The translations under genes were made by a program, and so were the position numbers. Below, piece by piece: positions 1 through 64,000 of a stretch of DNA of 64,000 nucleotides (the first letter of the stretch is position 1; every line of letters begins with the position of its first letter). Source of the DNA: Hydrogenobacter hydrogenophilus (lineage in GTDB: Bacteria > Aquificota > Aquificia > Aquificales > Aquificaceae). The DNA lies in contig NZ_OBEN01000005.1 in NCBI RefSeq assembly GCF_900215655.1, positions 1 to 64,000 of the forward strand, written 5' to 3'. Under the pieces are notes generated by a model. The model made no database searches and was not told the origin of the DNA. It worked only from the letters and a program-made list of their open reading frames with translations.

Positions 1-703
1 CTATGAACTTTACGATCTGTTTGTGTTTTTTGTTTCTCATTCTAATATTATCTCCCCATTGTGGGGAGCTTTTTTGCTATTTTTTAAACAGTCTCACATG
101 GCAGCTCCATTGCTTGCGGAAGCGGTTGGAGGTACTGTTTTTCTTGGATTTATTGCAGCGGTAGCCTTTGCTACCATACTTGCAGTTGTTGCAGGTCTTA
201 CCTTAGCAGGTGCCTCTACATTGTCTCATGACCTTTATGTGAATGTGGTAAGGGGAGGACGCTCTTCAGAAGAAGAAGAAGTGAAGGTTGCTAAGATAGC
301 TACTTTAATACTCGGTGTGCTTGCCATCATTTTGGGTATTCTCTTTAAAGGTCAAAATGTAGCCTTTATGGTAGGACTCGCTTTTGCTATTGCTGCGAGC
401 GCTAACTTTCCACCCTTGGTCATGTCCATATTCTGGAGGAAGTTTACTACTGCGGGTGCGGTCGCCAGTATACTGACTGGTACGTTCTTGGCAGTGATCC
501 TTATAATTCTCAGTCCCACAGTATGGGTTGATGTACTTAAAAATCCTGCACCCATATTCCCTTGGAAGAATCCTGCCCTTGTATCTATGCCTGCATCTTT
601 CCTTATAGGCATAATAGTCTCACTGTTAACTAAGGAAGAAGAGGCTGAAAGAAAGTACGAGGAGGAAAAGGTAAGAACTTACTTAGGTATAGGAGCAGAA
701 TAA
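1..703 (+). CDS. Cation/acetate symporter (SSS family), C-terminal part
   Basis: Integral membrane sodium- or proton-coupled carboxylate carrier of the sodium:solute symporter family. The reading frame is open to the left edge, so the GTG at 23 is only an internal codon and the true start lies outside the window. The visible part has the family signature around LAVVAGLTLAGASTLSHDLY, about four hydrophobic helices, and a charged tail rich in Glu and Lys. This arrangement is typical of ActP-like acetate permeases. The next gene, a cNMP/CBS/DUF294 protein, is a frequent neighbour of such permeases, which supports the assignment. A hairpin terminator follows the stop directly. The substrate is inferred, not proven. 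Confidence 0.8.
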   Translation, partial: YELYDLFVFFVSHSNIISPLWGAFLLFFKQSHMAAPLLAEAVGGTVFLGFIAAVAFATILAVVAGLTLAGASTLSHDLYVNVVRGGRSSEEEEVKVAKIATLILGVLAIILGILFKGQNVAFMVGLAFAIAASANFPPLVMSIFWRKFTTAGAVASILTGTFLAVILIILSPTVWVDVLKNPAPIFPWKNPALVSMPASFLIGIIVSLLTKEEEAERKYEEEKVRTYLGIGAE

Positions 704-710
704 AACAGAG

Positions 711-735
711 GCTCGCCGAAAGGCGAGCTTCTTTT
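711..735 (+). terminator. Intrinsic terminator after the symporter
   Basis: A 7-bp perfect stem GCTCGCC / GGCGAGC with a GAAA tetraloop (711-728) is followed by TTCTTTT. It begins 7 bases after the symporter stop and ends 13 bases before the next start codon. Confidence 0.88.
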
Positions 736-748
736 AACAGAAGATAAA

Positions 749-2638
749 ATGCTTGACCCTGAGAGGTTCTTTAAAGAAACTTATCCCTTTGACAGACTTT
801 CGGAGGAGGATATAAAGCGGCTAAGTTCTAACATAATGGTCAGATACTACTCCAAAGGTGAAACTATATTTGAAGAGGGTAGCTCTCCCCTTGAGTTTTT
901 GTATGTAATAAGAAAAGGAGCGGTAGTTTTAAAAAAAGATAGTGCAGTCGTTGATTATCTTCAGGAAGGTGATAGTTTTGATTACTTATCCCTTTTGGAA
1001 AATGTTCCCCCTTCTTCAAAAGCTGTAGCCATTGAGGACACCATCCTTTTTATGATACACAAAAGAATATTTTTAAGATTTTTGAATGATTACGAAGAAC
1101 TGAGAAACTTTTACACTAAAAAGCTTATTGAGAGAGTTCGTAAAGAAAAGCCTCAATTAAGTACAGGGTTTGATATGTGGATCAACCTACCTATAAGACA
1201 CTTAAAGCTTTCCCCACCACTGTTTGTAGATGGGCAAGAGTCAGTCTACCAAGTGATTCTTAAGATGGTTGAAGAAGACCTTAGCTTTGCATTGGTAATT
1301 GATGAAAATGTAATAGGTATAATAACGGAAAGGGATATTATCAAAAGGGTATTTGCAAAAGATCTTGATCCCAAATATACCAGGGCAAAAGATGTAGCTT
1401 CATTTCCTTTGATATACATACATATGGACGCTTTTCTGTTTGATGCTCTACTTTTGATGACAAGGCACAACATAAGAAGGTTAGGAGTAAAAGATAAGGA
1501 TAAAATAGTAGGAGTACTTGAAGACAAGGACATTATACATCACGAAAGCCAAAACATTCCGTTCCTAGCAAAATACATAAACAAGGCGAAAAGCACAGAA
1601 GAGATAGCTTACGCATACTCTCTTATGTATAAGGCGGTAATAGAATATACAAAACAGGGCACAGACCCAGAGCTTATTGGCAGGTACATATCCGAACTGA
1701 GCGACAGGATCATGCAAAGACTTGTTTTTCTTACTATAAAAGAGATAGGAATGGAACCACCTACAGCCTTTAGCGTGTTGGTGCTCGGAAGCGAAGGAAG
1801 AAGGGAACAAAGCCTGAAAACTGATCAGGACAACGCTTTAGTGTACGAAGATGTACCCATGTTGGACCTTTCGGTAGATGATTACTTTAAAGATTTTTCG
1901 GAGAGATACGCCAAAAACCTTCTTAAGATAGGTTTTCCTCCATGTCCGGGAAAGGTAATGCTTTCAAACCCTGTGTGGAGAAGGAGTTTGAAAGAATGGA
2001 TCGTGCAGATAGACCGTTGGATTGAAAACCCAAAGGGTGAGCATACCATTTATTTGTCCGTTTTCCTTGACCTGAGGACCGTCTTTGGGTCTGAGTGGTT
2101 AGAACAAGAGTTAAGAGATTACATATTCAAAAAGGCGAGCGACAACAAAGTTTTCCTTTCCTTTTTGGCAAGTCAAGTGCTGAGGTTTAGGGTGCCTTTG
2201 GGCTTTTTCAGGGACTTTGTAGTGGAAAAAACGGGTTTTCACAAAGGGGAGTTTGACATAAAGGCACGTGGGATTTTTCCTTTGGTACACGGCGTGCGCG
2301 TTTTGGCTCTTGAACATAGGATAAGTTCTACCAACACTTTTGAAAGACTAAAGGAACTGTCTTCAACAGGTGTAATTTCCGAAAGTTTCGCTAAGGACTT
2401 AGCAGATGCTTATAAATTTCTTATTGCAATCCGCCTGAAATTTCAAGCAGATGAGCTGTCAAAGGGTAGAGAACCTACTAATTATATAAATCCCAGTGCT
2501 CTCTCAAGAGCGGAAAAAACAGTACTGAAGGATGTTTTTCGTATTGTAGAAGAATTTCAGAGGTTCCTTAACAGTAAGTATAAGCTGAGTTATTTTTTAA
2601 CTTGTTATTTCCTCTATTGCCTTTCCCTTTGCTTCTAA
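749..2638 (+). CDS. cNMP-binding / CBS / DUF294 nucleotidyltransferase-like signalling protein
   Basis: Cytoplasmic multidomain protein, 629 residues. A cyclic-nucleotide-binding fold occupies about residues 1-130 (motif FEEGSSPLEFLYVIRKGAVV). Two CBS modules follow at about 150-270. A nucleotidyltransferase-like DUF294 segment has the signature GSEGRREQSLKTDQDNAL near residue 350, and a helical C-terminal domain ends the protein. Proteins of this architecture are commonly encoded beside acetate permeases and are thought to act as sensors or regulators of carbon and energy state; no reaction is established here. The last 14 codons overlap the end of the convergent MFS gene, and the tail (SYFLTCYFLYC) looks unlike the rest, so the C-terminus may be a read-through into neighbouring coding DNA. 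Confidence 0.83.
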   Translation: MLDPERFFKETYPFDRLSEEDIKRLSSNIMVRYYSKGETIFEEGSSPLEFLYVIRKGAVVLKKDSAVVDYLQEGDSFDYLSLLENVPPSSKAVAIEDTILFMIHKRIFLRFLNDYEELRNFYTKKLIERVRKEKPQLSTGFDMWINLPIRHLKLSPPLFVDGQESVYQVILKMVEEDLSFALVIDENVIGIITERDIIKRVFAKDLDPKYTRAKDVASFPLIYIHMDAFLFDALLLMTRHNIRRLGVKDKDKIVGVLEDKDIIHHESQNIPFLAKYINKAKSTEEIAYAYSLMYKAVIEYTKQGTDPELIGRYISELSDRIMQRLVFLTIKEIGMEPPTAFSVLVLGSEGRREQSLKTDQDNALVYEDVPMLDLSVDDYFKDFSERYAKNLLKIGFPPCPGKVMLSNPVWRRSLKEWIVQIDRWIENPKGEHTIYLSVFLDLRTVFGSEWLEQELRDYIFKKASDNKVFLSFLASQVLRFRVPLGFFRDFVVEKTGFHKGEFDIKARGIFPLVHGVRVLALEHRISSTNTFERLKELSSTGVISESFAKDLADAYKFLIAIRLKFQADELSKGREPTNYINPSALSRAEKTVLKDVFRIVEEFQRFLNSKYKLSYFLTCYFLYCLSLCF

Positions 2639-3928
2639 GCCCATTATGGACCAAATTAGGAAAGACACAAAACCAAAAAACCAAAGTATGGATAAGCCTA
2701 TAATACCGTAAGTATAACTTGCAGAAGCTAAGCTAACGAGAACAATAGGCGAAATGGCTCCAGCCAACCTTCCCATCACAGAAATTAGCCCAATGGCATA
2801 AGCTCTAAGATAAGAAGGGTATATCTCTGTAGCGGACACATAAGCCACAGAAGCAAAAGAAAAGGCAAAAAATGAGTAAATAAGATAGGTAAGATCAAAA
2901 TTAAAGCTCAGTAGAAACAGTAATGAAAGGAGAAAGGACATGAAACTAACAAAAGTGCCGGTTATCTTGCGTCCTAAAACATCACTCGCCAAGGCAACCA
3001 GTATGCCACCTATTAGACCACCCACACTTCCCACAAGGAGTATTCTGGGAATGTCTTCAGAGCTCAGATGAAAGCTAACAGGGATGAGAGTGATCATACC
3101 GTAGTATGTGGCAAGTATGGTTATACTCATGGAGGAACTAAAGAGAAAGCGCCATCTGTAGCGTGAAAGGATCAGCTTTGTAGCATCAAGGATACTTCCT
3201 TCAAATATTGGAATAGAGCATGAGTCTTGACTATACCTACCACCTGCCTTCTTTTCAAGCTCTTGGACTATTCTCTCCGCTTGGTCAATTCTACCCTTTG
3301 ATAGGAGCCAACGGGGAGATTCAGGTACTGCAAACCTAACAAAGATAATAAGAAGTGCCAGCGCACCACCCAATAAGAAAGCAAAGCGCCACGCAAAGCT
3401 CTCATCAAAAAGGGAAAGGAGAAAACCTGCACTCAAGGATGCCATTATACTTCCCAAGTTCCAAAGAGATGAGATGATCCCATCCACCTTACCTCTGTGC
3501 CTTGATGGTATAAACTCATCCACTGCAGAGTGTATAGCAGAAAACTCTCCTCCTATCCCAGCACCCGCAAGCACTCTAAAAAAGAAAGCGGTCTCAAAAC
3601 TGTTGGCAAAGCCCGTCAAAAATGTACCAAGAGAATAAAGAAGCAGTGTTATAAGAAATATCTTTTTCCTGCCGTATCTGTCTGCCAGATACCCAAAGAG
3701 AAGGGATCCCAAAATAGCACCCAACAGAAAACCGCTTACCATCAGGGAACTCTGCCAAGGTGCAAAACCAAGAGACAAAGACATGGGCTTTAACACAGCA
3801 CTTACTATGACTATCTCAAAGGCATCAAGCACCCATGTAATACCTAAAGCCAACACAAACACAGTGTGAAATCTGCACCACGGCAGACTATCAAGCCTAC
3901 AAGTCAAATCCGTGTTTATAAATCTCAT
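2597..3928 (-). CDS. MFS transporter, metabolite:H+ or sugar-porter type
   Basis: Inner-membrane secondary transporter of 443 residues with about twelve predicted hydrophobic segments. The family loop motif GYLADRYGRKK lies between helices 2 and 3 and the matching ALASDVLGRKI in the second half. RWLLSKGRIDQAERIVQEL, before the long central loop, is the sugar-porter style PESPRWLL element. No substrate can be read from the sequence; aromatic acids, niacin or small carboxylates are all possible. The gene converges on and overlaps the DUF294 gene by 42 bp and is divergent from the phosphorylase gene with only 20 bp between start codons. Confidence 0.82.
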   Translation of the reverse strand: MRFINTDLTCRLDSLPWCRFHTVFVLALGITWVLDAFEIVIVSAVLKPMSLSLGFAPWQSSLMVSGFLLGAILGSLLFGYLADRYGRKKIFLITLLLYSLGTFLTGFANSFETAFFFRVLAGAGIGGEFSAIHSAVDEFIPSRHRGKVDGIISSLWNLGSIMASLSAGFLLSLFDESFAWRFAFLLGGALALLIIFVRFAVPESPRWLLSKGRIDQAERIVQELEKKAGGRYSQDSCSIPIFEGSILDATKLILSRYRWRFLFSSSMSITILATYYGMITLIPVSFHLSSEDIPRILLVGSVGGLIGGILVALASDVLGRKITGTFVSFMSFLLSLLFLLSFNFDLTYLIYSFFAFSFASVAYVSATEIYPSYLRAYAIGLISVMGRLAGAISPIVLVSLASASYTYGIIGLSILWFFGFVSFLIWSIMGLEAKGKAIEEITS

Positions 3929-3948
3929 GCGTTAAAATATATTCTCAC

Positions 3949-5610
3949 ATGATAGCTTATTTCGTAATGGAAGTAGGCTTAGACGAAAACATACCTACTT
4001 ACAGTGGGGGATTGGGCACGCTTATTGGTGATACGCTTTACTCATTTGCTGACCTTGGCATACCAGCGGTTTGTATAACGCTCCTTTACAAAAAAGGCTA
4101 TGTTTACCAAAAGATAGGTAAAGATGGTAGACAGATAGACCTTGAAGATGAATGGGATTACTCCGAGGTGTTAAAACCTCTTTCCGTTGAGGTGGAATTG
4201 CCTTTAGGTGATAGGAAGCAAAAGCTCAGAGCTTGGGAGTATATGGTAAAGGGAAAGAGAAACATAAAGGTGATATTCCTTGATGGGGACATTGAGAGCA
4301 ACGACCAGATAGTAAGAGAAGCTTTTCAGAGGCTCTATTACAGCGACAGAGAAAAAAGGCTAATACAGGAGATAGTCCTCGGTATAGGAGGCTACAGGGT
4401 ACTCAAAGCGCTTGGGTATGAGATAAGCCTTTACCACATAAACGAAAGCCATTCCGCCTTTCTACTTTTTGAGCTTTTAAAAGACAGCAAGAATGCGGAG
4501 GAGGTCAGAAAAAAAGTAGTCTTTACTACACACACATCTTTGCCAGTTGGTCACGATAGCTTTCCTCTGAACATGGTTAAAGGCTATCTTAAACTTTACG
4601 ATGGTGTTGAGTGGGAAAAGGAAGCCACAGACGGCAACGAGCTTGATCTCTCTCTTCTGAGTGCCAGATATAGCTCTATAGTAAATGCGGTATCTCTCAG
4701 ACACAGGTTTATAACAAAGAGAAGCTACCATTTTAGAGAAGTGGACTACATTACCAATGGCGTTTACCACAAGCGTTGGGTGTGTGAGGAGTTAAAGGAT
4801 ATTTATGACAGATACTTACCCGGCTGGGATGACAACCCTGCACTGCTCAAACAAGCATACGACATACCTTCCATAGAACTTCTCAACGCTCATTTGGAAG
4901 CCAAAGAAAAACTTATCAACTTTATAAACAAAAACTACGATGCAAGTTTTATACCTGAATGTCCTGTGTTGTGTATAGCAAGGAGGATAACCGCTTACAA
5001 AAGAAACAACCTTATTTTAAGAGACATAGAGAGATTAATAAGGATAGCAGAAAGGTTTGGCGGTCTACAGGTGGTCTTTGCAGGAAAAGCTCATCCTGCA
5101 GATGAGGAAGGGAAAGCCATTGTCAAAGATATAAACGACAAAATAAACTACACGAAAAGTAGAACAAAAGATCTTAGAATGGTTTTTATAGAGAATTACG
5201 GCATACATGTAGCAAAGCTCTTAGTTTCTGGTTGTGATGTGTGGCTAAACAATCCCAAAAGACCTTACGAGGCATGTGGAACCAGCGGTATGAAAGCTTC
5301 CATGAACGGAGTTATCAACTTCTCCACTTGGGATGGCTGGTGGCTTGAGGGTGGTATAGAAGGTATAAACGGATGGGGCATAGGACCCAAACCACACTGG
5401 CTTGATATGTCCGAATCTAACGATGAGGAAGATTTAGAAGATATATACGGAAAGCTTCAGCACCTGATACTTCCCCTATACTACAACCATCAGGATGAGT
5501 GGGTTAAAATGATGAAAAACAGTATAGCTACAGTAGGTCCATACTTTAACACCTACAGAATGGTGAGCGAGTACTTTGTTAAGATATACTCTGCAGGACT
5601 TAGGATATGA
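3949..5610 (+). CDS. glgP: Alpha-glucan phosphorylase, copy 1
   Basis: Cytoplasmic GT35 phosphorylase that releases glucose-1-phosphate from glycogen-like glucans. At 553 residues it belongs to the short bacterial/archaeal form, not the 800-residue classical type. Visible family elements are GGLGTLIGDT (substrate loop, about 20-30), NESHSAFLL, TTHTSLPVGHD, RRITAYKRNN and the pyridoxal-phosphate site EACGTSGMKASMNG with Lys at about 449. The start is an ATG with a TATATT box only five bases upstream and no Shine-Dalgarno sequence, so the message may be leaderless. It overlaps copy 2 by ATGA, so the two are co-transcribed. Glucan degradation is inferred from family and from glgB nearby. Confidence 0.9.
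   Translation: MIAYFVMEVGLDENIPTYSGGLGTLIGDTLYSFADLGIPAVCITLLYKKGYVYQKIGKDGRQIDLEDEWDYSEVLKPLSVEVELPLGDRKQKLRAWEYMVKGKRNIKVIFLDGDIESNDQIVREAFQRLYYSDREKRLIQEIVLGIGGYRVLKALGYEISLYHINESHSAFLLFELLKDSKNAEEVRKKVVFTTHTSLPVGHDSFPLNMVKGYLKLYDGVEWEKEATDGNELDLSLLSARYSSIVNAVSLRHRFITKRSYHFREVDYITNGVYHKRWVCEELKDIYDRYLPGWDDNPALLKQAYDIPSIELLNAHLEAKEKLINFINKNYDASFIPECPVLCIARRITAYKRNNLILRDIERLIRIAERFGGLQVVFAGKAHPADEEGKAIVKDINDKINYTKSRTKDLRMVFIENYGIHVAKLLVSGCDVWLNNPKRPYEACGTSGMKASMNGVINFSTWDGWWLEGGIEGINGWGIGPKPHWLDMSESNDEEDLEDIYGKLQHLILPLYYNHQDEWVKMMKNSIATVGPYFNTYRMVSEYFVKIYSAGLRI
5218..5456 (+). repeat. Near-identical tract shared by the two phosphorylase genes, copy A
   Basis: 239 bp that match 6885-7123 with four mismatches by direct reading, including silent positions. 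It covers the cofactor-lysine region and the WDGWWLEG segment. Sequence on either side diverges much more. Confidence 0.9.
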
Positions 5611-7274
5611 TAGCTTACTTTGTAATGGAATTAGGGCTTGAGGACAGGATACCCACATACAGCGGTGGTCTTGGCACCCTAATAGGTGATACCCTCTATT
5701 CCTTTGCTGACCTTGGCATACCAGCGGTCTGTATAACGCTCCTTTACAAAAAAGGCTACACTCTTCAGAAGATAACGCCACACGGGATGCAACTGGACTT
5801 TGATGCTTTTTGGGACTACAAAAAGATACTAAAACCCATAGATGCAGAAGTTGAAGTCTATTTTGGAGAAAGGAAACAAAAGGTTCGAGCGTGGGAGTAC
5901 ACGATAAGAGGTAAGGGGGAAATAAAAGTTATATTTCTTGATGCTGACCTTCCTCAGAACGATCCAGATATAAGAAAGCTCAACGAAAGATTATACTTTG
6001 ACGATGGACTCTACAGACTCAGACAGGAAATACTTTTAGGAATAGGAGGATACAGAGTGCTCAAAGCTCTGGGATACAACATAGGTGTGTATCACCAAAA
6101 CGAAAGTCACTCTGCCCTTCTTGTGGTAGAGCTCCTAAGGGAGTTAAAAGATGTGGAGAAGGTGAGAAACAAATGTGTCTTTACCACACACACGCCCGTT
6201 GAAGCTGGTCACGACAAATTCCCCATAGACATGATAAAAGAAGAGTTAAAAATGTACGATCACATAAACTGGGATGAGGAAGCTATAGATGGCTTTTTAA
6301 ATCTGTCTGCCCTTGCTTTCAAATACTCTTGTAAGGCTAATGCAGTATCTTACAAACACATGTTTGTATCGCAGAGGATATTCCAGGGTATAAATGCTAA
6401 GTGTGAGCTTGACTATGTCACAAACGGTGTATACCACAAAAGGTGGATACATCCAGAGATCAAAGAACTCTTTGACGAGTACATACCCGGCTGGGATGAT
6501 AATCCCATTTTACTGAACCAAGTTTACAGAATACCCTCTGAGCTTATCCTAAAAAAACACAACAAGATAAAGAATGAACTTATAAACTACATAAACAAAA
6601 ACACTGACGCAGGCTTCAGCGACGATGTGCTAACCATAGGAATAGCAAGGAGGATAACCGCTTACAAAAGAAACAACCTTATCCTGAAGGATATTGACAG
6701 ATTGATATACATTGCAGAACACTTTGGAGATGTGCAGATAGTTTTTGCAGGTAAAGCACATCCCAAGGACACCATGGGTAAGGAGATGATCGCCGACATC
6801 ATCTCAAAGATAAAAACAGTAAAAGGGAGAACCAACAAGCTAAAAATAGCCTTCCTTGAAAACTACAGCATAGATATGGCAAAACTCTTAGTTTCTGGTT
6901 GTGATGTATGGCTAAACAATCCCAAAAGACCTTACGAGGCATGTGGAACCAGCGGTATGAAAGCTGCCATGAACGGAGTTATCAACTTCTCCACTTGGGA
7001 TGGATGGTGGCTTGAGGGTGGTATAGAAGGTATAAACGGATGGGGCATAGGACCCAAACCCCACTGGCTTGATATGTCCGAATCTAACGATGAGGAAGAT
7101 TTAGAAGATATATACGGAAAGCTCGCTTATGTGATCCTTCCCATGTATTATACAAACAAGGACGAGTGGGTTCATATGATGGAAAACAGTATAGCTACTG
7201 TAGGTCCATACTTTAACACCCACAGGATGGTGAGTGAGTATATTAGTAAGATATACCAAATAGGATTAAGGTAA
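5607..7274 (+). CDS. glgP: Alpha-glucan phosphorylase, copy 2
   Basis: Paralogue of the preceding gene, 555 residues, same GT35 architecture: GGLGTLIGDT, NESHSALLV, TTHTPVEAGHD, RRITAYKRNN, and the cofactor Lys in EACGTSGMKAAMNG at about 452. The two proteins differ substantially in their middle parts but carry nearly identical DNA in the catalytic segment, which suggests gene conversion (see findings). The start ATG overlaps the stop of copy 1 and its own stop shares one base with the start of the tRNA 2-selenouridine synthase gene, so three genes form one transcription unit. The divergent regions may give the two enzymes different chain-length preferences, or a heteromeric enzyme; this is inference. 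Confidence 0.9.
   Translation: MIAYFVMELGLEDRIPTYSGGLGTLIGDTLYSFADLGIPAVCITLLYKKGYTLQKITPHGMQLDFDAFWDYKKILKPIDAEVEVYFGERKQKVRAWEYTIRGKGEIKVIFLDADLPQNDPDIRKLNERLYFDDGLYRLRQEILLGIGGYRVLKALGYNIGVYHQNESHSALLVVELLRELKDVEKVRNKCVFTTHTPVEAGHDKFPIDMIKEELKMYDHINWDEEAIDGFLNLSALAFKYSCKANAVSYKHMFVSQRIFQGINAKCELDYVTNGVYHKRWIHPEIKELFDEYIPGWDDNPILLNQVYRIPSELILKKHNKIKNELINYINKNTDAGFSDDVLTIGIARRITAYKRNNLILKDIDRLIYIAEHFGDVQIVFAGKAHPKDTMGKEMIADIISKIKTVKGRTNKLKIAFLENYSIDMAKLLVSGCDVWLNNPKRPYEACGTSGMKAAMNGVINFSTWDGWWLEGGIEGINGWGIGPKPHWLDMSESNDEEDLEDIYGKLAYVILPMYYTNKDEWVHMMENSIATVGPYFNTHRMVSEYISKIYQIGLR
6885..7123 (+). repeat. Near-identical tract shared by the two phosphorylase genes, copy B
   Basis: Partner of 5218-5456 at a constant offset of 1667 bp. 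Shorter tracts of the same kind are 4045-4100 with 5703-5758 (one mismatch in 56) and 4975-5015 with 6642-6682 (41 bases identical). Confidence 0.9.
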
Positions 7275-8320
7275 TGGTAGAGATCTCTGCCTGTGAGCTT
7301 ATTAATCTTGATGAGAAGGTAATAGTGGATATAAGGAGTCCCTCCGAGTACGCTCAGTTTCATATACCTGGTGCAATAAACATTCCCCTCTTTGAGGATG
7401 ATGAGAAGTTTCTCATAGGCTACATTTACAGAAAGGAAGGCGTAGAGAAAGCTAAACAGCTGGGATACTCCATAGCCAACAGTAAGCTACAGAAATTGTT
7501 TGAAAGTTTTAGACAGCTCAAAAGGGTTCACAAACATGTAGTGGTTTATTGCTGGCGTGGAGGACTTAGAAGCTTAGAGCTGTGTAAAGCGCTCTCTTCT
7601 GTAGGAATACAAGTAATAAGACTAAGAGGTGGATACAGAGCCTACAGAGAGTTTATCCTTCAGGACATGGAGGAAAGGCTAAAAAGTATAAACTTTATCG
7701 TGCTTACTGGAAAGACGGGTGTGGGGAAAAGTAAAGTGCTAAGGCTCTTAAGGGAAGAAGGTGTACCTGTGATAGACCTTGAGGATCTGGCTCAGGATCG
7801 TGGCTCTGTGTTTGGTAAGGTGGGCAAAAAGACGAGGATCTCTCAAAAAATGTTTGATGCCTTACTTTACGAAAACATAAGAAGTTTAAGCGGACCTTAC
7901 GCTTTTGTGGAAGATGAGAGCAGATGCATAGGAAACATACACATACCTGATGCGCTTTGGAAAAAGAAAGAGGAGGGCGTGTTTGTAGAACTTACCAACA
8001 GCATGGAAAACAGGATAAGGAACATCTTGGAAGAGTATACCCTTGAGGAAGGGTGGGAAGAGGATGTAAGGGTGGCTCTTGGAAAAATAAAAAGGTATCT
8101 GGGGGAAGAAGGTTTTGCTCAGGCATTGTGTATGTTGGAAGAAAGAAGATACGAAGAGTTGGTGAAGTTTCTTATGGAGGCACATTACGATAAGAGATAC
8201 AAGCTTATTAGAAAACCCCTTTATACGGTTGATTGTACAGACTTACAAAAATGTAAAGATGAGCTCTTGAAAATTTTTAATACTCACTCTAAAACTTGTC
8301 TCTCAAGCTCTCCAAAATGA
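7274..8320 (+). CDS. mnmH: tRNA 2-selenouridine synthase
   Basis: Converts 2-thiouridine at the tRNA wobble position to 2-selenouridine using selenophosphate (also called SelU or YbbB). Residues 1-130 form a rhodanese domain with VDIRSPSEYAQFHIPGAINI and the catalytic Cys in VVYCWRGGLRS. A P-loop ATPase-like domain follows with GKTGVGKSKVL near residue 155. Length 348 residues is normal for the family. The ATG shares one base with the stop of the second phosphorylase gene, so it is probably transcribed with them; a functional link to glucan metabolism is not obvious. Its 3' end overlaps the convergent NlpC/P60 gene by 32 bp. Confidence 0.88.
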   Translation: MVEISACELINLDEKVIVDIRSPSEYAQFHIPGAINIPLFEDDEKFLIGYIYRKEGVEKAKQLGYSIANSKLQKLFESFRQLKRVHKHVVVYCWRGGLRSLELCKALSSVGIQVIRLRGGYRAYREFILQDMEERLKSINFIVLTGKTGVGKSKVLRLLREEGVPVIDLEDLAQDRGSVFGKVGKKTRISQKMFDALLYENIRSLSGPYAFVEDESRCIGNIHIPDALWKKKEEGVFVELTNSMENRIRNILEEYTLEEGWEEDVRVALGKIKRYLGEEGFAQALCMLEERRYEELVKFLMEAHYDKRYKLIRKPLYTVDCTDLQKCKDELLKIFNTHSKTCLSSSPK

Positions 8321-8783
8321 TATCCTTTATATCATCTTCTTGGTTTTGTTCCTTTAGGACCCTTCTGGCAAACAAAAACCTCGTTTTCCAATAGGGTTCG
8401 TCTATCCTACTTATTACTATACCCTGCGTGGTAGATGCGTGTATCATCTTGCCATTACCTATGTATATACCTACATGCGAAGGATATGGTGCGTAAGTTC
8501 TAAAAAAGAGAAGGTCTCCGGGCTTTATGTCTTCCCTTTTTACAGGCTTACCGTATTGAGCCTGCTCCCTTGTAGACCTTGGCAGTTCTATTCCGTTTAT
8601 GCGGAAAACCTTCTGAACAAAGGCAGAGCAGTCCATAGCGTAGGAGCTGTCAGACCCAAACCTGTAGCCTCTATCCATAAAGCTAAGAGCGGTAATAAGA
8701 AGGTGATCCTCATCTGGAAGGGCAAAGGAAAAATATGTCCAATAAATGACTCCCAATAAAGTGATCCCTTTTATGCCTACCAT
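8289..8783 (-). CDS. NlpC/P60 family peptidoglycan hydrolase
   Basis: Probable exported cysteine peptidase that cuts peptide stems of peptidoglycan, 164 residues. An N-terminal hydrophobic stretch (IKGITLLGVIYWTYFSFA) looks like a signal peptide. The catalytic Cys is in MDCSAFVQKVF, the His in PSHVGIYIGNGKMIHAS, and PGDLLFF is the usual connecting strand. A strong ribosome-binding site (GGGGGGATGTT) precedes the ATG. It stands alone between convergent mnmH and a small unknown gene, with no accessory SH3 or LysM domain visible. Confidence 0.87.
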   Translation of the reverse strand: MVGIKGITLLGVIYWTYFSFALPDEDHLLITALSFMDRGYRFGSDSSYAMDCSAFVQKVFRINGIELPRSTREQAQYGKPVKREDIKPGDLLFFRTYAPYPSHVGIYIGNGKMIHASTTQGIVISRIDEPYWKTRFLFARRVLKEQNQEDDIKDIILESLRDKF

Positions 8784-8806
8784 AACATCCCCCCTTTATA
8801 AACATT

Positions 8807-9322
8807 TTAAACTCCTCCACCTGCGCTGTAAAACCTGTACTTTAAACCTCTTATCCTCTCCAGATTACTCATAAGGAGGTCCTCTATGTAGGGATTGTGG
8901 GATATAACAAGAACATCAAGTCCAAATCCACCTTCTTCAAGAAATCTTCTTGCGGAAAGCAAAAACTCTCTGAGGACCTCATCGCACTCAACCTCAAAAG
9001 GTGCTCCCAAAAAGTGATGGCTCATACCGAGAAAGCTTCCGGGTTTGACTTTTACCATCAATCTTACTGGATTGAGGGCTTCAAGGAGCTTGTCCTTCAA
9101 ATGGGCAAACTGTAGTCCAAACATGAGCATGGCGTCGGTTATTATATACTTGGAATGTAGGGTCGTAAACTGCCTAAACCCTGTTTCTTTAAAGTCCATC
9201 TTGAGGTTGTCTCTTACGGTTTCTATCCAATGAGGGTGTGGGTTATCTACAAGCCACAGGAGTTTTTCTGGATAAAAGCGCTCTTCCTCCTCTTTCCCCC
9301 AGATCATAATAGCGAGGGGCAT
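8807..9322 (-). CDS. Hypothetical protein, 171 residues
   Basis: I do not recognise this family. The protein is soluble, has no signal peptide or transmembrane segment, and is rich in Leu, His and Phe with a Gly-rich end (YSAGGGV). A conserved-looking central block contains GMSHHFLGAPFEVECDE and near the C-terminus VISHNPYIEDLL. The reading frame is well maintained and codon use resembles that of neighbours, so it is likely to be a real gene. A TATAAA element lies just upstream of the ATG and there is no Shine-Dalgarno sequence; an alternative ATG five codons in (MIWGKEEE) is possible. Confidence 0.65.
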   Translation of the reverse strand: MPLAIMIWGKEEEERFYPEKLLWLVDNPHPHWIETVRDNLKMDFKETGFRQFTTLHSKYIITDAMLMFGLQFAHLKDKLLEALNPVRLMVKVKPGSFLGMSHHFLGAPFEVECDEVLREFLLSARRFLEEGGFGLDVLVISHNPYIEDLLMSNLERIRGLKYRFYSAGGGV

Positions 9323-9340
9323 TCTAATAAATTTATAACA

Positions 9341-9889
9341 TTACGGTTTTTTAACAATCACGGCTATAGGCTTTACTGGATTTGTAGGAACCTTGGAGTA
9401 GAATCTGAACCATTCCTCGGGCAGAATTTCCCAAAGCCTTTTCCAGTTTTCAACCCATGTCTTCACAAAGTCCCAGGGAGGCACAGTAGGGCACATGAGG
9501 GATATGGATATGATGAGATCTCCTCTTTCGTTTATTGACGGGATAATGGGAAAGCTCCTACAGTCTATGGGATGTTTTCCGTGTATGCCACAAAATCCGT
9601 CTCTGTTAAAGGGACAGTCCTGATTTGGAGCCAAAAAGCCTATATTAAAGCCGTTTACGCTTATCTCAGGAAATCCTGCAGAGTTTAGCTTTTTGATGAG
9701 CGTATTTTCGGTAGGTAGGAGTACTACCGCTTCGTTGATCCTTTGGCATTCCTCTGATCTTTTACCACCTTTGGCACACAAGAAACACCCAAGTTGAGAA
9801 CATCCTATGTCAAAATGCTGTGTGGAATGATAGATCTCTTCAATGATTGCAGACAGCCGACTTTCTTTATCTCCTTGTGTCTTTTCCAT
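9341..9889 (-). CDS. YkgJ-type cysteine-cluster protein
   Basis: Small cytoplasmic protein of 182 residues with a putative metal-binding Cys cluster: QLGCFLCAKGGKRSEEC in the first third, then CPFNRDGFCGIHGKHPIDCR. This CxxC...C pattern is the hallmark of the YkgJ/UPF0153 family, thought to chelate zinc or iron; the biochemical role is unknown. It is 18 bp upstream of the small unknown gene on the same strand and probably forms a unit with it. Its start is divergent from glgB across a 37-bp spacer. Confidence 0.78.
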   Translation of the reverse strand: MEKTQGDKESRLSAIIEEIYHSTQHFDIGCSQLGCFLCAKGGKRSEECQRINEAVVLLPTENTLIKKLNSAGFPEISVNGFNIGFLAPNQDCPFNRDGFCGIHGKHPIDCRSFPIIPSINERGDLIISISLMCPTVPPWDFVKTWVENWKRLWEILPEEWFRFYSKVPTNPVKPIAVIVKKP

Positions 9890-9895
9890 AATGCT

Positions 9896-9910
9896 TGTAT
9901 ATTTTATACA
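9896..9910. promoter_or_regulatory. Inverted repeat in the glgB / ykgJ-like divergent spacer
   Basis: TGTATA-TTT-TATACA, a perfect 6-bp dyad, lies between the two divergent start codons. It could be an operator or a symmetrical -10 region serving both genes. Neither gene has an obvious Shine-Dalgarno sequence. Confidence 0.45.
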
Positions 9911-9926
9911 CTAAAATTTTTTTTGC

Positions 9927-11807
9927 ATGAATTTCTCTATGATCAGCGACTATGATGTTTATCTATTTAAAGAAGGTACGCACTGCAAACTTTACGAAAA
10001 ACTTGGTGCTCATCTATTTGAGGAAGGTGTTTACTTTGCAGTTTGGGCACCTAACGCTACTTATGTTTCTGTTGTAGGAAGCTTTAATAACTGGGACAGA
10101 GGTGCAAACCCACTCAGAAAAAGAGAAGATGCTTCTGGCATATGGGAAGGTTTTGTAAAGGGTGCCCGTGCTGGAGATCTTTATAAGTACTTTGTAGTCT
10201 CAAAAAGCGGATACACAGCTGAAAAATCAGACCCCTTTGGTTTTCTCTTTGAAGTTCCACCAAAGACAGCAAGCGTAGTGTGGGATCTTAGCTACACATG
10301 GAATGACCATGTGTGGATGCAAAACAGATACCTTTCAAACTCCTTAAACGCTCCTTGGCTCATATACGAGGTGCATCTGGGTTCGTGGAAAAAGAAAGGT
10401 TGGGAGTCTCTTGGCTATAGGGAGCTTGCACAAGAGCTTGTCCAGTATGCCAAGTATATGGGATTTACGCATGTGGAGTTCTTACCTGTTATGGAGCACC
10501 CCTTTTACGGTTCTTGGGGTTATCAGACAACAGGCTACTTTGCACCCACCTCACGATACGGTACACCTCAGGACTTTATGTACCTTATAGACAGACTGCA
10601 CCAAGAGGGTATAGGGGTGATCCTTGATTGGGTACCTTCTCACTTTCCTACAGATGGGCATGCCTTGGCATACTTTGATGGCACACATCTTTACGAATAC
10701 GAAGACTATAGGAAGAGATACCATCCAGACTGGCACAGCTACATCTTTGATTACTCAAAGCCCGAAGTTAGGTCCTTTTTGCTCAGTTCCGCTCACTTTT
10801 GGCTTGAAAAGTATCATGCGGATGCCATAAGAGTAGATGCGGTAGCTTCTATGCTCTATCTTGATTACTCAAGGAAACCCGGTGAATGGACACCTAACAT
10901 TTACGGTGGAAGAGAGAATCTTGAAGCCATAGAATTCATCAAAAAGCTCAACGAATGCCTCTACAGGGACTTTCCAGATACACAGACCATTGCAGAAGAA
11001 TCCACCGCCTGGCCTATGGTCACAAGACCTACATATGTAGGAGGCCTTGGTTTTGGTATGAAGTGGAATATGGGTTGGATGCACGACACGCTCTTTTACT
11101 TCTCAAAGGACCCCATTTACAGGAAGTACCACCATGATAAGATCACCTTTAGCATCTGGTATGCCTTCTCAGAGAACTTTGTGCTACCCCTTTCTCATGA
11201 TGAGGTGGTGCATGGCAAGGGCTCACTCATTAACAAAATGCCCGGTGATTGGTGGCAGAAGTTTGCTAATTTAAGACTTTTGCTCACTTACATGTATGCA
11301 CATCCCGGTAAAAAACTCCTCTTTATGGGTGGAGAGTTTGGTCAGTGGGATGAGTGGAATCACGACAGAGGACTTGATTGGTTCCTTCTGGAATATCCTA
11401 CACACAGAGGTGTTCAGATGCTTGTAAGAGACCTAAACCGTGTAGTAAAAGAAAACCCAGCTCTTTATGAGCTTGACTTTAGTCCTGAAGGTTTTGAGTG
11501 GGTAGATTTTTCTGACAGCGATCAGAGCGTGATAAGTTTTCTCAGAAAAGACCGTCAGGGAAATAACATGATACTTGCGGTGTTTAACTTTACACCTGTC
11601 CCCAGACACAACTACCGCATAGGAGTGCCTGAGAAAGGCTACTGGAAGGTGATAATAAACAGCGACTCTACTAAGTATGGAGGCTCAGGATACCAAGATT
11701 CAGAAGGTTTTCACACAGAACCCATAGCCTTTCACTCAAGACCCTATTCGGTATCCTTAGTCCTTCCACCCCTTGCTGGACTTTATCTCAGAAGAGATCC
11801 TTCATGA
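9927..11807 (+). CDS. glgB: 1,4-alpha-glucan branching enzyme
   Basis: Introduces alpha-1,6 branches into glycogen. The 626-residue protein has an N-terminal CBM48 domain ([19 protein letters not shown], about 35-55) and a GH13 barrel. The nucleophile Asp is in [16 protein letters not shown], the acid/base Glu in IAEESTAWP and the third acidic residue in [11 protein letters not shown]. The C-terminal beta domain ends in LAGLYLRRD. The first ATG is used here, but a second one (MISDYD) four codons on is equally possible because neither has a ribosome-binding site. It overlaps convergent proA by 20 bp. With the two phosphorylases at 4-7 kb it forms a local glycogen gene group. Confidence 0.95.
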
Positions 11808-13113
11808 TGTCTTCGGGCACACCCACATTGTCTCTTAGTTGTCCGTTCCCAAGTATAACAAACTTTTGGATGGTGAGCTCTTCAAGAGCCATAGGTCCCC
11901 TTGCGTGTATTTTATCTGTAGAAATACCCATCTCCGCACCTAAACCAAACTCGTTGCCGTCGGTAAAGCGTGTTGATGCATTCACATAGACCGCCGCTGA
12001 ATCCACTTGGTTTAAGAACTTCATTGCTTTGGTGTAGTTTTCCGTTATTATGGCATCTGAGTGCTTAGATCCGTACTTTTCTATAAAGTCTATAGCTTCC
12101 TCTAAGCTTCCCACCACCTTTACCGCAAGGATAAGGTCAAGAAACTCCTCGTAGTAGTCCTCTTCCTTTGCAGGGATAGCCTTAACAAAAGAGAGCCTTG
12201 GGTCAGATTTTATAACTTTCAGGCTCTCTTCATCACACCTGAGTTCCACACCAGCCTTACCCAGTATGTAAGCCATGCGAGGGAAAAATTCCTCAAGAAT
12301 GTCTCTATGGATAATGAGGTTCTCCACTGCGTTGCACACAGATGGCCTTTGCACTTTGGCATTGTAAACTATGTGATAGGCTTTATTTAGGTCCGCTTCG
12401 TCATCCACATATATGTTGCAAACACCTTTGTAGTGTTTTATGACGGGTACACGAGCGTTTTCCGCAACCGCTCTTATGAGGCTCTCACCACCTCTGGGAA
12501 TGGCTACATCTATTTTGCCTTCCATCTTCAAAAGTTCCCAAACGATTTCTCTTTCTGGTCTGTCTATGAATTGAATGGCATCTTCTGGAAAGCCTGCCTG
12601 TTTGCAAGCTTCTCTTAGTATTTCAACCAGCGCTCTGTTGGAGTTTATGGCTTCCTTTCCACCACGAAGGATCACAGCGTTGGAAGACTTCATGCACAAA
12701 GATGCCGCTTCTACAGTCACATTAGGCCTTGCCTCGTATATGATAAATATTACTCCCAAGGGTACTCTCATCCTACCTACTCTAAGGCCGTTGGGAAGGG
12801 TCCACATTTTGGTTATCTCTCCTACAGGGTCGGGCAATTTAGCCACATCCTTGAGAACTTTTATCATGCCATCTATCCTTTTGTCATTCAGAACAAGCCT
12901 GTCTATAAGAGCGGAAGATAACCCAAGACTCTTTGCATACTCCACATCTTTTGCGTTTTCTTCCTTTATAAAATCCCTTTTATCATGCATAAGTTCTGCA
13001 CAGTAAAGTAGAGCTTTGTTCTTTACCTCCGTGTTTAGAGAGACAAGCTCACGCAAAACCGCTCTTGCCTTTTCTACCTTTTCTTCCGCATAGCTAAGAA
13101 CTTCTCTGCTCAT
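11788..13113 (-). CDS. proA: Gamma-glutamyl phosphate reductase
   Basis: Second enzyme of proline synthesis, reducing gamma-glutamyl phosphate to glutamate semialdehyde with NADPH. The 441-residue protein has the aldehyde-dehydrogenase fold, with the catalytic Cys in [13 protein letters not shown] and the RGGKEAI and RGGESLI glycine segments. Length and motifs are normal for the family. proB is nearby at 14.8 kb but separated by lysC and a CoA-binding gene. The start is divergent from lysC with only 17 bp between them. Confidence 0.95.
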
Positions 13114-13130
13114 GATGTAGAATATTATAA

Positions 13131-14357
13131 ATGAACCTTGTAGTTAAGTTTGGCGGTACATCGGTGGGAAGCCTAGAAAGGATAGAAAGTGCAGCAGAAA
13201 AAGTAATACAAAAAGTAAAGCAAGGATACAAGGTTGTGGTCGTTTCCTCCGCTATGGCAGGCGAAACAGACAGACTTATAAACTTAGCCAAACAAATTGA
13301 CCCATTTCCACCAGAAAGAGAGTTAGACATGCTCATATCTACCGGCGAACAGCAAGCTATAGCTCTGTTTGCCATAACTCTAAACAAAATGGGGTATCCT
13401 GCTAAGAGTCTGTGCGGGTGGCAGGTACCCATTATCACAGATGGAGTGCATACAAAAGCCAGGGTTGTAAAAGTAGGTGTGCAAAGAATAAAAAATTTAC
13501 TCAATGAAGGCTATATACCTGTTGTTGCAGGTTTTCAGGGAGTTACAGAAGACTGGGAGATAACCACTCTTGGCAGAGGAGGTTCAGACCTCTCTGCGGT
13601 GGTTCTCGCTCATGCCCTTGGTGCGGATTGTGAGATATACACGGATGTGGAAGGGGTATTCACCGCAGACCCAAGGATAGTACCAAACGCTAAAAAGATA
13701 TCTCGCATATCCTACGAAGAGATGCTTGAGATGGCATCTTTGGGTGCTAAGGTAATGCAGGCAAGAAGTATAGAGTTTGCTATGAAGTACAATGTAAGAA
13801 TACATGTTAGGAGTTCCTTTTCGGATAATGATGGAACATGGATACTACCAGAGGAGGAAGTTATGGAGAAGGTAGCGGTAAGAGCCATAACCTTAGACAC
13901 AAAAGAGTCGCGCATCACGGTGGTGAGAGTACCAGACAAGCCGGGCATAGCCTACAGTATATTTAAAGCTTTGGGTGATGCTCACATAGTGGTGGATATG
14001 ATAGTGCAGAATGTATCCCACCAAGGCTATACAGATATGTCCTTTACGGTAAACAAAACTGATGCAAAAATAGCTGAAGACATCGTCAGAAAAGTGGCTT
14101 CCGAGATAGGTGCTCAGGAAGTGGTAAGAGATGACAATGTGGCAAAAATATCCGTGGTAGGGATAGGTATGAAAAGTTCTTACGGTACAGCGGCAAAGAT
14201 GTTTGAAGTGCTTTACAGAAATAATATAAACATAATGGCCATATCCACATCCGAGATAAAAATATCCTGCCTAATTGACAGCAAGTATGGTGAGCTTGCC
14301 CTCAGAGAGCTACATTCTGCCTTCATAGAAGAAGATCAAGATGTGGTAAAATACTAA
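13131..14357 (+). CDS. lysC: Aspartate kinase
   Basis: Phosphorylates aspartate as the first step toward lysine, threonine and methionine. The kinase domain occupies residues 1-240 with [11 protein letters not shown] at the N-terminus and the FTADPRIV segment before two ACT domains at about 265-408, which normally bind lysine or threonine for feedback. The ATG lies a few bases after a TATTATAA element without a Shine-Dalgarno sequence, suggesting a leaderless or very short leader. A CoA-binding protein gene starts 3 bp after the stop. thrC, the last step of threonine synthesis, is at 58 kb. Confidence 0.93.
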
Positions 14358-14360
14358 GCT

Positions 14361-14780
14361 ATGAGAGAGTTTAATCATCCACACCAAGATGAGGCTTTTA
14401 AGGTATTGTCTTCCTCAAAAGTTGTTGCGGTAGTAGGTATATCTCCAGACCCAGAGAGACCCTCTTACTATGTGAGTGAGAGGCTTCTATCCAGAGGAAT
14501 GCACAAAGTTTACTTTGTAAATCCCAAGTATGCAAATGAGGAAATATTAGGTGTTAAAGTGTTTGCAAGTCTAAAGGAAGTACCAGAAAGTGTAGACATA
14601 GTGAATGTGTTTAGGAATCCAGCTCACATAGAACCCATAGTGCAGGAAGCCATAGAGATAGGTGCTAAGTGCGTGTGGCTCCAACCGGGCTGTGAAAACC
14701 CAGAAGTTATAGAAAAGTACAAAGATAAGATTCACATAGTTTGGAACGCCTGTATTGGTGTGGAAGCAGGATACCTCTAA
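14361..14780 (+). CDS. CoA-binding domain protein (YccU-like)
   Basis: Small 139-residue Rossmann-fold protein of the CoA-binding (YccU/succinyl-CoA-synthetase-like) family. VVAVVGISPDPERPSYYVSE forms the dinucleotide-like loop near residue 25, and GAKCVWLQPGCENPE and WNACIGVEAG are typical later elements. The function of the family is not established. It follows lysC by 3 bp and is probably co-transcribed with it. It overlaps convergent proB by 4 bp. Confidence 0.82.
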   Translation: MREFNHPHQDEAFKVLSSSKVVAVVGISPDPERPSYYVSERLLSRGMHKVYFVNPKYANEEILGVKVFASLKEVPESVDIVNVFRNPAHIEPIVQEAIEIGAKCVWLQPGCENPEVIEKYKDKIHIVWNACIGVEAGYL

Positions 14781-15838
14781 AAGACCACCAAGTTGTCCCG
14801 ATGGATCGCCTCTTCCTTGTTAGTCTTTAGTATAGCTTTTACATCATGTCCCTTTTTTCTCATGACGCGCATGAGTTCTTCAGAAGAAAAATTAACCTTT
14901 CCTTTACCTATCAGACGACCATCTTCCAAACAAATGCTCACAGTATCTCCTCTTTTAAAAATACCACCTATCTTAACTATTCCTGCAGGCAGTAAGCTTT
15001 TCCCTTCCTTTAGTGCTCTATAAGCTCCACAATCAATATAAAGCACCCCCTTTGGCTCTTCCATCATGGCTATGGTCTTTTTTCTTTGCTTTAGAGGTTT
15101 ATCAAGAGGTTTAAAATAAGTACCCGAAGTTTCAAATCGCTTGAGATTTACAAGGCTGTCTTCTTTACCCGTTATGATGACATGTATACCCAGATTTAAA
15201 GCCATCTTAGTAGCGGTAAGCTTACTAAACATTCCACCCGTTCCAAACTCTGAATTCACACCCTTTACAAAACTAAAGGCCTTATCCACATCATCTACAA
15301 AGTGGATTATCTGGTCTTTTTCGTCTCTTAGCCCTCCTGCAGTGGATAGTATGACAAGAAGCTCCACATCCATCATAAAGGCAGTATGCAGAGCAAGGAA
15401 GTCATTGTCTCCAAATACGAGCTCAGATACCGCAACAGTGTCGTTCTCGTTTATAACAGGTACGACTCCCAGCTTGAGCATCTGTTCTATAGCGTTCTTG
15501 CTGTTGTAAAATTTAGCCTTTTCTCTAAACACATCAGAGGTTAAAAGCACCTGTGCTGGGATAAGCCCATAATTAGAAAAAACCACATCGTATATATGCA
15601 TCAGGTATGCCTGTCCCACTCCAGCCAATGCCTGCTTTAATACTAGATCTTTAGGCCTTTCTTTGATACCTAACTTCTTAGTACCACACAGAACAGCACC
15701 AGAAGACACAATAAGTACCTCATCCCCCTCTTGCTTCAAAGCCTTTATGTCTCTTGCCAGCTTAGAAAGAAAGGAAAGGTCTATATCTCCTTCGGGAGTC
15801 TGTATTAAGTTAGAACCTATCTTCACCAGAAGCCTCAT
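14777..15838 (-). CDS. proB: Glutamate 5-kinase
   Basis: First enzyme of proline synthesis, phosphorylating glutamate. The 353-residue protein has an amino-acid-kinase domain (LVKIGSNLIQTPEG at the start, IVSSGAVLCG, VPVINENDTVA) over about 1-240 and a C-terminal PUA domain from about 270 (LPAGIVKIGGIFKRGD). The order kinase plus PUA is the standard bacterial form. It is a single-gene unit on the minus strand, divergent from the PEBP-like gene. Confidence 0.94.
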   Translation of the reverse strand: MRLLVKIGSNLIQTPEGDIDLSFLSKLARDIKALKQEGDEVLIVSSGAVLCGTKKLGIKERPKDLVLKQALAGVGQAYLMHIYDVVFSNYGLIPAQVLLTSDVFREKAKFYNSKNAIEQMLKLGVVPVINENDTVAVSELVFGDNDFLALHTAFMMDVELLVILSTAGGLRDEKDQIIHFVDDVDKAFSFVKGVNSEFGTGGMFSKLTATKMALNLGIHVIITGKEDSLVNLKRFETSGTYFKPLDKPLKQRKKTIAMMEEPKGVLYIDCGAYRALKEGKSLLPAGIVKIGGIFKRGDTVSICLEDGRLIGKGKVNFSSEELMRVMRKKGHDVKAILKTNKEEAIHRDNLVVF

Positions 15839-15871
15839 CTTTTATAATTTTAGTAGGAGGTTTGCTTAAAG

Positions 15872-16387
15872 GTGGCTCTTTACCTGCTCTTGATTTTGAG
15901 TAGCTTTGTTCTTGGAGGTAAGCTTATGAAAGTGGAAAGCCCAGCTTTCAAAGATGGTGATGTTATACCCAAAAAGTATACGTGCGACGGTGAAAACGTA
16001 TCACCCCCTCTGGTTTGGTTGGGTTATCCAAAAGAGGCAAAGTCTTTCGTACTTATAGTTGATGACCCAGATGCGCCCGTAGGCACTTTTACCCACTGGG
16101 TAGTTTATGACATACCCATAAGTGAAACCTCTCTTAAGGAAAACTTTCCCAAAGATGGGCAGGTAGGTAGTGTAAAACAAGGTAGGAACGATTTTGGGAA
16201 GGTAGGCTATGGAGGTCCCTGTCCACCAAAAGGACATGGCTATCATAGGTACTTTTTTAGGGTATATGCGCTGAATGTAGAAAGCCTTGGACTACCTCCT
16301 GGAGCTACAAGAAAACAAGTGGAAAGTAAAATGAGAGGACACATACTATCCGAAGGTTATACGGTAGGAAGGTACAAAAGAGAGTGA
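15872..16387 (+). CDS. YbhB/YbcL-type PEBP (Raf kinase inhibitor-like) protein, exported
   Basis: Phosphatidylethanolamine-binding-protein fold, 171 residues. The N-terminus ALYLLLILSSFVLGG is a likely signal peptide, so the protein is probably periplasmic. Family motifs are VDDPDAPVGTFTHWVVYDIP near residue 65 and GPCPPKGHGYHRYFFRVYAL near 115. The start is GTG with an AGGAGG ribosome-binding site upstream; an ATG at codon 18 would give a cytoplasmic form lacking the leader, which I consider less likely. The ligand of bacterial members is not known. Confidence 0.86.
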   Translation: MALYLLLILSSFVLGGKLMKVESPAFKDGDVIPKKYTCDGENVSPPLVWLGYPKEAKSFVLIVDDPDAPVGTFTHWVVYDIPISETSLKENFPKDGQVGSVKQGRNDFGKVGYGGPCPPKGHGYHRYFFRVYALNVESLGLPPGATRKQVESKMRGHILSEGYTVGRYKRE

Positions 16388-16774
16388 TTAGAGCGTAAAT
16401 TTGGTTAAAAGTTCTATAGGTTTTCTTCCTGCAAAACCTTCGTCCAGTTCATGCCAGTAGAGTATGGTATCCTCATCCTCCTTCCAACAAAGCCATATAT
16501 ATCTGTTCTGATAAAAGGAAAGGAAGTCTACAAGAATAGGGTCCGTCCCTTTTATAACACCACCAAGGGCCTCTATCTTCTGAAAACACCGCCTTATCTC
16601 CGCGTCTATCTCCTTAGTTTGGCTTTCCATATAGAGCCTTTCCAGTTTGTCCTCCTCCTCCTCCATTTTAGTGAGGATAGAATACAGCTCTTCCTTTTTT
16701 ATGTTAATAGTTTCCACAAGAGGTTTTATAAGGGTTAGTAGCTCTCTTGCAGTGTCAAGATCAAAGACCTTCAT
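16388..16774 (-). CDS. DUF2203 family protein
   Basis: Small soluble protein of 128 residues starting MKVFDLDTARELL. An N-terminal helical, probably coiled-coil half rich in Glu and Lys is followed by GGVIKGTDPILVDFLSFYQN and the aromatic stretch YIWLCWKEDEDTILYWHELD, which is the DUF2203 signature. The function is unknown. The frame is open for another 143 codons upstream, but that part is antisense to the acyltransferase gene and reads like a shadow, so the internal ATG at 16774 is chosen. Stop abuts the stop of the PEBP-like gene. Confidence 0.82.
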   Translation of the reverse strand: MKVFDLDTARELLTLIKPLVETINIKKEELYSILTKMEEEEDKLERLYMESQTKEIDAEIRRCFQKIEALGGVIKGTDPILVDFLSFYQNRYIWLCWKEDEDTILYWHELDEGFAGRKPIELLTKFTL

Positions 16775-16829
16775 AGTTAAATAATAAACCCTGCTTAGTA
16801 AATTGTCTATAATTTTTAATAATTCTTCT

Positions 16830-17492
16830 ATGAAGAGGGTTTTGAGATTTTTTATAAAGCTAATGCTACCCATCATAGCTGTTCTTATACGCATCTTAGG
16901 AAGGACCATAAGGTGGGAAAAGAGGTACGACTTTGAGAAGGACAGGGGGAAAATATATGCCATATGGCACGGGAACGCTTTAGGTATAGCCTTTTTCGGT
17001 ATGGACAGAGGCATATACACACTGGTTAGCAGGTTTAGAGATGGAGATATGGCATCATATCTTCTTGAAAAACTTGGATACCATGTGATAAGAGGTTCAA
17101 CGGAGGAAGGTAAGCCAGAAAAAGGTGGAAGGTCTGGCATCCTTAAACTCGTCAAAGCCATAAAAGAAGGCAATAATGTAGCTATAACCGTGGATGGACC
17201 CAAGGGACCTCCCTTTAAGGTAAAAGCTGGTGTGATCTTTCTCGCTCAGAAAACACATGCAACTATAATTCCTGCCTTTGCAGAATTTGACAGATACATA
17301 AAATTAAACTCGTGGGATCACTTTATTATCCCCCTGCCCTTCACAAAAGGTAGAGTAAGGGTAGGAAGACCTATAAAGGTATGTAAAGAAGACAGCATAG
17401 AAGAGAAGGTCATGGAACTTGAGGAGGAGCTTTTGAGGATCTCCTCTTGGGAAAGATCAAATTCGCCACTTTTGGAGCAAAAACAAAACTAA
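16830..17492 (+). CDS. DUF374 lysophospholipid acyltransferase-like protein
   Basis: Membrane-associated acyltransferase, 220 residues, of the DUF374 branch of the PlsC/LpxL-like superfamily. An N-terminal hydrophobic segment anchors it (FFIKLMLPIIAVLIRILG). AIWHGNALGIAFF carries the family His, and VAITVDGPKGPPFKVKAGV is the signature block. The acceptor may be a lysophospholipid or a lipid A precursor; this cannot be decided here. A TTG at 16803 would extend it by nine residues, but the ATG at 16830 fits better. Its last 83 bp overlap the convergent antiporter gene. Confidence 0.83.
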   Translation: MKRVLRFFIKLMLPIIAVLIRILGRTIRWEKRYDFEKDRGKIYAIWHGNALGIAFFGMDRGIYTLVSRFRDGDMASYLLEKLGYHVIRGSTEEGKPEKGGRSGILKLVKAIKEGNNVAITVDGPKGPPFKVKAGVIFLAQKTHATIIPAFAEFDRYIKLNSWDHFIIPLPFTKGRVRVGRPIKVCKEDSIEEKVMELEEELLRISSWERSNSPLLEQKQN

Positions 17493-18576
17493 AACTACCT
17501 ATAAGAGAGGTGATAAGCACGAGAACAAAGGTTATTGTCTGAGCAGGAGGGTAAAGCCCAGAAAATATAAGAGAGAACTCCCCCCTTTGTAGAAAAGAAA
17601 GGGAAGCCCTCAGAGAGATCCTTTTATCAAAACCATAAAGAAGAGAAGATAAATAAGTGGAAACAAGCTTAAGGATAATAGCTAAAAGCGATATGCCAAT
17701 AGCAAAAGGTATATCGGTAGAACCGTCCATATTTGCTTTGTATGTAAAGAAGAAAAAGAATAATCCCAAAGAAAGCTCTTTTATAGGTGAAAGGGTGTTG
17801 TCTATGATCTTGAAAGCTCGCGTGTTTTCAGGAACCAATACGCCTAAAAAGAAGGCTAATATAGCTTCTGAAATGTGATATTTAACTGCAAGGCCACTTA
17901 CAAAAAAAAGAAACCCCAAAGTAAAAAAGACAAAAAGACTCTCATCTACCCTCCTTTCTAAAATATCAAAAAAGACTTTTACTGCGTCCTTTAAAAGATA
18001 GAAAAGCACAAAAATCATCACTAAGATTAAAAAAGATCTTCCTACAAAGTATAAACTTAAATCTCCTGAGGAAACAAAGCTGGTCAAAAAGGAAAGTAAA
18101 ATTATGCAAATGAGATCTTCAAATATCAGCAAGCCTATGAGAAGGTCAACTTCTGGATTTATTAGCCTCTTGTAGTCCATAAACAACTTAGCAGTTATGG
18201 CAGTACTTGATGGATATACAGCACTGGCAAGCACTAAAGATAAAACTAAATCTTTTGTAAAAACATAAGATACGCCTAAAACAGGTAAAAAGTTAATAAA
18301 AAAGTCAATAAAACCCGCTTTGACTACCTTAAACATGCCCATAAGTCTTTCAAAGGAATACTCAAGACCTATGAAGAAAAAGAGCAGAGCAACCGCAGAA
18401 TGTTCAAAGACAGACAAGAAGTTAGATACATCCTTGGGTAAAAAGGATCTCAAAAGCAAACCAGAAAGCATAAAGGAAGCTATATACGGGAACTTTAGGA
18501 ATTTTAAAGTGTAAGCCATAAAAAACATTAAGAGTAGGACAAAACCTGCATAAGCGAGCTGTATACCTTCTGACAT
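17410..18576 (-). CDS. CPA2-type cation:proton antiporter (KhtU/KefB-like)
   Basis: Inner-membrane antiporter of 388 residues with about twelve hydrophobic helices and no C-terminal RCK domain of its own. Motifs include FFFIGLEYSFERL near residue 70, ASAVYPSSTAITAKLF and the long hydrophobic GLFFFFFTYKANMDGSTDI. The ATG immediately follows the stop of the preceding KhtT-like gene, which encodes the missing regulatory subunit. The pair matches the YhaT-YhaU (KhtT-KhtU) K+/H+ antiporter arrangement of Gram-positive bacteria. The transported ion is inferred as K+ or Na+. The 3' end overlaps the convergent acyltransferase gene by 83 bp. Confidence 0.85.
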   Translation of the reverse strand: MSEGIQLAYAGFVLLLMFFMAYTLKFLKFPYIASFMLSGLLLRSFLPKDVSNFLSVFEHSAVALLFFFIGLEYSFERLMGMFKVVKAGFIDFFINFLPVLGVSYVFTKDLVLSLVLASAVYPSSTAITAKLFMDYKRLINPEVDLLIGLLIFEDLICIILLSFLTSFVSSGDLSLYFVGRSFLILVMIFVLFYLLKDAVKVFFDILERRVDESLFVFFTLGFLFFVSGLAVKYHISEAILAFFLGVLVPENTRAFKIIDNTLSPIKELSLGLFFFFFTYKANMDGSTDIPFAIGISLLAIILKLVSTYLSSLLYGFDKRISLRASLSFLQRGEFSLIFSGLYPPAQTITFVLVLITSLIGSFSFVFAPKVANLIFPKRRSSKAPPQVP

Positions 18577-19062
18577 TTAGGTGCTACACCTACCGCAGAT
18601 TTCCATAAGGTGTTTTATCTGCTGGCGTGTACCAACTACTATAAGAATGTCCCCTACCTCTATTTTTTCTTTGTAAGGGTCAGGACTGGGAATTATTTTT
18701 CCCCCTCTGTCTATAGCTATAACGGAAGTGCCTGTAAGTTTTCTTATCTGGAGTTCCGCTATAGTCTTTCCTACAAAGTTAGAACCCTGCTCTACTTTTA
18801 CCCACTCTATGAGGACCTCCTTGAGTATGAGCTCCATTTTCTCAACTTTTACAGGTTGGTAGAGCACACCAGCCATCAAAAATCCCAGCTCTTTTGCTTC
18901 TTCATCTGTAAGCTCAAAAGAGCAGAGAGGTTCTTCATCTTGCATAAGGTATATCTCTCTCTTGCCTGTGTTGTATATGATGATCACTAAGTCCCTCCCC
19001 TCGGTTAGTGTCACTGCATACTTTTTACCTATACCCGGTAGGTCAGTCTCTCTTACCTTCAT
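18577..19062 (-). CDS. KhtT-like RCK_C/TrkA-C regulatory protein
   Basis: Cytoplasmic regulator of the adjacent antiporter, 161 residues. The N-terminal half ([36 protein letters not shown]) is the KhtT-specific part. The C-terminal half is an RCK_C (TrkA-C) ligand-binding domain: VGKTIAELQIRKLTGTSVIAI, then IIPSPDPYKEKIEVGDILIVVG. In KhtT this domain senses c-di-AMP or related ligands; the ligand here is unknown. The gene overlaps hspR by 20 bp and abuts the antiporter gene with no spacer, so it is part of the dnaJ-hspR unit. The last residues contain CGRCS, which is not typical. Confidence 0.85.
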   Translation of the reverse strand: MKVRETDLPGIGKKYAVTLTEGRDLVIIIYNTGKREIYLMQDEEPLCSFELTDEEAKELGFLMAGVLYQPVKVEKMELILKEVLIEWVKVEQGSNFVGKTIAELQIRKLTGTSVIAIDRGGKIIPSPDPYKEKIEVGDILIVVGTRQQIKHLMEICGRCST

Positions 19063-19438
19063 TCTTCCCTATTATATCCAACACACTTTTTCTGTCTGAT
19101 AGGACTATAGACTTTATGTTTTCGTCTTCACTGTACGCCTTGGAAAGTTCTCTTTGTATGAACTCAATGAGTTTCTCTATCTGCCTTTCCATCTCTTCCA
19201 TCTGCTCCTTCATACGCAGTATGACATCAACTCCTGCCAGATTGACTCCCAGTTCCCGCGTGAGCGTCAAGATGAATTCTAACTTCTGCAGGTCTTCGTC
19301 CGTGTAATGTCTAGTTTTGCCTTTTGTTCTTGAAGGCTTAAGAAGCCCTTCCTTCTCGTAAAGCCTTAAGGTCTGAGGATGTATGCTGTACATTTGCGCA
19401 ACAACACCTATGGTGTAATACCTTTTCTTTTCCCTCAT
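19043..19438 (-). CDS. hspR: MerR-family heat-shock repressor HspR
   Basis: DNA-binding repressor of chaperone genes, 131 residues. The MerR winged helix is at residues 5-75: [20 protein letters not shown], then [20 protein letters not shown]. The C-terminal part is a coiled coil ([20 protein letters not shown]). It overlaps dnaJ by ATGA, the same order as in actinobacterial and campylobacterial dnaJ-hspR operons. The likely target is the HAIR-like site at 20612-20632, giving autoregulation. It also precedes a KhtTU-like antiporter pair in the same transcription unit. Confidence 0.9.
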
Positions 19439-20577
19439 GTCTCTTTCTCCCTTATTCTGGTAGGTTCAGGCAAAAGTTTGTCAAGCTCTTCAAGTATCTG
19501 TCTGATCTTCTTACCATTGCCAAAAACTCTATCCATCAAGCTCAACTTGGGCACATCTATGTGTACCCTTACAAACAGGTCTCCTCTTCCTCCACCCCTT
19601 AGCTTAGGCATACCTTGTTCAGGCACTCTTATGACATCTCCCTCCTTTGTGCCTGCCGGGACTTTAACTTTTATACTTTCTCCCGAAAGGGTAGGGACCT
19701 CTATCTCTGTTCCAAGAACCGCCTCTGTGAATTTGACATTTACATCTACATAAAGGTTATCTCCTTTCCTCTCAAACACCCTGTGTGGCAAAACTTTTAC
19801 TATTACGTACAAGTCTCCATAGGGACCTCCGTTTTTTCCTGCATGACCCTTACCCTCAAAGAGTATTTTGGAACCGTTATCCACGCCTGCTGGTATGCGT
19901 ACTGTGAGCTCCTCTCTTACAGGTATACTGCCTTTTCCTTTGCATTTGGAACAGAGCTCTCTTATCACGCCTTCACCACCACAAGTAGGACAGGTTTGGG
20001 ATATAGTGATGAAAAACTGTCTTTGGTAGACCTCCCCCCTTCCACCACAAGTAGGACAAACTTTCTCTCCTTTAGAAAGGTCATAACCTCTCCCCTGGCA
20101 CACATCACAGGATATTTCTCTCACCAAGGGTATTCTTAGTGTAGTACCCTTAAAAGCCTCTTCAAGGGTGATCTGGGCAGTATAGTATATGTCTTCACCT
20201 TTTGTAGGTCTTCTGTAGGCTCTCCTCCTTTCTCTCGTAGCTCTTTCAAAGATATCCTCAAAACCAAAGCCTTTGAAGACCTCTTCCAGTATATCACCTA
20301 TGTTTGTACTAAAGACTTCTTGAGAGAAGCCTTCTCCTCCTTGAGAAGAAAAAGCAGCATGTCCGTACTGATCGTAAAGCCTCCTTTTTTCTGGGTCTGA
20401 TAGTACCTGATAAGCTTCATTTATCTCCTTGAACTTTTCTTGAGCGGACGGATCTTTATTAAAGTCGGGATGATACTTTCTGGCAAGTCTTCTGTAAGCC
20501 TTCTTTATCTCTTCTTGCGTTGCGTTTCTGGGCACGCCTAAAATCTCGTAATAGTCCTTTTTGGCAGATTGTGCCAT
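19435..20577 (-). CDS. dnaJ: Chaperone DnaJ
   Basis: Hsp40 co-chaperone of 380 residues that stimulates DnaK. The J domain covers residues 7-70 ([23 protein letters not shown] in KYHPDFNKD). A Gly/Phe-rich linker is followed by four CxxCxGxG zinc-binding repeats at about 155-215 ([32 protein letters not shown]) and the two beta-barrel client-binding domains. First gene of a unit with hspR, the KhtT-like and the antiporter genes. A consensus promoter and a HAIR-like operator lie upstream. dnaK and grpE are not in this window. Confidence 0.96.
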
Positions 20578-20603
20578 ACCTTTCCTCCTTTACTACTATA
20601 TTT

Positions 20604-20631
20604 ATGATAAACTTTAGTGTGTTATTGTCAA
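20604..20631 (-). promoter_or_regulatory. Sigma-70-type promoter of dnaJ
   Basis: On the minus strand TTGACA (20631-20626), 16 bp spacer, TATCAT (20609-20604), 27 bp from the dnaJ start. AAGGAGG lies between it and the ATG. Confidence 0.72.
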
Positions 20632-20632
20632 G
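20612..20632. promoter_or_regulatory. HAIR-like HspR operator
   Basis: CTTTAGT-N7-TGTCAAG against the published HspR-associated inverted repeat CTTGAGT-N7-ACTCAAG: 11 of 14 arm positions agree and the 7-bp spacer is exact. The site covers the -35 hexamer and spacer of the dnaJ promoter, the right place for repression. Confidence 0.65.
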
Positions 20633-20639
20633 TTATGTT

Positions 20640-20653
20640 ATGATTGTAATCAT
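20640..20653. promoter_or_regulatory. Inverted repeat between divergent dnaJ and DUF2249 promoters
   Basis: ATGATT-GT-AATCAT, a perfect 6-bp dyad. It is 8 bp upstream of the dnaJ -35 box and touches the -35 box (TTTACA, 20653-20658) of the gene at 20703. Confidence 0.5.
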
Positions 20654-20681
20654 TTACATACTTTTGATAAGGGAATAATCT
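20653..20681 (+). promoter_or_regulatory. Promoter of the DUF2249 gene
   Basis: TTTACA (20653-20658), 17 bp, TAATCT (20676-20681). A GGAGG ribosome-binding site at 20690-20694 gives an expected leader of only about 15 bases before the GTG at 20703. Confidence 0.55.
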
Positions 20682-20702
20682 TTACTGAAGGAGGTTAGAA
20701 AG

Positions 20703-21179
20703 GTGAGAATAGGTAGTTTCAACGGTGTTCGTGTGGAGCTTTTAGAAGGAGGTATAATGCCTTCCGCAAAAGGTTATGCGAGAATTTACATTCTCTCAGA
20801 AGGTGGTGGCAAGTACATATTAGGCCAGAAGTTTGGTTCTTCTCAGGCACCATGTTTCTTTGGAGTTGAAGAAGGGGACATATTCGGTTTCATTCCCGAA
20901 AGTAAAACTAAGCTCTTTGAAATAAGCATGGGAGAAGAGGAACTTACAGAAGGTGAGATCATAGACCTCAGACATATGGAACACGGAGTGCGACACCCTC
21001 TCGTTATGAAGAAGTTTTCGGAGCTCAAAAAAGGCGAGAGTTTTTACATCATCAACGACCATGACCCATTACCTCTTTACTTTCAGATGAGCTTTGCCTT
21101 TCCTAAAAAGGTAGGATGGGAGTATGTGGAGGTTGAGGAAGGTTTTTGGAAGATACGCATAAGCAAGATCAAGGAGTAA
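20703..21179 (+). CDS. DUF2249 domain protein with an extra N-terminal domain
   Basis: 158-residue soluble protein. The C-terminal half is a TusA-like DUF2249 domain with the diagnostic HPLVMKKFSELKKGESFYII and NDHDPLPLYFQM, ending FWKIRISK. The first 85 residues (GYARIYILSEGGGKYILGQK) are beta-rich and not a family I recognise; they have a cupin-like feel without a clear metal motif. DUF2249 proteins often lie near nitrogen-oxide metabolism genes, but none is seen here. GTG start with GGAGG eight bases upstream. It is divergent from dnaJ and shares the intergenic operator region. Confidence 0.75.
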   Translation: MRIGSFNGVRVELLEGGIMPSAKGYARIYILSEGGGKYILGQKFGSSQAPCFFGVEEGDIFGFIPESKTKLFEISMGEEELTEGEIIDLRHMEHGVRHPLVMKKFSELKKGESFYIINDHDPLPLYFQMSFAFPKKVGWEYVEVEEGFWKIRISKIKE

Positions 21180-21222
21180 GCTAAGAAAAACTTCAACAGA
21201 GCCAAGTGATTATACTATACTG

Positions 21223-24201
21223 TCAAGTTTTTATAAGCAGAAAACTAAAGATTTTTTTACACCAATCTGGGTCTTCCATAAAGATCACATTATTTTGCTC
21301 ATAATCTTCTTTACTTGGTATATTTCTCATCCCCTTTATTAGATCCTCATATTTTGTGTAGGAAAGTATGAAGGAAAGCAAGCTTACATCGGGTCTAACC
21401 TTTTTCAGATGATTCTCTATCTCTTTTAACTCGTGATTGAATAAAATCTTTTCATCGTTTAGGTCTTTGGAGTGCATAAGTCCCTTTGGGTCAATAAAAA
21501 CCATGTATGTTTCATGTTTTCCTTTTACCCACATTATAAAATCAGGATAAAACTTACCCCATCCTAATTGAAATCCAATCCCCGATTTAGGTTCGTTTCT
21601 CAAAAGGAATCTTTTATAATCAGAAAATTTTTCTTTGTTCTTTTGCAAGTATTCTCTCAATCCTTCTATAAACTTTTCCTCGCTTTCGTTAAGACCCTGT
21701 GGCGAAATTTTGTCTATGTTTTTATCATCAAGTAAGAGAGGTACATATATGTGTTTATCAAAACAAATCCTCGGTAAAAGGGTTTTATCGTCCTTTAAAA
21801 GCATCCCTAAATTATTTATTAAACTTTTTATATTCTGAATTAGCTTTTGTTTTCTTTTATCTCTTTTATCTACATAAACAGTGTAATACTCTACAGGTTC
21901 CTGATTTAAAAATAAGCTTAGCTGTTCTCCTGCTTTCTTGTAGGTTAAATTTTTTCTTTCAAACTCGCCTAATTTTTTGTTGTAAAACTTCTCTATGTAT
22001 CCCTTAAGAAGTAAAACCGCTATGTCGTGAATTTTATCCAAGGCTTCTTTTTCTTTTATACCCTTTACCTTGCAAGCGCTTAAAACTTCTTTTAAATCTT
22101 GCTTACTCCATAACAAATTCCAATAGCCTTTTATCCTTTTATACTGATATAGCTCTTGATCTATATTGTCCCAATCAAGTAAATCTACAAACTTATCAAA
22201 AGTTATTTCTTCTGAGTCTATTTTTGATTCTTCTTTTTGCGTGCCTGTAAATTCTGTAATCTTTGGAGTTAAGTCCAATACATGCTTTATCTTATCATCT
22301 TTTTTCAAGAGAACAGTTTCGCATTCTACAAATTTTTTATCTTCCGCTGGCACTAAGTAAGGTAAATCTTTCCATTCATCACTTAAAGACTTTACAGGCA
22401 CTTTTATTTCCTCAAAATCCACCTCTTCTTTTTGTATGGCTTCTAAGAACTTATTTAGGTAATCAGCCTTTATGGAAAAAATGTTTAAAGTTTCAAGCAC
22501 TTTAAGCTTTTCTTCATCACTTCTTTTTAATGACATATCCTTACCTTTTATTCTTACACCTCTTCCAAACAGTTGAATAATCTGAGGTCCTTCTCCTCTT
22601 CCTATGTTTAAAAGTCCCATAGAAGATACACGCCAAGTGTCCCACCCTTCTATAAACTTCTTGGACCCTATCAAGATATTTATGTTTGACGTTTCTCTCT
22701 TTATGTCATCAAAAAGAGATGGTGATATAGCATCTTGTTTGATTTCAAAGTTCTTGTTTGCAAGTAATTTTTTAAAATTGTTGACATCACCTATGTTTAT
22801 AACCCCAAAGTAAGGATTATCACCAACCCTTAAGCCCAATTCTCCTTCTGCGCTTTTAATCTCGTATATGTCAAAACTACCTTTTCCATTAAATACTTTC
22901 GTATAAATGTCATCTATGTTAATGGTTCTTCTTCTTAAGAGTTCAAACCTGTCTTTAAATATATCCATGCCTAAAACTGAATTTATCTTGTTCTTTAACC
23001 ATCCATCATCTTCTATAGCTTTCCTTAAAAAGAGTGTTATGGTTAGTATATCGGTTTCTTCTGAGTTCTTACCTCCGCTAACTGTAGTGCCTACGAAAAT
23101 CCAAAGAGGTTTTTCAATGTTATACTGTTTTGCTAATGTAAGGTTTTCTGTATAAAAAAGTATCTGTTCGTAAAAGGATAAAAGATTAGCAACAAACATA
23201 GTTTCCTGAAAATCCTCATCTTTAAGTTTTGTATCTTTGGCATTTAAAACATAAAAATCCTTCCCATAACCATCTAAGTAGAAGTATTTATAAGAATAAT
23301 CAAAAATTATTGATTTACCATATTCTTTTAATGTCTCCTTGTTTTTCTCACTTAAAATCTGTCCAAAAGTAGCGCTGTATTCAAAAACAAAACCATTTTC
23401 TCCAATTTTATTTCTTAAATTAGCCCATTTTTGCTCTTCAGATTTTTTCCCTTTGTGTCCTTCATCAACAAAAATAAGATTTCTTCCCTCAAAAGCATCA
23501 ACAGGTACCGTTAAGCCTCTTCCCCTTTTCTCCTCCACAAACTTTGTAATTTCAATCACCAAAACCTCGTTTTTGCTACTCCGCCACCCATTTGAAGTCC
23601 CCACATACATTCTTGCGGGTATTCCACTTTTTATTAGTTCTTCGTAATGTTGCTTTGATAGTCCTTCGTTGGGGGTTATAAGGATAATATTGTCAGGTTC
23701 AAAAAGCTTGTAGTTTAAAAATTGATAGTAGTTTATGTGTAAAATTATGGTTTTACCGCTACCTGTTGCCATCCAAAAAGCAAGCTTTTTGAGGTCTTGC
23801 TCTGTGAAATCTCCTAAAAGTGTTTTGATTTTCTCGTCTTCATAATTTTTAAGGAATTGGTTTAATTCGTATAAAAACTTCTCTTTTTTATTCTTTAACT
23901 TATCCAAAAATATCTCTGTAAAGAGCACCGCAAGATACTGAAAGTATTTTAAAGAGATACTACCTCTATTTTTACCAACTTTTTCAACATATCTTTGTAT
24001 GTTTTCGTCGTATCTGTTTAAATGGTTCTCTGAAATTTTTAAACCTTTTAACCCTTTGAGTACATTTACAAAATAAGTTCTACCTTGAGCGTCTGTTCCT
24101 TCTTCTACATCCCTTAACTTGTTTTGCAAATCCTTAAACTCACTTACTCCAAAAAGTGAAAGGAAGTATTTGTTTAAAACAAGGTATTTTTCTAACATCA
24201 T
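21223..24201 (-). CDS. Type III-like restriction endonuclease subunit (Res)
   Basis: 992-residue SF2 helicase-nuclease. Walker A is WMATGSGKTIILH (GSGKT at 147-151), the DEAD-type box is IFVDEGHKG near 250, and motif VI is GPQIIQLFGRGVR near 540. Near the C-terminus FYPDFIMWVKGK followed by MVFIDPKGL is a PD-(D/E)xK-type nuclease centre. It starts 2 bp after the stop of the methylase gene, so the two form an operon. In type III systems Res translocates or slides and cuts only in complex with Mod. Base composition is visibly more AT-rich than in the flanking genes, consistent with acquisition by transfer. Confidence 0.85.
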   Translation of the reverse strand: MMLEKYLVLNKYFLSLFGVSEFKDLQNKLRDVEEGTDAQGRTYFVNVLKGLKGLKISENHLNRYDENIQRYVEKVGKNRGSISLKYFQYLAVLFTEIFLDKLKNKKEKFLYELNQFLKNYEDEKIKTLLGDFTEQDLKKLAFWMATGSGKTIILHINYYQFLNYKLFEPDNIILITPNEGLSKQHYEELIKSGIPARMYVGTSNGWRSSKNEVLVIEITKFVEEKRGRGLTVPVDAFEGRNLIFVDEGHKGKKSEEQKWANLRNKIGENGFVFEYSATFGQILSEKNKETLKEYGKSIIFDYSYKYFYLDGYGKDFYVLNAKDTKLKDEDFQETMFVANLLSFYEQILFYTENLTLAKQYNIEKPLWIFVGTTVSGGKNSEETDILTITLFLRKAIEDDGWLKNKINSVLGMDIFKDRFELLRRRTINIDDIYTKVFNGKGSFDIYEIKSAEGELGLRVGDNPYFGVINIGDVNNFKKLLANKNFEIKQDAISPSLFDDIKRETSNINILIGSKKFIEGWDTWRVSSMGLLNIGRGEGPQIIQLFGRGVRIKGKDMSLKRSDEEKLKVLETLNIFSIKADYLNKFLEAIQKEEVDFEEIKVPVKSLSDEWKDLPYLVPAEDKKFVECETVLLKKDDKIKHVLDLTPKITEFTGTQKEESKIDSEEITFDKFVDLLDWDNIDQELYQYKRIKGYWNLLWSKQDLKEVLSACKVKGIKEKEALDKIHDIAVLLLKGYIEKFYNKKLGEFERKNLTYKKAGEQLSLFLNQEPVEYYTVYVDKRDKRKQKLIQNIKSLINNLGMLLKDDKTLLPRICFDKHIYVPLLLDDKNIDKISPQGLNESEEKFIEGLREYLQKNKEKFSDYKRFLLRNEPKSGIGFQLGWGKFYPDFIMWVKGKHETYMVFIDPKGLMHSKDLNDEKILFNHELKEIENHLKKVRPDVSLLSFILSYTKYEDLIKGMRNIPSKEDYEQNNVIFMEDPDWCKKIFSFLLIKT

Positions 24202-24203
24202 GG

Positions 24204-27170
24204 TTAAATTCCCATCAATCTTTTAAATTCCGGCTCTATATACATTATATCTGCCTGAAAATCTCCAAAATCGGGCGTGAGGATGGATTTCCCACTGATA
24301 TAAACCACGCTTGGTTTCCAATCTTTTAGCTCCTGTTTTATGTATTCTTTGTCTTCCTTAAAGTCCTCCTCTTTCCAATCTTCTGAATACTCCCTCCAAA
24401 CAATGGCTATATCTTTACCTTCTTTTTCTCCAAGAATGAAAAGGTATTTTCCTCCGTTTTTGTTTTCCCTTAGTTTTACTTTTTTGACTTTAATTCCAAG
24501 AAGGTAGTTAAAGGTTTCTGGTATATCCACTATTACTTCTTTTGCTTGTGCGCCGTCGTTTATTTTCAGTTTGTAAGCGAAAGGGTTTTTTAAGTGCTCT
24601 ATGTTTAAAAGATATGGGCTTTCTCTTGTTTCAATGTCAAGGAAGTATTTTATAAGGTATTCATTTTTGAAAAGTTCTTTCATCTTTTCGTTTTCTTTTA
24701 GTTCAATATTGTCAAGTGCATCTTCGTATTGTTCTAATGTGATGTATTTAAAAAAGCCACCTGCAGTTTTCTCGTTGTACTTTTCTTTAACATCTTTTTC
24801 TTTTGAAATGCCTGATTTATCATAAGCTAAAACTTTTTTCATCCTTGGTAAGACTACAGTATAAAAATGCTCTCCTACTTCAATACCTATCCACTTTCTT
24901 TTAAGCTTATGTGCGGTTGCTGTTGTTGTGCCACTTCCTAAAAAGAAGTCCAAAACTAAATCGCCTTCGTTGGATGTGGATTCTATGACACGCTTTAAGA
25001 GAATTTCGGAGTTTTCGGTGGGGAAGCCTTGGGTTTGTGAATAACCTGAAATATCTGTCCAATTAGAATCTAATAGCTCTTCTTCAGCTGTTAAATACTG
25101 GGGCATTCCTTTAACTTTATTCCCGAATATGTCAATATACTCAATATCTTCATTTATTCTAATTCTTCCTTGCTTTTCTAATTCATAAATTCTTTCCTGT
25201 ACGAAAGTCCAATGCCTCCCTTTAGGTGGATAAAATAGCCGTCCAAGTATTATTCTTTCTGGTGGATTTCTTTCTCCCGGAGAGTGCATATTTAACCATT
25301 TTTGTTTTCCTTCTCTTGTTTTATAAATTGGATTAAAAGTAAAATTGTTGCTTTTTGTATAGAAAAAAAGACTATCGTTTGCAACATTATATCCTTGAAC
25401 TCCAATAAAAATCTTTTTTGTCCTGCTTACCACTATCTCATTCCTAAAATTCTCCTCTCCAAAAATCTCATTCATCAAAAGCCTGACATACATATTACCG
25501 TTGTAATCACATCTTACAAACATACTTCCCCTTTCATTCAATAATTCCCTCCCTAACCTTATCCTATTCTCAAGCATGGTTATCCAAGTGGAATCTTTAT
25601 ACTTCACATTGTAAAGATAGTCTGCATCCTGCTCTTTGTTAAACGGTGGGTCAATATAAATCGTCTGCACTTTCTCTTTATACTTATTCAAAATAGTATT
25701 CAAAGCCTGCCAGTTTTCACTTTTAATAAGCAAACCATCCAAAACATCTTCTAAATCCTTCTTCTCACTTATCTTTTCCAAAAGCTTAAACTTAAATCCT
25801 TCATCAAAATACTTTGTGTCTATAGGTAGTTTTTTACCTTCTAAATCTTTCTCATTTTCTATCTTTCCAAATCCAAGCTCTTCCCATTCTTTTAACTGTT
25901 CTTTATTTTCTAAAACCTTCTTAACCACTTCTTTATAAAACTCTTCATCTGTCCAATCTTTTATCCTATCAAGTGTAATAACATACTCTGTGTTTAATAC
26001 AAACTTCTTTTTCTCCCATAACTTTTTCTGAAAATCCTCAATATGTGAAAGAAAATTAATAATTGTTTCCCCAATCTCTTTTACGGTCTTGGCTCTTGTT
26101 ATGTGTTTATCAATATACTTTTCCTGAGAGAGGGTTTCGTAGTTTAAAACTTCTGCCTTTATAAAGTAATCAAGTTGCTCTGACAGAAATCTCTTTAAAT
26201 CTTTGTGAATAAAGTAATCCCTTGTGTTCTTTGCTGTGTATCTGTTTATGTGATAAAAAAGTAATGGCTTTTCGTTTCTCTTTTCCTCAATGAGTTGCTT
26301 ATAAAGTTCAAGCTGTTTGTTTTTCAAAAGCCAGTTCTTAATCTTTTCAAAAATAACCTCGTTTATCTTTTCTTGCTTCATGGAGTTCTTTTGTCCTTCT
26401 TCTGCGTTATTGTTATCTTTGTTATTTATCTTATTTTCAAGTTCTTTTATTTCATCTTCTGACAAAGTTTTATACTTAAAGTAAATAACAAGCTCCTTTT
26501 CATCGTTGAGTTCTACCTTTGACAGAGTAAACCTCTTCTGTTTTTCTTTTTGCTTGTTTGTTGAAAGCTCATCCTCTTCTGCCTGCTCTAACCTAAAGAT
26601 CACTTTAAAATTACTTGTGTTAAATGTGTAATCCCTAAAAAGTATGCCTGTTTTTATGTAATACTGATCTGCGTTAGCCCAATAAAGCTTGACTTCCTCA
26701 CCGTTGTAAGGAATGGCATATCTGTGTCCCTTGATGGAATACCTATACTGTGGTACAAAGTCTCCATCTTCATAAAACCTTGAAAAGAATGTGTAGAGGT
26801 CGTTGTATACTAAGTTTTTAATCTCATCTATCTTTTCCGCTTGCTCTTTTCTTTCTTTTATTTCTTGGTATTCTTTGAAAATGGGTGCATCTTTGTATTT
26901 TTCGTTTAAATCTCCTGTTGGTGTAAAAGCAGGTTCTCCAAGGGTTTCTAATACTTTTTGTTTTATTCTTTCAAATTCTTGGTTTATATTTTCCGAAATG
27001 CCTTTTTTGTGTTTCTCAAAAGCACTTTCAATTTTATTGGGTAGTTCTTTTTCTATGAAATCCTCTATCCTTTTTCTCTTGTAATTAAAAATCCTGTATA
27101 TTCCAAAATCCAGATCGCTACTTTCAAACTGGAATATCTCTTTTAGTTTCTCCAAAAACTTTTCTTTCAT
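24204..27170 (-). CDS. Type III-like DNA methyltransferase subunit (Mod), unusually long
   Basis: 988-residue beta-class amino methyltransferase. The catalytic motif IV is IYIDPPFNKEQDADYLY at about residue 507 (DPPF instead of the usual DPPY), and the S-adenosylmethionine motif I is DFFLGSGTTTATAHKLKRKW at about 742. Motif IV before motif I, with a recognition region between, is the beta-class order of type III Mod proteins. About 500 residues precede the catalytic part, rich in Lys and Glu and predicted helical, where typical Mod proteins have about 100. The start codon overlaps CATG just before recG. The nucleotide composition is AT-rich, like the Res gene. Confidence 0.85.
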   Translation of the reverse strand: MKEKFLEKLKEIFQFESSDLDFGIYRIFNYKRKRIEDFIEKELPNKIESAFEKHKKGISENINQEFERIKQKVLETLGEPAFTPTGDLNEKYKDAPIFKEYQEIKERKEQAEKIDEIKNLVYNDLYTFFSRFYEDGDFVPQYRYSIKGHRYAIPYNGEEVKLYWANADQYYIKTGILFRDYTFNTSNFKVIFRLEQAEEDELSTNKQKEKQKRFTLSKVELNDEKELVIYFKYKTLSEDEIKELENKINNKDNNNAEEGQKNSMKQEKINEVIFEKIKNWLLKNKQLELYKQLIEEKRNEKPLLFYHINRYTAKNTRDYFIHKDLKRFLSEQLDYFIKAEVLNYETLSQEKYIDKHITRAKTVKEIGETIINFLSHIEDFQKKLWEKKKFVLNTEYVITLDRIKDWTDEEFYKEVVKKVLENKEQLKEWEELGFGKIENEKDLEGKKLPIDTKYFDEGFKFKLLEKISEKKDLEDVLDGLLIKSENWQALNTILNKYKEKVQTIYIDPPFNKEQDADYLYNVKYKDSTWITMLENRIRLGRELLNERGSMFVRCDYNGNMYVRLLMNEIFGEENFRNEIVVSRTKKIFIGVQGYNVANDSLFFYTKSNNFTFNPIYKTREGKQKWLNMHSPGERNPPERIILGRLFYPPKGRHWTFVQERIYELEKQGRIRINEDIEYIDIFGNKVKGMPQYLTAEEELLDSNWTDISGYSQTQGFPTENSEILLKRVIESTSNEGDLVLDFFLGSGTTTATAHKLKRKWIGIEVGEHFYTVVLPRMKKVLAYDKSGISKEKDVKEKYNEKTAGGFFKYITLEQYEDALDNIELKENEKMKELFKNEYLIKYFLDIETRESPYLLNIEHLKNPFAYKLKINDGAQAKEVIVDIPETFNYLLGIKVKKVKLRENKNGGKYLFILGEKEGKDIAIVWREYSEDWKEEDFKEDKEYIKQELKDWKPSVVYISGKSILTPDFGDFQADIMYIEPEFKRLMGI

Positions 27171-27213
27171 GAGAGGCTCTCCGGTTATATTATATTATAC
27201 TTCTGAGCTCCGT

Positions 27214-29571
27214 ATGGAAAAATTAGAAAAAGCAAGAAAGCTTATCCAAGAACTTGAGGAAGGGGATTATATAAAGCTCAAGCGAAGCATTGGCGTGGGT
27301 CTTTATCTGTTTAACTTACTAAAAGAAGAGCTTGAGCCCATTTACCTAAATCTTCTAAAGGAATTTGACAGGCTTCCTATACAAAAGCGCATAGGCATTC
27401 TCAAGATTATAAAGAACAAACTGAGTTCTCCTATTAGCAGGCAGGTGGTGGATTTTTCAAGGTATGAAAAACATCCTATAGAAAAGTTCTTTATACCTTT
27501 GGAAAAGCTAAAGGTTCTTGATGATAAAGAGAAAAAACTTCTAAAGGCATTAGGAATAAAGGATCTTTACTCCGCTCTTTGGTATCTTCCTGTGAGGTAC
27601 GAGGACAGAAGACTGACTACTACAATAAAGACTACTAAACCCGGTCAACGCGTGGCTCTTAAACTAAGAGTGGTAGAGACTGGCTACGATCCTTCGGAAA
27701 AGTACCCTGCTTTTGTTAAGTGTGAGGACGAAACGGGAACTCTTTATCTTCGTTTTCGCTACAAAGATAAAAGGGCTCTTTATGCTTTTAGGAAGGGAAG
27801 TTCCATAGTAGTCTATGGGAAGCTCAAAGAGTTTCATGGTGAAAAGTATATGGTGCATCCTGAGGTATCCTTTGACGAGAAGGAGTTTGGAAGGATCTTA
27901 CCTTTTTACTATATAAGAACAAAAGGAGAGATAAAGGCTTTTTCTTCAAAGACAAAACACAAAAAGGTAAGACAGGCAATAGGGAAGCTTTTGGAATACA
28001 CCAAGTACATGCCTGAGTATTTGCCTGAGGAACTTCTTAAAAAATACGCATTCCCTAAGATAGGTGAGAGTCTTTATATGGCTCACAATCCTCTTTATGA
28101 GGATGAAGAATCCCTTAACAGTTATACGACGCCCTTTCAAAAAAGACTTATATACGAAGAGCTGTTCCTTTTTCAGATGGTCCTTCAGATGAAAAGAAGG
28201 CAGATAAAGAGTCTTTCCGCTATTGTACTTTCAGAGCCAGAAAAACACATACAGGAGTTTATAGCTACACTGCCTTTTGAACTTACCCCAGCTCAAAAAA
28301 CAGTGATAAATGAAATCTTACAGGATTTGAAAGATGGCAGACCTATGAACAGACTTCTTCAAGGCGATGTAGGTAGCGGTAAGACTGTAGTGGCTATGGC
28401 TATCTCTTATGCCTTTGCCAAGGAAGGCTACCAGTGTGCCATTATAGTTCCCACAGAGATACTGGCACAACAACACTACGAAAGCTTTAGAAGGTTTCTT
28501 GAACCTCTGGGTGTAAAGGTGGGTATTCTTACAAGCTCTGTTAAAGGTTCTTTAAGAAGAAGTATCTACAAACATGTTTCTACGGGAAACTTACGGATTC
28601 TGGTAGGTACTCATGCACTACTTGAAGAGAAGTTAGAGTTTAAAAACTTGGCTTTTGTGGTTATAGACGAACAGCACAGGTTTGGTGTCTTGCAAAGAAG
28701 GGAGATGCTCAGCAAAGGCAAAGATACTCTTCCTCACTGCCTTGTGATGAGTGCAACTCCTATACCAAGAACCTTGGCACTTTCTCTTTATGGAGATTTG
28801 GACATATCGGTGATAGATGAGATGCCTACAGGAAGAAAGCCAGTCATCACAAAACTTCTCTTTGAGTCAGAGATGGAAAAGTGTTTGAATACTATAAGGG
28901 ATGAGTTAAACAAGGGTGGTAAGGTTTATGTGGTGTATCCTCTTATAGAAAGCTCTGAAAAAATGGAGTTAAAGTCTGCAGTAGAAAGCCACAGATACTG
29001 GCAGGAGCTTTTCCCTGACAGAAAAGTCCTTTTGTTGCACGGAAGACTCAAAGACAAAGAAAAAGAGGAGGTGATGAAAAGGTTCAAAGAGGAAGGAGAC
29101 ATATTGGTCTCCACTACTGTAGTGGAGGTGGGAGTAGATGTGCCCTCTGCAACCGTGATGGTAATAGAATCTGCTCATATGTTTGGACTTTCTCAGATAC
29201 ACCAGCTAAGAGGTAGGGTGGGAAGGTCAGATAGGCAAAGCTACTGCTTTTTAATAGTGCCAGATCACCTTAAAAACACGGATGCGGATGCCATAAAGAG
29301 ACTCAAAATATTGGTAAATACTAACGACGGTTTTAAGATAGCGGAAGAGGACTTAAAGCTAAGAGGTCCGGGTGAGCTATTGGGTGCTTCTCAGTCAGGA
29401 TACTTTGGCTTTAATGTGGCAAATTTGGCGAGAGCAGAGGATAGGCAACTGCTACAGCTTGCTAAAGAGGATGCCACGGAGTTTGTAAATAAACTAAGCG
29501 ATCTTGAAAACCTAAGAAAACTTCTAATATACAAGTACCAAGATAGCATGGATCTTAGCTACATAGCCTGA
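27214..29571 (+). CDS. recG: ATP-dependent DNA helicase RecG
   Basis: Branch-migration helicase that remodels stalled forks and Holliday junctions. 785 residues from the chosen ATG. An N-terminal helical extension (about 1-90), present in thermophile RecG, precedes the wedge/OB domain (DLYSALWYLPVRYEDRR). Helicase motifs are LLQGDVGSGKT, VVIDEQHRFG, MSATPIPRTL and RGRVGRSDRQ. The frame is open back to an ATG at 27169, inside the start of the divergent methylase gene; the ATG at 27214 is preferred because a TATATTATATTATAC promoter-like stretch lies just upstream. Converges with the next gene, overlapping by 13 bp. Confidence 0.94.
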   Translation: MEKLEKARKLIQELEEGDYIKLKRSIGVGLYLFNLLKEELEPIYLNLLKEFDRLPIQKRIGILKIIKNKLSSPISRQVVDFSRYEKHPIEKFFIPLEKLKVLDDKEKKLLKALGIKDLYSALWYLPVRYEDRRLTTTIKTTKPGQRVALKLRVVETGYDPSEKYPAFVKCEDETGTLYLRFRYKDKRALYAFRKGSSIVVYGKLKEFHGEKYMVHPEVSFDEKEFGRILPFYYIRTKGEIKAFSSKTKHKKVRQAIGKLLEYTKYMPEYLPEELLKKYAFPKIGESLYMAHNPLYEDEESLNSYTTPFQKRLIYEELFLFQMVLQMKRRQIKSLSAIVLSEPEKHIQEFIATLPFELTPAQKTVINEILQDLKDGRPMNRLLQGDVGSGKTVVAMAISYAFAKEGYQCAIIVPTEILAQQHYESFRRFLEPLGVKVGILTSSVKGSLRRSIYKHVSTGNLRILVGTHALLEEKLEFKNLAFVVIDEQHRFGVLQRREMLSKGKDTLPHCLVMSATPIPRTLALSLYGDLDISVIDEMPTGRKPVITKLLFESEMEKCLNTIRDELNKGGKVYVVYPLIESSEKMELKSAVESHRYWQELFPDRKVLLLHGRLKDKEKEEVMKRFKEEGDILVSTTVVEVGVDVPSATVMVIESAHMFGLSQIHQLRGRVGRSDRQSYCFLIVPDHLKNTDADAIKRLKILVNTNDGFKIAEEDLKLRGPGELLGASQSGYFGFNVANLARAEDRQLLQLAKEDATEFVNKLSDLENLRKLLIYKYQDSMDLSYIA

Positions 29572-30380
29572 AGGGGTGGCAAGCAGGAAAGGAATCTGAG
29601 TCCAAAGTAAGCGGTACCTATCTTGAATCTGTAAGTGTATATCCTTACACTGTATATGCCCTTTTCCTTTATGGGTTCGTTTATGTAGTTCTGGTCATAA
29701 ACTCCTGCAAGTTTATCATTTTTGAGAAATAGCACCAAAACATTATTTGTAGCTACCTTTATAACATACCTACCCTTAGTTTGCGCAATCTGTCCGGGAA
29801 AGTAATAACCTCTTTCAGAGTAAAGATAAGCGTTCAAAGAAACTCTCTCAGAAATAGGAATAGCGTTAGGTAGGTCTTGAGCTTTAAGGTCTTTGCACTC
29901 AACGCCTTGAAGTAGGTTCCTCCTGTTTCCTAATATGAAAGAGTAAGATGGAACATCAAAGGACATAAAAGATGCTATCACAGGTATGTCCGAAAGAAAG
30001 GGCTTGCATACTTTACCGCTATAAAGGGAGTATAGGTCTTCTGGCTTTTCAAAAACTAAGCTCTTAGGAAGAAACTCAAAGAGAACATAAAACACCTTTG
30101 AAAGGGTAGGAATGTCCCTGTAGCTGATACCTGATACTTCTAAAGGAATGAGCTTTTCTGACGGGCAGGAGTTGTGGGATAAAGCAAGTTCTATACCTTT
30201 CTCTTGCATAGTTTGAAAGAGCTTTGCTGGATTTCCCAAGGATGAGTTATACACGGTCTTTACACCCGCAACAAATACGCAGTTTCTATTTATGGGCAGT
30301 GGGCTTGGGCTTGGTATGGAGTAATTCATGTTGATGAAAAACCTAAAGGGTAAAGCATGATAAAACAAAAATCCCCACAC
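29559..30380 (-). CDS. Uncharacterised membrane-anchored protein with a degenerate PHP-like segment
   Basis: 273 residues from a GTG; the frame runs back to the stop of the upstream glycosyltransferase gene, so the start is uncertain. The N-terminus (WGFLFYHALPFRFF) is hydrophobic and could be a signal anchor. VKTVYNSSLGNPAKLFQTMQ followed by EKGIELALSHNS aligns position by position with the start of PHP phosphoesterases (HxHTxYSDG...GIDVLAITDHN), but the metal-binding His and Asp residues are replaced. The C-terminal IKEKGIYSVRIYTYRF resembles the carbohydrate-type end domain of some PHP proteins. If so, it is a catalytically dead member. It follows the glycosyltransferase gene by 19 bp in the same direction. 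Confidence 0.6.
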   Translation of the reverse strand: MWGFLFYHALPFRFFINMNYSIPSPSPLPINRNCVFVAGVKTVYNSSLGNPAKLFQTMQEKGIELALSHNSCPSEKLIPLEVSGISYRDIPTLSKVFYVLFEFLPKSLVFEKPEDLYSLYSGKVCKPFLSDIPVIASFMSFDVPSYSFILGNRRNLLQGVECKDLKAQDLPNAIPISERVSLNAYLYSERGYYFPGQIAQTKGRYVIKVATNNVLVLFLKNDKLAGVYDQNYINEPIKEKGIYSVRIYTYRFKIGTAYFGLRFLSCLPPLQAM

Positions 30381-30399
30381 GTAAAGACTCAGAGCTAAT

Positions 30400-31830
30400 C
30401 TAATAACCCATGGGTAAGCTTTCCTCCAAACCTCTGTAGTCTTTAAGTTTGTAAATGTAAAAGGTTCTTACTTCCTTACCCCTCCAGATTACTTTGTAAA
30501 TTTCCTCCTTTATTATACCACCAAAAGCAGAGAGTACTCTCTTTTCTGCAGGTCCTACACTTACAAAGATGGCAGACTTGCCTATGTAATTTTCCATCCC
30601 TTCTTTCCAGAGGTCATACTGGTTCATCCTTCTTCCTAAGTTCACACAGTAAGTTCTGGGATTTCCCTTTACATAAAAGGCAAGCTCCGCAGAAACTTGG
30701 TACTGAGGTGAGAAGATCATCTCTGAACCTGTATAAAGCTGGCTCACTCTTTTACCTAAGTCTTTCCACCCTACTAAAAACTTTGTAGGGTCTCTTTCCG
30801 GGGGTAAGAGTGGGGTTATCTTGAAAATGTCAAAAAGAGGCGTAAAGTGAAGAAAAATAAAAAGAACAAAGGACAAAAGATAGGAAGGTATAAGGAGAAA
30901 ACTGCGAGACAGAAAGTAAGAGACAAGGATAAAGCCTGAAAAGTAAGAAAATCCTGCCCAGTTTGCTTCTACCCTTTTATGAAAGGAGAGGATTAGAAAA
31001 AAGAGGAACACAGGCAGAGAATAAAAGGTAAAAAAAACAAGTTTTCTGTCCTTTAGGCTTTTTAACCAAGCATACAAAAGCACCAAGAAGGGTAATATGG
31101 ATAGTAAAAGTGCTTGACCACCTAAAAACTCCAGCGCTCCAGATAGCTCTATTAGGCTATCACTCTTGGAAGCAAGGGTGCTTACATGTTTGAAAGATAC
31201 AAAGCCGTGTTGATAGTTCCATATGAACACAGGAAGGGAGAGGATAAAGGCGGGAATTAGACTAAGATAGGGTGATGGACTCATCAGAAGGTCTTTCCTT
31301 ATAAATGCCATATAAAGCAAGGTAATAGGCAGTAAAAATACCGCAGGATACTTACTCAAAAAGGCAAGTCCAGAAAGGATTCCTACCAAGATCCAAAGCT
31401 TTTTTTCGTTCTTCTCAAAAGCTGTGTGTATTGCCATCACCGAAAGAGACCAAAAAAATACAAAGGGAGCATCTGTGGTCATGAGAAGAGAGTTTATAGA
31501 ATAACCTACGGTGATCTGGGGAAGGGTAGCGCACACAAGGGCAACTCTTGGACCAAAAATCCTTCTTACAAAGATGTAGGTAAGGATAGAAAGCACAAAG
31601 GAGAGGATCATAGGGGTAATTCTGACTGCGAGCTCTGTGTTGCCCAAAAGTTTGGTTGTTAAAAAGTTCAAATAGGCTACCATGGGTGGTTTGGAGTAAT
31701 AGCTAAGGTCAAGGTGTCTTGACCAGTCCCAGTACTGAGCTTCTTCGGGTGAGAGGTCAACGGGATAATAAAGTATGTAGAATAGTCTGAAAATAAAAAG
31801 AAGAAGGTTCAAGAGGAGAACTAAGATCAT
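30400..31830 (-). CDS. Membrane glycosyltransferase, ArnT/PMT (GT39/GT83) type
   Basis: GT-C fold enzyme of 476 residues that moves a sugar from a polyprenyl-phosphate donor to an acceptor on the outer face of the inner membrane. The first periplasmic loop carries the family signature LSPEEAQYWDWSRHLDLSYY followed by SKPPMVAYLN. About ten to twelve hydrophobic helices follow and a soluble C-terminal domain begins near residue 330. The acceptor (lipid A, protein or another glycan) is unknown. It overlaps plsY by 4 bp upstream, so it is co-transcribed with it. Confidence 0.85.
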   Translation of the reverse strand: MILVLLLNLLLFIFRLFYILYYPVDLSPEEAQYWDWSRHLDLSYYSKPPMVAYLNFLTTKLLGNTELAVRITPMILSFVLSILTYIFVRRIFGPRVALVCATLPQITVGYSINSLLMTTDAPFVFFWSLSVMAIHTAFEKNEKKLWILVGILSGLAFLSKYPAVFLLPITLLYMAFIRKDLLMSPSPYLSLIPAFILSLPVFIWNYQHGFVSFKHVSTLASKSDSLIELSGALEFLGGQALLLSILPFLVLLYAWLKSLKDRKLVFFTFYSLPVFLFFLILSFHKRVEANWAGFSYFSGFILVSYFLSRSFLLIPSYLLSFVLFIFLHFTPLFDIFKITPLLPPERDPTKFLVGWKDLGKRVSQLYTGSEMIFSPQYQVSAELAFYVKGNPRTYCVNLGRRMNQYDLWKEGMENYIGKSAIFVSVGPAEKRVLSAFGGIIKEEIYKVIWRGKEVRTFYIYKLKDYRGLEESLPMGY

Positions 31831-32414
31831 TCTTTACTAAAGGTATGTTCTGTACCTTCTAACAGTCTGGATATATTATCCTTGTGTTTGTAAAAGATGA
31901 TAGAGGCTATCACCAAGGACATGAGGACTATCTTGAAGGGAAAGCCAAAAAGGATCAGCAAAAACACAGCAGAAGCGGAAGACACCAAAGAAGCCAAAGA
32001 CACATAACCTTTGAGCTTGAAAACTAAAAGCCAGATGATCAGTGAGAGAAAGGCTACCTTAAAGGATACACCAAGAAGCACTCCAAAAGCTGTTGCTACA
32101 GCCTTCCCACCTTTGAAGTTATGAAAGATGGGAAAGACATGACCCAACACGCTGGCAATTCCTACCATAAAGAGCGTCCAACTCTCAAGACCAAAGTAAA
32201 GCCTTGCCAAAAATACGGGAAACAGACCTTTTAGCATGTCAAGTAAGAAAACAATCAGTGCGTATTTTTTCCCTAAGGCTCTGCCCACATTGGTAGCTCC
32301 TACATTACCACTGCCTACAGACCTTATGTCTATACCTTTAGCTCTTGCTATGTGCTCACCAAAAAGCACAGAACCCAAAAGGTATGCAAGAACAATAAGA
32401 AGTAAGCTATCCAT
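31827..32414 (-). CDS. plsY: Acyl-phosphate:glycerol-3-phosphate acyltransferase
   Basis: First acylation of glycerol-3-phosphate in phospholipid synthesis. The 195-residue protein has about five membrane helices and the three PlsY motifs: SVGSGNVGATNVGRALGKK near residue 35, HVFPIFHNFKGGKAVATAFG near 95, and a later cytoplasmic loop before HKDNISRLLEG. It shares an ATGA overlap with the downstream glycosyltransferase gene. The start codon is divergent from guaA with only 16 bp between, so the guaA promoter upstream elements lie inside plsY. Confidence 0.94.
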   Translation of the reverse strand: MDSLLLIVLAYLLGSVLFGEHIARAKGIDIRSVGSGNVGATNVGRALGKKYALIVFLLDMLKGLFPVFLARLYFGLESWTLFMVGIASVLGHVFPIFHNFKGGKAVATAFGVLLGVSFKVAFLSLIIWLLVFKLKGYVSLASLVSSASAVFLLILFGFPFKIVLMSLVIASIIFYKHKDNISRLLEGTEHTFSKE

Positions 32415-32418
32415 AAGC

Positions 32419-32424
32419 TATAAT
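32419..32424 (+). promoter_or_regulatory. -10 box of guaA (probable leaderless transcript)
   Basis: TATAAT is followed by six bases and then the guaA ATG at 32431, so the expected transcription start falls on or next to the start codon. No Shine-Dalgarno sequence is present. Confidence 0.6.
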
Positions 32425-32430
32425 TTTATC

Positions 32431-33954
32431 ATGCAAAGGCGCCCTGCGATAATTCTTAACTTTGGATCTCAGTATGTGCAACTAATAGCCAGAAGGATAA
32501 GAGAGTTAGGAATTTACAGTGAGATCCTTCCTTTCAACACAAAAGCTGAGGAGATTCTAAAAAGAGATCCTTACTGCGTGATACTATCTGGAGGACCTGC
32601 ATCCGTTTATGAACCTTCCGCTCCTCTGCCAGATGAGGATATATACCATCTTGGCATTCCCCTTTTAGGTATATGCTACGGCCTGCAGGCTATGGTGTAT
32701 CAATTGGGTGGAGTTGTAGAAAGAGCGGTAAAACAAGAGTACGGAAGGGCTAAGCTTACGGTGATAAAAGACGATCCCCTCTTTTATGGACTTCCCAAAG
32801 AGTTTGATGTATGGATGAGCCATGCGGATAAAGTAGTGTCTCTTCCTGAAGGATTTGAGGTGCTTGCATCCTCTGAGAACTCTCCAAACGCTGTGATAAA
32901 GAAGGGAAAGCTCTACGGTATTCAGTTTCATCCAGAAGTAGCTCACACTACATACGGAAGAGAGATATTTCATAACTTTCTGTACAGGGTTTGTAATGCT
33001 CAGAAGAACTGGGAAGTAGGAGACCTTGTGGAAGAAAAACTGCAGGAAATAAGGGATACTGTGAAAGAGGGTAAAGTCATATGTGCTCTATCTGGTGGTG
33101 TGGATTCTACTGTTGCTGCGGTGCTCACCCACAGGGCTATAGGGGACAGACTGGAGTGCATATTTGTGGATCACGGACTTTTGAGAAAAGGAGAAGTTCA
33201 GGAGGTAGAAAGCTACTTTAGGAGTCTATCCCTTCCTTTCAGAAAGGTAAACGCCAGTGAACTTTTCCTGAGCAGACTAAAGGGTGTAGAAGACCCTGAG
33301 GAAAAACGAAAGATAGTAGGCCGTACTTTCATTGAGGTGTTTGAAAAGGAGGCAGAAAGGTCTGGTGCAGAATATTTGCTTCAGGGAACTCTTTATCCAG
33401 ATGTGGTGGAAAGTGCAGGCATACCTGGTGCCAAGGTCATAAAGACACACCACAATGTAGGAGGACTTCCCGAAAAGCTTGGTCTTAAACTACTTGAACC
33501 TCTCAAAGAGCTTTTCAAGGACGAGGTAAGGCAGATAGGGAAAAAGCTCGGCATACCCGATGAACTACTACAAAGGCATCCCTTTCCTGGTCCTGGACTT
33601 TCCATAAGAATATTAGGAGAAGTAAAAGAAGAGGACTTAGAGATACTAAGAGAAGCAGACTACATATTCATAGAAGAACTAAAAAGGTGGGGACTTTATA
33701 ACAAGGTATGGCAAGCTTTTGCAGTGCTTTTACCCATAAAGAGCGTGGGAGTTATGGGAGATGTTAGAACTTACGAAAGAGTTGTGGCTCTAAGAGCAGT
33801 TGACAGTAGTGATGGCATGACAGCAGACTGGTCAAGGCTTCCTTATGACTTTCTTGACCATGTAATGAGAAGGATAATAAACGAAGTAAAAGGTATAAAC
33901 AGAGTAGTTTACGATATATCCTCAAAACCCCCTGCCACCATAGAGTGGGAGTAA
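32431..33954 (+). CDS. guaA: GMP synthase (glutamine-hydrolysing)
   Basis: Converts XMP to GMP with ATP and glutamine. 507 residues. The class I glutaminase domain (about 1-190) has the nucleophile Cys in LGICYGLQAMVYQLGG and the His/Glu pair in GIQFHPEVAHT. The ATP pyrophosphatase domain has SGGVDSTVAAVL near 220, and the dimerisation domain ends in the characteristic RVVYDISSKPPATIEWE. The longer open frame from 32236 is antisense to plsY and is rejected; ATG 32431 starts exactly at the family N-terminus (AIILNFGSQY). Confidence 0.97.
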   Translation: MQRRPAIILNFGSQYVQLIARRIRELGIYSEILPFNTKAEEILKRDPYCVILSGGPASVYEPSAPLPDEDIYHLGIPLLGICYGLQAMVYQLGGVVERAVKQEYGRAKLTVIKDDPLFYGLPKEFDVWMSHADKVVSLPEGFEVLASSENSPNAVIKKGKLYGIQFHPEVAHTTYGREIFHNFLYRVCNAQKNWEVGDLVEEKLQEIRDTVKEGKVICALSGGVDSTVAAVLTHRAIGDRLECIFVDHGLLRKGEVQEVESYFRSLSLPFRKVNASELFLSRLKGVEDPEEKRKIVGRTFIEVFEKEAERSGAEYLLQGTLYPDVVESAGIPGAKVIKTHHNVGGLPEKLGLKLLEPLKELFKDEVRQIGKKLGIPDELLQRHPFPGPGLSIRILGEVKEEDLEILREADYIFIEELKRWGLYNKVWQAFAVLLPIKSVGVMGDVRTYERVVALRAVDSSDGMTADWSRLPYDFLDHVMRRIINEVKGINRVVYDISSKPPATIEWE

Positions 33955-33956
33955 GT

Positions 33957-34850
33957 ATGCAAAACCTTTTTAGCTTACTTATAGTTTTGGTTTTTTCCCT
34001 TGCAGGTATCTTTATGAGTGATGCCTTTAGAAACCTTAAGGAGATGATCGTGCCTCTGTTAGTGTTAGTGATGCTCAGCATGGGAATAACTCTCAGTATG
34101 GAGGATTTCAAAAGGATATTGCAAAAACCAGTAATGGTTATGTACGGTGCCTTGCTACACTACGGTGTGATGCCCCTTTTGGCTATAATTCTGAGCTTAA
34201 TTTTTGGCATAAGCAGGGACCTATACATTGGTATGGTGCTTGTAGGTTCTGTTCCGAGCGGTACCGCCTCAAACCTAATAACTTACTTAGCCAAAGGAGA
34301 CCTTCTTTACTCTGTTAGTATAACCGCATTCTCAACGCTCTTAGCTCCCCTTTTTACACCTTTGTGGACATACGCATTGGCAGGAAAATACGTGCATGTT
34401 CCCTTTTGGGACATGGTTTGGGATGTTCTAAAGATAGTTATACTGCCTGTTGTGCTGGGTGTTGGGATCAGGGAAATTTTCCCGCGCGTAAGGACTATTG
34501 AAGGTTTTCTACCTTATATATCTGTATCCGTTGTAGGCTTTATTATCGCTGTGGTGCTTTCCCTGAATGTGGAAAACTTAAAAAAGATGGACCTTATGCT
34601 CCTACTTGCGGTCTTTTTGCACAATGTTCTTGGTTTTCTTTTAGGTTTTTTATTTGGCAGACTTTTCGGTCTTGATAATAAGCTTTCTAAAACCCTTTCC
34701 ATAGAAGTAGGCATTCAAAACTCAGGCTTAGCGGTGGCGCTTGCCATAAAGTACTTTTCTCCTTTGGCTTCTTTACCTCCTGCCCTTTTTAGCTTTCTGC
34801 AAAATGTAAACGGTATAATTGTATCTTCAATTTACAAGCGCATACATTAG
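33957..34850 (+). CDS. Bile acid:sodium symporter (BASS) family transporter
   Basis: Inner-membrane carrier of 297 residues with about nine to ten helices. GSVPSGTASNLITYLAKGD near residue 90 and VGIQNSGLAVALAIKYFSP near 260 are the two crossover motifs that form the sodium sites in BASS proteins. The substrate cannot be predicted; organic anions or pantothenate-like acids are transported by relatives. The ATG at 33957 lies 2 bp after the guaA stop, so the genes are likely co-transcribed; a GTG at 33945 inside guaA is possible. Converges on the peroxidase gene with a 4-bp overlap. Confidence 0.83.
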   Translation: MQNLFSLLIVLVFSLAGIFMSDAFRNLKEMIVPLLVLVMLSMGITLSMEDFKRILQKPVMVMYGALLHYGVMPLLAIILSLIFGISRDLYIGMVLVGSVPSGTASNLITYLAKGDLLYSVSITAFSTLLAPLFTPLWTYALAGKYVHVPFWDMVWDVLKIVILPVVLGVGIREIFPRVRTIEGFLPYISVSVVGFIIAVVLSLNVENLKKMDLMLLLAVFLHNVLGFLLGFLFGRLFGLDNKLSKTLSIEVGIQNSGLAVALAIKYFSPLASLPPALFSFLQNVNGIIVSSIYKRIH

Positions 34851-35854
34851 GGTAGGATAGGTGGTTTTCTGGCATCTTCGGGTATCTTGCCTGTTAGACT
34901 TTTCAGGAAGGCTACTATGTCCCTTACTTGCTCTTTACTGAGGTCTTTACCCAACTGTACTTTTCCCATGATCCAAACAGCCTCTTCTAAGCTTGCCACA
35001 GAACCATCATGAAAGTATGGAGCTGTCATGGCAACATTTCTCAAAGGTGGGACCTTAAAGACATATTTGTCCTCTTCCTTTTTCGTAACTGCGTACCTAC
35101 CTTCATCTATGCTTTCACTCTTTGTATACTTCCAATAAGGCTCGTATATTCCAAACTTTTGGTACATGTTGCCACCTACTAAAGCACCGTTATGGCAGGC
35201 AACACAACCTACTTCTATGAAGGTGTTAAGACCTCTCTTTTCTTCAGGGGTGAGAGCTTTGGTATTGCCTTTTAGGAAATCATCAAATCTTGAAGGCGTG
35301 ACAAGGGTTCTTTCAAAAGCTCCTATAGCTTTTGCTATGTTTTCTGCAGTTATGGGTTCCTTATCCTTTGGAAAAGCTTTTCTGAAAAGCTCTACATAAT
35401 AGGGTATTTTTCTAATTTTTTCCTCTACACTTTCTTTAGAAGGGTTTCCAAAGGCAGGTGGTCCTGTAAGCGATTGTAGTGCTTGATCTTCTACATCTTT
35501 CCTATTTCCTATCCAATGTTGCACAAACTGTCCTGCGGAGTTAAGCACCGTTGGGGCGTGCCTAGGTTGGAGTTTTAACGCACCCATCTGCTTAGGTGCT
35601 GGTGAAGCATAGTAATACTCTATAGCATGACAGGTAGCACAGCTTACCATGTCATTGACAGAGAGCCTCCTTTCAAAGAATAAGAGCCTGCCCAGCTCAA
35701 CCTTTTGGGGTGTTATGGGGTTGTCTGCAGAGGGAAAGCTCTTAGGAAGTGGAGAGAAAAACTGCTTAGCTTTAGCCAATAACTCTTTATCTGCATCCCC
35801 CTTGGGGAAGACAACACCGACAAGTAGAAGGCTAATAAGCACGGACTTTCTCAT
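34847..35854 (-). CDS. Dihaem cytochrome c peroxidase (MauG/CcpA family)
   Basis: Periplasmic enzyme that reduces hydrogen peroxide with electrons from a c-type cytochrome. 335 residues with a signal peptide (MRKSVLISLLLVGVVF). Two haem c sites are visible: VSCATCHAIEYY near residue 78 and VGCVACHNGALVGG near 220. APTVLNSAGQFVQHWIGNRK and MTAPYFHDGSVASLEEAV are typical family blocks. Standard length. An ACCCTCCTCC complement just before the start gives a GGAGG ribosome-binding site. In a microaerophilic hydrogen or sulfur oxidiser it would protect against peroxide. Confidence 0.9.
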   Translation of the reverse strand: MRKSVLISLLLVGVVFPKGDADKELLAKAKQFFSPLPKSFPSADNPITPQKVELGRLLFFERRLSVNDMVSCATCHAIEYYYASPAPKQMGALKLQPRHAPTVLNSAGQFVQHWIGNRKDVEDQALQSLTGPPAFGNPSKESVEEKIRKIPYYVELFRKAFPKDKEPITAENIAKAIGAFERTLVTPSRFDDFLKGNTKALTPEEKRGLNTFIEVGCVACHNGALVGGNMYQKFGIYEPYWKYTKSESIDEGRYAVTKKEEDKYVFKVPPLRNVAMTAPYFHDGSVASLEEAVWIMGKVQLGKDLSKEQVRDIVAFLKSLTGKIPEDARKPPILP

Positions 35855-35883
35855 ACTACCCTCCTCCTTAAACTTAATTATAA

Positions 35884-36930
<1,047 letters not shown>

Positions 36931-36934
36931 ATTA

Positions 36935-37007
36935 CGGGGTGTAGCTCAGGTGGCAGAGCGCTGGCTTTGGGAGCCAGAAGTCGCAGGTTCAAGTCCTGCC
37001 ACCCCGA
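36935..37007 (+). tRNA. tRNA-Pro (anticodon TGG)
   Basis: Complete cloverleaf of 73 bases: acceptor CGGGGTG / CACCCCG, D arm GCTC...GAGC, anticodon stem CTGGC / GCCAG with loop TTTGGGA, T arm GCAGG / CCTGC with TTCAAGT. The discriminator is A and CCA is not encoded. It follows gap directly. Confidence 0.97.
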
Positions 37008-37013
37008 CTTGAA

Positions 37014-37934
37014 CTATCTAAAGTGGTCAAACCCCATCGGATGCAAAGTTTCCCCATCTATATAAGCGCCAGACCCTTCTTCAACAAAGCCTATACACTT
37101 CATGTCAAGAAAGGGGTTATATCTGTCTTCTGGATGTGTAAAAAGTAGTTGGTAATCTTCTCCACCCGTAAGAGCATACTCTAAGGGATTCCTACCGTGC
37201 TTTTTACAAAAGAGCTTGAGCTCTTCAGATACGGGTATGTCATTACTTTTTATGGATATTTTCACACCGCTCATCCTTGAAAGATGCCAAACATCAGAAG
37301 ATAGACCATCACTGATGTCTATACAAGCGTTGGCATACTTGCGTATGTGCTTTATATAGTCTATTCTTGCAGTGGGTCTTATGTGCCTTTCTATAAGTTT
37401 TAGTTCAAAGTCCTCATACTTTTTTCTTTCAAGAAGAAGAAGCTCAAGGCCTGCTTTGGCATCTCCTAAGGTACCACTTACGTACAGTTTATCGCCGGGC
37501 TTGGCTCCAGATCTGGATACAAACCTATCTGTTTTCCCCAACATGAATGCGTCTATAACTATCTTTTCTGCCTTTGTGATGTTTCCACCAACCACTTGAC
37601 ATCCATAAAAACTACACGCTTCTTTTATACCTCTATAGAGACCCTCCACATAGGCAACTTCTATGTCGGGTAAAGCCAAAGATACCAACGCATAAAGAGC
37701 ATTTCCTCCGCTGGCAACCACATCGCTTACATTCACGCTTATAACTTTCCAACCCACTACTTCGGGTGCATAAAACCTTTTAAAGTGTCTGTCTTCTACC
37801 ATACAGTCCGTTGTTAGAAGTAGAGTCTCGCCATTTATTTCTACAGGTGCAGTGTCATCTCCTATGATGGGTGAAGATAGAATACCTTTCAGCACCTGTA
37901 TAAGTCCGAACTCTCCTATCTGTGATATCTTCAT
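37014..37934 (-). CDS. thiL: Thiamine-monophosphate kinase
   Basis: ATP-dependent phosphorylation of thiamine monophosphate to the diphosphate cofactor. 306 residues. Family elements are IGEFGLIQVL, IIGDDTAPVEINGETLLLTT (Asp-rich metal site near 25-40), VSVNVSDVVASGGNAL near 70 and ACIDISDGLSSDVWHL near 205. It overlaps the small NIL-domain gene upstream by ATGA. thiE, the enzyme that makes its substrate, is 3 kb away at 40.2 kb. Confidence 0.94.
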   Translation of the reverse strand: MKISQIGEFGLIQVLKGILSSPIIGDDTAPVEINGETLLLTTDCMVEDRHFKRFYAPEVVGWKVISVNVSDVVASGGNALYALVSLALPDIEVAYVEGLYRGIKEACSFYGCQVVGGNITKAEKIVIDAFMLGKTDRFVSRSGAKPGDKLYVSGTLGDAKAGLELLLLERKKYEDFELKLIERHIRPTARIDYIKHIRKYANACIDISDGLSSDVWHLSRMSGVKISIKSNDIPVSEELKLFCKKHGRNPLEYALTGGEDYQLLFTHPEDRYNPFLDMKCIGFVEEGSGAYIDGETLHPMGFDHFR

Positions 37935-38173
37935 TCTGTAAAGATCTGACCCTCTATTGGTTCTACGAGAATACCTTGCTCTTGTATGAACTTGATAGCC
38001 CTCTCTATCTCTTCTGCTTCCCCATCTAACTCAACAGTTAACAAACCCGTATCCTTAGTGACTTTTGCTGTCCTTATGTTAACAACAAGGTCAAAGTTTT
38101 TACACACCATGCACAGCACAGGCTTCTTAACTTTTTCCTCTGGATATATGAGCTGTAATCTTACCAAGTTCAT
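37931..38173 (-). CDS. NIL-domain protein
   Basis: 80-residue ACT-like/NIL domain: MNLVRLQLIYPEEKVKKPVL at the start, then FDLVVNIRTAKVTKDTG and LLTVELDGEAEEIERAIKFI. NIL domains occur at the C-terminus of methionine ABC ATPases and as small free proteins, sometimes fused to ferredoxins; no cofactor Cys cluster is present here apart from CMVC. It leads the thiL unit with a 4-bp overlap. The role is unknown. Confidence 0.8.
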   Translation of the reverse strand: MNLVRLQLIYPEEKVKKPVLCMVCKNFDLVVNIRTAKVTKDTGLLTVELDGEAEEIERAIKFIQEQGILVEPIEGQIFTE

Positions 38174-38195
38174 AACACATATTATAATCTGTTGG

Positions 38196-38201
38196 TATAA
38201 T
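38196..38201 (+). promoter_or_regulatory. -10 box of the tRNA-Cys gene
   Basis: TATAAT twelve bases before the mature tRNA end at 38213. The matching -35 region is weak (TAACAC at 17 bp). Confidence 0.55.
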
Positions 38202-38212
38202 AAAAAAGTATA

Positions 38213-38284
38213 GGCAACGTGGCCGAGAGGCTAGGCGAGGGACTGCAAATCCCTTCTACGGCGGTTCGAATCCGCCCGTTGCCT
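38213..38284 (+). tRNA. tRNA-Cys (anticodon GCA)
   Basis: 72 bases: acceptor GGCAACG / CGTTGCC, three-pair D stem, anticodon stem AGGGA / TCCCT with loop CTGCAAA, T arm GGCGG / CCGCC with TTCGAAT, discriminator T. CCA is not encoded. rpsT follows 27 bp later. Confidence 0.96.
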
Positions 38285-38311
38285 CAAAAAACTACCTTTA
38301 GGAGGTAAAGG

Positions 38312-38599
38312 ATGCCCAACACGAAACAGGCACAAAAGCGTATGAGAAGAGATGCAAAAAGAAGACTAAGAAACAGGTATCACCTGTCAAGGATGAGAAC
38401 TTACATAAAGAAGTTCAGAAAAATGGTCCAGGAAGGAAAGCTTGAAGAAGCAAAGCAGTTCCTTCCTGAGGTAATAAGCGTCATATATCACACCGCCTCA
38501 AAGGGAGTTATCCACAAAAACGAAGCCTCAAGGAGAGCCTCAAGACTGAGCCTTTTGCTTAACAAGGCTCTTGAGTCTGTTAACAAGAGTCAAGGATAG
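38312..38599 (+). CDS. rpsT: 30S ribosomal protein S20
   Basis: Primary 16S rRNA-binding protein, 95 residues. The basic N-terminus MPNTKQAQKRMRRDAKRRLR and the middle segment KGVIHKNEASRRASRL are diagnostic. A clear TTTAGGAGGT ribosome-binding site lies upstream. It is probably transcribed with tRNA-Cys. The last 60 bp overlap the end of convergent murJ, an unusually long overlap for a ribosomal protein gene. Confidence 0.95.
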   Translation: MPNTKQAQKRMRRDAKRRLRNRYHLSRMRTYIKKFRKMVQEGKLEEAKQFLPEVISVIYHTASKGVIHKNEASRRASRLSLLLNKALESVNKSQG

Positions 38600-40039
38600 A
38601 GAATCTCTAAGAAAGAGAAGGATTAAAAAGTATACTGCCATAGCGATGGGTATAATAAGCAGTATCCAGATGGCTTGTGTTAGCCACATTTTTAAAAGCC
38701 ATACTACAAAGAGCATAAAAATAGACGCAAAGAGAGGTTTGTAGAGAATTTTGAAAAGATCCTTTATGGCGATCACTTCTCTTTCTGTCTTTAAGAAAAG
38801 GTAAGAAAAACCCACCAGTGCAGAGGTTGAAGTTCCCAGAGCAAGTCCAAAAACGCCCCACTTTAAGAAAAAGGCATAAAAGCTTCCAAATAGAGCCTCG
38901 GACAGAACAGATAGTATTAAAGCTTTTACGGGTGTTTTAGTATCCCCTTTTGCAAAAAACACACTGCTTAGAACTTTTTGGAAGGAGAAAAAGGTAAGAC
39001 CAATAGTGTAAGCCCCTAATACTGAAGAAGCTACAAGCACATCTTGTTGAGAAAACCTACCTCTGCCGTAGAGTAAGGCTATTATACTGTCCGAAAGAGC
39101 TATAAGACCAAAGGTAGCAGGAAGAGATATAAGGCTTACAAACCTAAAAGCTAAATGTGTGCTAAATTTTGTATCCTCACCTCTGGAAAGTGCGGAAAGC
39201 AGAGAGTTTGCCATGCCTACAGATACAGCACCCAAAGGTAATTGGAAGATCCTGTTGGCGTAATAAAGGTAAGATATGGACCCAAGAGGCAGAAAAGATG
39301 CGAGGAAAGTATCTATAAAAAAAGATAGCTGAGCGACACCAAAACCCAGCAATGAAGGTATAAGCCTTTTCACAAGCAATTTTACATCTTTATCTAACTC
39401 AAGGGAAAAACCCAGTATAACTCCTGATCTCCACAAGGAAGGCAAGTTAAAAAGAGCCTGAGCTATTCCTCCAAGAATTACACCCCATATGAGGGAGTAA
39501 AAACCAAATTGGTTTGAGGCTAAAACAACCACCAAGGAGAACACCAGATTAAAAACTCCCTGAGCGAAGGCTGGCACGAAAAAAACGCCCTTTGTGTTTA
39601 GTACCGCCATAAAAAAAGAGCTAAGTCCTGCAAAAAACAGGTATGTAAAGAGCCAGCGAGCCATAAAAACGGTCAATTCAAAGTGAGGCTTATCTCTTAT
39701 ACCCGGTGCTATGACTGTCATTAGAGTGTCAGCAAATAATATACCCAGAAGGGTGATAAGAAGGTTTACCAAAGTGTAGTAAGTAAAGGCGGAACTCAGA
39801 AACTGTCTTTCTCTTCCACTTTTTATATCTTTTGCGTATATAGGTACAAAAGCAGCATTAAAACCTCCCTCTCCCAAAAGTCTCCTAAAGGTGTTGGGCA
39901 GTCTGAAAGCAATAAAGAAGGCATCCGTTATTTGGGATACACCAAAGTAATATGCTATAAGTGCATCCCTTACATACCCAAATATTCTGCTTAGCAAGGT
40001 AGCAAAGGAAAAGCTTATAGAGTGTTTTATCAGTCCCAT
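38540..40039 (-). CDS. murJ: Lipid II flippase MurJ (MviN)
   Basis: Moves lipid II across the inner membrane for peptidoglycan assembly. 499 residues, about fourteen helices. The N-terminus has SFATLLSRIFGYVRDALIAY and FIAFRLPNTFRRLLGEGGFN, the MurJ signature with the essential Arg residues. Standard length. It overlaps rpsT by 60 bp at the 3' ends, and its start codon is 6 bp from the 3' end of the tRNA-Leu gene lying upstream on the same strand. Confidence 0.95.
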   Translation of the reverse strand: MGLIKHSISFSFATLLSRIFGYVRDALIAYYFGVSQITDAFFIAFRLPNTFRRLLGEGGFNAAFVPIYAKDIKSGRERQFLSSAFTYYTLVNLLITLLGILFADTLMTVIAPGIRDKPHFELTVFMARWLFTYLFFAGLSSFFMAVLNTKGVFFVPAFAQGVFNLVFSLVVVLASNQFGFYSLIWGVILGGIAQALFNLPSLWRSGVILGFSLELDKDVKLLVKRLIPSLLGFGVAQLSFFIDTFLASFLPLGSISYLYYANRIFQLPLGAVSVGMANSLLSALSRGEDTKFSTHLAFRFVSLISLPATFGLIALSDSIIALLYGRGRFSQQDVLVASSVLGAYTIGLTFFSFQKVLSSVFFAKGDTKTPVKALILSVLSEALFGSFYAFFLKWGVFGLALGTSTSALVGFSYLFLKTEREVIAIKDLFKILYKPLFASIFMLFVVWLLKMWLTQAIWILLIIPIAMAVYFLILLFLRDSLSLTLVNRLKSLVKQKAQS

Positions 40040-40044
40040 TTTTT

Positions 40045-40131
40045 TGGTGCCGGAGGCGGGAGTCGAACCCGCACGCCCTCACGGGCACTGCCCCCTCAAG
40101 ACAGCGCGTCTGCCAGTTCCGCCACTCCGGC
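40045..40131 (-). tRNA. tRNA-Leu (anticodon GAG)
   Basis: Class II tRNA read on the minus strand: acceptor GCCGGAG / CTCCGGC, anticodon stem CTGTC / GGCAG with loop TTGAGGG, long variable arm with TGCCCGTGAGGGCG, T arm GCGGG / CCCGC, discriminator A and an encoded CCA (40047-40045). Confidence 0.96.
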
Positions 40132-40159
40132 TGAGTTTATATTATATACGATAAAAACC

Positions 40160-40717
40160 ATGTTGCCAAGATTGTACGCTATAACAGATAGTCAAAAATA
40201 CGGAGATGACTTTTGGGGAAGTCTGCGCAAAGTTTTAGAAAGGGGTGTGAAGATGCTACAGCTGAGGGAAAAGTCCATAAGTGGAAGGGATTACTACGAA
40301 AAGGCTCTTATAGCAAGACAGATAACCAAAGAGTACTCTGCCTTACTTCTCATTAACGATCGCGTTGACATAGCTCTTGCGGTGTCTGCTGACGGCGTGC
40401 ATCTACCTCAGAATGGCATGCCACCTTCTGCAGTGCGCAAGTTAAAGAAAGACCTAATTATAGGCTTTTCCGCTCATGACCTTGAGTCTGCTCTTTTTGC
40501 AGAAAAAGAAGGTGCTGACTTTATAACTCTTAGTCCTATCTTTAAAACTTCTTCCCATCCACATGCAGAGCCTATAGGTCTTAGCGCCCTACAAGAAGTA
40601 TCCCAAAAGGTTTCCATACCCGTTTACGCCCTTGGAGGCATAACATGGGAGAAAATAAAGCTTTGCTACAAAAACGGAGCTTATGGTATAGCTGGCGTAA
40701 GCTTATTCTTAGAGTAA
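40160..40717 (+). CDS. thiE: Thiamine-phosphate synthase
   Basis: Joins hydroxymethylpyrimidine diphosphate to thiazole phosphate. 185 residues from the chosen ATG (MLPRLYAITDSQKYG). Family blocks are MLQLREKSISGRDYYEKAL, LLINDRVDIALAVSADGVHLPQ, FSAHDLESALFAEKEGADF and SIPVYALGGITWEKI. The open frame continues upstream through the antisense of tRNA-Leu and encodes a low-complexity peptide that is not real. No Shine-Dalgarno sequence; several TATA-like hexamers lie at 40138-40155. mscS-like gene follows by one base. Confidence 0.93.
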   Translation: MLPRLYAITDSQKYGDDFWGSLRKVLERGVKMLQLREKSISGRDYYEKALIARQITKEYSALLLINDRVDIALAVSADGVHLPQNGMPPSAVRKLKKDLIIGFSAHDLESALFAEKEGADFITLSPIFKTSSHPHAEPIGLSALQEVSQKVSIPVYALGGITWEKIKLCYKNGAYGIAGVSLFLE

Positions 40718-40718
40718 G

Positions 40719-41678
40719 ATGAAAGGAATTTACATTCCCACTCTGATATTTTCCTTTTCCCTGTTGCTACTACTTGGAATTAGGTTTTTGCTTCTTTATT
40801 TGATAGAAAGGTCTGCTTTTAAGAGTTTGCACCGAATACTTAGAATACCATCCGTCTTTTGGGTGTTGGCTGTGGCTCTTGACATAACCCTTTACTTTTC
40901 TAATATGCAAAGAAAGTACGTTTTTCTGGTGGAAAAGATCATACAAGGAGTACTCATACTTTCGTTGACTTTTGTCCTTGCGGATATAGTTGTAGAGGTC
41001 ATCAGATTCTACATAAACAGGGCTCATATATCCCTCCCTCCAACAGGTCTGATCTTTGCGCTTGTCAAGAGCATTATAATCACGCTGGGATTTATAACTT
41101 TCTTGAGCTTTTTGGATGTTCCAGTGGTGCACTTTATAACCACATTGGGTGTTGGCGCTTTGGCCGTATCCTTAGCGCTTCAAGGAACGCTTTCTAACTT
41201 CTTTTCTGGATTAAACATCCTCCTCTCCAAGCAAATAAAGATAGGCGACTTTGTAAGACTAGAGAGCGGAGAGGAAGGTTTTGTTCAGGATATTACATGG
41301 ATGAACACAGTAATAAGAAGATTGGACAATAACACGCTTGTAGTACCCAATTCAAGGCTTGTTAATTCTATACTGCTCAACTACAGGTCTCTATTAATTA
41401 CAGTTCCTATAACTGTGAGCTACAACTCTGACCTTGAAAAAGTAGAAAGAGAAACCCTAAAAGTAGCCAAGGAGGTCCAGAAAAGTGTCAAAGGTGCAGA
41501 CCAGAATTTTGAGCCTTCTGTAAGGTATCAAAGCTTTGGAGACTTAGGTATAACCTTTCATGTAGTACTAAAGGCTATAGACCCTACCTATCAGTCAGTC
41601 CTTAAGCATGAGCTTGTAAAGAGAATAAAGCAGGTATTCTACGAGCAAGGGATAGAGTTTATTAAAAGTGGCATTTAG
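40719..41678 (+). CDS. MscS-family mechanosensitive channel
   Basis: Inner-membrane tension-gated channel, 319 residues. About four to five helices end in the pore-lining segment TTLGVGALAVSLALQGTLSN, followed by the beta domain (IKIGDFVRLESGEEGFVQDI) and an alpha/beta C-terminus. This is the small-conductance type without extra domains. It begins one base after thiE stops. Protects against hypo-osmotic shock by family analogy. Confidence 0.9.
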   Translation: MKGIYIPTLIFSFSLLLLLGIRFLLLYLIERSAFKSLHRILRIPSVFWVLAVALDITLYFSNMQRKYVFLVEKIIQGVLILSLTFVLADIVVEVIRFYINRAHISLPPTGLIFALVKSIIITLGFITFLSFLDVPVVHFITTLGVGALAVSLALQGTLSNFFSGLNILLSKQIKIGDFVRLESGEEGFVQDITWMNTVIRRLDNNTLVVPNSRLVNSILLNYRSLLITVPITVSYNSDLEKVERETLKVAKEVQKSVKGADQNFEPSVRYQSFGDLGITFHVVLKAIDPTYQSVLKHELVKRIKQVFYEQGIEFIKSGI

Positions 41679-41707
41679 AAGGAAAAGTGTTTATAATTTT
41701 TTAAGTA

Positions 41708-41783
41708 TCCGGGGTAGCTCAACAGGCAGAGCGGGTGGCTGTTAACCACCTGGTTGGGGGTTCGAGTCCCTCCCCCGGAGCCA
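41708..41783 (+). tRNA. tRNA-Asn (anticodon GTT)
   Basis: Cloverleaf of 76 bases including an encoded CCA: acceptor TCCGGGG / CCCCGGA, D arm GCTC...GAGC, anticodon stem GGTGG / CCACC with loop CTGTTAA, T arm with TTCGAGT, discriminator G. minC starts 12 bp downstream, so the tRNA may head the min operon. Confidence 0.97.
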
Positions 41784-41795
41784 AAAAGGTAAGAA

Positions 41796-42374
41796 ATGAT
41801 AGAGATAAAGGGAGTAACGCTACCTGTAGTAGTCGTAAAAGTAAAGGAGAAAGTGAGCCCTCAGGAAGTAATATCCTACATAAGCGAGAGGTTGTCTTCT
41901 AAACTTTTCAGTGGTAGCTATTTTCTCATAGACGGTGGGAGTTTTTTAAGTGAGGAGGAGCTCACTCAAATAGAAGCTTTTTTGAGCTCTAAGGACATAA
42001 AAAGCGTAAAAAGACTCATGTTAGATAATGTTAATCGTAAAGAAAGCAGACTTCTGATAGTTCAAAAACATCTAAGGTCTGGACAGAAGGTGGAACACAA
42101 CGGTGATGTACTCATTTTGGGAGATGTGAATAAGGATGCGCAAGTTATAGCAAGTGGGAACATAATAGTAATAGGTAAGCTCAGAGGTATAGCGGTAGCA
42201 GGTGCACTGGGGGATGAGAGTGCAGTGGTTGTTGCTCTTCAGATGGAACCTCAACAGATCAGAATAGGTAGGAAACTCGCCATATCCAGCGATGAGGATA
42301 GGAACTCACCGGGATATCCAGAGGTTGCAAAAATTGAAAATGGTACAATAGTTTTAGAGAAGGTGAAAGCATGA
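41796..42374 (+). CDS. minC: Septum site-determining protein MinC
   Basis: Inhibitor of FtsZ ring assembly, recruited to the membrane by MinD. 192 residues: a variable N-terminal domain (1-90) and the conserved beta-helical C-terminal domain with LILGDVNKDAQVIASGNIIV and GKLRGIAVAGALGDESAVVV. Shorter than the E. coli protein (231) but within the family range. It overlaps minD by ATGA. First protein gene of a long plus-strand run. Confidence 0.93.
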   Translation: MIEIKGVTLPVVVVKVKEKVSPQEVISYISERLSSKLFSGSYFLIDGGSFLSEEELTQIEAFLSSKDIKSVKRLMLDNVNRKESRLLIVQKHLRSGQKVEHNGDVLILGDVNKDAQVIASGNIIVIGKLRGIAVAGALGDESAVVVALQMEPQQIRIGRKLAISSDEDRNSPGYPEVAKIENGTIVLEKVKA

Positions 42375-43159
42375 CAAAGGTGTTTGTAATTACATCTGGG
42401 AAAGGCGGTGTAGGAAAAACCACTATAACTGCAAATCTTGGTATAGCGCTTGCCAAACTGGGTAAAAAAGTTTTGGCAGTAGATGCGGATATAGGCCTTA
42501 GAAACCTTGATATGATCCTTGGTCTTGAAAACAGGATAGTTTACGATGTTTTAGATGTGTTGGAGGGCAGAGCGGAGTTTTCTAAGGCTTTAGTAAAGGA
42601 CAAAAGGGGTCTTACTCTATGGCTTCTTCCTGCAAACCAGACGAAAAATAAAGATGCGGTGGATAAAGATAAGTGGGTCAAACTGATGGAAAGTATAAAA
42701 GAGGCTAACGAGTATGATTATGTGCTTATAGATTCTCCTGCAGGTATAGAGCAAGGTTTCCAAATAGCGGTGCTTCCCGCAGACACTGCCATAGTAGTGG
42801 TTAATCCTGAGGTATCCTCGGTGAGAGATGCAGACAGGATAATCGGACTCCTTGAAAACATGGGCAAAAAGGATTACTTTCTGGTTGTAAACCGTATAAG
42901 GTGGGATGCGGTCAAAAAGGGTGAGATGCTCTCCGTTGAGGACCTTGTGGATATACTTAAGGCACCCCTTTTAGGCGTAGTGCCAGAAGAGCAAAAGCTT
43001 GTAGATTTTACTAACAAAGGTGACCCCATAGTTCTTGAAGAAAGCTATGACGCTTCAAAAGCAATAATGGACATGGCAAAAAGGATAACCGGAGAAAGCG
43101 TGCCCATAAAATACTATGGGGAGAAAAAGAGCTTTTTGGAAAAGCTGTTTGGGAGGTAA
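42371..43159 (+). CDS. minD: Septum site-determining ATPase MinD
   Basis: Membrane-cycling ParA-type ATPase that positions MinC. 262 residues. The deviant Walker A is SGKGGVGKTTITANLG, switch regions are DADIGLRNLDMILGLE and LIDSPAGIEQGF, and the C-terminal amphipathic membrane helix is GEKKSFLEKLFGR. The start overlaps minC by four bases; minE follows by 3 bp. Confidence 0.97.
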   Translation: MTKVFVITSGKGGVGKTTITANLGIALAKLGKKVLAVDADIGLRNLDMILGLENRIVYDVLDVLEGRAEFSKALVKDKRGLTLWLLPANQTKNKDAVDKDKWVKLMESIKEANEYDYVLIDSPAGIEQGFQIAVLPADTAIVVVNPEVSSVRDADRIIGLLENMGKKDYFLVVNRIRWDAVKKGEMLSVEDLVDILKAPLLGVVPEEQKLVDFTNKGDPIVLEESYDASKAIMDMAKRITGESVPIKYYGEKKSFLEKLFGR

Positions 43160-43162
43160 AAC

Positions 43163-43402
43163 TTGTTTGAGTTTTTATTTAAAAGAGGTAAAAGCAAAGA
43201 CGATGCGGTAAGAAGACTCACATTGGTACTTGCTTACGAGAGGAAAGGGTTGCCACCGAACTTTGTAGAAAGACTCAGGGACGATCTTGTTCTGGTTTTT
43301 TCCAAGTATCCTCAGTTTGAAGTAAAGGGCATAGAAGTAGACATAAGGAGAGAAAAAGAAGGTTTTGACGAGCTTTGGATCAGCATACCCTTTAAGACAT
43401 GA
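43163..43402 (+). CDS. minE: Cell division topological specificity factor MinE
   Basis: Drives MinD off the membrane and sets its oscillation. 79 residues with a TTG start directly after GGGAGGT. The membrane and MinD-binding helix is [20 protein letters not shown], and [18 protein letters not shown] forms the dimerisation fold. Presence of all three min genes indicates an oscillating Min system. Overlaps hslV by ATGA. Confidence 0.93.
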
Positions 43403-43920
43403 CTACCATACTTGCAGTTAGAAGAAACGGTATAACAGCTATTGGGGGCGATGGACAGGTAACACTGGGGCACTCGGTTATAAAGCATGGAGCTAAGAAG
43501 ATAAGAAGGTTATATAACAATAGGGTTATAGTTGGGTTTGCCGGTTCCGCTGCAGATGGACTTGCACTTATGGAGAGGTTGGAGGCAAAACTTGAAGAGT
43601 TCAGAGGTAATCTGCTAAGAGCCAGCGTAGAACTCGCAAAAGAATGGAGGATGGACAAATACTTAAGAAGACTTGAAGCTTTGCTTTTAGTAGTAGACAG
43701 AGAAAACATGCTTTTGCTTTCTGGAAACGGCGATGTCATAGAACCAGATGAACCTATAGTTGCCATAGGCTCGGGTGGAGATTACGCAAGATCAGCAGCG
43801 ATGGCCCTTTATAGAAATACAAACATGTCTGCAGAAGACATAGTAAAAGAGGCTCTCAAAATAGCAAGCGAGATATGTATATACACCAACTCAAACTTCG
43901 TCATAGAAAAATTAGAGTGA
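43399..43920 (+). CDS. hslV: ATP-dependent protease subunit HslV
   Basis: Proteasome-like threonine peptidase that works with the HslU ATPase. 173 residues. After removal of Met the catalytic Thr is the first residue ([20 protein letters not shown]), followed by [14 protein letters not shown] and [17 protein letters not shown]. It lies inside the min-rodA run and overlaps minE by 4 bp. hslU is not adjacent and not in the window, which is unusual because the two are normally neighbours. Confidence 0.94.
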
Positions 43921-44631
43921 ATGATAAAGAAAGAGGAATTAAGGCTTTTACTTGACCTTCAGGAGCTTGAAATAAACATAAAAAAACTGGAGAAGCTTAT
44001 CCAGAAGCTAATACAAGAAGAGGTAGAACTCAGAAAACAGTTAGCACATGTGGAGCAAGAAGAAGCCACGCTACTACTGGAGTTAAAAAAGTTAGATGAT
44101 GAAATAAGACAGACAAACCAAGAGATATCCATCTGCATGGAAGGTATAAAAAGAGCTGAAGAGAGGCTAAGCAAAGTAAGAAAAGCCCAAGAGTATAAGG
44201 CACTTTTGAGAGAAAAGGCAAGATACGAAGACTGCGTCATAAAGCTCAAAGATCAGTTAAAACTTCTTCAGGCAGAAAGAAAACAGAAGGAACAAACTTA
44301 TAAAAACCAGAAAAAAAACTTAGAGGTAAAGCACAGAGAACTAAAAGAAAAGCTTGAGGAAATTTCTTTGGAGTCAGAACTTACTAAGGGAAAACTGGAA
44401 CAATTAAAGCAGGAAAGGAACAAACTCATTAATCACATACCTGAGCATGCACTAAGAGAGTATGAAAACTTAAAAAGTAGCCTGGAGCTTCCTGTAATAG
44501 TTCCTGTGGTGAGTTTTGGCGCATGTGGAGGATGTGGAATGAAGCTACCCTCAAGCCTATATTCAAAGGTGATGCTGGGAGAAGTAGTTATCTGCCCCAA
44601 CTGCGCCAGATTGATATACTATGAGGCTTAA
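43921..44631 (+). CDS. Coiled-coil protein with C4 zinc ribbon
   Basis: 236 residues. Residues 1-170 form one long antiparallel coiled coil rich in Glu, Lys and Leu. A C-terminal zinc ribbon contains GACGGCGMKLPSSLYSKV and VVICPNCARLIYY. This is the zf-RING_7/C4-type family found across bacteria, related to chlamydial CdsZ; a role in nucleic-acid binding or assembly has been suggested but is not settled. It begins directly after the hslV stop and overlaps rodA by 11 bp. Confidence 0.83.
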   Translation: MIKKEELRLLLDLQELEINIKKLEKLIQKLIQEEVELRKQLAHVEQEEATLLLELKKLDDEIRQTNQEISICMEGIKRAEERLSKVRKAQEYKALLREKARYEDCVIKLKDQLKLLQAERKQKEQTYKNQKKNLEVKHRELKEKLEEISLESELTKGKLEQLKQERNKLINHIPEHALREYENLKSSLELPVIVPVVSFGACGGCGMKLPSSLYSKVMLGEVVICPNCARLIYYEA

Positions 44632-45715
44632 AGGTATAGACCTTACTTTGCTCATCTGCCTATTAATGATACAGCTTATAGGCTTGCTGGGTGTTTTTAG
44701 TGCCACTTACAAAGGAAGCATATCCCCTCTCTTTGTCAAACAGGTACTTTACATACTTTTTGGCTGGCTTATCATATTAGCGCTGGGAAGGATAAACTTC
44801 CGAATACTTTATGACATGGCAACAGTCATATACATGCTAAACCTCTTCCTCCTTATGCTTGTGCCACTATTTGGAAAAACCGTCTACGGTGCAAAAAGGT
44901 GGTTAGATTTGGGTCCTTTGAGCATACAGCCTTCTGAGTTTATGAAGTTCTCCCTTCTTCTCTTTTCCACTTACATACTGGGACACATGAAAAAAAACCT
45001 TAGTAAAGAGTCCGTCATATTACTACTTGCATTTATTATGCCTACCCTTTTGACCCTAAAACAACCGGATCTTGGTACAGCGGTGTCCTACCTTGTGATC
45101 CTTTTATCCCTACTTTTTTTCAAAGGCGTCCGTATTAGGTTCTTTATAGCATTAGGTCTGTCCCTTTTAATACTCTCTCCAATTCTTTGGCACTTTCTCA
45201 AAGACTACCAAAAGGAGAGAATAATAGCGGTTCTTGACCCATACGCAGACTACGCGGGTAGCGGATACCAGCTCATACAGTCCATGATAGCCATAGGCTC
45301 AGGTTCAATAACAGGTAAAGGCTTTCTAAAAGGTACACAGTCCCATCTTTTGTTCCTTCCTGAAAAACACACAGACTTTATATTTTCCGTGATAGCAGAA
45401 GAGTGGGGTTTTTTGCTTAGTTTTTTGCTCATCTCTTTATACTTTCTTTTTATATACAGACTTGCTCTTTACGGTATGCGTCTGTACGATGGTACCCAAC
45501 GGCTCTTTTTGGGAGGAGCAGTTTCTCTTATACTCTTTCAAGTCTTTGTGAATTTGATGATGACCATGGGATTGGCACCAGTTGTGGGAATACCCTTACC
45601 CTTTGTGAGTTTCGGAGGAAGTAGCGTACTAACTTTTAGCTTGATCATAGGTGTGTGCTTTTCCATATTAAGAGAGTATATGCAAAAAGATATTCGTTTT
45701 GAGGAGCAACTATGA
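44621..45715 (+). CDS. rodA: Rod-shape peptidoglycan polymerase RodA
   Basis: SEDS-family glycosyltransferase that polymerises lipid II during elongation. 364 residues, about ten helices. Motifs are YGAKRWLDLGPLSIQPSEFM, QPDLGTAVSYLVILLS and GLAPVVGIPLPFVSFGGSS. The short RodA-type termini separate it from FtsW. mreB at 53.9 kb and mltG at 54.9 kb act in the same process. Overlaps hemW by ATGA. Confidence 0.92.
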   Translation: MRLKGIDLTLLICLLMIQLIGLLGVFSATYKGSISPLFVKQVLYILFGWLIILALGRINFRILYDMATVIYMLNLFLLMLVPLFGKTVYGAKRWLDLGPLSIQPSEFMKFSLLLFSTYILGHMKKNLSKESVILLLAFIMPTLLTLKQPDLGTAVSYLVILLSLLFFKGVRIRFFIALGLSLLILSPILWHFLKDYQKERIIAVLDPYADYAGSGYQLIQSMIAIGSGSITGKGFLKGTQSHLLFLPEKHTDFIFSVIAEEWGFLLSFLLISLYFLFIYRLALYGMRLYDGTQRLFLGGAVSLILFQVFVNLMMTMGLAPVVGIPLPFVSFGGSSVLTFSLIIGVCFSILREYMQKDIRFEEQL

Positions 45716-46812
45716 TAGAGAGTCTTTACATACACATACCTTTCTGCTCTTACAAATGTCCTTACTGTGATTTTGTGTCCTTCACAAGCTCTCTTATATC
45801 CCATCAGGAATATCTACAGCTTCTTATTAAGGAACTCGGGCTTTACAAAGAAGAAAGTTTTTGTCTGAAAACCCTTTACTTGGGTGGCGGAACACCTTCG
45901 CTCATAGACCCATCCTTATACGAAACCTTTCTAAAAGACCTTTCGCTTTTAGTGGATACTGCCAGACTTGAAGAGTTTACTATAGAGTGTAATCCAGAAA
46001 CATACAGAGAAGAAGAGTTTAAACAGATTGCTGATTTGGGAATAAATCGCGTCAGTGTAGGCGTCCAAAGCTTTACAGAAAGGGGACTAAAAGTGCTTGG
46101 TAGAAAACATACAGTTAAGGACTCCATAGATTGCATTAGATCCGCTTTCAAAGCAGGTATAGAAAACATAAGCGTGGATATTATATACGCATATCCAAAC
46201 CAAACTTTAAAGGATCTAAAGGAAGAGCTTAAGGTTTTGATGGACCTTCCCATCAAGCACTTATCTTGCTATCTGCTTACACCTTACGAAGATACACTTT
46301 TTGGCAGACTTTTTAGCGAAGAAAAGCTCAAACTTCCAGACAGCGACCAAGTAGCAGATATGTATCTCTTTTGGGTAAATGAATTACAAAGTCTGGGTTT
46401 TGAGCACTACGAGATATCCAACTTTGCACTGCCAGGATACGAGTGCAAGCACAACCTTTCTTACTGGCTTGGAAGAGAGTTTCTGGGCTTGGGGGTATCC
46501 GCTTGGAGTTATGTAAAAAATGTGAGGTTTGGAAACACAAAAAACATGAGAGAATACGCTCAATCCATCAAAGAAGGCAGAAAACCCGTTGAGTACAAGG
46601 AGGTCTTAGAAGGTAAAAGCTTGCTCAAAGACATACTCTTTATAAGGCTCAGAACCAAGTGGGGTATACCAAAGGAGTATGCACATCTTATACCGGAAGA
46701 GCTTCTTGAGTTTTTTAAAAGTGTTGAAGACGGGATACGATTAAAAGAAGAGGGAATGCTGTTGATAAACGAGATCCTACTAAGGATAAAATACCATGCA
46801 CTACCATATTAG
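45712..46812 (+). CDS. hemW: Radical SAM haem chaperone HemW
   Basis: Anaerobic-coproporphyrinogen-oxidase-like protein that binds haem and is thought to deliver it to respiratory proteins. 366 residues. The 4Fe-4S motif is PFCSYKCPYCDF (CxxxCxxC), then LYLGGGTPSLIDP and NRVSVGVQSFTERGLKVLGR. The length and the lack of the N-terminal extension and extra Cys of HemN favour HemW. Overlaps rodA by 4 bp and the aldolase gene by 17 bp. Confidence 0.88.
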   Translation: MIESLYIHIPFCSYKCPYCDFVSFTSSLISHQEYLQLLIKELGLYKEESFCLKTLYLGGGTPSLIDPSLYETFLKDLSLLVDTARLEEFTIECNPETYREEEFKQIADLGINRVSVGVQSFTERGLKVLGRKHTVKDSIDCIRSAFKAGIENISVDIIYAYPNQTLKDLKEELKVLMDLPIKHLSCYLLTPYEDTLFGRLFSEEKLKLPDSDQVADMYLFWVNELQSLGFEHYEISNFALPGYECKHNLSYWLGREFLGLGVSAWSYVKNVRFGNTKNMREYAQSIKEGRKPVEYKEVLEGKSLLKDILFIRLRTKWGIPKEYAHLIPEELLEFFKSVEDGIRLKEEGMLLINEILLRIKYHALPY

Positions 46813-47341
46813 AAAACTCATACAGGTGGGGAAACTCCTTTTTGAAGAAGGTCTTGTGGATGCAAGGGCGGGTAATCTTTCTGTAAGGATAGGTCAGAAA
46901 ATACTCATAACCAGAAGGGGATCTCACCTGGGAACTCTAAAAGAGCATGACTTTGTGCTTTTGGATATTAACAAAACCAGCATTCTTGATGATAGGGCAT
47001 CTTCTGAACTTTTGGTGCATAGAGAGGTATACATAAAAACCCAAAACCTTGCGCTTGTACACGCTCACCCTACTGCGGTAGTTAAACTGTCCTTTAAAAC
47101 AAAAAATAATATAGTACCAAAAGATAGTGAAGGAAAAACCTTACTGAAAAGCGTAAAGGTGATCCCCAATTTGCCCTCTGGAAGCCAGAAGTTAGCTGAG
47201 GTAATTTCTGACATTTTATCCCAAGACAAATTAGTAGTTGTGCGTTCTCACGGTGTTTTTTCTGCGGACATAGACCCCTTTTATGCTTACAGTCATATAT
47301 CCGTACTTGAACATTCGTGTAAAATACTCCTTGATGAGTGA
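46796..47341 (+). CDS. Class II aldolase/adducin family protein
   Basis: 181-residue zinc-dependent aldolase-fold protein, related to fuculose-phosphate aldolase and methylthioribulose-phosphate dehydratase. DARAGNLSVRIGQKILITRR near residue 22 is the substrate loop, ALVHAHPTAVVKLSF carries the metal His pair, and VVVRSHGVFSADIDPFYAY the third His. The substrate is unknown. It overlaps hemW by 17 bp and the GcvH-like gene by 8 bp, so all three are translated in series. Confidence 0.8.
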   Translation: MHYHIRKLIQVGKLLFEEGLVDARAGNLSVRIGQKILITRRGSHLGTLKEHDFVLLDINKTSILDDRASSELLVHREVYIKTQNLALVHAHPTAVVKLSFKTKNNIVPKDSEGKTLLKSVKVIPNLPSGSQKLAEVISDILSQDKLVVVRSHGVFSADIDPFYAYSHISVLEHSCKILLDE

Positions 47342-47783
47342 GAGGGTTTACAAGGGTTGCAAGATACCCCTTGAGCTTTACTACGATATAGAAAATCAGG
47401 TTTGGTATAGGTTGGAACCAGACGGTACAGTTAGGGTAGGTGCAACAGACATAGGTCAGACCAGAGCAGGCAAGATGGTAAATGTAAGGATAAAAGCGGT
47501 AGGAAAGTATGTTCAGAAAGGTAAACCCATTGCCAGTCTTGAAAGTGGTAAATGGACGGGACCCGTTCCTGCCATAATAGAAGGAGAGATAGTAGAAAGG
47601 AACGAAGCACTTTTTGATACGCCAGAGCTCATCAACGAAGACCCCTACGGTAGGGGGTGGATAGCTCGTCTAAAACCTGCAAACTTAGAAAAAGACCTTA
47701 GGGACCTTTTGACTGGTGAAGAAGCTTTTAACAAACTAAAGGAGTACATGGACAGAGAAGGTGTAGAGTGTAAAGGCTCATAG
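47334..47783 (+). CDS. GcvH-like lipoyl-carrier protein
   Basis: 149-residue homologue of the glycine-cleavage H protein. RVGATDIGQTRAGKMVNVRI and the lipoylation-type segment ASLESGKWTGPVPA (acceptor Lys) are present, followed by ALFDTPELINEDPYGRGWIA. The usual ESVKA is ESGKW here. No gcvT or gcvP lies nearby. In sulfur-oxidising bacteria GcvH-like proteins can serve the sHdr pathway, and Aquificae carry several paralogues; whether this copy does is unknown. The ATG at 47334 overlaps the aldolase stop; the longer open frame from 47283 lies inside the aldolase gene. Confidence 0.83.
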   Translation: MSERVYKGCKIPLELYYDIENQVWYRLEPDGTVRVGATDIGQTRAGKMVNVRIKAVGKYVQKGKPIASLESGKWTGPVPAIIEGEIVERNEALFDTPELINEDPYGRGWIARLKPANLEKDLRDLLTGEEAFNKLKEYMDREGVECKGS

Positions 47784-47836
47784 TAAGAAGCCTATATGAG
47801 AAGCATCATACTTAAAGAGCAAACAGGCATATTATC

Positions 47837-49087
47837 ATGTGTTCTATGAAGATACTGGTCCATATATGTTGTGCACCGGACGCTCTTTACTTTCTTAAAA
47901 GACTCAGAGAAGACTATCCTAATACCACCTTAGTAGGTTTTTTTTATGATCCTAACATACATCCTTATGAAGAGTACAAGCTACGCCTTATAGAAACAGA
48001 AAGAATGTGTAAATCTCTTGGGATAGAACTTTACGAAGGTGAGTACGATGTGGAAAACTGGATGCTTTCGGTGAAAGGTTATGAGGACGAACCTGAAAGA
48101 GGAAAAAGGTGTAAAGTGTGTTTTGACTATAGATTAGAAAGGTCTGCTAAGTTCGCCAAGGATATAAAAGCTACGCATATTACTACCACCTTGCTCATGA
48201 GTCCAAAGAAAGAGTTTAACATGCTCAAAGAAAGTGGCTACAGGGTTGCAAGTATGTATGGTTTAGAATTTCTATGTCCGGATTACAGAAAGGGTGGCGG
48301 GACGCAGGAGATGTTTAGAATGTCAAAGCAGTTGGAATTCTACCATCAGGATTACTGCGGATGTATCTACGGACTTTTCAAACAGAAAAAAGAGGATGCG
48401 GTAAAGGATCTTGTATCCTTAGGAGGCAGAAGACCAGGTAGTAAAGAGGAAACGCTTTTTATAAAGTCCGTTAGGCTGTTTGCAGAACAGAGAAACTTAC
48501 CGTGTAAAGAATGGGAATTTAGCTTTTTAAACTGGAGAGTCCTTTACGGAAGGCTTCAGATAGGTGAAATAACGCTTCCTTCCTTAGTATCCGCCTTTTC
48601 TCGGTCCATAAGGGGCATCTTAAAGGCAGATGTGGAAGAGATAGTAGGCAATACTGTATATTACAACAAAGGCGGATTGAAAGTGATACTAGTAGATGAT
48701 CTAAAAGATGAGCCTATGCATCAATTTTACGGATTGACAGACCCTACTTTTAGGGTTCCACATGAATACAAGGAAATGCTTCTGAAAGAACGCATAAAAG
48801 CTGAGCTCAGCACAGAATTTTCATCAGATGTATCAAGGGTTCTTCTTGTAGGAAGCTTAGAAGCATCAACTTTTATAAGCGTTCCTGCAGACACACTTCA
48901 AGACTCAAGAGGAATAAGTTTAGAAACTTTGGAAAAGTTTATAACTCAGAATCTTTCGGATATAACTCAGGGAAAGTTAGCGTTAGTAGTGTGTGGAGCA
49001 GAATCTTTGGGAAAAGCTGGTAGCAACTACTTTACTCAAAGAACAGGAAAGAGAGTAGAACAGCTTTCCTACGATTTTAGTCTGTAA
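47837..49087 (+). CDS. queH: Epoxyqueuosine reductase QueH with a long C-terminal extension
   Basis: Last step of queuosine synthesis in tRNA. The first 200 residues are QueH: VHICCAPDALYFLKRL (CC motif), YDPNIHPYEEYKLRLIE, RCKVCFDYRLERSAKFA and YHQDYCGCIYGL, which together supply the Fe-S and adjacent metal ligands. About 215 further residues (from SLGGRRPGSKEETLFIKSVR) form a domain I do not recognise, with a DLKDEPMHQFYGL stretch and a C-terminal Ser/Gly-rich part. Typical QueH proteins end near residue 200. ATG 47837 or ATG 47846 may start it. Confidence 0.85.
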   Translation: MCSMKILVHICCAPDALYFLKRLREDYPNTTLVGFFYDPNIHPYEEYKLRLIETERMCKSLGIELYEGEYDVENWMLSVKGYEDEPERGKRCKVCFDYRLERSAKFAKDIKATHITTTLLMSPKKEFNMLKESGYRVASMYGLEFLCPDYRKGGGTQEMFRMSKQLEFYHQDYCGCIYGLFKQKKEDAVKDLVSLGGRRPGSKEETLFIKSVRLFAEQRNLPCKEWEFSFLNWRVLYGRLQIGEITLPSLVSAFSRSIRGILKADVEEIVGNTVYYNKGGLKVILVDDLKDEPMHQFYGLTDPTFRVPHEYKEMLLKERIKAELSTEFSSDVSRVLLVGSLEASTFISVPADTLQDSRGISLETLEKFITQNLSDITQGKLALVVCGAESLGKAGSNYFTQRTGKRVEQLSYDFSL

Positions 49088-49100
49088 ATTTAAATATATT

Positions 49101-49808
49101 ATGTGGGTAAAAGTAAAAATTAAGCTAAACAGGGAGAACTTTAAAGATTACGCATCCTATTCTCTTGAGCTCAGTAGAAACTCAACACTCTTGGATATGC
49201 TTGTGAAAATAAAAGAAGAGCTAGATCAGAGCTTAGCTTTTAGAAGCATGTGCAGAGCGGGTATATGCGGAACATGTGCAATTAAGGTTAACGGAAGACC
49301 CGTGCTTGCATGTTCTACAAAGGTCTTCGTGTTTGGCGAGGAGATCACGGTAGAACCTATAGACAATGTCTCAGTAATAAAGGACCTTGTAGTTGACCAT
49401 GAGTCTCTCTATAATAAGCTTAAACTGTGGAAGGTATGGTATAACGCTGGAGAAAAAAATACAAAAGTAAGTGCCAGCGCCTTAAAAAGGATAGAAAGAA
49501 GCCACGAGTGTATCTTATGTGGAATATGTGATAGTGTATGCCCTGTGCTTACTACAAGCTCTCATTTTGGGGGTCCTACTCTCTTAACGAGGTATTACAA
49601 GCTCCTTTTTGATCCAAGAAACACACAAGATAGAGCTCAAAGCCTAAAAAACCTAAACCCACAGCTTTGTACCCACTGCATGAACTGCTCTTTTGCGTGC
49701 CCAAAAAAGCTAATGCCCGAAGCTTTAATAAAGGAGGAGGAAAAGCTCCTCCAAGAAAAAGGGATTATAAAAAAAGAGGAGGGAAATTTTGGATTTTTAG
49801 AATTTTGA
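49101..49808 (+). CDS. sdhB: Succinate dehydrogenase/fumarate reductase iron-sulfur subunit
   Basis: Electron-transfer subunit linking the flavoprotein to quinone, in an oxidative or reductive TCA cycle. 235 residues. The 2Fe-2S site is MCRAGICGTCAIKVNGRPVL near residue 55, and the two cluster-binding C-terminal motifs are CILCGICDSVCPV and CTHCMNCSFACPK. The flavoprotein and membrane subunits are not next to it, so it may be encoded apart from its partners, as is common in Aquificae. The ATG follows a TAAATATATT stretch without a Shine-Dalgarno sequence. Confidence 0.88.
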   Translation: MWVKVKIKLNRENFKDYASYSLELSRNSTLLDMLVKIKEELDQSLAFRSMCRAGICGTCAIKVNGRPVLACSTKVFVFGEEITVEPIDNVSVIKDLVVDHESLYNKLKLWKVWYNAGEKNTKVSASALKRIERSHECILCGICDSVCPVLTTSSHFGGPTLLTRYYKLLFDPRNTQDRAQSLKNLNPQLCTHCMNCSFACPKKLMPEALIKEEEKLLQEKGIIKKEEGNFGFLEF

Positions 49809-49809
49809 T

Positions 49810-50241
49810 TTACTTGATCTCTATCTTTTTCTCCTTTGAAACCTCAGCTTTGGGAAGCCTTATTTCTAAAACACCATCTTTGAATTCTGCCTTTACTTCG
49901 TCAGTCTTTACTTCCGCTGGTAAGCTCAGTACCCTTTCAAACTTTCCATAAACTCTTTCTAACCTGTGAACCGTCTCTGTTTTCTCTTCTCGTTCCTCTT
50001 TTTTCTCACCTCTTATGTGTAGCATGTTATCCTTTATACTTACCTCAATGTTTTCCTTCTTTACACCCGGAAGCTCAGCTTTAACAACTATCTCCTTGTC
50101 CGTTTCGTACATCTCAACCGCAGGAGCAAAAGCTCTTTCTGTATCTTCTCCGGGAAAGAGCTCCTCAAGAAGTCTGTCAAACTCCCTTCTTATTCTTTCA
50201 AGTTCTGCAAAAGGACTCCAAAGCATAAGACCCCTTCTCAT
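49810..50241 (-). CDS. Small heat-shock protein Hsp20
   Basis: Alpha-crystallin-type holding chaperone, 143 residues. The N-terminal arm is MRRGLMLWSPFAELERIRRE. The crystallin domain runs from about 40 to 130 (VEMYETDKEIVVKAELPGVK, ENIEVSIKDNMLHIRGE) and ends with the oligomerisation tail VLEIRLPKAE. ATG 50241 is preferred over GTG 50250 because a GAGGTGAGG ribosome-binding site precedes it. A long, strongly structured leader lies upstream. Confidence 0.92.
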   Translation of the reverse strand: MRRGLMLWSPFAELERIRREFDRLLEELFPGEDTERAFAPAVEMYETDKEIVVKAELPGVKKENIEVSIKDNMLHIRGEKKEEREEKTETVHRLERVYGKFERVLSLPAEVKTDEVKAEFKDGVLEIRLPKAEVSKEKKIEIK

Positions 50242-50260
50242 GGCCCTCACCTCACTATCT

Positions 50261-50346
50261 AAGCACCTGTCGGTGCTTAGGCTGGGGTATTTCTATACCG
50301 CCTTTTAAAGCTGTCCCTTCCCCAGCAGGCGGTTTTGGGACAGCCT
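50261..50346 (-). promoter_or_regulatory. Structured 5' leader of hsp20 (possible RNA switch or small RNA)
   Basis: On the minus strand six segments occur in the order 1-2-3-4-5-6 where 1 (GCTGTCCC, 50344-50337) pairs with 4 (GGGACAGC, 50317-50310), 2 (ACCGCC, 50333-50328) with 5 (GGCGGT, 50302-50297) and 3 (GCTGGGG, 50326-50320) with 6 (CCCCAGC, 50287-50281). All three pairings cross each other. A separate hairpin AAGCACC-GACA-GGTGCTT (50278-50261) follows, 20 bases before the hsp20 start. I do not match it to a known riboswitch or ribozyme class. Confidence 0.6.
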
Positions 50347-50384
50347 ACAGTTATAAAATTTATATGAAAGTCTTAAAGTGTCAA
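50345..50384 (-). promoter_or_regulatory. Promoter region of hsp20
   Basis: TTGACA (50384-50379) at the pncA stop, an AT-rich -10 region containing TATAAA, then ATAACTGTAG (50354-50345) exactly 24 bp after the hexamer. The same arrangement occurs before sfsA. Confidence 0.6.
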
Positions 50385-50960
50385 GTCCCCAAAGGCTACC
50401 ACCACCGCACCTGAGTTCATCATTTCCTCTATGGCTCTGTCTGTATCTCCTGCATTTACATCTACACCTTTTGTAGCATCAATAAGTAGAAAAACTTCAT
50501 AACCTAAGTTAAGACCACCTATTACCGTATTCTTTACGCAGTAATCGGTGGCAACCCCTCCTACAAAAAGCCTTCTTATACCTCTCTCTTTTAACAAACT
50601 GTCCAACAGAGTTCCCTGAAACCCAGAATAAGCGTCAAAATCCCTACTTGTGCCTTTAGATATGATGAATTTATTGTCCTTTGGTATTATCAGATCCTTA
50701 TGGAACTGAGCACCTTCTGTTCCCTGAACGCAGTGAGGTGGCCATATCCCACCATGTCCTTTAAAGGATATGTGATCCGGAGGATGCCAATCTCTGGTAA
50801 AGTAAACGGGAAGGGATCTTGATGAAAAGGCTTCTATGTATGCATTTAGCTGTGGTACTATCTTATCTGCATCCGGCACAGGCAGAGCTCCCCAAGGCAT
50901 AAAGTCATTTTGCATATCTACCACTATCAGCGCATCCTTGTTTGTTAGATTTAGCCTCAT
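50373..50960 (-). CDS. pncA: Nicotinamidase
   Basis: Hydrolyses nicotinamide to nicotinate for NAD salvage. 195 residues of the isochorismatase-like fold. The catalytic triad is visible: Asp in LIVVDMQNDFMPWGALPV, Lys in IISKGTSRDFDAYSGF and Cys in VGGVATDYCVKNTVIGG. Metal-binding residues are in TRDWHPPDHISFKGHGG. It follows sfsA by 13 bp on the same strand. Confidence 0.93.
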   Translation of the reverse strand: MRLNLTNKDALIVVDMQNDFMPWGALPVPDADKIVPQLNAYIEAFSSRSLPVYFTRDWHPPDHISFKGHGGIWPPHCVQGTEGAQFHKDLIIPKDNKFIISKGTSRDFDAYSGFQGTLLDSLLKERGIRRLFVGGVATDYCVKNTVIGGLNLGYEVFLLIDATKGVDVNAGDTDRAIEEMMNSGAVVVAFGDLTL

Positions 50961-50973
50961 GTTTTAACCTCCT

Positions 50974-51615
50974 TCAAAGGATCACTTCTATCTCTTCTTT
51001 TAATTTAATTTCTTCTAAGCTCACAAAGCAGTTATAGGCTTTTACTTCATATCCCAAGTGAGCAAAACGCTTTAGCATCTGGGCAAACACTGGGTCTGTT
51101 TCCGCATTGGGAGAAAAGACTTTGGCATCTTCTCTTTGAACTACAAAGACCATCTTAGGAACAAACTTTGGGTAGGCATTTATCAAAATATGAATGTGCT
51201 TTGTCCCTCTTTTTGTGGGAGCATCTGGAAATAGAGCGGTATGGTCCTTTACTAAGTTTACGGACTTAACTTCTATGATATATCTACCCACAAGCAGGTC
51301 TAATCTGCTTCCGTTTATTCTTGGCTCGTAAATCACATGCTGTTGAGTCAAGGTTTCTGCGTAAAGTCTTGGGGCTATTTGCGAGTCAAGACACACTAAG
51401 AAGCCTCTGTTTGTTTCTGTTAAAAGAACTTCATACTTATACTTTCCTGTGTCCTTTTCCTTTAAGTATACGGGTGAGCCTTCTATTAGTAGCTCTTTTA
51501 ATCTGCCTGTATTTCTAATGTACGCTAAGGTTTCCTTATTCCCTAACTGAACCATGCACAAAAAACGGTTGACTCTTCTTACAAACTTAGCAGGAACTAA
51601 AGAGGCAAATCGCAT
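50974..51615 (-). CDS. sfsA: SfsA family protein (sugar fermentation stimulation protein A)
   Basis: 213-residue OB-fold/nuclease-like protein. RFLCMVQLGNKETLAYIRNT and GRLKELLIEGSPVYL form the N-terminal part; LLVGRYIIEVKSVNLVKDHT with FPDAPTKRGTKHIHIL is the PD-(D/E)xK-like core. E. coli SfsA binds DNA and may be a nuclease; the physiological role is unclear. It has a long GC-structured leader and no close Shine-Dalgarno sequence. pncA follows in the same unit. Confidence 0.9.
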   Translation of the reverse strand: MRFASLVPAKFVRRVNRFLCMVQLGNKETLAYIRNTGRLKELLIEGSPVYLKEKDTGKYKYEVLLTETNRGFLVCLDSQIAPRLYAETLTQQHVIYEPRINGSRLDLLVGRYIIEVKSVNLVKDHTALFPDAPTKRGTKHIHILINAYPKFVPKMVFVVQREDAKVFSPNAETDPVFAQMLKRFAHLGYEVKAYNCFVSLEEIKLKEEIEVIL

Positions 51616-51629
51616 CTTTTATTAGAAAG

Positions 51630-51649
51630 GCCCTACCGGGCGGTAGGGC
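51630..51649. promoter_or_regulatory. GC-rich hairpin upstream of sfsA
   Basis: GCCCTACC-GGGC-GGTAGGGC, an 8-bp perfect stem with a four-base loop. On the minus strand it is followed by CTTTCT, a poor U-tract, 15 bases before the sfsA start. It may be a weak terminator for relA or part of the sfsA leader. Confidence 0.6.
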
Positions 51650-51659
51650 AAACAAATTA

Positions 51660-51677
51660 GGGGAGGGAGGGGGAGGG
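51660..51677 (+). other. Perfect G-quadruplex motif
   Basis: GGGGAGGGAGGGGGAGGG: four G-runs of three to five separated by single A, the tightest and most stable quadruplex class. The opposite strand, which is the sense strand of the sfsA leader, is C-rich. A hairpin GGGAGT-TTATC-ACTCCC (51675-51691) overlaps its end. Confidence 0.85.
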
Positions 51678-51704
51678 AGTTTATCACTCCCACTTTTTTA
51701 ACCT

Positions 51705-51744
51705 CTACAGTTATTATATTATATTCAAAAAAAAATTTTGTCAA
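51705..51744 (-). promoter_or_regulatory. Promoter region of sfsA
   Basis: TTGACA (51744-51739) overlaps the relA stop codon. A TATAATATAAT stretch (51723-51713) supplies the -10, and ATAACTGTAG (51714-51705) ends 24 bp after the hexamer, as before hsp20. The leader to sfsA would be about 90 bases. Confidence 0.62.
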
Positions 51745-53840
51745 GTGAAAACGCGTTCACACAGTTCTACACCTTCAACCGACCTTATTGCATCTATAAC
51801 CCTCAAAAAGTCTGAGTAATTACCTACCTCTATAAGAAATTCCATAAAGGCTTTACCTATAGATGTGCTTTTAGTTCTTGCCTCAAGTATGTTTGCTCCT
51901 GTTTTTGAGATACTTGAGGTTATGTCTGCCAGTACTCCTAATCTGTCTTTGACAACTACCCTAAGTCTTGCCGGATGTTTCCCAGTTGATGCGTTCCAAA
52001 TTACAGGGATCACCTTATCCGGCAGGTTTCTTTGCATGTAGCGAAGGTTGGGACATAGCTTAGAATGTACTACCACGCCCTTACCCCTTGTTATCACACC
52101 GTAAACTTCCTCCCCGGGTATGGGAAGACAACATGTTCCTACTGAATGAAGCACACTACCCAAACCGTTTATCAAAAGCAGATCTTCCCCCTTTTCCTCC
52201 TTGTGCTTTTCTCTTTCCTTTTGTTCAAACAACGAATATATCTTCTCTCTACTTATCTTGCCACTACCTATTGCTATGAGGACTTCTTCTTCGTTTTTAA
52301 GGTGGGTTTCTTGTAAGAGCTTTTCAAGTAGAGCCTCCTTAGTAAGTTCCCATCTGGATGCAAGCTTTTCAAGTATCTGCCTTCCTTCTTGCAGGTGTCT
52401 GTCTTTTTCAAGCTCTTTGAGATAAGCCTTTATCTTGTTTTTTGCCTTTGATGTTACTACAAACTTCAGCCACTCAGGGTTTGGCTTCTTATTGGGGTGA
52501 GTGATTATTTCCACCATATCACCATTCTGTAGTTTGTAATTTAAAGAGACTATCCTACCGTTTACCTTTGCGCCCGCACAGTGGTTTCCTATGTCCGTGT
52601 GTATGTAATACGCAAAATCTACAGGAGTCGCTCCCTTTGGCAGTACCAAAAGGTCTCCCTTTGGTGTGAAAACAAAAACCTCTTCAGAGAATAGTTCTAA
52701 TTTCATGTTCTCTATAAGCTCATGGGGATTCTTGCTACCTTGAATACTTTCAACTAAACTCTTGAGCCACGAATAAACACTATTATCCTTGACACTTTTA
52801 CCTTCTTTATAAGCCCAGTGTGCAGCTATACCTTTTTCTGCCCTTTCGTGCATTTCCCAAGTTCTTATCTGCACTTCCACCATCCTGCCTTTTGGACCTA
52901 TTACTGTGGTGTGCAAGGACTGGTAGAGGTTAGGTTTTGGTAGGGATATGTAGTCGTCAAACTTGCCCGGTACTGGTTTAAAAGTGCTGTGTATGATGCC
53001 AAGCACTGTATAACACTCCTGAGGCGTGTTGAGTATAACCCGTACACCTAATATGTCGTGAACATCCTCAAGCTTTATACCCTTCCTGACAGTCTTCTGC
53101 CATATACCGTAAAGATGCTTAGGTCTGTATGTGATGTGCGCATCAATACCAGAAAGTTTAAGCGCTTCCTTGAGTTTTGGTATAAAGCTTCGCTTCAGAT
53201 ATTCCTCCAATTCCTTTCTACTTTTTCCTACAAAGTTCTTAACCTTTTCGTACTCAGAAGGATAAAGGTACATAAAGCACAGGTCTTCAAGCTCCGTTTT
53301 TATATTCCAGACACCTAATCTGTTAGCTATAGGTACATAAATATCAATGGTTTCTTTTGCTATTCTTAACTGCTTGTCCTTTCTGAGGAAACCTAAGGTT
53401 TTCATATTGTGAAGACGGTCTGCCAGTTTTACCAATATTACTCTAAGGTCCTTTGCGGTGGCTAAAATGAGCTTTCTATAGTTTTCCGCCTTTTGCTCTT
53501 GTATGTTCCTGAACTCAAGCCTTCCCAACTTAGTTACGCCCTGAACTATACTCGCCACCTGCTTGCCAAATTTCTCTTCAAGTTCCTGATAAGTAGTTTG
53601 CGTATCTTCTAAAACATCGTGAAGAAGCCCAGCTACAACTGTGTTTATATCAAGCCCCATCTGAGCAAGTGTGAGAGCCACTTCTATGGGATGGGTAATG
53701 TAGGGTTCTCCTGACGCTCTTATCTGACTGCTGTGTTTTTCTTCTATAAAATGTATAGCTTTTGCAACCCTTTCCCTTTTGTCTCCTTCAAATAGCCCCA
53801 ATAGCTTTTCCGCCTTTGACTTTACTGTTGTGCTGTGCAT
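51741..53840 (-). CDS. relA: Bifunctional (p)ppGpp synthetase/hydrolase
   Basis: Rel/SpoT stringent-response enzyme, 699 residues. The hydrolase HD domain (about 40-180) retains VVAGLLHDVLEDT and LVKLADRLHNMKTL. The synthetase domain (about 230-340) has GIWQKTVRKGIKLEDVHDIL and FDDYISLPKPNLYQSLHT. A TGS domain (EEVFVFTPKGDLLVLPKGAT) and a C-terminal ACT domain (RLRVVVKDRLGVLADITSSI) follow. Both activities look intact. It is divergent from mreB. Confidence 0.95.
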   Translation of the reverse strand: MHSTTVKSKAEKLLGLFEGDKRERVAKAIHFIEEKHSSQIRASGEPYITHPIEVALTLAQMGLDINTVVAGLLHDVLEDTQTTYQELEEKFGKQVASIVQGVTKLGRLEFRNIQEQKAENYRKLILATAKDLRVILVKLADRLHNMKTLGFLRKDKQLRIAKETIDIYVPIANRLGVWNIKTELEDLCFMYLYPSEYEKVKNFVGKSRKELEEYLKRSFIPKLKEALKLSGIDAHITYRPKHLYGIWQKTVRKGIKLEDVHDILGVRVILNTPQECYTVLGIIHSTFKPVPGKFDDYISLPKPNLYQSLHTTVIGPKGRMVEVQIRTWEMHERAEKGIAAHWAYKEGKSVKDNSVYSWLKSLVESIQGSKNPHELIENMKLELFSEEVFVFTPKGDLLVLPKGATPVDFAYYIHTDIGNHCAGAKVNGRIVSLNYKLQNGDMVEIITHPNKKPNPEWLKFVVTSKAKNKIKAYLKELEKDRHLQEGRQILEKLASRWELTKEALLEKLLQETHLKNEEEVLIAIGSGKISREKIYSLFEQKEREKHKEEKGEDLLLINGLGSVLHSVGTCCLPIPGEEVYGVITRGKGVVVHSKLCPNLRYMQRNLPDKVIPVIWNASTGKHPARLRVVVKDRLGVLADITSSISKTGANILEARTKSTSIGKAFMEFLIEVGNYSDFLRVIDAIRSVEGVELCERVFT

Positions 53841-53889
53841 ACTTATAAATTAACGCCTTTTTGATAAAATGTATTACAAAGGAGGAGAT

Positions 53890-54921
53890 ATGCTTGAAAA
53901 GTTTATATCCCTTTTAGGTTTTTTTTCAAACAACATAGGTATTGACCTGGGTACTGCCAATACGGTGATATACTCAGAGGGAAAAGGGATAGTGCTCCAC
54001 GAACCATCTATTGTAGCCATTGACACAAGAACTAAAAGGGTTATAGCAGTAGGAAAAGAAGCTAAAGAGATGCTTGGCAAGACACCAGAAAACATACAAG
54101 CCATAAGACCCTTAAGAGATGGTGTAATCACAGACTTTGAAGCAACACAAATTATGCTTGCCTACTTTATAGAACGAGCTATAGGTGGGGGTATATTCAG
54201 GCCAAAACCGCGCATTGTCATAGGAGTGCCCTCTGGGGTCACGCAGGTGGAGAAAAGGGCGGTCATTGATGCAGCCAAAGGAGCTGGTGCAAGGGAAGTG
54301 TATCTCATACCGGAACCTATGGCTGCAGCTATTGGAGCAGGTCTTCCAGTGGAAGAACCTGTAGGAAGTATGATAGTGGATATAGGAGGAGGAACTACAG
54401 AAATAGCTGTCATATCCCTTGCAGGCATAGTGGTTTCTAACTCCATAAGAGTAGCCGGAGATGAGATGAACGAAGCCATCATACAGTACATAAAGAAGAG
54501 GTTTCACATGTTTATAGGAGAGCAAACAGGGGAAAGGATAAAGATAGAGTTAGGGAATGCCATCTACGAAGATGAAGAAAAGGAGATGGAAATAAAGGGT
54601 AGGGATATCACAGGTCTTCCAAAAACTGTGAAAATAACCAGCAAAGATATAACAGAAGCTCTTGAAGATGTTATTGGTTCTATAATAAACGCTATAAGGT
54701 TAACTCTCGAAAAGACACCGCCAGAGCTAGCATCTGACATAGCAGAAAGAGGAATAGTGCTTGCGGGTGGAGGTTCTCTTTTGAGGAATCTTGATGTAAG
54801 AATAGAGAGAGATGTAGGCATAAAGACATACTACTGCGAAGACCCTATAACCGCAGTAGCCAGAGGAGTAGGAAAGGTATTGGACAAGATGGACCTTATA
54901 AGAAGAATATCTATGGAATGA
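53890..54921 (+). CDS. mreB: Rod-shape actin homologue MreB
   Basis: Bacterial actin that guides lateral wall synthesis with RodA. 343 residues. Nucleotide-site motifs are NIGIDLGTANTVIYSEGKG, SMIVDIGGGTTEIAVISLAG and GIVLAGGGSLLRNLD. ATG 53890 is chosen because GGAGGAG lies just upstream, whereas the ATG at 53869 has no such site and would add seven residues. mreC and mreD do not follow; the next gene on the other strand, mltG, converges with an 11-bp overlap. Confidence 0.95.
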   Translation: MLEKFISLLGFFSNNIGIDLGTANTVIYSEGKGIVLHEPSIVAIDTRTKRVIAVGKEAKEMLGKTPENIQAIRPLRDGVITDFEATQIMLAYFIERAIGGGIFRPKPRIVIGVPSGVTQVEKRAVIDAAKGAGAREVYLIPEPMAAAIGAGLPVEEPVGSMIVDIGGGTTEIAVISLAGIVVSNSIRVAGDEMNEAIIQYIKKRFHMFIGEQTGERIKIELGNAIYEDEEKEMEIKGRDITGLPKTVKITSKDITEALEDVIGSIINAIRLTLEKTPPELASDIAERGIVLAGGGSLLRNLDVRIERDVGIKTYYCEDPITAVARGVGKVLDKMDLIRRISME

Positions 54922-55900
54922 ACAGCTCACTTTTTTTAGCATTTTTGTATAACTTTACATTTGCCAAATGGTCTGAATATGTGGAGCTAAACCTGTGCCC
55001 ACCGTTTCCATCTGCCACAAAATAAAGGAAGTCTACTCTTGCTGGCTTTAGTGCTGACTCAAGAGAGCTAAGCCCGGGATTACAGATAGCGGTAGGTGGA
55101 AGACCGTAGTAAAGATAGGTATTGTAAGGGTCTTGCAGGTCCAAATCCTTGGCAGAAAGTCTGCCCTTCCATAAGCCTTTTCTCTTCATAGCGTATATTA
55201 CCGTTGGGTCTATCTGAAGTTTCATACCTTTCTTTAGTCTGTTGTGTATGACTGCAGATATCAGAGGTTTTTCCTTTTCAAGAGCTGTCTCCTTTTCTAT
55301 AAGAGACGCAATAGTCACCCACTCTTCAAGACTCATACCAGAACTTTTTAGTTGATTCCTTAAGTTCTCTGTTTTTTTCAAAAAGTTGTTGTACATGGTG
55401 TTTATAACCGTAAGGGGATGGGTGTTCTTGGAGAAAAAGTAAGTATCTGGAAACAGAAACCCCTCCATGCTAAAGGTGTTAAGTCCGTATTTTTCCGGAA
55501 TTTTTTGTGAAAGAGCTAACCCCAAAAAGTCCTTAGCTTTGCATATTTTGTGCTCTTCAAGAATGCTGGCTATGTCATAAAGGTCAGAACCCTCTGGTAC
55601 AGTTATTTTGTAAAGTTTCCTAAATCCATAATGTATCTTCCTATAAACTTCCCAAGGAAAAACAAGTCCGTCAAATTCGTACTCACCTGCCTCTAGCTTA
55701 CCCTTTCTTATCATGTGTATTAAAAGAAAAGACAGTGGACTCCTTATAACACCTTCCCTGTAAAGGTAAAGAGCCATCTGTGTAGAAGGCATACCGTAAG
55801 GTATGTCTATGGTTTTTTTATCAAGGCGTACAGGCAAAAAGGAGTAAATGAGGAAAAAAAACGCTAAACCGAGCGGGATTAGGAACTTTAAAAACTTCAT
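54911..55900 (-). CDS. mltG: Endolytic murein transglycosylase MltG
   Basis: Cuts nascent glycan strands inside the chain, fixing their length. 329 residues with one N-terminal membrane helix (FLIPLGLAFFFLIYSFLPV), a LysM-like segment (ITVPEGSDLYDIASIL) and the YceG catalytic domain with the essential Glu in WVTIASLIEKETALEKEK. Ends PYNTYLYYGLPPTAICNPGL. Overlaps ruvX by ATGA. Confidence 0.93.
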   Translation of the reverse strand: MKFLKFLIPLGLAFFFLIYSFLPVRLDKKTIDIPYGMPSTQMALYLYREGVIRSPLSFLLIHMIRKGKLEAGEYEFDGLVFPWEVYRKIHYGFRKLYKITVPEGSDLYDIASILEEHKICKAKDFLGLALSQKIPEKYGLNTFSMEGFLFPDTYFFSKNTHPLTVINTMYNNFLKKTENLRNQLKSSGMSLEEWVTIASLIEKETALEKEKPLISAVIHNRLKKGMKLQIDPTVIYAMKRKGLWKGRLSAKDLDLQDPYNTYLYYGLPPTAICNPGLSSLESALKPARVDFLYFVADGNGGHRFSSTYSDHLANVKLYKNAKKSELFIP

Positions 55901-56298
55901 AGGGTTTCTAAGTATTCCTTAAGTATAACATATGCGGACACACTGTCTTTTAACTTTTTTCTCTTTGATGCTGGAAGGTTTTCCAAAAGCCAGTATGCTT
56001 CTCTTGTTGTGTATCTTTCATCCCAAGTTATGATATCTATATCTTCTGGTAGGTTTTCCTTTAAGTTTTTTACAAACTCTTCTACCTGTTTAGCTCTCAG
56101 TCCTAAGTTCCCTCTTGGTGTTAAAGGCAGTCCTACTAATACAACGGAAACTTGATGTTCTTCTACTATACTTCTTATTTTTTGCCAAATGTCCCCCCTG
56201 TTTTCTATGACTTTAAAGGGTGAAGCTATCTTAAGGTTAGTGTCTCCTAAGGCGAGCCCTAAGCGTTTGTTTCCGTAATCAATAGCCAGTATCTTCAA
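55897..56298 (-). CDS. ruvX: Putative Holliday-junction resolvase RuvX (YqgF)
   Basis: 133-residue RNase H-fold nuclease thought to process Holliday junctions or pre-16S rRNA. The first acidic residue is in ILAIDYGNKRLGLALGD, the second region in VVLVGLPLTPRGNLGLRAKQ, and DERYTTREAYWLL carries the third. It overlaps mltG and the DUF2892 gene by 4 bp each. Confidence 0.92.
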   Translation of the reverse strand: MKILAIDYGNKRLGLALGDTNLKIASPFKVIENRGDIWQKIRSIVEEHQVSVVLVGLPLTPRGNLGLRAKQVEEFVKNLKENLPEDIDIITWDERYTTREAYWLLENLPASKRKKLKDSVSAYVILKEYLETL

Positions 56299-56480
56299 CC
56301 TGTTTTAAAACCAACCACCTTGTAAAGAGGACAAAAGCCCACCGCAGAAGTTCCTATAAACACTATACCTATTATGCCCAGTATCCACCAAGCGCCACCC
56401 TTTGTGATAGCAAGGTATAGAAAGATTATACCCAAAACCACCCTAAGCACTCTGTCCCAACCTGCCATGTTCTTTTCCAT
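56295..56480 (-). CDS. DUF2892 small membrane protein
   Basis: 61 residues with two helices (VLRVVLGIIFLYLAITKG and WWILGIIGIVFIGTSAVG) and the family ending GFCPLYKVVGFKTG. DUF2892 proteins are inner-membrane hairpins, sometimes fused to rhodanese domains; function unknown. First gene of the ruvX-mltG run; GGAGGGT lies upstream of the ATG. Confidence 0.85.
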   Translation of the reverse strand: MEKNMAGWDRVLRVVLGIIFLYLAITKGGAWWILGIIGIVFIGTSAVGFCPLYKVVGFKTG

Positions 56481-56505
56481 GGTATTTACCCTCCTTTAAG
56501 ATAAA

Positions 56506-56970
56506 TTATAATCCCTTTTCCCCCTGAAGTTTGTATCCTCCCTCCATCCACCCTTCTGGGAAATACCAGTTTTTCAGGTGTTTATATCCGTGCTCTATAA
56601 GTTTCTTCCCAAGTCTTGTTTCTTCTGGAGGCACACCTCTTTGGAGTTCCAAAGAAGTTTGTTTGTCTTCGTAATACTCAACGAATATTCTTCCAAAGTG
56701 TTCTGATATGAGCTCGTACAGTTTGTCTTCAAAAGGGCTTGAAAAGAACGATGGTTCTATGTGAAAAAGCTCTATCCACTCTTTCCAGTAGGGTTTTCTG
56801 CCGTAGAAAACCTTGGCAAACATGAGTCTCTTTCCGTCAATTTCTAAAGTGAGGTTTTCTTCCTCAACAAACCTTCCCCCCTCTCTCTTAGACAGATACA
56901 GTCTTTTTCCCTCGTGCTTTATACCTTGTGTTAAGGCATTCAAGAAACTCTCAAAGTGTCTCATGGACAA
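56506..56970 (-). CDS. Hypothetical protein, 154 residues (possibly DUF1122)
   Basis: Soluble protein with no signal or membrane segment. MRHFESFLNALTQGIKHEGK at the start, IEPSFFSSPFEDKLYELISE in the middle and RGVPPEETRLGKKLIEHGYK near the end look conserved. I think it resembles DUF1122, seen in Aquifex and some archaea, but I am not certain. It overlaps the 3' end of hisS by 20 bp and is co-directional, so it is probably translated from the hisS message. Confidence 0.62.
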   Translation of the reverse strand: MSMRHFESFLNALTQGIKHEGKRLYLSKREGGRFVEEENLTLEIDGKRLMFAKVFYGRKPYWKEWIELFHIEPSFFSSPFEDKLYELISEHFGRIFVEYYEDKQTSLELQRGVPPEETRLGKKLIEHGYKHLKNWYFPEGWMEGGYKLQGEKGL

Positions 56971-58177
56971 GTTCTGGAAAGTTTATAGTTTCTTGTTTTC
57001 CTGTGCGCATATCTTTTAGCGTTATCCTGCGATTTTTCTTTTCGTCTTCACCTATGATCACTACAAAGTCAGCTTTTAGTTTGTTGGCAAGCTCCAACTG
57101 CTTTTTCAAACCTGCCTTTCTGTAAGATAGTTCCACTCTTCTTCCCATCTCCCTTAGCTTTTTGACTACCTCAAGGGCATAGTCCATAACATCACCGAAG
57201 GGCAAAACCATATAAAGAGGTTCCTCTTGAGGAAGGTCTTTGATTAGCATAGATAGTCTCTCTATACCTACCGCAAAACCCATTGCAGGTGTTGGAGGTC
57301 CTCCCAGCTCTTCTACAAGATAGTCATACCTTCCACCTGCTATTAGCGTTATACCAAGTTCGTCAGAAACCGCTTCAAACACTGTCTTTGTGTAGTAGTC
57401 AAGACCCCTCACCAAATAGTGGTTTTCCCTGTAAGGTACAGAGAGCTTATCAAGGTAAGACTTTAGTGTATTGTAGTGTTCCCTACACTCCTGACACAGA
57501 TAATCAACCATTTTTGGGGCGTCTTTTACCGCAGACTTGCATGTATCTACTTTACAATCAAGCACCCTTAGAGGATTTTTGTCCTTTCTGTCCATGCACA
57601 CATCACACAGATGACCCACAACTTTTTCTAAGTACTCAGATAGAGCTTCTCTGTAAGCGGGTCTGCAAACCCTACATCCTATGGAATTTATCTCTATGGT
57701 TGCGGGTATGCCCAGCTTGGAAAGTACGGTATAAACGAGGTCTATCATCTCTGCATCCACTTGTGGGTCTTGTATCCCAAAAACTTCTGCGCCTATCTGG
57801 TGGAACTGCCTGTATCTGCCTGCCTGTGGCCTTTCGTACCTGAACATGGGACCTTCGTAAAACAGCTTAGTGTAGGGTTTTAGTGCATAGAGTTTGTTTT
57901 GGATGTAAGCTCTTACAGCTCCTGCGGTGCCTTCTGGCCTTAGTGCAAGCCATCTTCCTTTTCTATCCTGAAAGACAAACATTTCCTTTTGCACTATGTC
58001 TGTTATCTCGCCTATACTTCTTTGAAACACCTCAAGATACTCAACAACTGGGAGAAGGATCTCTTCAAAGTTATACAGTTTGAGTAATTTTCTTATACTA
58101 TCAGATACATACCTGAACCTTTTTAGGTCTTCTCCCAGCACATCATGAAAACCTCTAACACTCTGAAATTCTGCCAT
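56951..58177 (-). CDS. hisS: Histidyl-tRNA synthetase
   Basis: Class II aminoacyl-tRNA synthetase, 408 residues. Motif 1 region RGFHDVLGEDLKRFRYVSDS, motif 2 LFYEGPMFRYERPQAGRYRQ, the histidine-specific LVRGLDYYTKTVFE, and motif 3 FAVGIERL. A short anticodon-binding domain ends the protein. The ATG lies nine bases after a TATAAT on the minus strand, which is interleaved with that of divergent thrC. Confidence 0.96.
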   Translation of the reverse strand: MAEFQSVRGFHDVLGEDLKRFRYVSDSIRKLLKLYNFEEILLPVVEYLEVFQRSIGEITDIVQKEMFVFQDRKGRWLALRPEGTAGAVRAYIQNKLYALKPYTKLFYEGPMFRYERPQAGRYRQFHQIGAEVFGIQDPQVDAEMIDLVYTVLSKLGIPATIEINSIGCRVCRPAYREALSEYLEKVVGHLCDVCMDRKDKNPLRVLDCKVDTCKSAVKDAPKMVDYLCQECREHYNTLKSYLDKLSVPYRENHYLVRGLDYYTKTVFEAVSDELGITLIAGGRYDYLVEELGGPPTPAMGFAVGIERLSMLIKDLPQEEPLYMVLPFGDVMDYALEVVKKLREMGRRVELSYRKAGLKKQLELANKLKADFVVIIGEDEKKNRRITLKDMRTGKQETINFPELVHETL

Positions 58178-58186
58178 GGGAAAGTA

Positions 58187-58193
58187 TTATAAT
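58187..58193. promoter_or_regulatory. Shared bidirectional -10 element of hisS and thrC
   Basis: ATTATAAT contains TATAAT on both strands (58188-58193 plus, 58192-58187 minus). The thrC ATG begins 9 bases and the hisS ATG 10 bases beyond their own -10 boxes, predicting 5' leaders of only one to three bases. Confidence 0.65.
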
Positions 58194-58201
58194 TTTTAAC
58201 T

Positions 58202-59434
58202 ATGGCAAAGGTAAAGGGACTTGTGTGCAGAGAGTGTGGAAAAGAGTATCCTGTAGAGCCCATACATGTGTGTGAGTACTGCTTTGGTCCCCTTGAGGTG
58301 GTCTACGATTACGAGGAAATAAAAAAGAGAGTAAGCAGAGAAAAGATTGAAGAGGGTCCAAAGAGCCTGTGGAGGTATATAGATCTCCTACCTGTAGAAG
58401 AACCAAGCGTGGGACTAAGTGCGGGTTTTACACCCCTGAAGAAAGCGGAAAATTTGGGTAAGCTTTTAGGACTTGAGAATCTTTACATAAAAGATGACTC
58501 TGTAAATCACCCTACGCTATCCTTTAAGGATAGAGTAGTTTCTGTTGCTCTCTCAAAGGCTAAGGAGTTTGGTTTTGACACCGTTGCCTGTGCTTCTACG
58601 GGAAATCTTGCTAATTCTGTTGCTGCTCACGCTGCACAGGCAGGCTTTAACTGTTTTGTCTTTATACCTGCCAACCTTGAGTCCCAAAAGATATTTGGAA
58701 GTCTTGTCTTCAAACCCACCGTTGTTGCGGTAGAAGGTAATTACGACGATGTTAACAGACTGTGTTCTGAAATAGCCAACGAGCTAAACTGGGCTTTTGT
58801 AAATATAAACATAAGACCTTTCTATGCGGAGGGCTCAAAAACTTTAGCCTTTGAAGTAGCAGAACAGTTGGGTTGGAGAGCTCCAGACGCTGTGGTAGCA
58901 CCTGCAGCATCTGGTTCACTCATCACAAAAATATGGAAGGGCTTTAAAGAACTCCATCGTGTAGGCTTAATTGACAGTGTAAAAACCAGAGTTTACGGCG
59001 CACAAGCTTTGGGATGCTCTCCCATAGCACAGGCATGGAAAGAGGGAAGGGACTTTATAAAACCTGTAAAACCTCAGACCATAGCCAAGTCCATAGCCAT
59101 AGGCAACCCCGCAGATGGCATATACGCTCTTCAAACCACAAGAGAAAGCGGTGGCACTTGGGAAACAGCCACCGATGAGGAGATCATAGAGGGTATAAAG
59201 CTCCTTGCGGAAACGGAAGGCATATTCACAGAAACAGCAGGAGGTACTACCATAGCGGTACTCAAAAAGCTCGCAGAAGCTGGATACTTTTCACCTAAGG
59301 ATGTGGTGGTAGTATACATTACAGGCAACGGCTATAAAACCATGGAAGTGTTAGAAGGGCATTTACACGAAAGCATCAAAATAAAACCTACACTCAAAGA
59401 CTTTAAAGAAAAAATACTCGTCAGAACTTCATGA
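58202..59434 (+). CDS. thrC: Threonine synthase
   Basis: PLP enzyme that converts O-phosphohomoserine to threonine. 410 residues. An N-terminal zinc-ribbon-like segment (VCRECGKEYPVEPIHVCEYC) precedes the fold-type II core with the PLP Lys in HPTLSFKDRVVSVALSKA, CASTGNLANSVAAHAA and the phosphate loop. Family length for the short prokaryotic class. Overlaps the following lipoprotein gene by ATGA. Confidence 0.92.
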   Translation: MAKVKGLVCRECGKEYPVEPIHVCEYCFGPLEVVYDYEEIKKRVSREKIEEGPKSLWRYIDLLPVEEPSVGLSAGFTPLKKAENLGKLLGLENLYIKDDSVNHPTLSFKDRVVSVALSKAKEFGFDTVACASTGNLANSVAAHAAQAGFNCFVFIPANLESQKIFGSLVFKPTVVAVEGNYDDVNRLCSEIANELNWAFVNINIRPFYAEGSKTLAFEVAEQLGWRAPDAVVAPAASGSLITKIWKGFKELHRVGLIDSVKTRVYGAQALGCSPIAQAWKEGRDFIKPVKPQTIAKSIAIGNPADGIYALQTTRESGGTWETATDEEIIEGIKLLAETEGIFTETAGGTTIAVLKKLAEAGYFSPKDVVVVYITGNGYKTMEVLEGHLHESIKIKPTLKDFKEKILVRTS

Positions 59435-59856
59435 GAAGGCTTTTTATCCTTCTTCTCCTTGTGCTTTCTTGCTCCTCAAAGGATACCCTTCCTGACATAA
59501 CGGTAAAAGACATTGAAGGCAGGGAAGTAAAGCTAAGCGATTATAAAGGGAAGAAGACAGTAATCTACGTGTGGAGCAGAACTTGTGCAGGGCACACTGA
59601 GGACCTTAAAAAACTTAGTAGGCTTGTGAATGAGTATCCAGACTACAGGATAATATCCTATGCGGTGGCTATGGACATAAAGGATGTACAGCAGAGCTAC
59701 CAACAGATAGGTATAAAGCCAAACTTTATCACCTTGATAGACCCTTCTGTGAAGTTCAACGACTACTTTCCTATAACCTTTCTGCCCTCCACTTATCTCT
59801 TTGACAGTAAAGGGAAACTAATAGCCTCTTACGCAGGTCTGCCTGAACACCTTTAA
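59431..59856 (+). CDS. TlpA/AhpC-type thioredoxin-fold lipoprotein with incomplete active site
   Basis: 141 residues. The N-terminus LFILLLLVLSCSS is a lipoprotein signal with a Cys at about 14. The thioredoxin-fold domain has ITVKDIEGREVKLSDYKGKK and the active-site region VYVWSRTCAGHTEDLKKL, where the usual CxxC is CxxH. TFLPSTYLFDSKGKLIASYA supplies the cis-Pro region. Loss of the second Cys points to a peroxidase-like, chaperone or haem/metal-related role and not to dithiol exchange. Overlaps thrC by 4 bp. Confidence 0.82.
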   Translation: MRRLFILLLLVLSCSSKDTLPDITVKDIEGREVKLSDYKGKKTVIYVWSRTCAGHTEDLKKLSRLVNEYPDYRIISYAVAMDIKDVQQSYQQIGIKPNFITLIDPSVKFNDYFPITFLPSTYLFDSKGKLIASYAGLPEHL

Positions 59857-59868
59857 GCTTCACATTTT

Positions 59869-59899
59869 CTTAACGGAAAGTTAATAAAAACTTAACAGC
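59869..59899 (+). promoter_or_regulatory. Triple direct repeat, Pho-box-like
   Basis: CTTAACGG-AAA-GTTAATAA-AAA-CTTAACAG: three 8-bp units with 3-bp spacers, so TTAAC/T recurs at 59870, 59881 and 59892, exactly 11 bp apart. This is the geometry of PhoB/PhoP sites and the sequence of the cyanobacterial Pho box (tandem CTTAACCT). TAGACT at 59908-59913 could be the -10, placing the start at the ATG at 59920. Confidence 0.6.
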
Positions 59900-59919
59900 A
59901 CCCTCTTAGACTTCTTAGT

Positions 59920-60642
59920 ATGAACTTGGCTCTGGTAGAGATACACGATGTTTCGCCTTACTACTACAAGGAGACACTGCAAGCTATAAAGCTCATGTCC
60001 CTGTGTGGTATAAAAAAATACTCTCTGCTGGTAGTGCCCAATTTTTGGGGGAAGGCTCACCTATACGAACACCCTGAGTTTGTACATACCATCCTTTCTA
60101 CAAAACAGGAAGTGGTGCTTCATGGGTGCTACCACGAAGGTGGAAGCATAAAGGACATAATCTGGACTTCTGGCGAAGGTGAATTCTCAAACCTAAACCT
60201 CATGCAGACCTATCAGAGGATCAAGGAAGGTAAAGACATTTTTGAAGCGGTAGGTATAAAGTCAGACATATTTGTGCCACCCGCATGGATAGGGAACCCT
60301 TACCTTGAGGATGTGCTTTACTCTCTGGATTTTAAGATGGTGGCTTGCAGAGATTATATAAAGGACTTGGAAAGTGAACTGGTATATACCTCTCCAGTGA
60401 TAACCTTTAGCAACAGACCCATTCTTAGCTGGCTAAGCATAGGCTTTGCACCTTTGCTTTTCAGAGCTTTCAAAAGAAACAGATTAATAAGACTGGCTCT
60501 ACATGCCAAGGATTTCAGAGACAGAAGAAAAGTAAAACTTTGGAGAGTTTTGCTCAGCAAGATAAAAGAACATAGGAGGTTAATAAGCTATGGAGAACTT
60601 ATCAGGCAGAGCAGACCTGCACTTGCACTCCAAAGCGTCTAA
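59920..60642 (+). CDS. DUF2334-type polysaccharide deacetylase family protein
   Basis: 240 residues. LVEIHDVSPYYYKETLQAIK holds the first catalytic Asp pair, VVLHGCYHEGGS the metal His pair, and IFVPPAWIGNPYLEDVL the later motif of the carbohydrate-esterase-4-like barrel. No signal peptide is visible, so it acts in the cytoplasm. Its C-terminus overlaps the next gene by 53 bp in another frame, and three genes run together with two glycosyltransferases, which suggests modification of a sugar on a lipid or polymer precursor. Confidence 0.83.
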   Translation: MNLALVEIHDVSPYYYKETLQAIKLMSLCGIKKYSLLVVPNFWGKAHLYEHPEFVHTILSTKQEVVLHGCYHEGGSIKDIIWTSGEGEFSNLNLMQTYQRIKEGKDIFEAVGIKSDIFVPPAWIGNPYLEDVLYSLDFKMVACRDYIKDLESELVYTSPVITFSNRPILSWLSIGFAPLLFRAFKRNRLIRLALHAKDFRDRRKVKLWRVLLSKIKEHRRLISYGELIRQSRPALALQSV

Positions 60643-62833
60643 CAAGCCCGGAGGTTGGTTTTCTCAGCTCATAAACTGTCCTGAGAGCTACGCGGAACCC
60701 CTTGAAATATACAGAAGACTCAAAAGCAGAAACCTGAGCTTTGTAACCATTACAGACCACAACACCATAGATGGTGTGCTTGAAATAGCACACCTTCCTG
60801 ATGTCTTTATAAGCTGTGAGTACACGGTGGAGTTTCCTGAGGAACCTGCAAAGGTCCATGTCTTAGTTTATGGGTTAACTGAAAAGGATCACGAAGAATT
60901 AATGAAGCTAAGAGAAAATATATACGAGTTTGTTGCCTATCTAAAACAACACCAAATAGCTCATTCTTTGGCTCATCCCCTCTACTCAGTCCAAGGAACG
61001 CGCATAACAAAAAGGCTTGTGGAAAAGTTTGTCCTCCTTTTTGATAATTGGGAGGTAATAAACGGTACAAGAGGCGATGCTACAAGTCAGATAGAGAAAA
61101 AGATAGCCCAGATTTATAGCGGATGGGAAAAGATAAGAGAGCTTGAAGAAAAGTACCGTATAAAATCCCTAAGAAGCAGGGAGTACATAAGCTTTACCGC
61201 TGGTTCAGATGACCACGGTGGTATGGATGTAGGAAGGACATGGACGCAGGTAGAGGGTGCAAGAAGTGTGGAAGGATTCTTGATGGGTCTGCGTGAAGGA
61301 AGGACTAAAGTGGGAAGCGAGGAGATCACAGAAGACAGACTCTTAAACATGATTGCCAGAGTAGGCTATGATTATGTAAAGAGGCGCTACAATATACCGC
61401 AGGAAGCAAAAGGTGTGCTGGATTACGTGTTTATGTACTCAAACGATCCTTTGATAGCCATAGGTCTAAAATACAAGTTTGGCATAAACACTGATAGGAC
61501 TAAACTCTTGAGAAGTCTCATAGAGCACCTGCCCTTCTTCACATGGGAAAGGCTTACCAAAAGGCAGTCCCTTGTGGAGCTATCGGAGTTTATCCTTTCC
61601 CTCCTGCTTTACACTTTCCCTGCTTTTGTAAAGTACGCCCAGAAAAAGGAAGAGCTAAAGATAAAGGCTCTTGCGAAGGAGTTTGATATAAACATTCAAA
61701 AGCCCACAAAGATAGCTTACTTTACAGATACCTACAGAGAAGTAAACGGTGTTGCGCGCACTGCACAAATAATGAGAAACATAGCCCTTGAGGAAGATAT
61801 GCCCTTCCACTTCTTCGTGTGCTCAAAGGAGGGGAGGGAGGAGGGGAACCTTACATCACTAAAAGCCCTTGTGGAACTGCCCGTGCCCTTTTACGAAGAG
61901 ATAAGAATGGGTGTGCCTTCCTTCACCGAGCTTGTGGACATCCTTGAAAGGGAAAACTTCACAGGCGTGCATGTCTCCACTCCCGGTCCTTTGGGTCTGA
62001 TGGCTCTTGTGGCAGGCAAGGTGCTGGGTCTTAGAACCACCTTTACCTTTCACACAGACATACCCACGTACGTGCGCATATACACGGGCGATGAAGAGTT
62101 AGAAAAAATCTCTTGGAAGCTCTTTATACTTATAGCCAACAGTGTGGATAAGTTTTTTGTTCCTTCAGAATACTACAGAAACCTCTTTATAAGCAAAGGC
62201 GTAAACCCTTCAAGAATAAGCGTTTTTCTGCGTGGTGTGGATACGGAGCTTTTCTCTCCTTACAAAAGGGATGAGAACTTTTGGAGCTCAAAGCTCGGTA
62301 GGAATGTAGATAGGGTAGTGCTTTATGTGGGAAGAGTAGCAAAGGAGAAAAACCTTGACACTTTTATGTATGTAGCGGAGCACTTTCCAGAAGAGACCTT
62401 TGTGGTAGTAGGTGATGGACCATACAAAAAGGAGCTTGAGAGGAAAAAGCCTAAAAATGTGCACTTTGTGGGATACCTCAAAGGTGAAGAACTTGCCAGA
62501 GCTTATGCCAGCTCGTACATATTCCTATTTCCTTCAGAGACAGATACTTACGCTCAGGTGGTCTTAGAAGCAATGGCAAGCGGCCTTCCCGTAGTGGTAA
62601 GCTCAAAGGGTGCATCTCACCAGCATGTAGAGGAAGGTCTCAACGGATTTATAGCCAACAGCAAAGAGGAGTTTGTGGAAAAGGTGCGTATGCTCCTCTT
62701 CAACAGGGACCTGCGTAACAGGATGTCCTACGAAGCCATAGAGAAAGCCCGAGAGCTTGATCTGAGAAAGACTTACCTTGATTATATGTGTACCATAGCA
62801 GGCTTTGGAAGGTTTGCCTATGAAAATCGTTGA
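60590..62833 (+). CDS. PHP-domain / GT4 glycosyltransferase fusion
   Basis: 747 residues. Residues 1-270 form a PHP phosphoesterase domain with intact metal motifs: RADLHLHSKAS, FVTITDHNTIDG and SFTAGSDDHGGMDVGRT. A helical linker follows, then from about 370 a GT-B glycosyltransferase of family 4: KIAYFTDTYREVNGVARTAQ, VHVSTPGPLGLMAL, VVLYVGRVAKEKNLDTFM and the EX7E-type region FLFPSETDTYAQVVLEAMAS. The two activities in one chain suggest that a phosphorylated sugar or lipid is both glycosylated and dephosphorylated. Overlaps the deacetylase gene by 53 bp and the next glycosyltransferase gene by 14 bp. Confidence 0.88.
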   Translation: MENLSGRADLHLHSKASNKPGGWFSQLINCPESYAEPLEIYRRLKSRNLSFVTITDHNTIDGVLEIAHLPDVFISCEYTVEFPEEPAKVHVLVYGLTEKDHEELMKLRENIYEFVAYLKQHQIAHSLAHPLYSVQGTRITKRLVEKFVLLFDNWEVINGTRGDATSQIEKKIAQIYSGWEKIRELEEKYRIKSLRSREYISFTAGSDDHGGMDVGRTWTQVEGARSVEGFLMGLREGRTKVGSEEITEDRLLNMIARVGYDYVKRRYNIPQEAKGVLDYVFMYSNDPLIAIGLKYKFGINTDRTKLLRSLIEHLPFFTWERLTKRQSLVELSEFILSLLLYTFPAFVKYAQKKEELKIKALAKEFDINIQKPTKIAYFTDTYREVNGVARTAQIMRNIALEEDMPFHFFVCSKEGREEGNLTSLKALVELPVPFYEEIRMGVPSFTELVDILERENFTGVHVSTPGPLGLMALVAGKVLGLRTTFTFHTDIPTYVRIYTGDEELEKISWKLFILIANSVDKFFVPSEYYRNLFISKGVNPSRISVFLRGVDTELFSPYKRDENFWSSKLGRNVDRVVLYVGRVAKEKNLDTFMYVAEHFPEETFVVVGDGPYKKELERKKPKNVHFVGYLKGEELARAYASSYIFLFPSETDTYAQVVLEAMASGLPVVVSSKGASHQHVEEGLNGFIANSKEEFVEKVRMLLFNRDLRNRMSYEAIEKARELDLRKTYLDYMCTIAGFGRFAYENR

Positions 62834-63932
62834 CATAGCACCTTACTTTCATGACAAAAGTGGTGGGATCAAACGCTACCTGCTAGAGAAGTCCTCTTAC
62901 TTGAAGGACAAACCTGTAGAGCATGTAGTGATATTGCCCGGACGCAAGAAAAATCTCCAGTACATAAACTCCACCAAAGTTTATCAGCTTCCTTCCTTTC
63001 CCATACCCATGACGGGTGGCTACAGGTTTTTCAACAGCCTAAGGGACATAAAAGAGATCTTAAGGATAGAAAAACCTGATATAGTAGAGCTTGAAGGAAC
63101 TTACCTTCCTATAACCGCTCTGCGCTCTTTAGAATACAGGCTTGTAGTTTTTTACCATGCAGATGTACGCACAGACCTCTCTTTCGTACCTCTCACCGAT
63201 GGAATAAGAAAGAAACTAATAGAATACACCATCAACAAAAAGCTTTCTAAGGCAGACCTAATTATTACCCCTTCAAAGAAGCAAGAAGAGTTTCTAAGAA
63301 GCTATGGCATTGAGAACGTGCAAACGGTGAACTTAGGTGTGGATACGGAAGTTTTCAACCCATCAAAGAGAAACCCTTACATAAACAACCTTTTGGGTGT
63401 AAAAGAAGAGACCTTCAAGGTCATATACTCAGGCAGGCTTTCACCGGAGAAGAATATAGACCTCTTGCTTGAAGTAATGAGCATGGTAGATGGAGTTTTC
63501 TTTCACTTCATACTCGTGGGAGATGGTCCCTTAAGAAAGAAGGTGGAGAAGTTTGCCAAGAGCTACCCAAATATTACCTATTTTGGCTACATATCCAGCA
63601 AAGAACAGCTTGCAGAACTTTATGCAAGCTCAGACGTTTTTCTTTCTACTTCTAACTCTGAAACCTATGGGCTTGCCTTTTTGGAAGCTCAAGCGTGCGG
63701 ATGTATTCTTGTGGCACCAGATTTGGAGCTTGAAACTCAGCCCTTCAAAGAGTTTCTCGTTAAAGACCAAAAGCCAGAGAGCTTTTACTCAGCGCTTGTA
63801 AAAGCCGTAAACCACCAAAACTTTTACACAAGGCAGAGCATAAGCGCTTATATACAAGAAAACTTCTCTTGGGAGAGAACCTTTAGCAGACTTGTGGAGG
63901 TCTATAACGGCATACTTTATGAGGTAATTTAA
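62820..63932 (+). CDS. GT4 family glycosyltransferase
   Basis: 370 residues, GT-B fold. The N-terminal domain starts MKIVDIAPYFHDKSGGIKRY and the donor-binding domain has KVIYSGRLSPEKNIDLLLEV and FLSTSNSETYGLAFLEAQAC. ATG 62820 lies 14 bases inside the preceding gene; a TTG at 62805 is also in frame. Related to enzymes that add hexoses to lipid acceptors, such as the alpha-glycosyl diacylglycerol synthases, but the acceptor is unknown. Confidence 0.85.
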   Translation: MKIVDIAPYFHDKSGGIKRYLLEKSSYLKDKPVEHVVILPGRKKNLQYINSTKVYQLPSFPIPMTGGYRFFNSLRDIKEILRIEKPDIVELEGTYLPITALRSLEYRLVVFYHADVRTDLSFVPLTDGIRKKLIEYTINKKLSKADLIITPSKKQEEFLRSYGIENVQTVNLGVDTEVFNPSKRNPYINNLLGVKEETFKVIYSGRLSPEKNIDLLLEVMSMVDGVFFHFILVGDGPLRKKVEKFAKSYPNITYFGYISSKEQLAELYASSDVFLSTSNSETYGLAFLEAQACGCILVAPDLELETQPFKEFLVKDQKPESFYSALVKAVNHQNFYTRQSISAYIQENFSWERTFSRLVEVYNGILYEVI

Positions 63933-63942
63933 AATAAACATT

Positions 63943-64000
63943 ATGCGCATAGGAGACTTTCTAAAGGAGCACAAGCTTTCTGTCGGAGACAATGTAAGAT
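63943..64000 (+). CDS. Start of a further gene, cut by the window edge
   Basis: An ATG eleven bases after the glycosyltransferase stop opens a frame reading MRIGDFLKEHKLSVGDNVR to the edge. Too little is visible to assign a family. Position suggests it belongs to the same operon. Confidence 0.5.
   Translation, partial: MRIGDFLKEHKLSVGDNVR

What the first reader, a model, noticed from the sequence alone, without database searches (positions are those of the whole stretch)
50242..50346. hsp20 leader with three mutually crossing complementary pairs
Six segments pair 1-4, 2-5 and 3-6 (8, 6 and 7 bp, all perfect), each crossing the others, followed by a 7-bp hairpin just before the ribosome-binding site. 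Such interlaced pairing either forms a compact multi-pseudoknot or defines competing folds. Its place before a small heat-shock gene suggests an RNA thermometer or ligand-responsive switch of a class I do not recognise.
Basis: partly seen in the sequence, partly recalled or inferred. Interest (0 to 1): 0.68.

Follow-up and report, generated by a model that had tools for sequence, protein, structure and literature searches.

The report
Transposon guide-RNA relic leading hsp20
The knotted RNA in front of this heat-shock gene belongs to a previously uncatalogued RNA family that comes from the end of a TnpB-carrying (IS607-type) jumping gene, and many heat-loving bacteria of this phylum keep such copies, without the jumping gene, between the old ribosome-binding site and the start codon of dozens of essential genes.

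Summary
The three crossing pairings and the hairpin are present on the minus strand at the stated place. One sequence alone is no better than chance. Comparison makes it real: the ~65-nt core recurs in 87 of 136 Aquificota genomes, 0-35 copies each. Over 85 distinct copies 99.5% of cells pair, and 14 of 19 pairs, in all three helices, change on both sides. It is an ABCABC ("pseudotrefoil") fold plus hairpin P4, absent from Rfam.

It is not an hsp20 switch. Copies precede about 50 different, mostly housekeeping, genes in sense, about 40 nt before the ATG. In at least 18 loci a tnpB-like gene ends inside the element, which forms the right end of an IS607 transposon whose left end abuts AGGAGG, the target gene's Shine-Dalgarno and the published TAM of IS607 TnpBs. 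The hsp20 copy is a solo derivative; an unoccupied relative reads AGGAGG plus a 17/20 match to the would-be guide. Solo copies keep the fold by compensatory change even in genomes without tnpB. In one genome, element-bearing genes have lost the strong Shine-Dalgarno that orthologues keep. Origin: well supported. Present function (5'-leader role): inferred.

The parts
50337..50346 (-). P1, 5' strand (AGGCTGTCCC); sequence-variable, covarying helix
   Evidence: 7 of 7 counted pairs change on both sides
50333..50336 (-). J1 AAAA, A-rich joiner between P1 and P2
   Evidence: two invariant A
50328..50332 (-). P2, 5' strand CCGCC (GCGCC in a subset)
   Evidence: 100% paired; outer pair CG:68, GC:17
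50320..50326 (-). P3, 5' strand GCTGGGG
   Evidence: 6 of 7 pairs with change on both sides
50308..50317 (-). P1, 3' strand GGGACAGCTT
50303..50307 (-). A-rich linker before the P2 3' strand
50298..50302 (-). P2, 3' strand GGCGG
50288..50297 (-). J2 TATAGAAATA, 10-nt conserved joiner (consensus gATAnAAATA)
   Evidence: 10 nt in 49 of 52
50281..50287 (-). P3, 3' strand CCCCAGC
50259..50280 (-). P4, 9-bp hairpin abutting P3; present in nearly all copies, sequence variable and compensated
50247..50253 (-). Shine-Dalgarno GAGGTGA of hsp20, outside all four helices
   Evidence: aligned to the unoccupied site AAAGGAGGTGAG
50230..50249 (-). would-be guide segment TGAGGGCCATGAGAAGGGGT after the right-end (A)GG; 17/20 identical to the unoccupied allele next to AGGAGG
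50350..50355 (-). possible -10 hexamer TATAAC just upstream of P1 (family-level enrichment, not proven here)
49810..50241 (-). hsp20 (alpha-crystallin family); start taken as the ATG at 50241
50373..50960 (-). upstream co-directional isochorismatase/nicotinamidase-like gene

Best explanation
The leader is a solo copy of the right-end RNA module of an IS607-family transposon that carries a TnpB-type nuclease. In intact elements this module is the 3' end of the tnpB transcript and, by anatomy, the scaffold of TnpB's guide RNA; the guide would be the host sequence that follows. The transposon inserts immediately 3' of AGGAGG, that is, between the Shine-Dalgarno and the start codon, so the RNA becomes the 5' leader of the struck gene. 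An ancestral Hydrogenobacter insertion at hsp20 lost tnpA and tnpB but kept P1-P4. Shown: the fold, the family, the tnpB/IS607 linkage, the AGGAGG left flank of intact elements, the unoccupied hsp20 site, and compensatory evolution of solo copies in tnpB-free genomes. Inferred: the derivation of the hsp20 copy by loss of tnpA/tnpB, the guide role in intact elements, and that the solo copy now works in cis as a folded 5' leader (start-site presentation and/or 5'-end protection) that compensates for a displaced Shine-Dalgarno, so the host cannot easily lose it.
For: Fold: 14 of 19 pairs with double changes over three crossing helices; swap test for P1, 92% native against 3.5% swapped. Distribution: 87/136 genomes, 23/30 genera; 131 of 138 loci have a start codon 15-60 nt downstream in sense, median P3-to-ATG 40 nt. 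Linkage: tnpB-like ORFs end inside the element; NCBIfam TnpB-related TIGR01766 above cut-off; RuvC D/E/D invariant; AlphaFold model matches Cas12f best; IS607 TnpA (NF033518, 222.8 bits) in a complete element. Left ends abut (A)GGAGG and right ends are ACCAGG, as expected for IS607 GG exchange (PMC6188088) and the IS607 TnpB TAM AGGAG (PMC11061315). Unoccupied hsp20 site with AGGAGG plus a 17/20 guide match. Solo copies retained with compensated P1/P4 at the htpX leader in seven tnpB-free genomes. In G012, only 3 of 19 element-bearing genes keep a Shine-Dalgarno match of 6 or more that relatives have, against 8 of 9 genes without element.
Against: No biochemical evidence that this RNA binds TnpB or guides cleavage. 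The solo hsp20 copy has no recognisable transposon left end, so its derivation rests on homology of the RNA and on site comparison. The hsp20 gene in the window keeps a good Shine-Dalgarno, so compensation for a lost one does not apply to it today. The Shine-Dalgarno result comes from one genome, with hand-checked pairs; unpaired genome controls were not significant (pooled p = 0.17). A cis role is inferred from selection, not measured.
Confidence: 0.7

Rival explanations
1. Solo copies are still working guide RNAs in trans: a TnpB encoded elsewhere in the cell takes the leader RNA, and the segment covering SD and start codon guides cleavage of unoccupied alleles (homing) or, with an inactive TnpB, regulation of the gene (TldR-like).
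For: The unoccupied hsp20 allele carries AGGAGG plus a 17/20 match; many genomes have both intact tnpB and solo copies; RuvC residues intact.
Against: Several element-bearing genomes have no tnpB homologue at E<=1e-5: G012 (35 copies), G017, G005, G021, G014, G033, G076, G078, G080, G081. The window's genome has only a 51-aa remnant.
Confidence: 0.2
2. RNA thermometer or ligand-responsive riboswitch specific to heat-shock expression.
For: Position before hsp20; some copies precede other proteostasis genes (htpX, ftsH, hslU-like); compact fold.
Against: Most copies precede unrelated housekeeping genes; the SD lies outside all helices; no terminator or alternative anti-fold was seen, and all three crossing helices are conserved together rather than as exclusive alternatives.
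Confidence: 0.06
3. Inert transposon relics: copies persist because insertion at the SD is tolerated, with no function.
For: Near-identical core copies in G012 suggest recent spread; copy number swings from 0 to 35 among relatives.
Against: At single orthologous loci (htpX over nine genomes; nrd and hsp20 over three to five) P1 and/or P4 change with compensation, which drift would destroy.
Confidence: 0.1
4. Self-cleaving ribozyme that trims the leader or cuts operons between genes.
For: Small multi-pseudoknot of ribozyme size; many copies lie between co-directional genes.
Against: No match to any Rfam ribozyme; strand order 1-2-3-1'-2'-3' differs from HDV, twister, pistol and hatchet (own knowledge); tnpB linkage explains it better.
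Confidence: 0.03

Closest known systems
reRNA/omegaRNA of IS607-family TnpB (RAGATH-18-derived, ISFba1; PMC11061315)
   Same: Structured RNA at the 3' end of an IS607 tnpB; AGGAG TAM at the left flank; guide would be the host sequence after the right end; pseudoknots in the scaffold.
   Different: No RAGATH-18 or other Rfam match; scaffold core is three mutually crossing helices of about 65 nt plus P4; TnpB is about 560 aa without zinc ribbon instead of about 390 aa; dozens of solo copies sit as gene leaders.
IS607-family transposons (PMC6188088)
   Same: Serine-recombinase TnpA of the family, GG at both termini, tnpB second.
   Different: Most copies here have lost tnpA, many also tnpB, and sit precisely between SD and start codon.
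ABCABC 'pseudotrefoil' pseudoknots (genus 1; PMC3390330)
   Same: Same arc topology.
   Different: Topology class only; no sequence relation claimed.
TldR guide systems (RNA-guided transcription factors derived from TnpB; PMC13418256, abstract only)
   Same: TnpB-derived RNA tied to control of host genes.
   Different: RuvC residues are intact here, and solo leaders persist without any TnpB.
RNA thermometers of small heat-shock genes (ROSE, fourU; own knowledge)
   Same: Position in a small heat-shock leader.
   Different: SD not sequestered; same RNA before many unrelated genes; pseudoknot instead of hairpin melting.

Membership tests
IS607-family transposon | Serine-recombinase TnpA with N-terminal HTH | tested here: met
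   L287:476-1066 matches NF033518 IS607 transposase, 222.8 bits, cut-off 110. Met for a complete relative; the window copy has no tnpA.
IS607-family transposon | GG dinucleotide at both ends | tested here: met
   Left ends at ..GGAGG, right ends ACCAGG in tnpB-bearing copies; for the solo hsp20 copy only the right side can be placed.
IS607-family transposon | tnpA/tnpB present in the window copy | tested here: not met
   No such ORF between 50373 and 50241: a solo derivative, not an intact element.
TnpB-type nuclease (linked protein) | RuvC D/E/D triad and TnpB-family profile | tested here: met
   TIGR01766 54-70 bits, cut-off 32; invariant D227, E290, D359; top fold match AsCas12f, E 2e-10. 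The model's mean pLDDT is only 69.7 and TM-scores are low; no zinc ribbon seen.
TnpB guide RNA (omegaRNA/reRNA) | Structured RNA overlapping the 3' end of tnpB at the transposon right end | tested here: met
   tnpB ORF ends inside or just after the element in at least 18 loci.
TnpB guide RNA (omegaRNA/reRNA) | TAM at the left junction and target sequence following the right end | tested here: met
   AGGAG(G) or a one-base variant at the left ends that could be read; unoccupied hsp20 site AGGAGG + 17/20 match.
TnpB guide RNA (omegaRNA/reRNA) | Binds TnpB and directs DNA cleavage | not testable with these tools
   Needs biochemistry.
RAGATH-18 | Match to the Rfam covariance model | tested here: not met
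   No match in the window or tnpB loci.
RNA thermometer | Start region/SD sequestered by helix | tested here: not met
   SD 50253-50247 lies outside P1-P4.
Riboswitch | Downstream genes share a pathway | tested here: not met
   Diverse genes.
Known self-cleaving ribozymes | Match to a known ribozyme model | tested here: not met

The most novel reading that the evidence does not exclude
The right-end RNA is itself a translation-initiation element: by inserting between Shine-Dalgarno and start codon the transposon removes the SD from essential genes, and its pseudoknot replaces that function (a bacterial, SD-independent, IRES-like leader). Genes such as rpoA, rpsK, tsf and ndk in G012 would then depend on a transposon-derived RNA, making the copies unlosable.
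Probability: 0.25. Interest if true: 0.93.

Novelty: new variant of a known kind. Interest (0 to 1): 0.78.

Why it matters
If right, an RNA that (by anatomy) evolved to guide a transposon nuclease has been left as the 5' leader of dozens of essential genes across a phylum, and persists under selection where the nuclease is gone. It adds a guide-RNA scaffold family with a rare three-way crossing fold, points to the Shine-Dalgarno as the natural target motif of a transposon family, and gives a direct test of whether a transposon RNA can replace a Shine-Dalgarno sequence.

Tried and rejected
Rfam at curated and permissive thresholds: nothing. The Aquificales ncRNA survey (PMC4227106) does not describe it in the parts of the main text that I read or searched. 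A loose single-sequence descriptor gave many chance hits, so only the family-level test counts. Phages, plasmids (BLAST) and viral contigs (exact pattern): no match. Pfam gave only sub-threshold Cas12f1-like_TNB for tnpB; NCBIfam resolved it. The Shine-Dalgarno comparison with genes called automatically in the same genomes was not significant, probably because many calls are false starts; the signal comes from orthologue pairs.

Full report
Observation. The leader lies on the minus strand between an isochorismatase-like gene (50373-50960) and hsp20 (start ATG 50241). The six segments pair as stated and cross one another; the hairpin before the start region is 9 bp. In shuffled sequence a set as good (8, 6 and 7 Watson-Crick pairs crossing within 70 nt) occurs about once per 128 kb, so the single-sequence observation proves nothing.

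Family. BLAST with the leader found the core several times per genome in related Aquificales. Fifty-two distinct copies share P1(8)-aata-CCGCC-t-GCTGGGG-(0-4)-P1'-nnnaaaa-GGCGG-gatanaaata-CCCCAGC. A covariance model using only P1 as pairs found matches in 87 of 136 Aquificota genomes and 23 of 30 genera, from 0 to 35 copies. On the alignment of 92 matches (85 distinct), 99.5% of cells pair; slid partners give 33-49%; 338 cells carry double changes (81 +/- 11 shuffled). P1 varies in every counted pair, P2 swaps CG to GC at its outer pair in 17 distinct copies, and P3 changes on both sides in six of seven pairs. P2 and P3 were not used as pairs in building that alignment, but they did contribute sequence. 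Swapping P1 strands between members drops stems of 7 bp or more from 92% to 3.5%; that set was chosen with a P1 requirement, so one search is the stronger test. The topology 1-2-3-1'-2'-3' is the ABCABC or pseudotrefoil class (PMC3390330). No Rfam family matches.

Position. Of 138 loci, 131 have a sense start codon 15-60 nt downstream of the matched stretch; P3 ends a median 40 nt before the ATG. P4, a variable hairpin, abuts P3. Downstream genes, named by me from their N-termini and mostly not checked against a family library, include hsp20, acpP, trxB, mreB, htpX, hfq, hpf, rpsT, rplQ, rpmF, rpsM, rpsK, rpoA, infC, infB, tsf, ndk, nrd, ftsZ, ftsH, rho, metE and adk. A -10-like hexamer ends 3-14 nt upstream of P1 in 32 of 103 solo copies, against 12-13 in control stretches and 11.6 +/- 3.2 in shuffles, so part of the copies probably form the mRNA 5' end.

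Transposon. In at least 18 loci an ORF of about 560 aa runs into the element and stops inside or just after it. It carries GIDIN...IENL...DKDIAG RuvC motifs with invariant D, E and D, scores above the cut-off of TIGR01766, TnpB-related, and its AlphaFold model (mean pLDDT 69.7) matches AsCas12f best. One complete element has an IS607 TnpA. Left ends read AGGAGG|TTAAAAACAG or TTAACAATAG with small variations; right ends read ACCAGG followed by 5-15 nt and a start codon. GG termini match IS607 chemistry (PMC6188088), and AGGAG is the TAM of most tested IS607 TnpBs (PMC11061315). The TAM equals the Shine-Dalgarno, which explains why insertions sit between SD and start codon. Transposon-linked copies have an extra 5' hairpin before P1 that most solo copies lack.

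Empty sites. An hsp20 relative without element (L113) reads TTTAAAGGAGGTGAGTGCCATGAGAAGAGG; the window reads ..P4-ATAGTGAGGTGAGGGCCATGAGAAGGGG, so AGGAGG is followed by a 17/20 match to the window's would-be guide. In the 35-copy genome G012, two operon sites align with relatives that lack the element and read AAGGAGG. From genome length I take G012 to be Thermocrinis albus, G019 T. ruber and G004 Hydrogenobacter thermophilus; this is memory, not tested.

Selection on solo copies. tnpB homologues are absent (E<=1e-5) from G012, G017, G005, G021, G014, G033, G076, G078, G080 and G081, all with copies. At the htpX leader, a single orthologous copy per genome, P1 and P4 change with compensation over nine genomes, seven of them tnpB-free; for example TGCGGAC/GTCCGCA against TGCAGGC/GCCTGCA. 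This argues for a role in the host cell independent of TnpB.

Shine-Dalgarno loss. In G012, element-bearing genes whose orthologues in G019 and its relatives have an SD match of 6 or more keep such a match in 3 of 19 cases; genes without element keep it in 8 of 9 (Fisher p = 4e-4). Automatic controls over the same loci were too noisy to show it. This suggests, but does not show, that the leader replaces SD function. The hsp20 copy itself retains GAGGTGA.

Mechanism and verdict. Origin as the right-end, guide-RNA-type module of an IS607/TnpB transposon is well supported. The most likely present role of solo copies is a cis-acting folded 5' leader for translation and/or 5'-end stability; a trans guide role remains possible where TnpB is present. 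A heat-shock-specific thermometer is unlikely.

Noticed in passing
G000:C10:39265-39514 (L034, L261): Another of the window genome's four copies is preceded by a 51-aa N-terminal remnant of the tnpB and followed by a gene that looks like a type III CRISPR component: an internally deleted element.
   Followed up: partly
L295, L298 (right ends): A second tnpB clade has a different right-end RNA: GTCCC/GGGAC hairpin whose loop CCAGGTCA pairs with downstream TGACCTGG (simple H-type), not the three-way fold; the model finds no copies in G019.
   Followed up: partly
L296, L297, L299: A third tnpB clade is bounded by an inverted repeat GGCTGTTCTAAAAA...TTTTTAGAACAGCC, unusual for IS607/IS605 elements.
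   Followed up: no
G085: 41 tnpB matches in one draft genome, many at contig ends: a burst of these elements.
   Followed up: no
G012 (L197, L199, L203, L204, L206, L208): Copies nearly identical over P1-P3 but different in P4 and flanks, as if only the 66-nt core had been copied or homogenised; mechanism unknown.
   Followed up: partly
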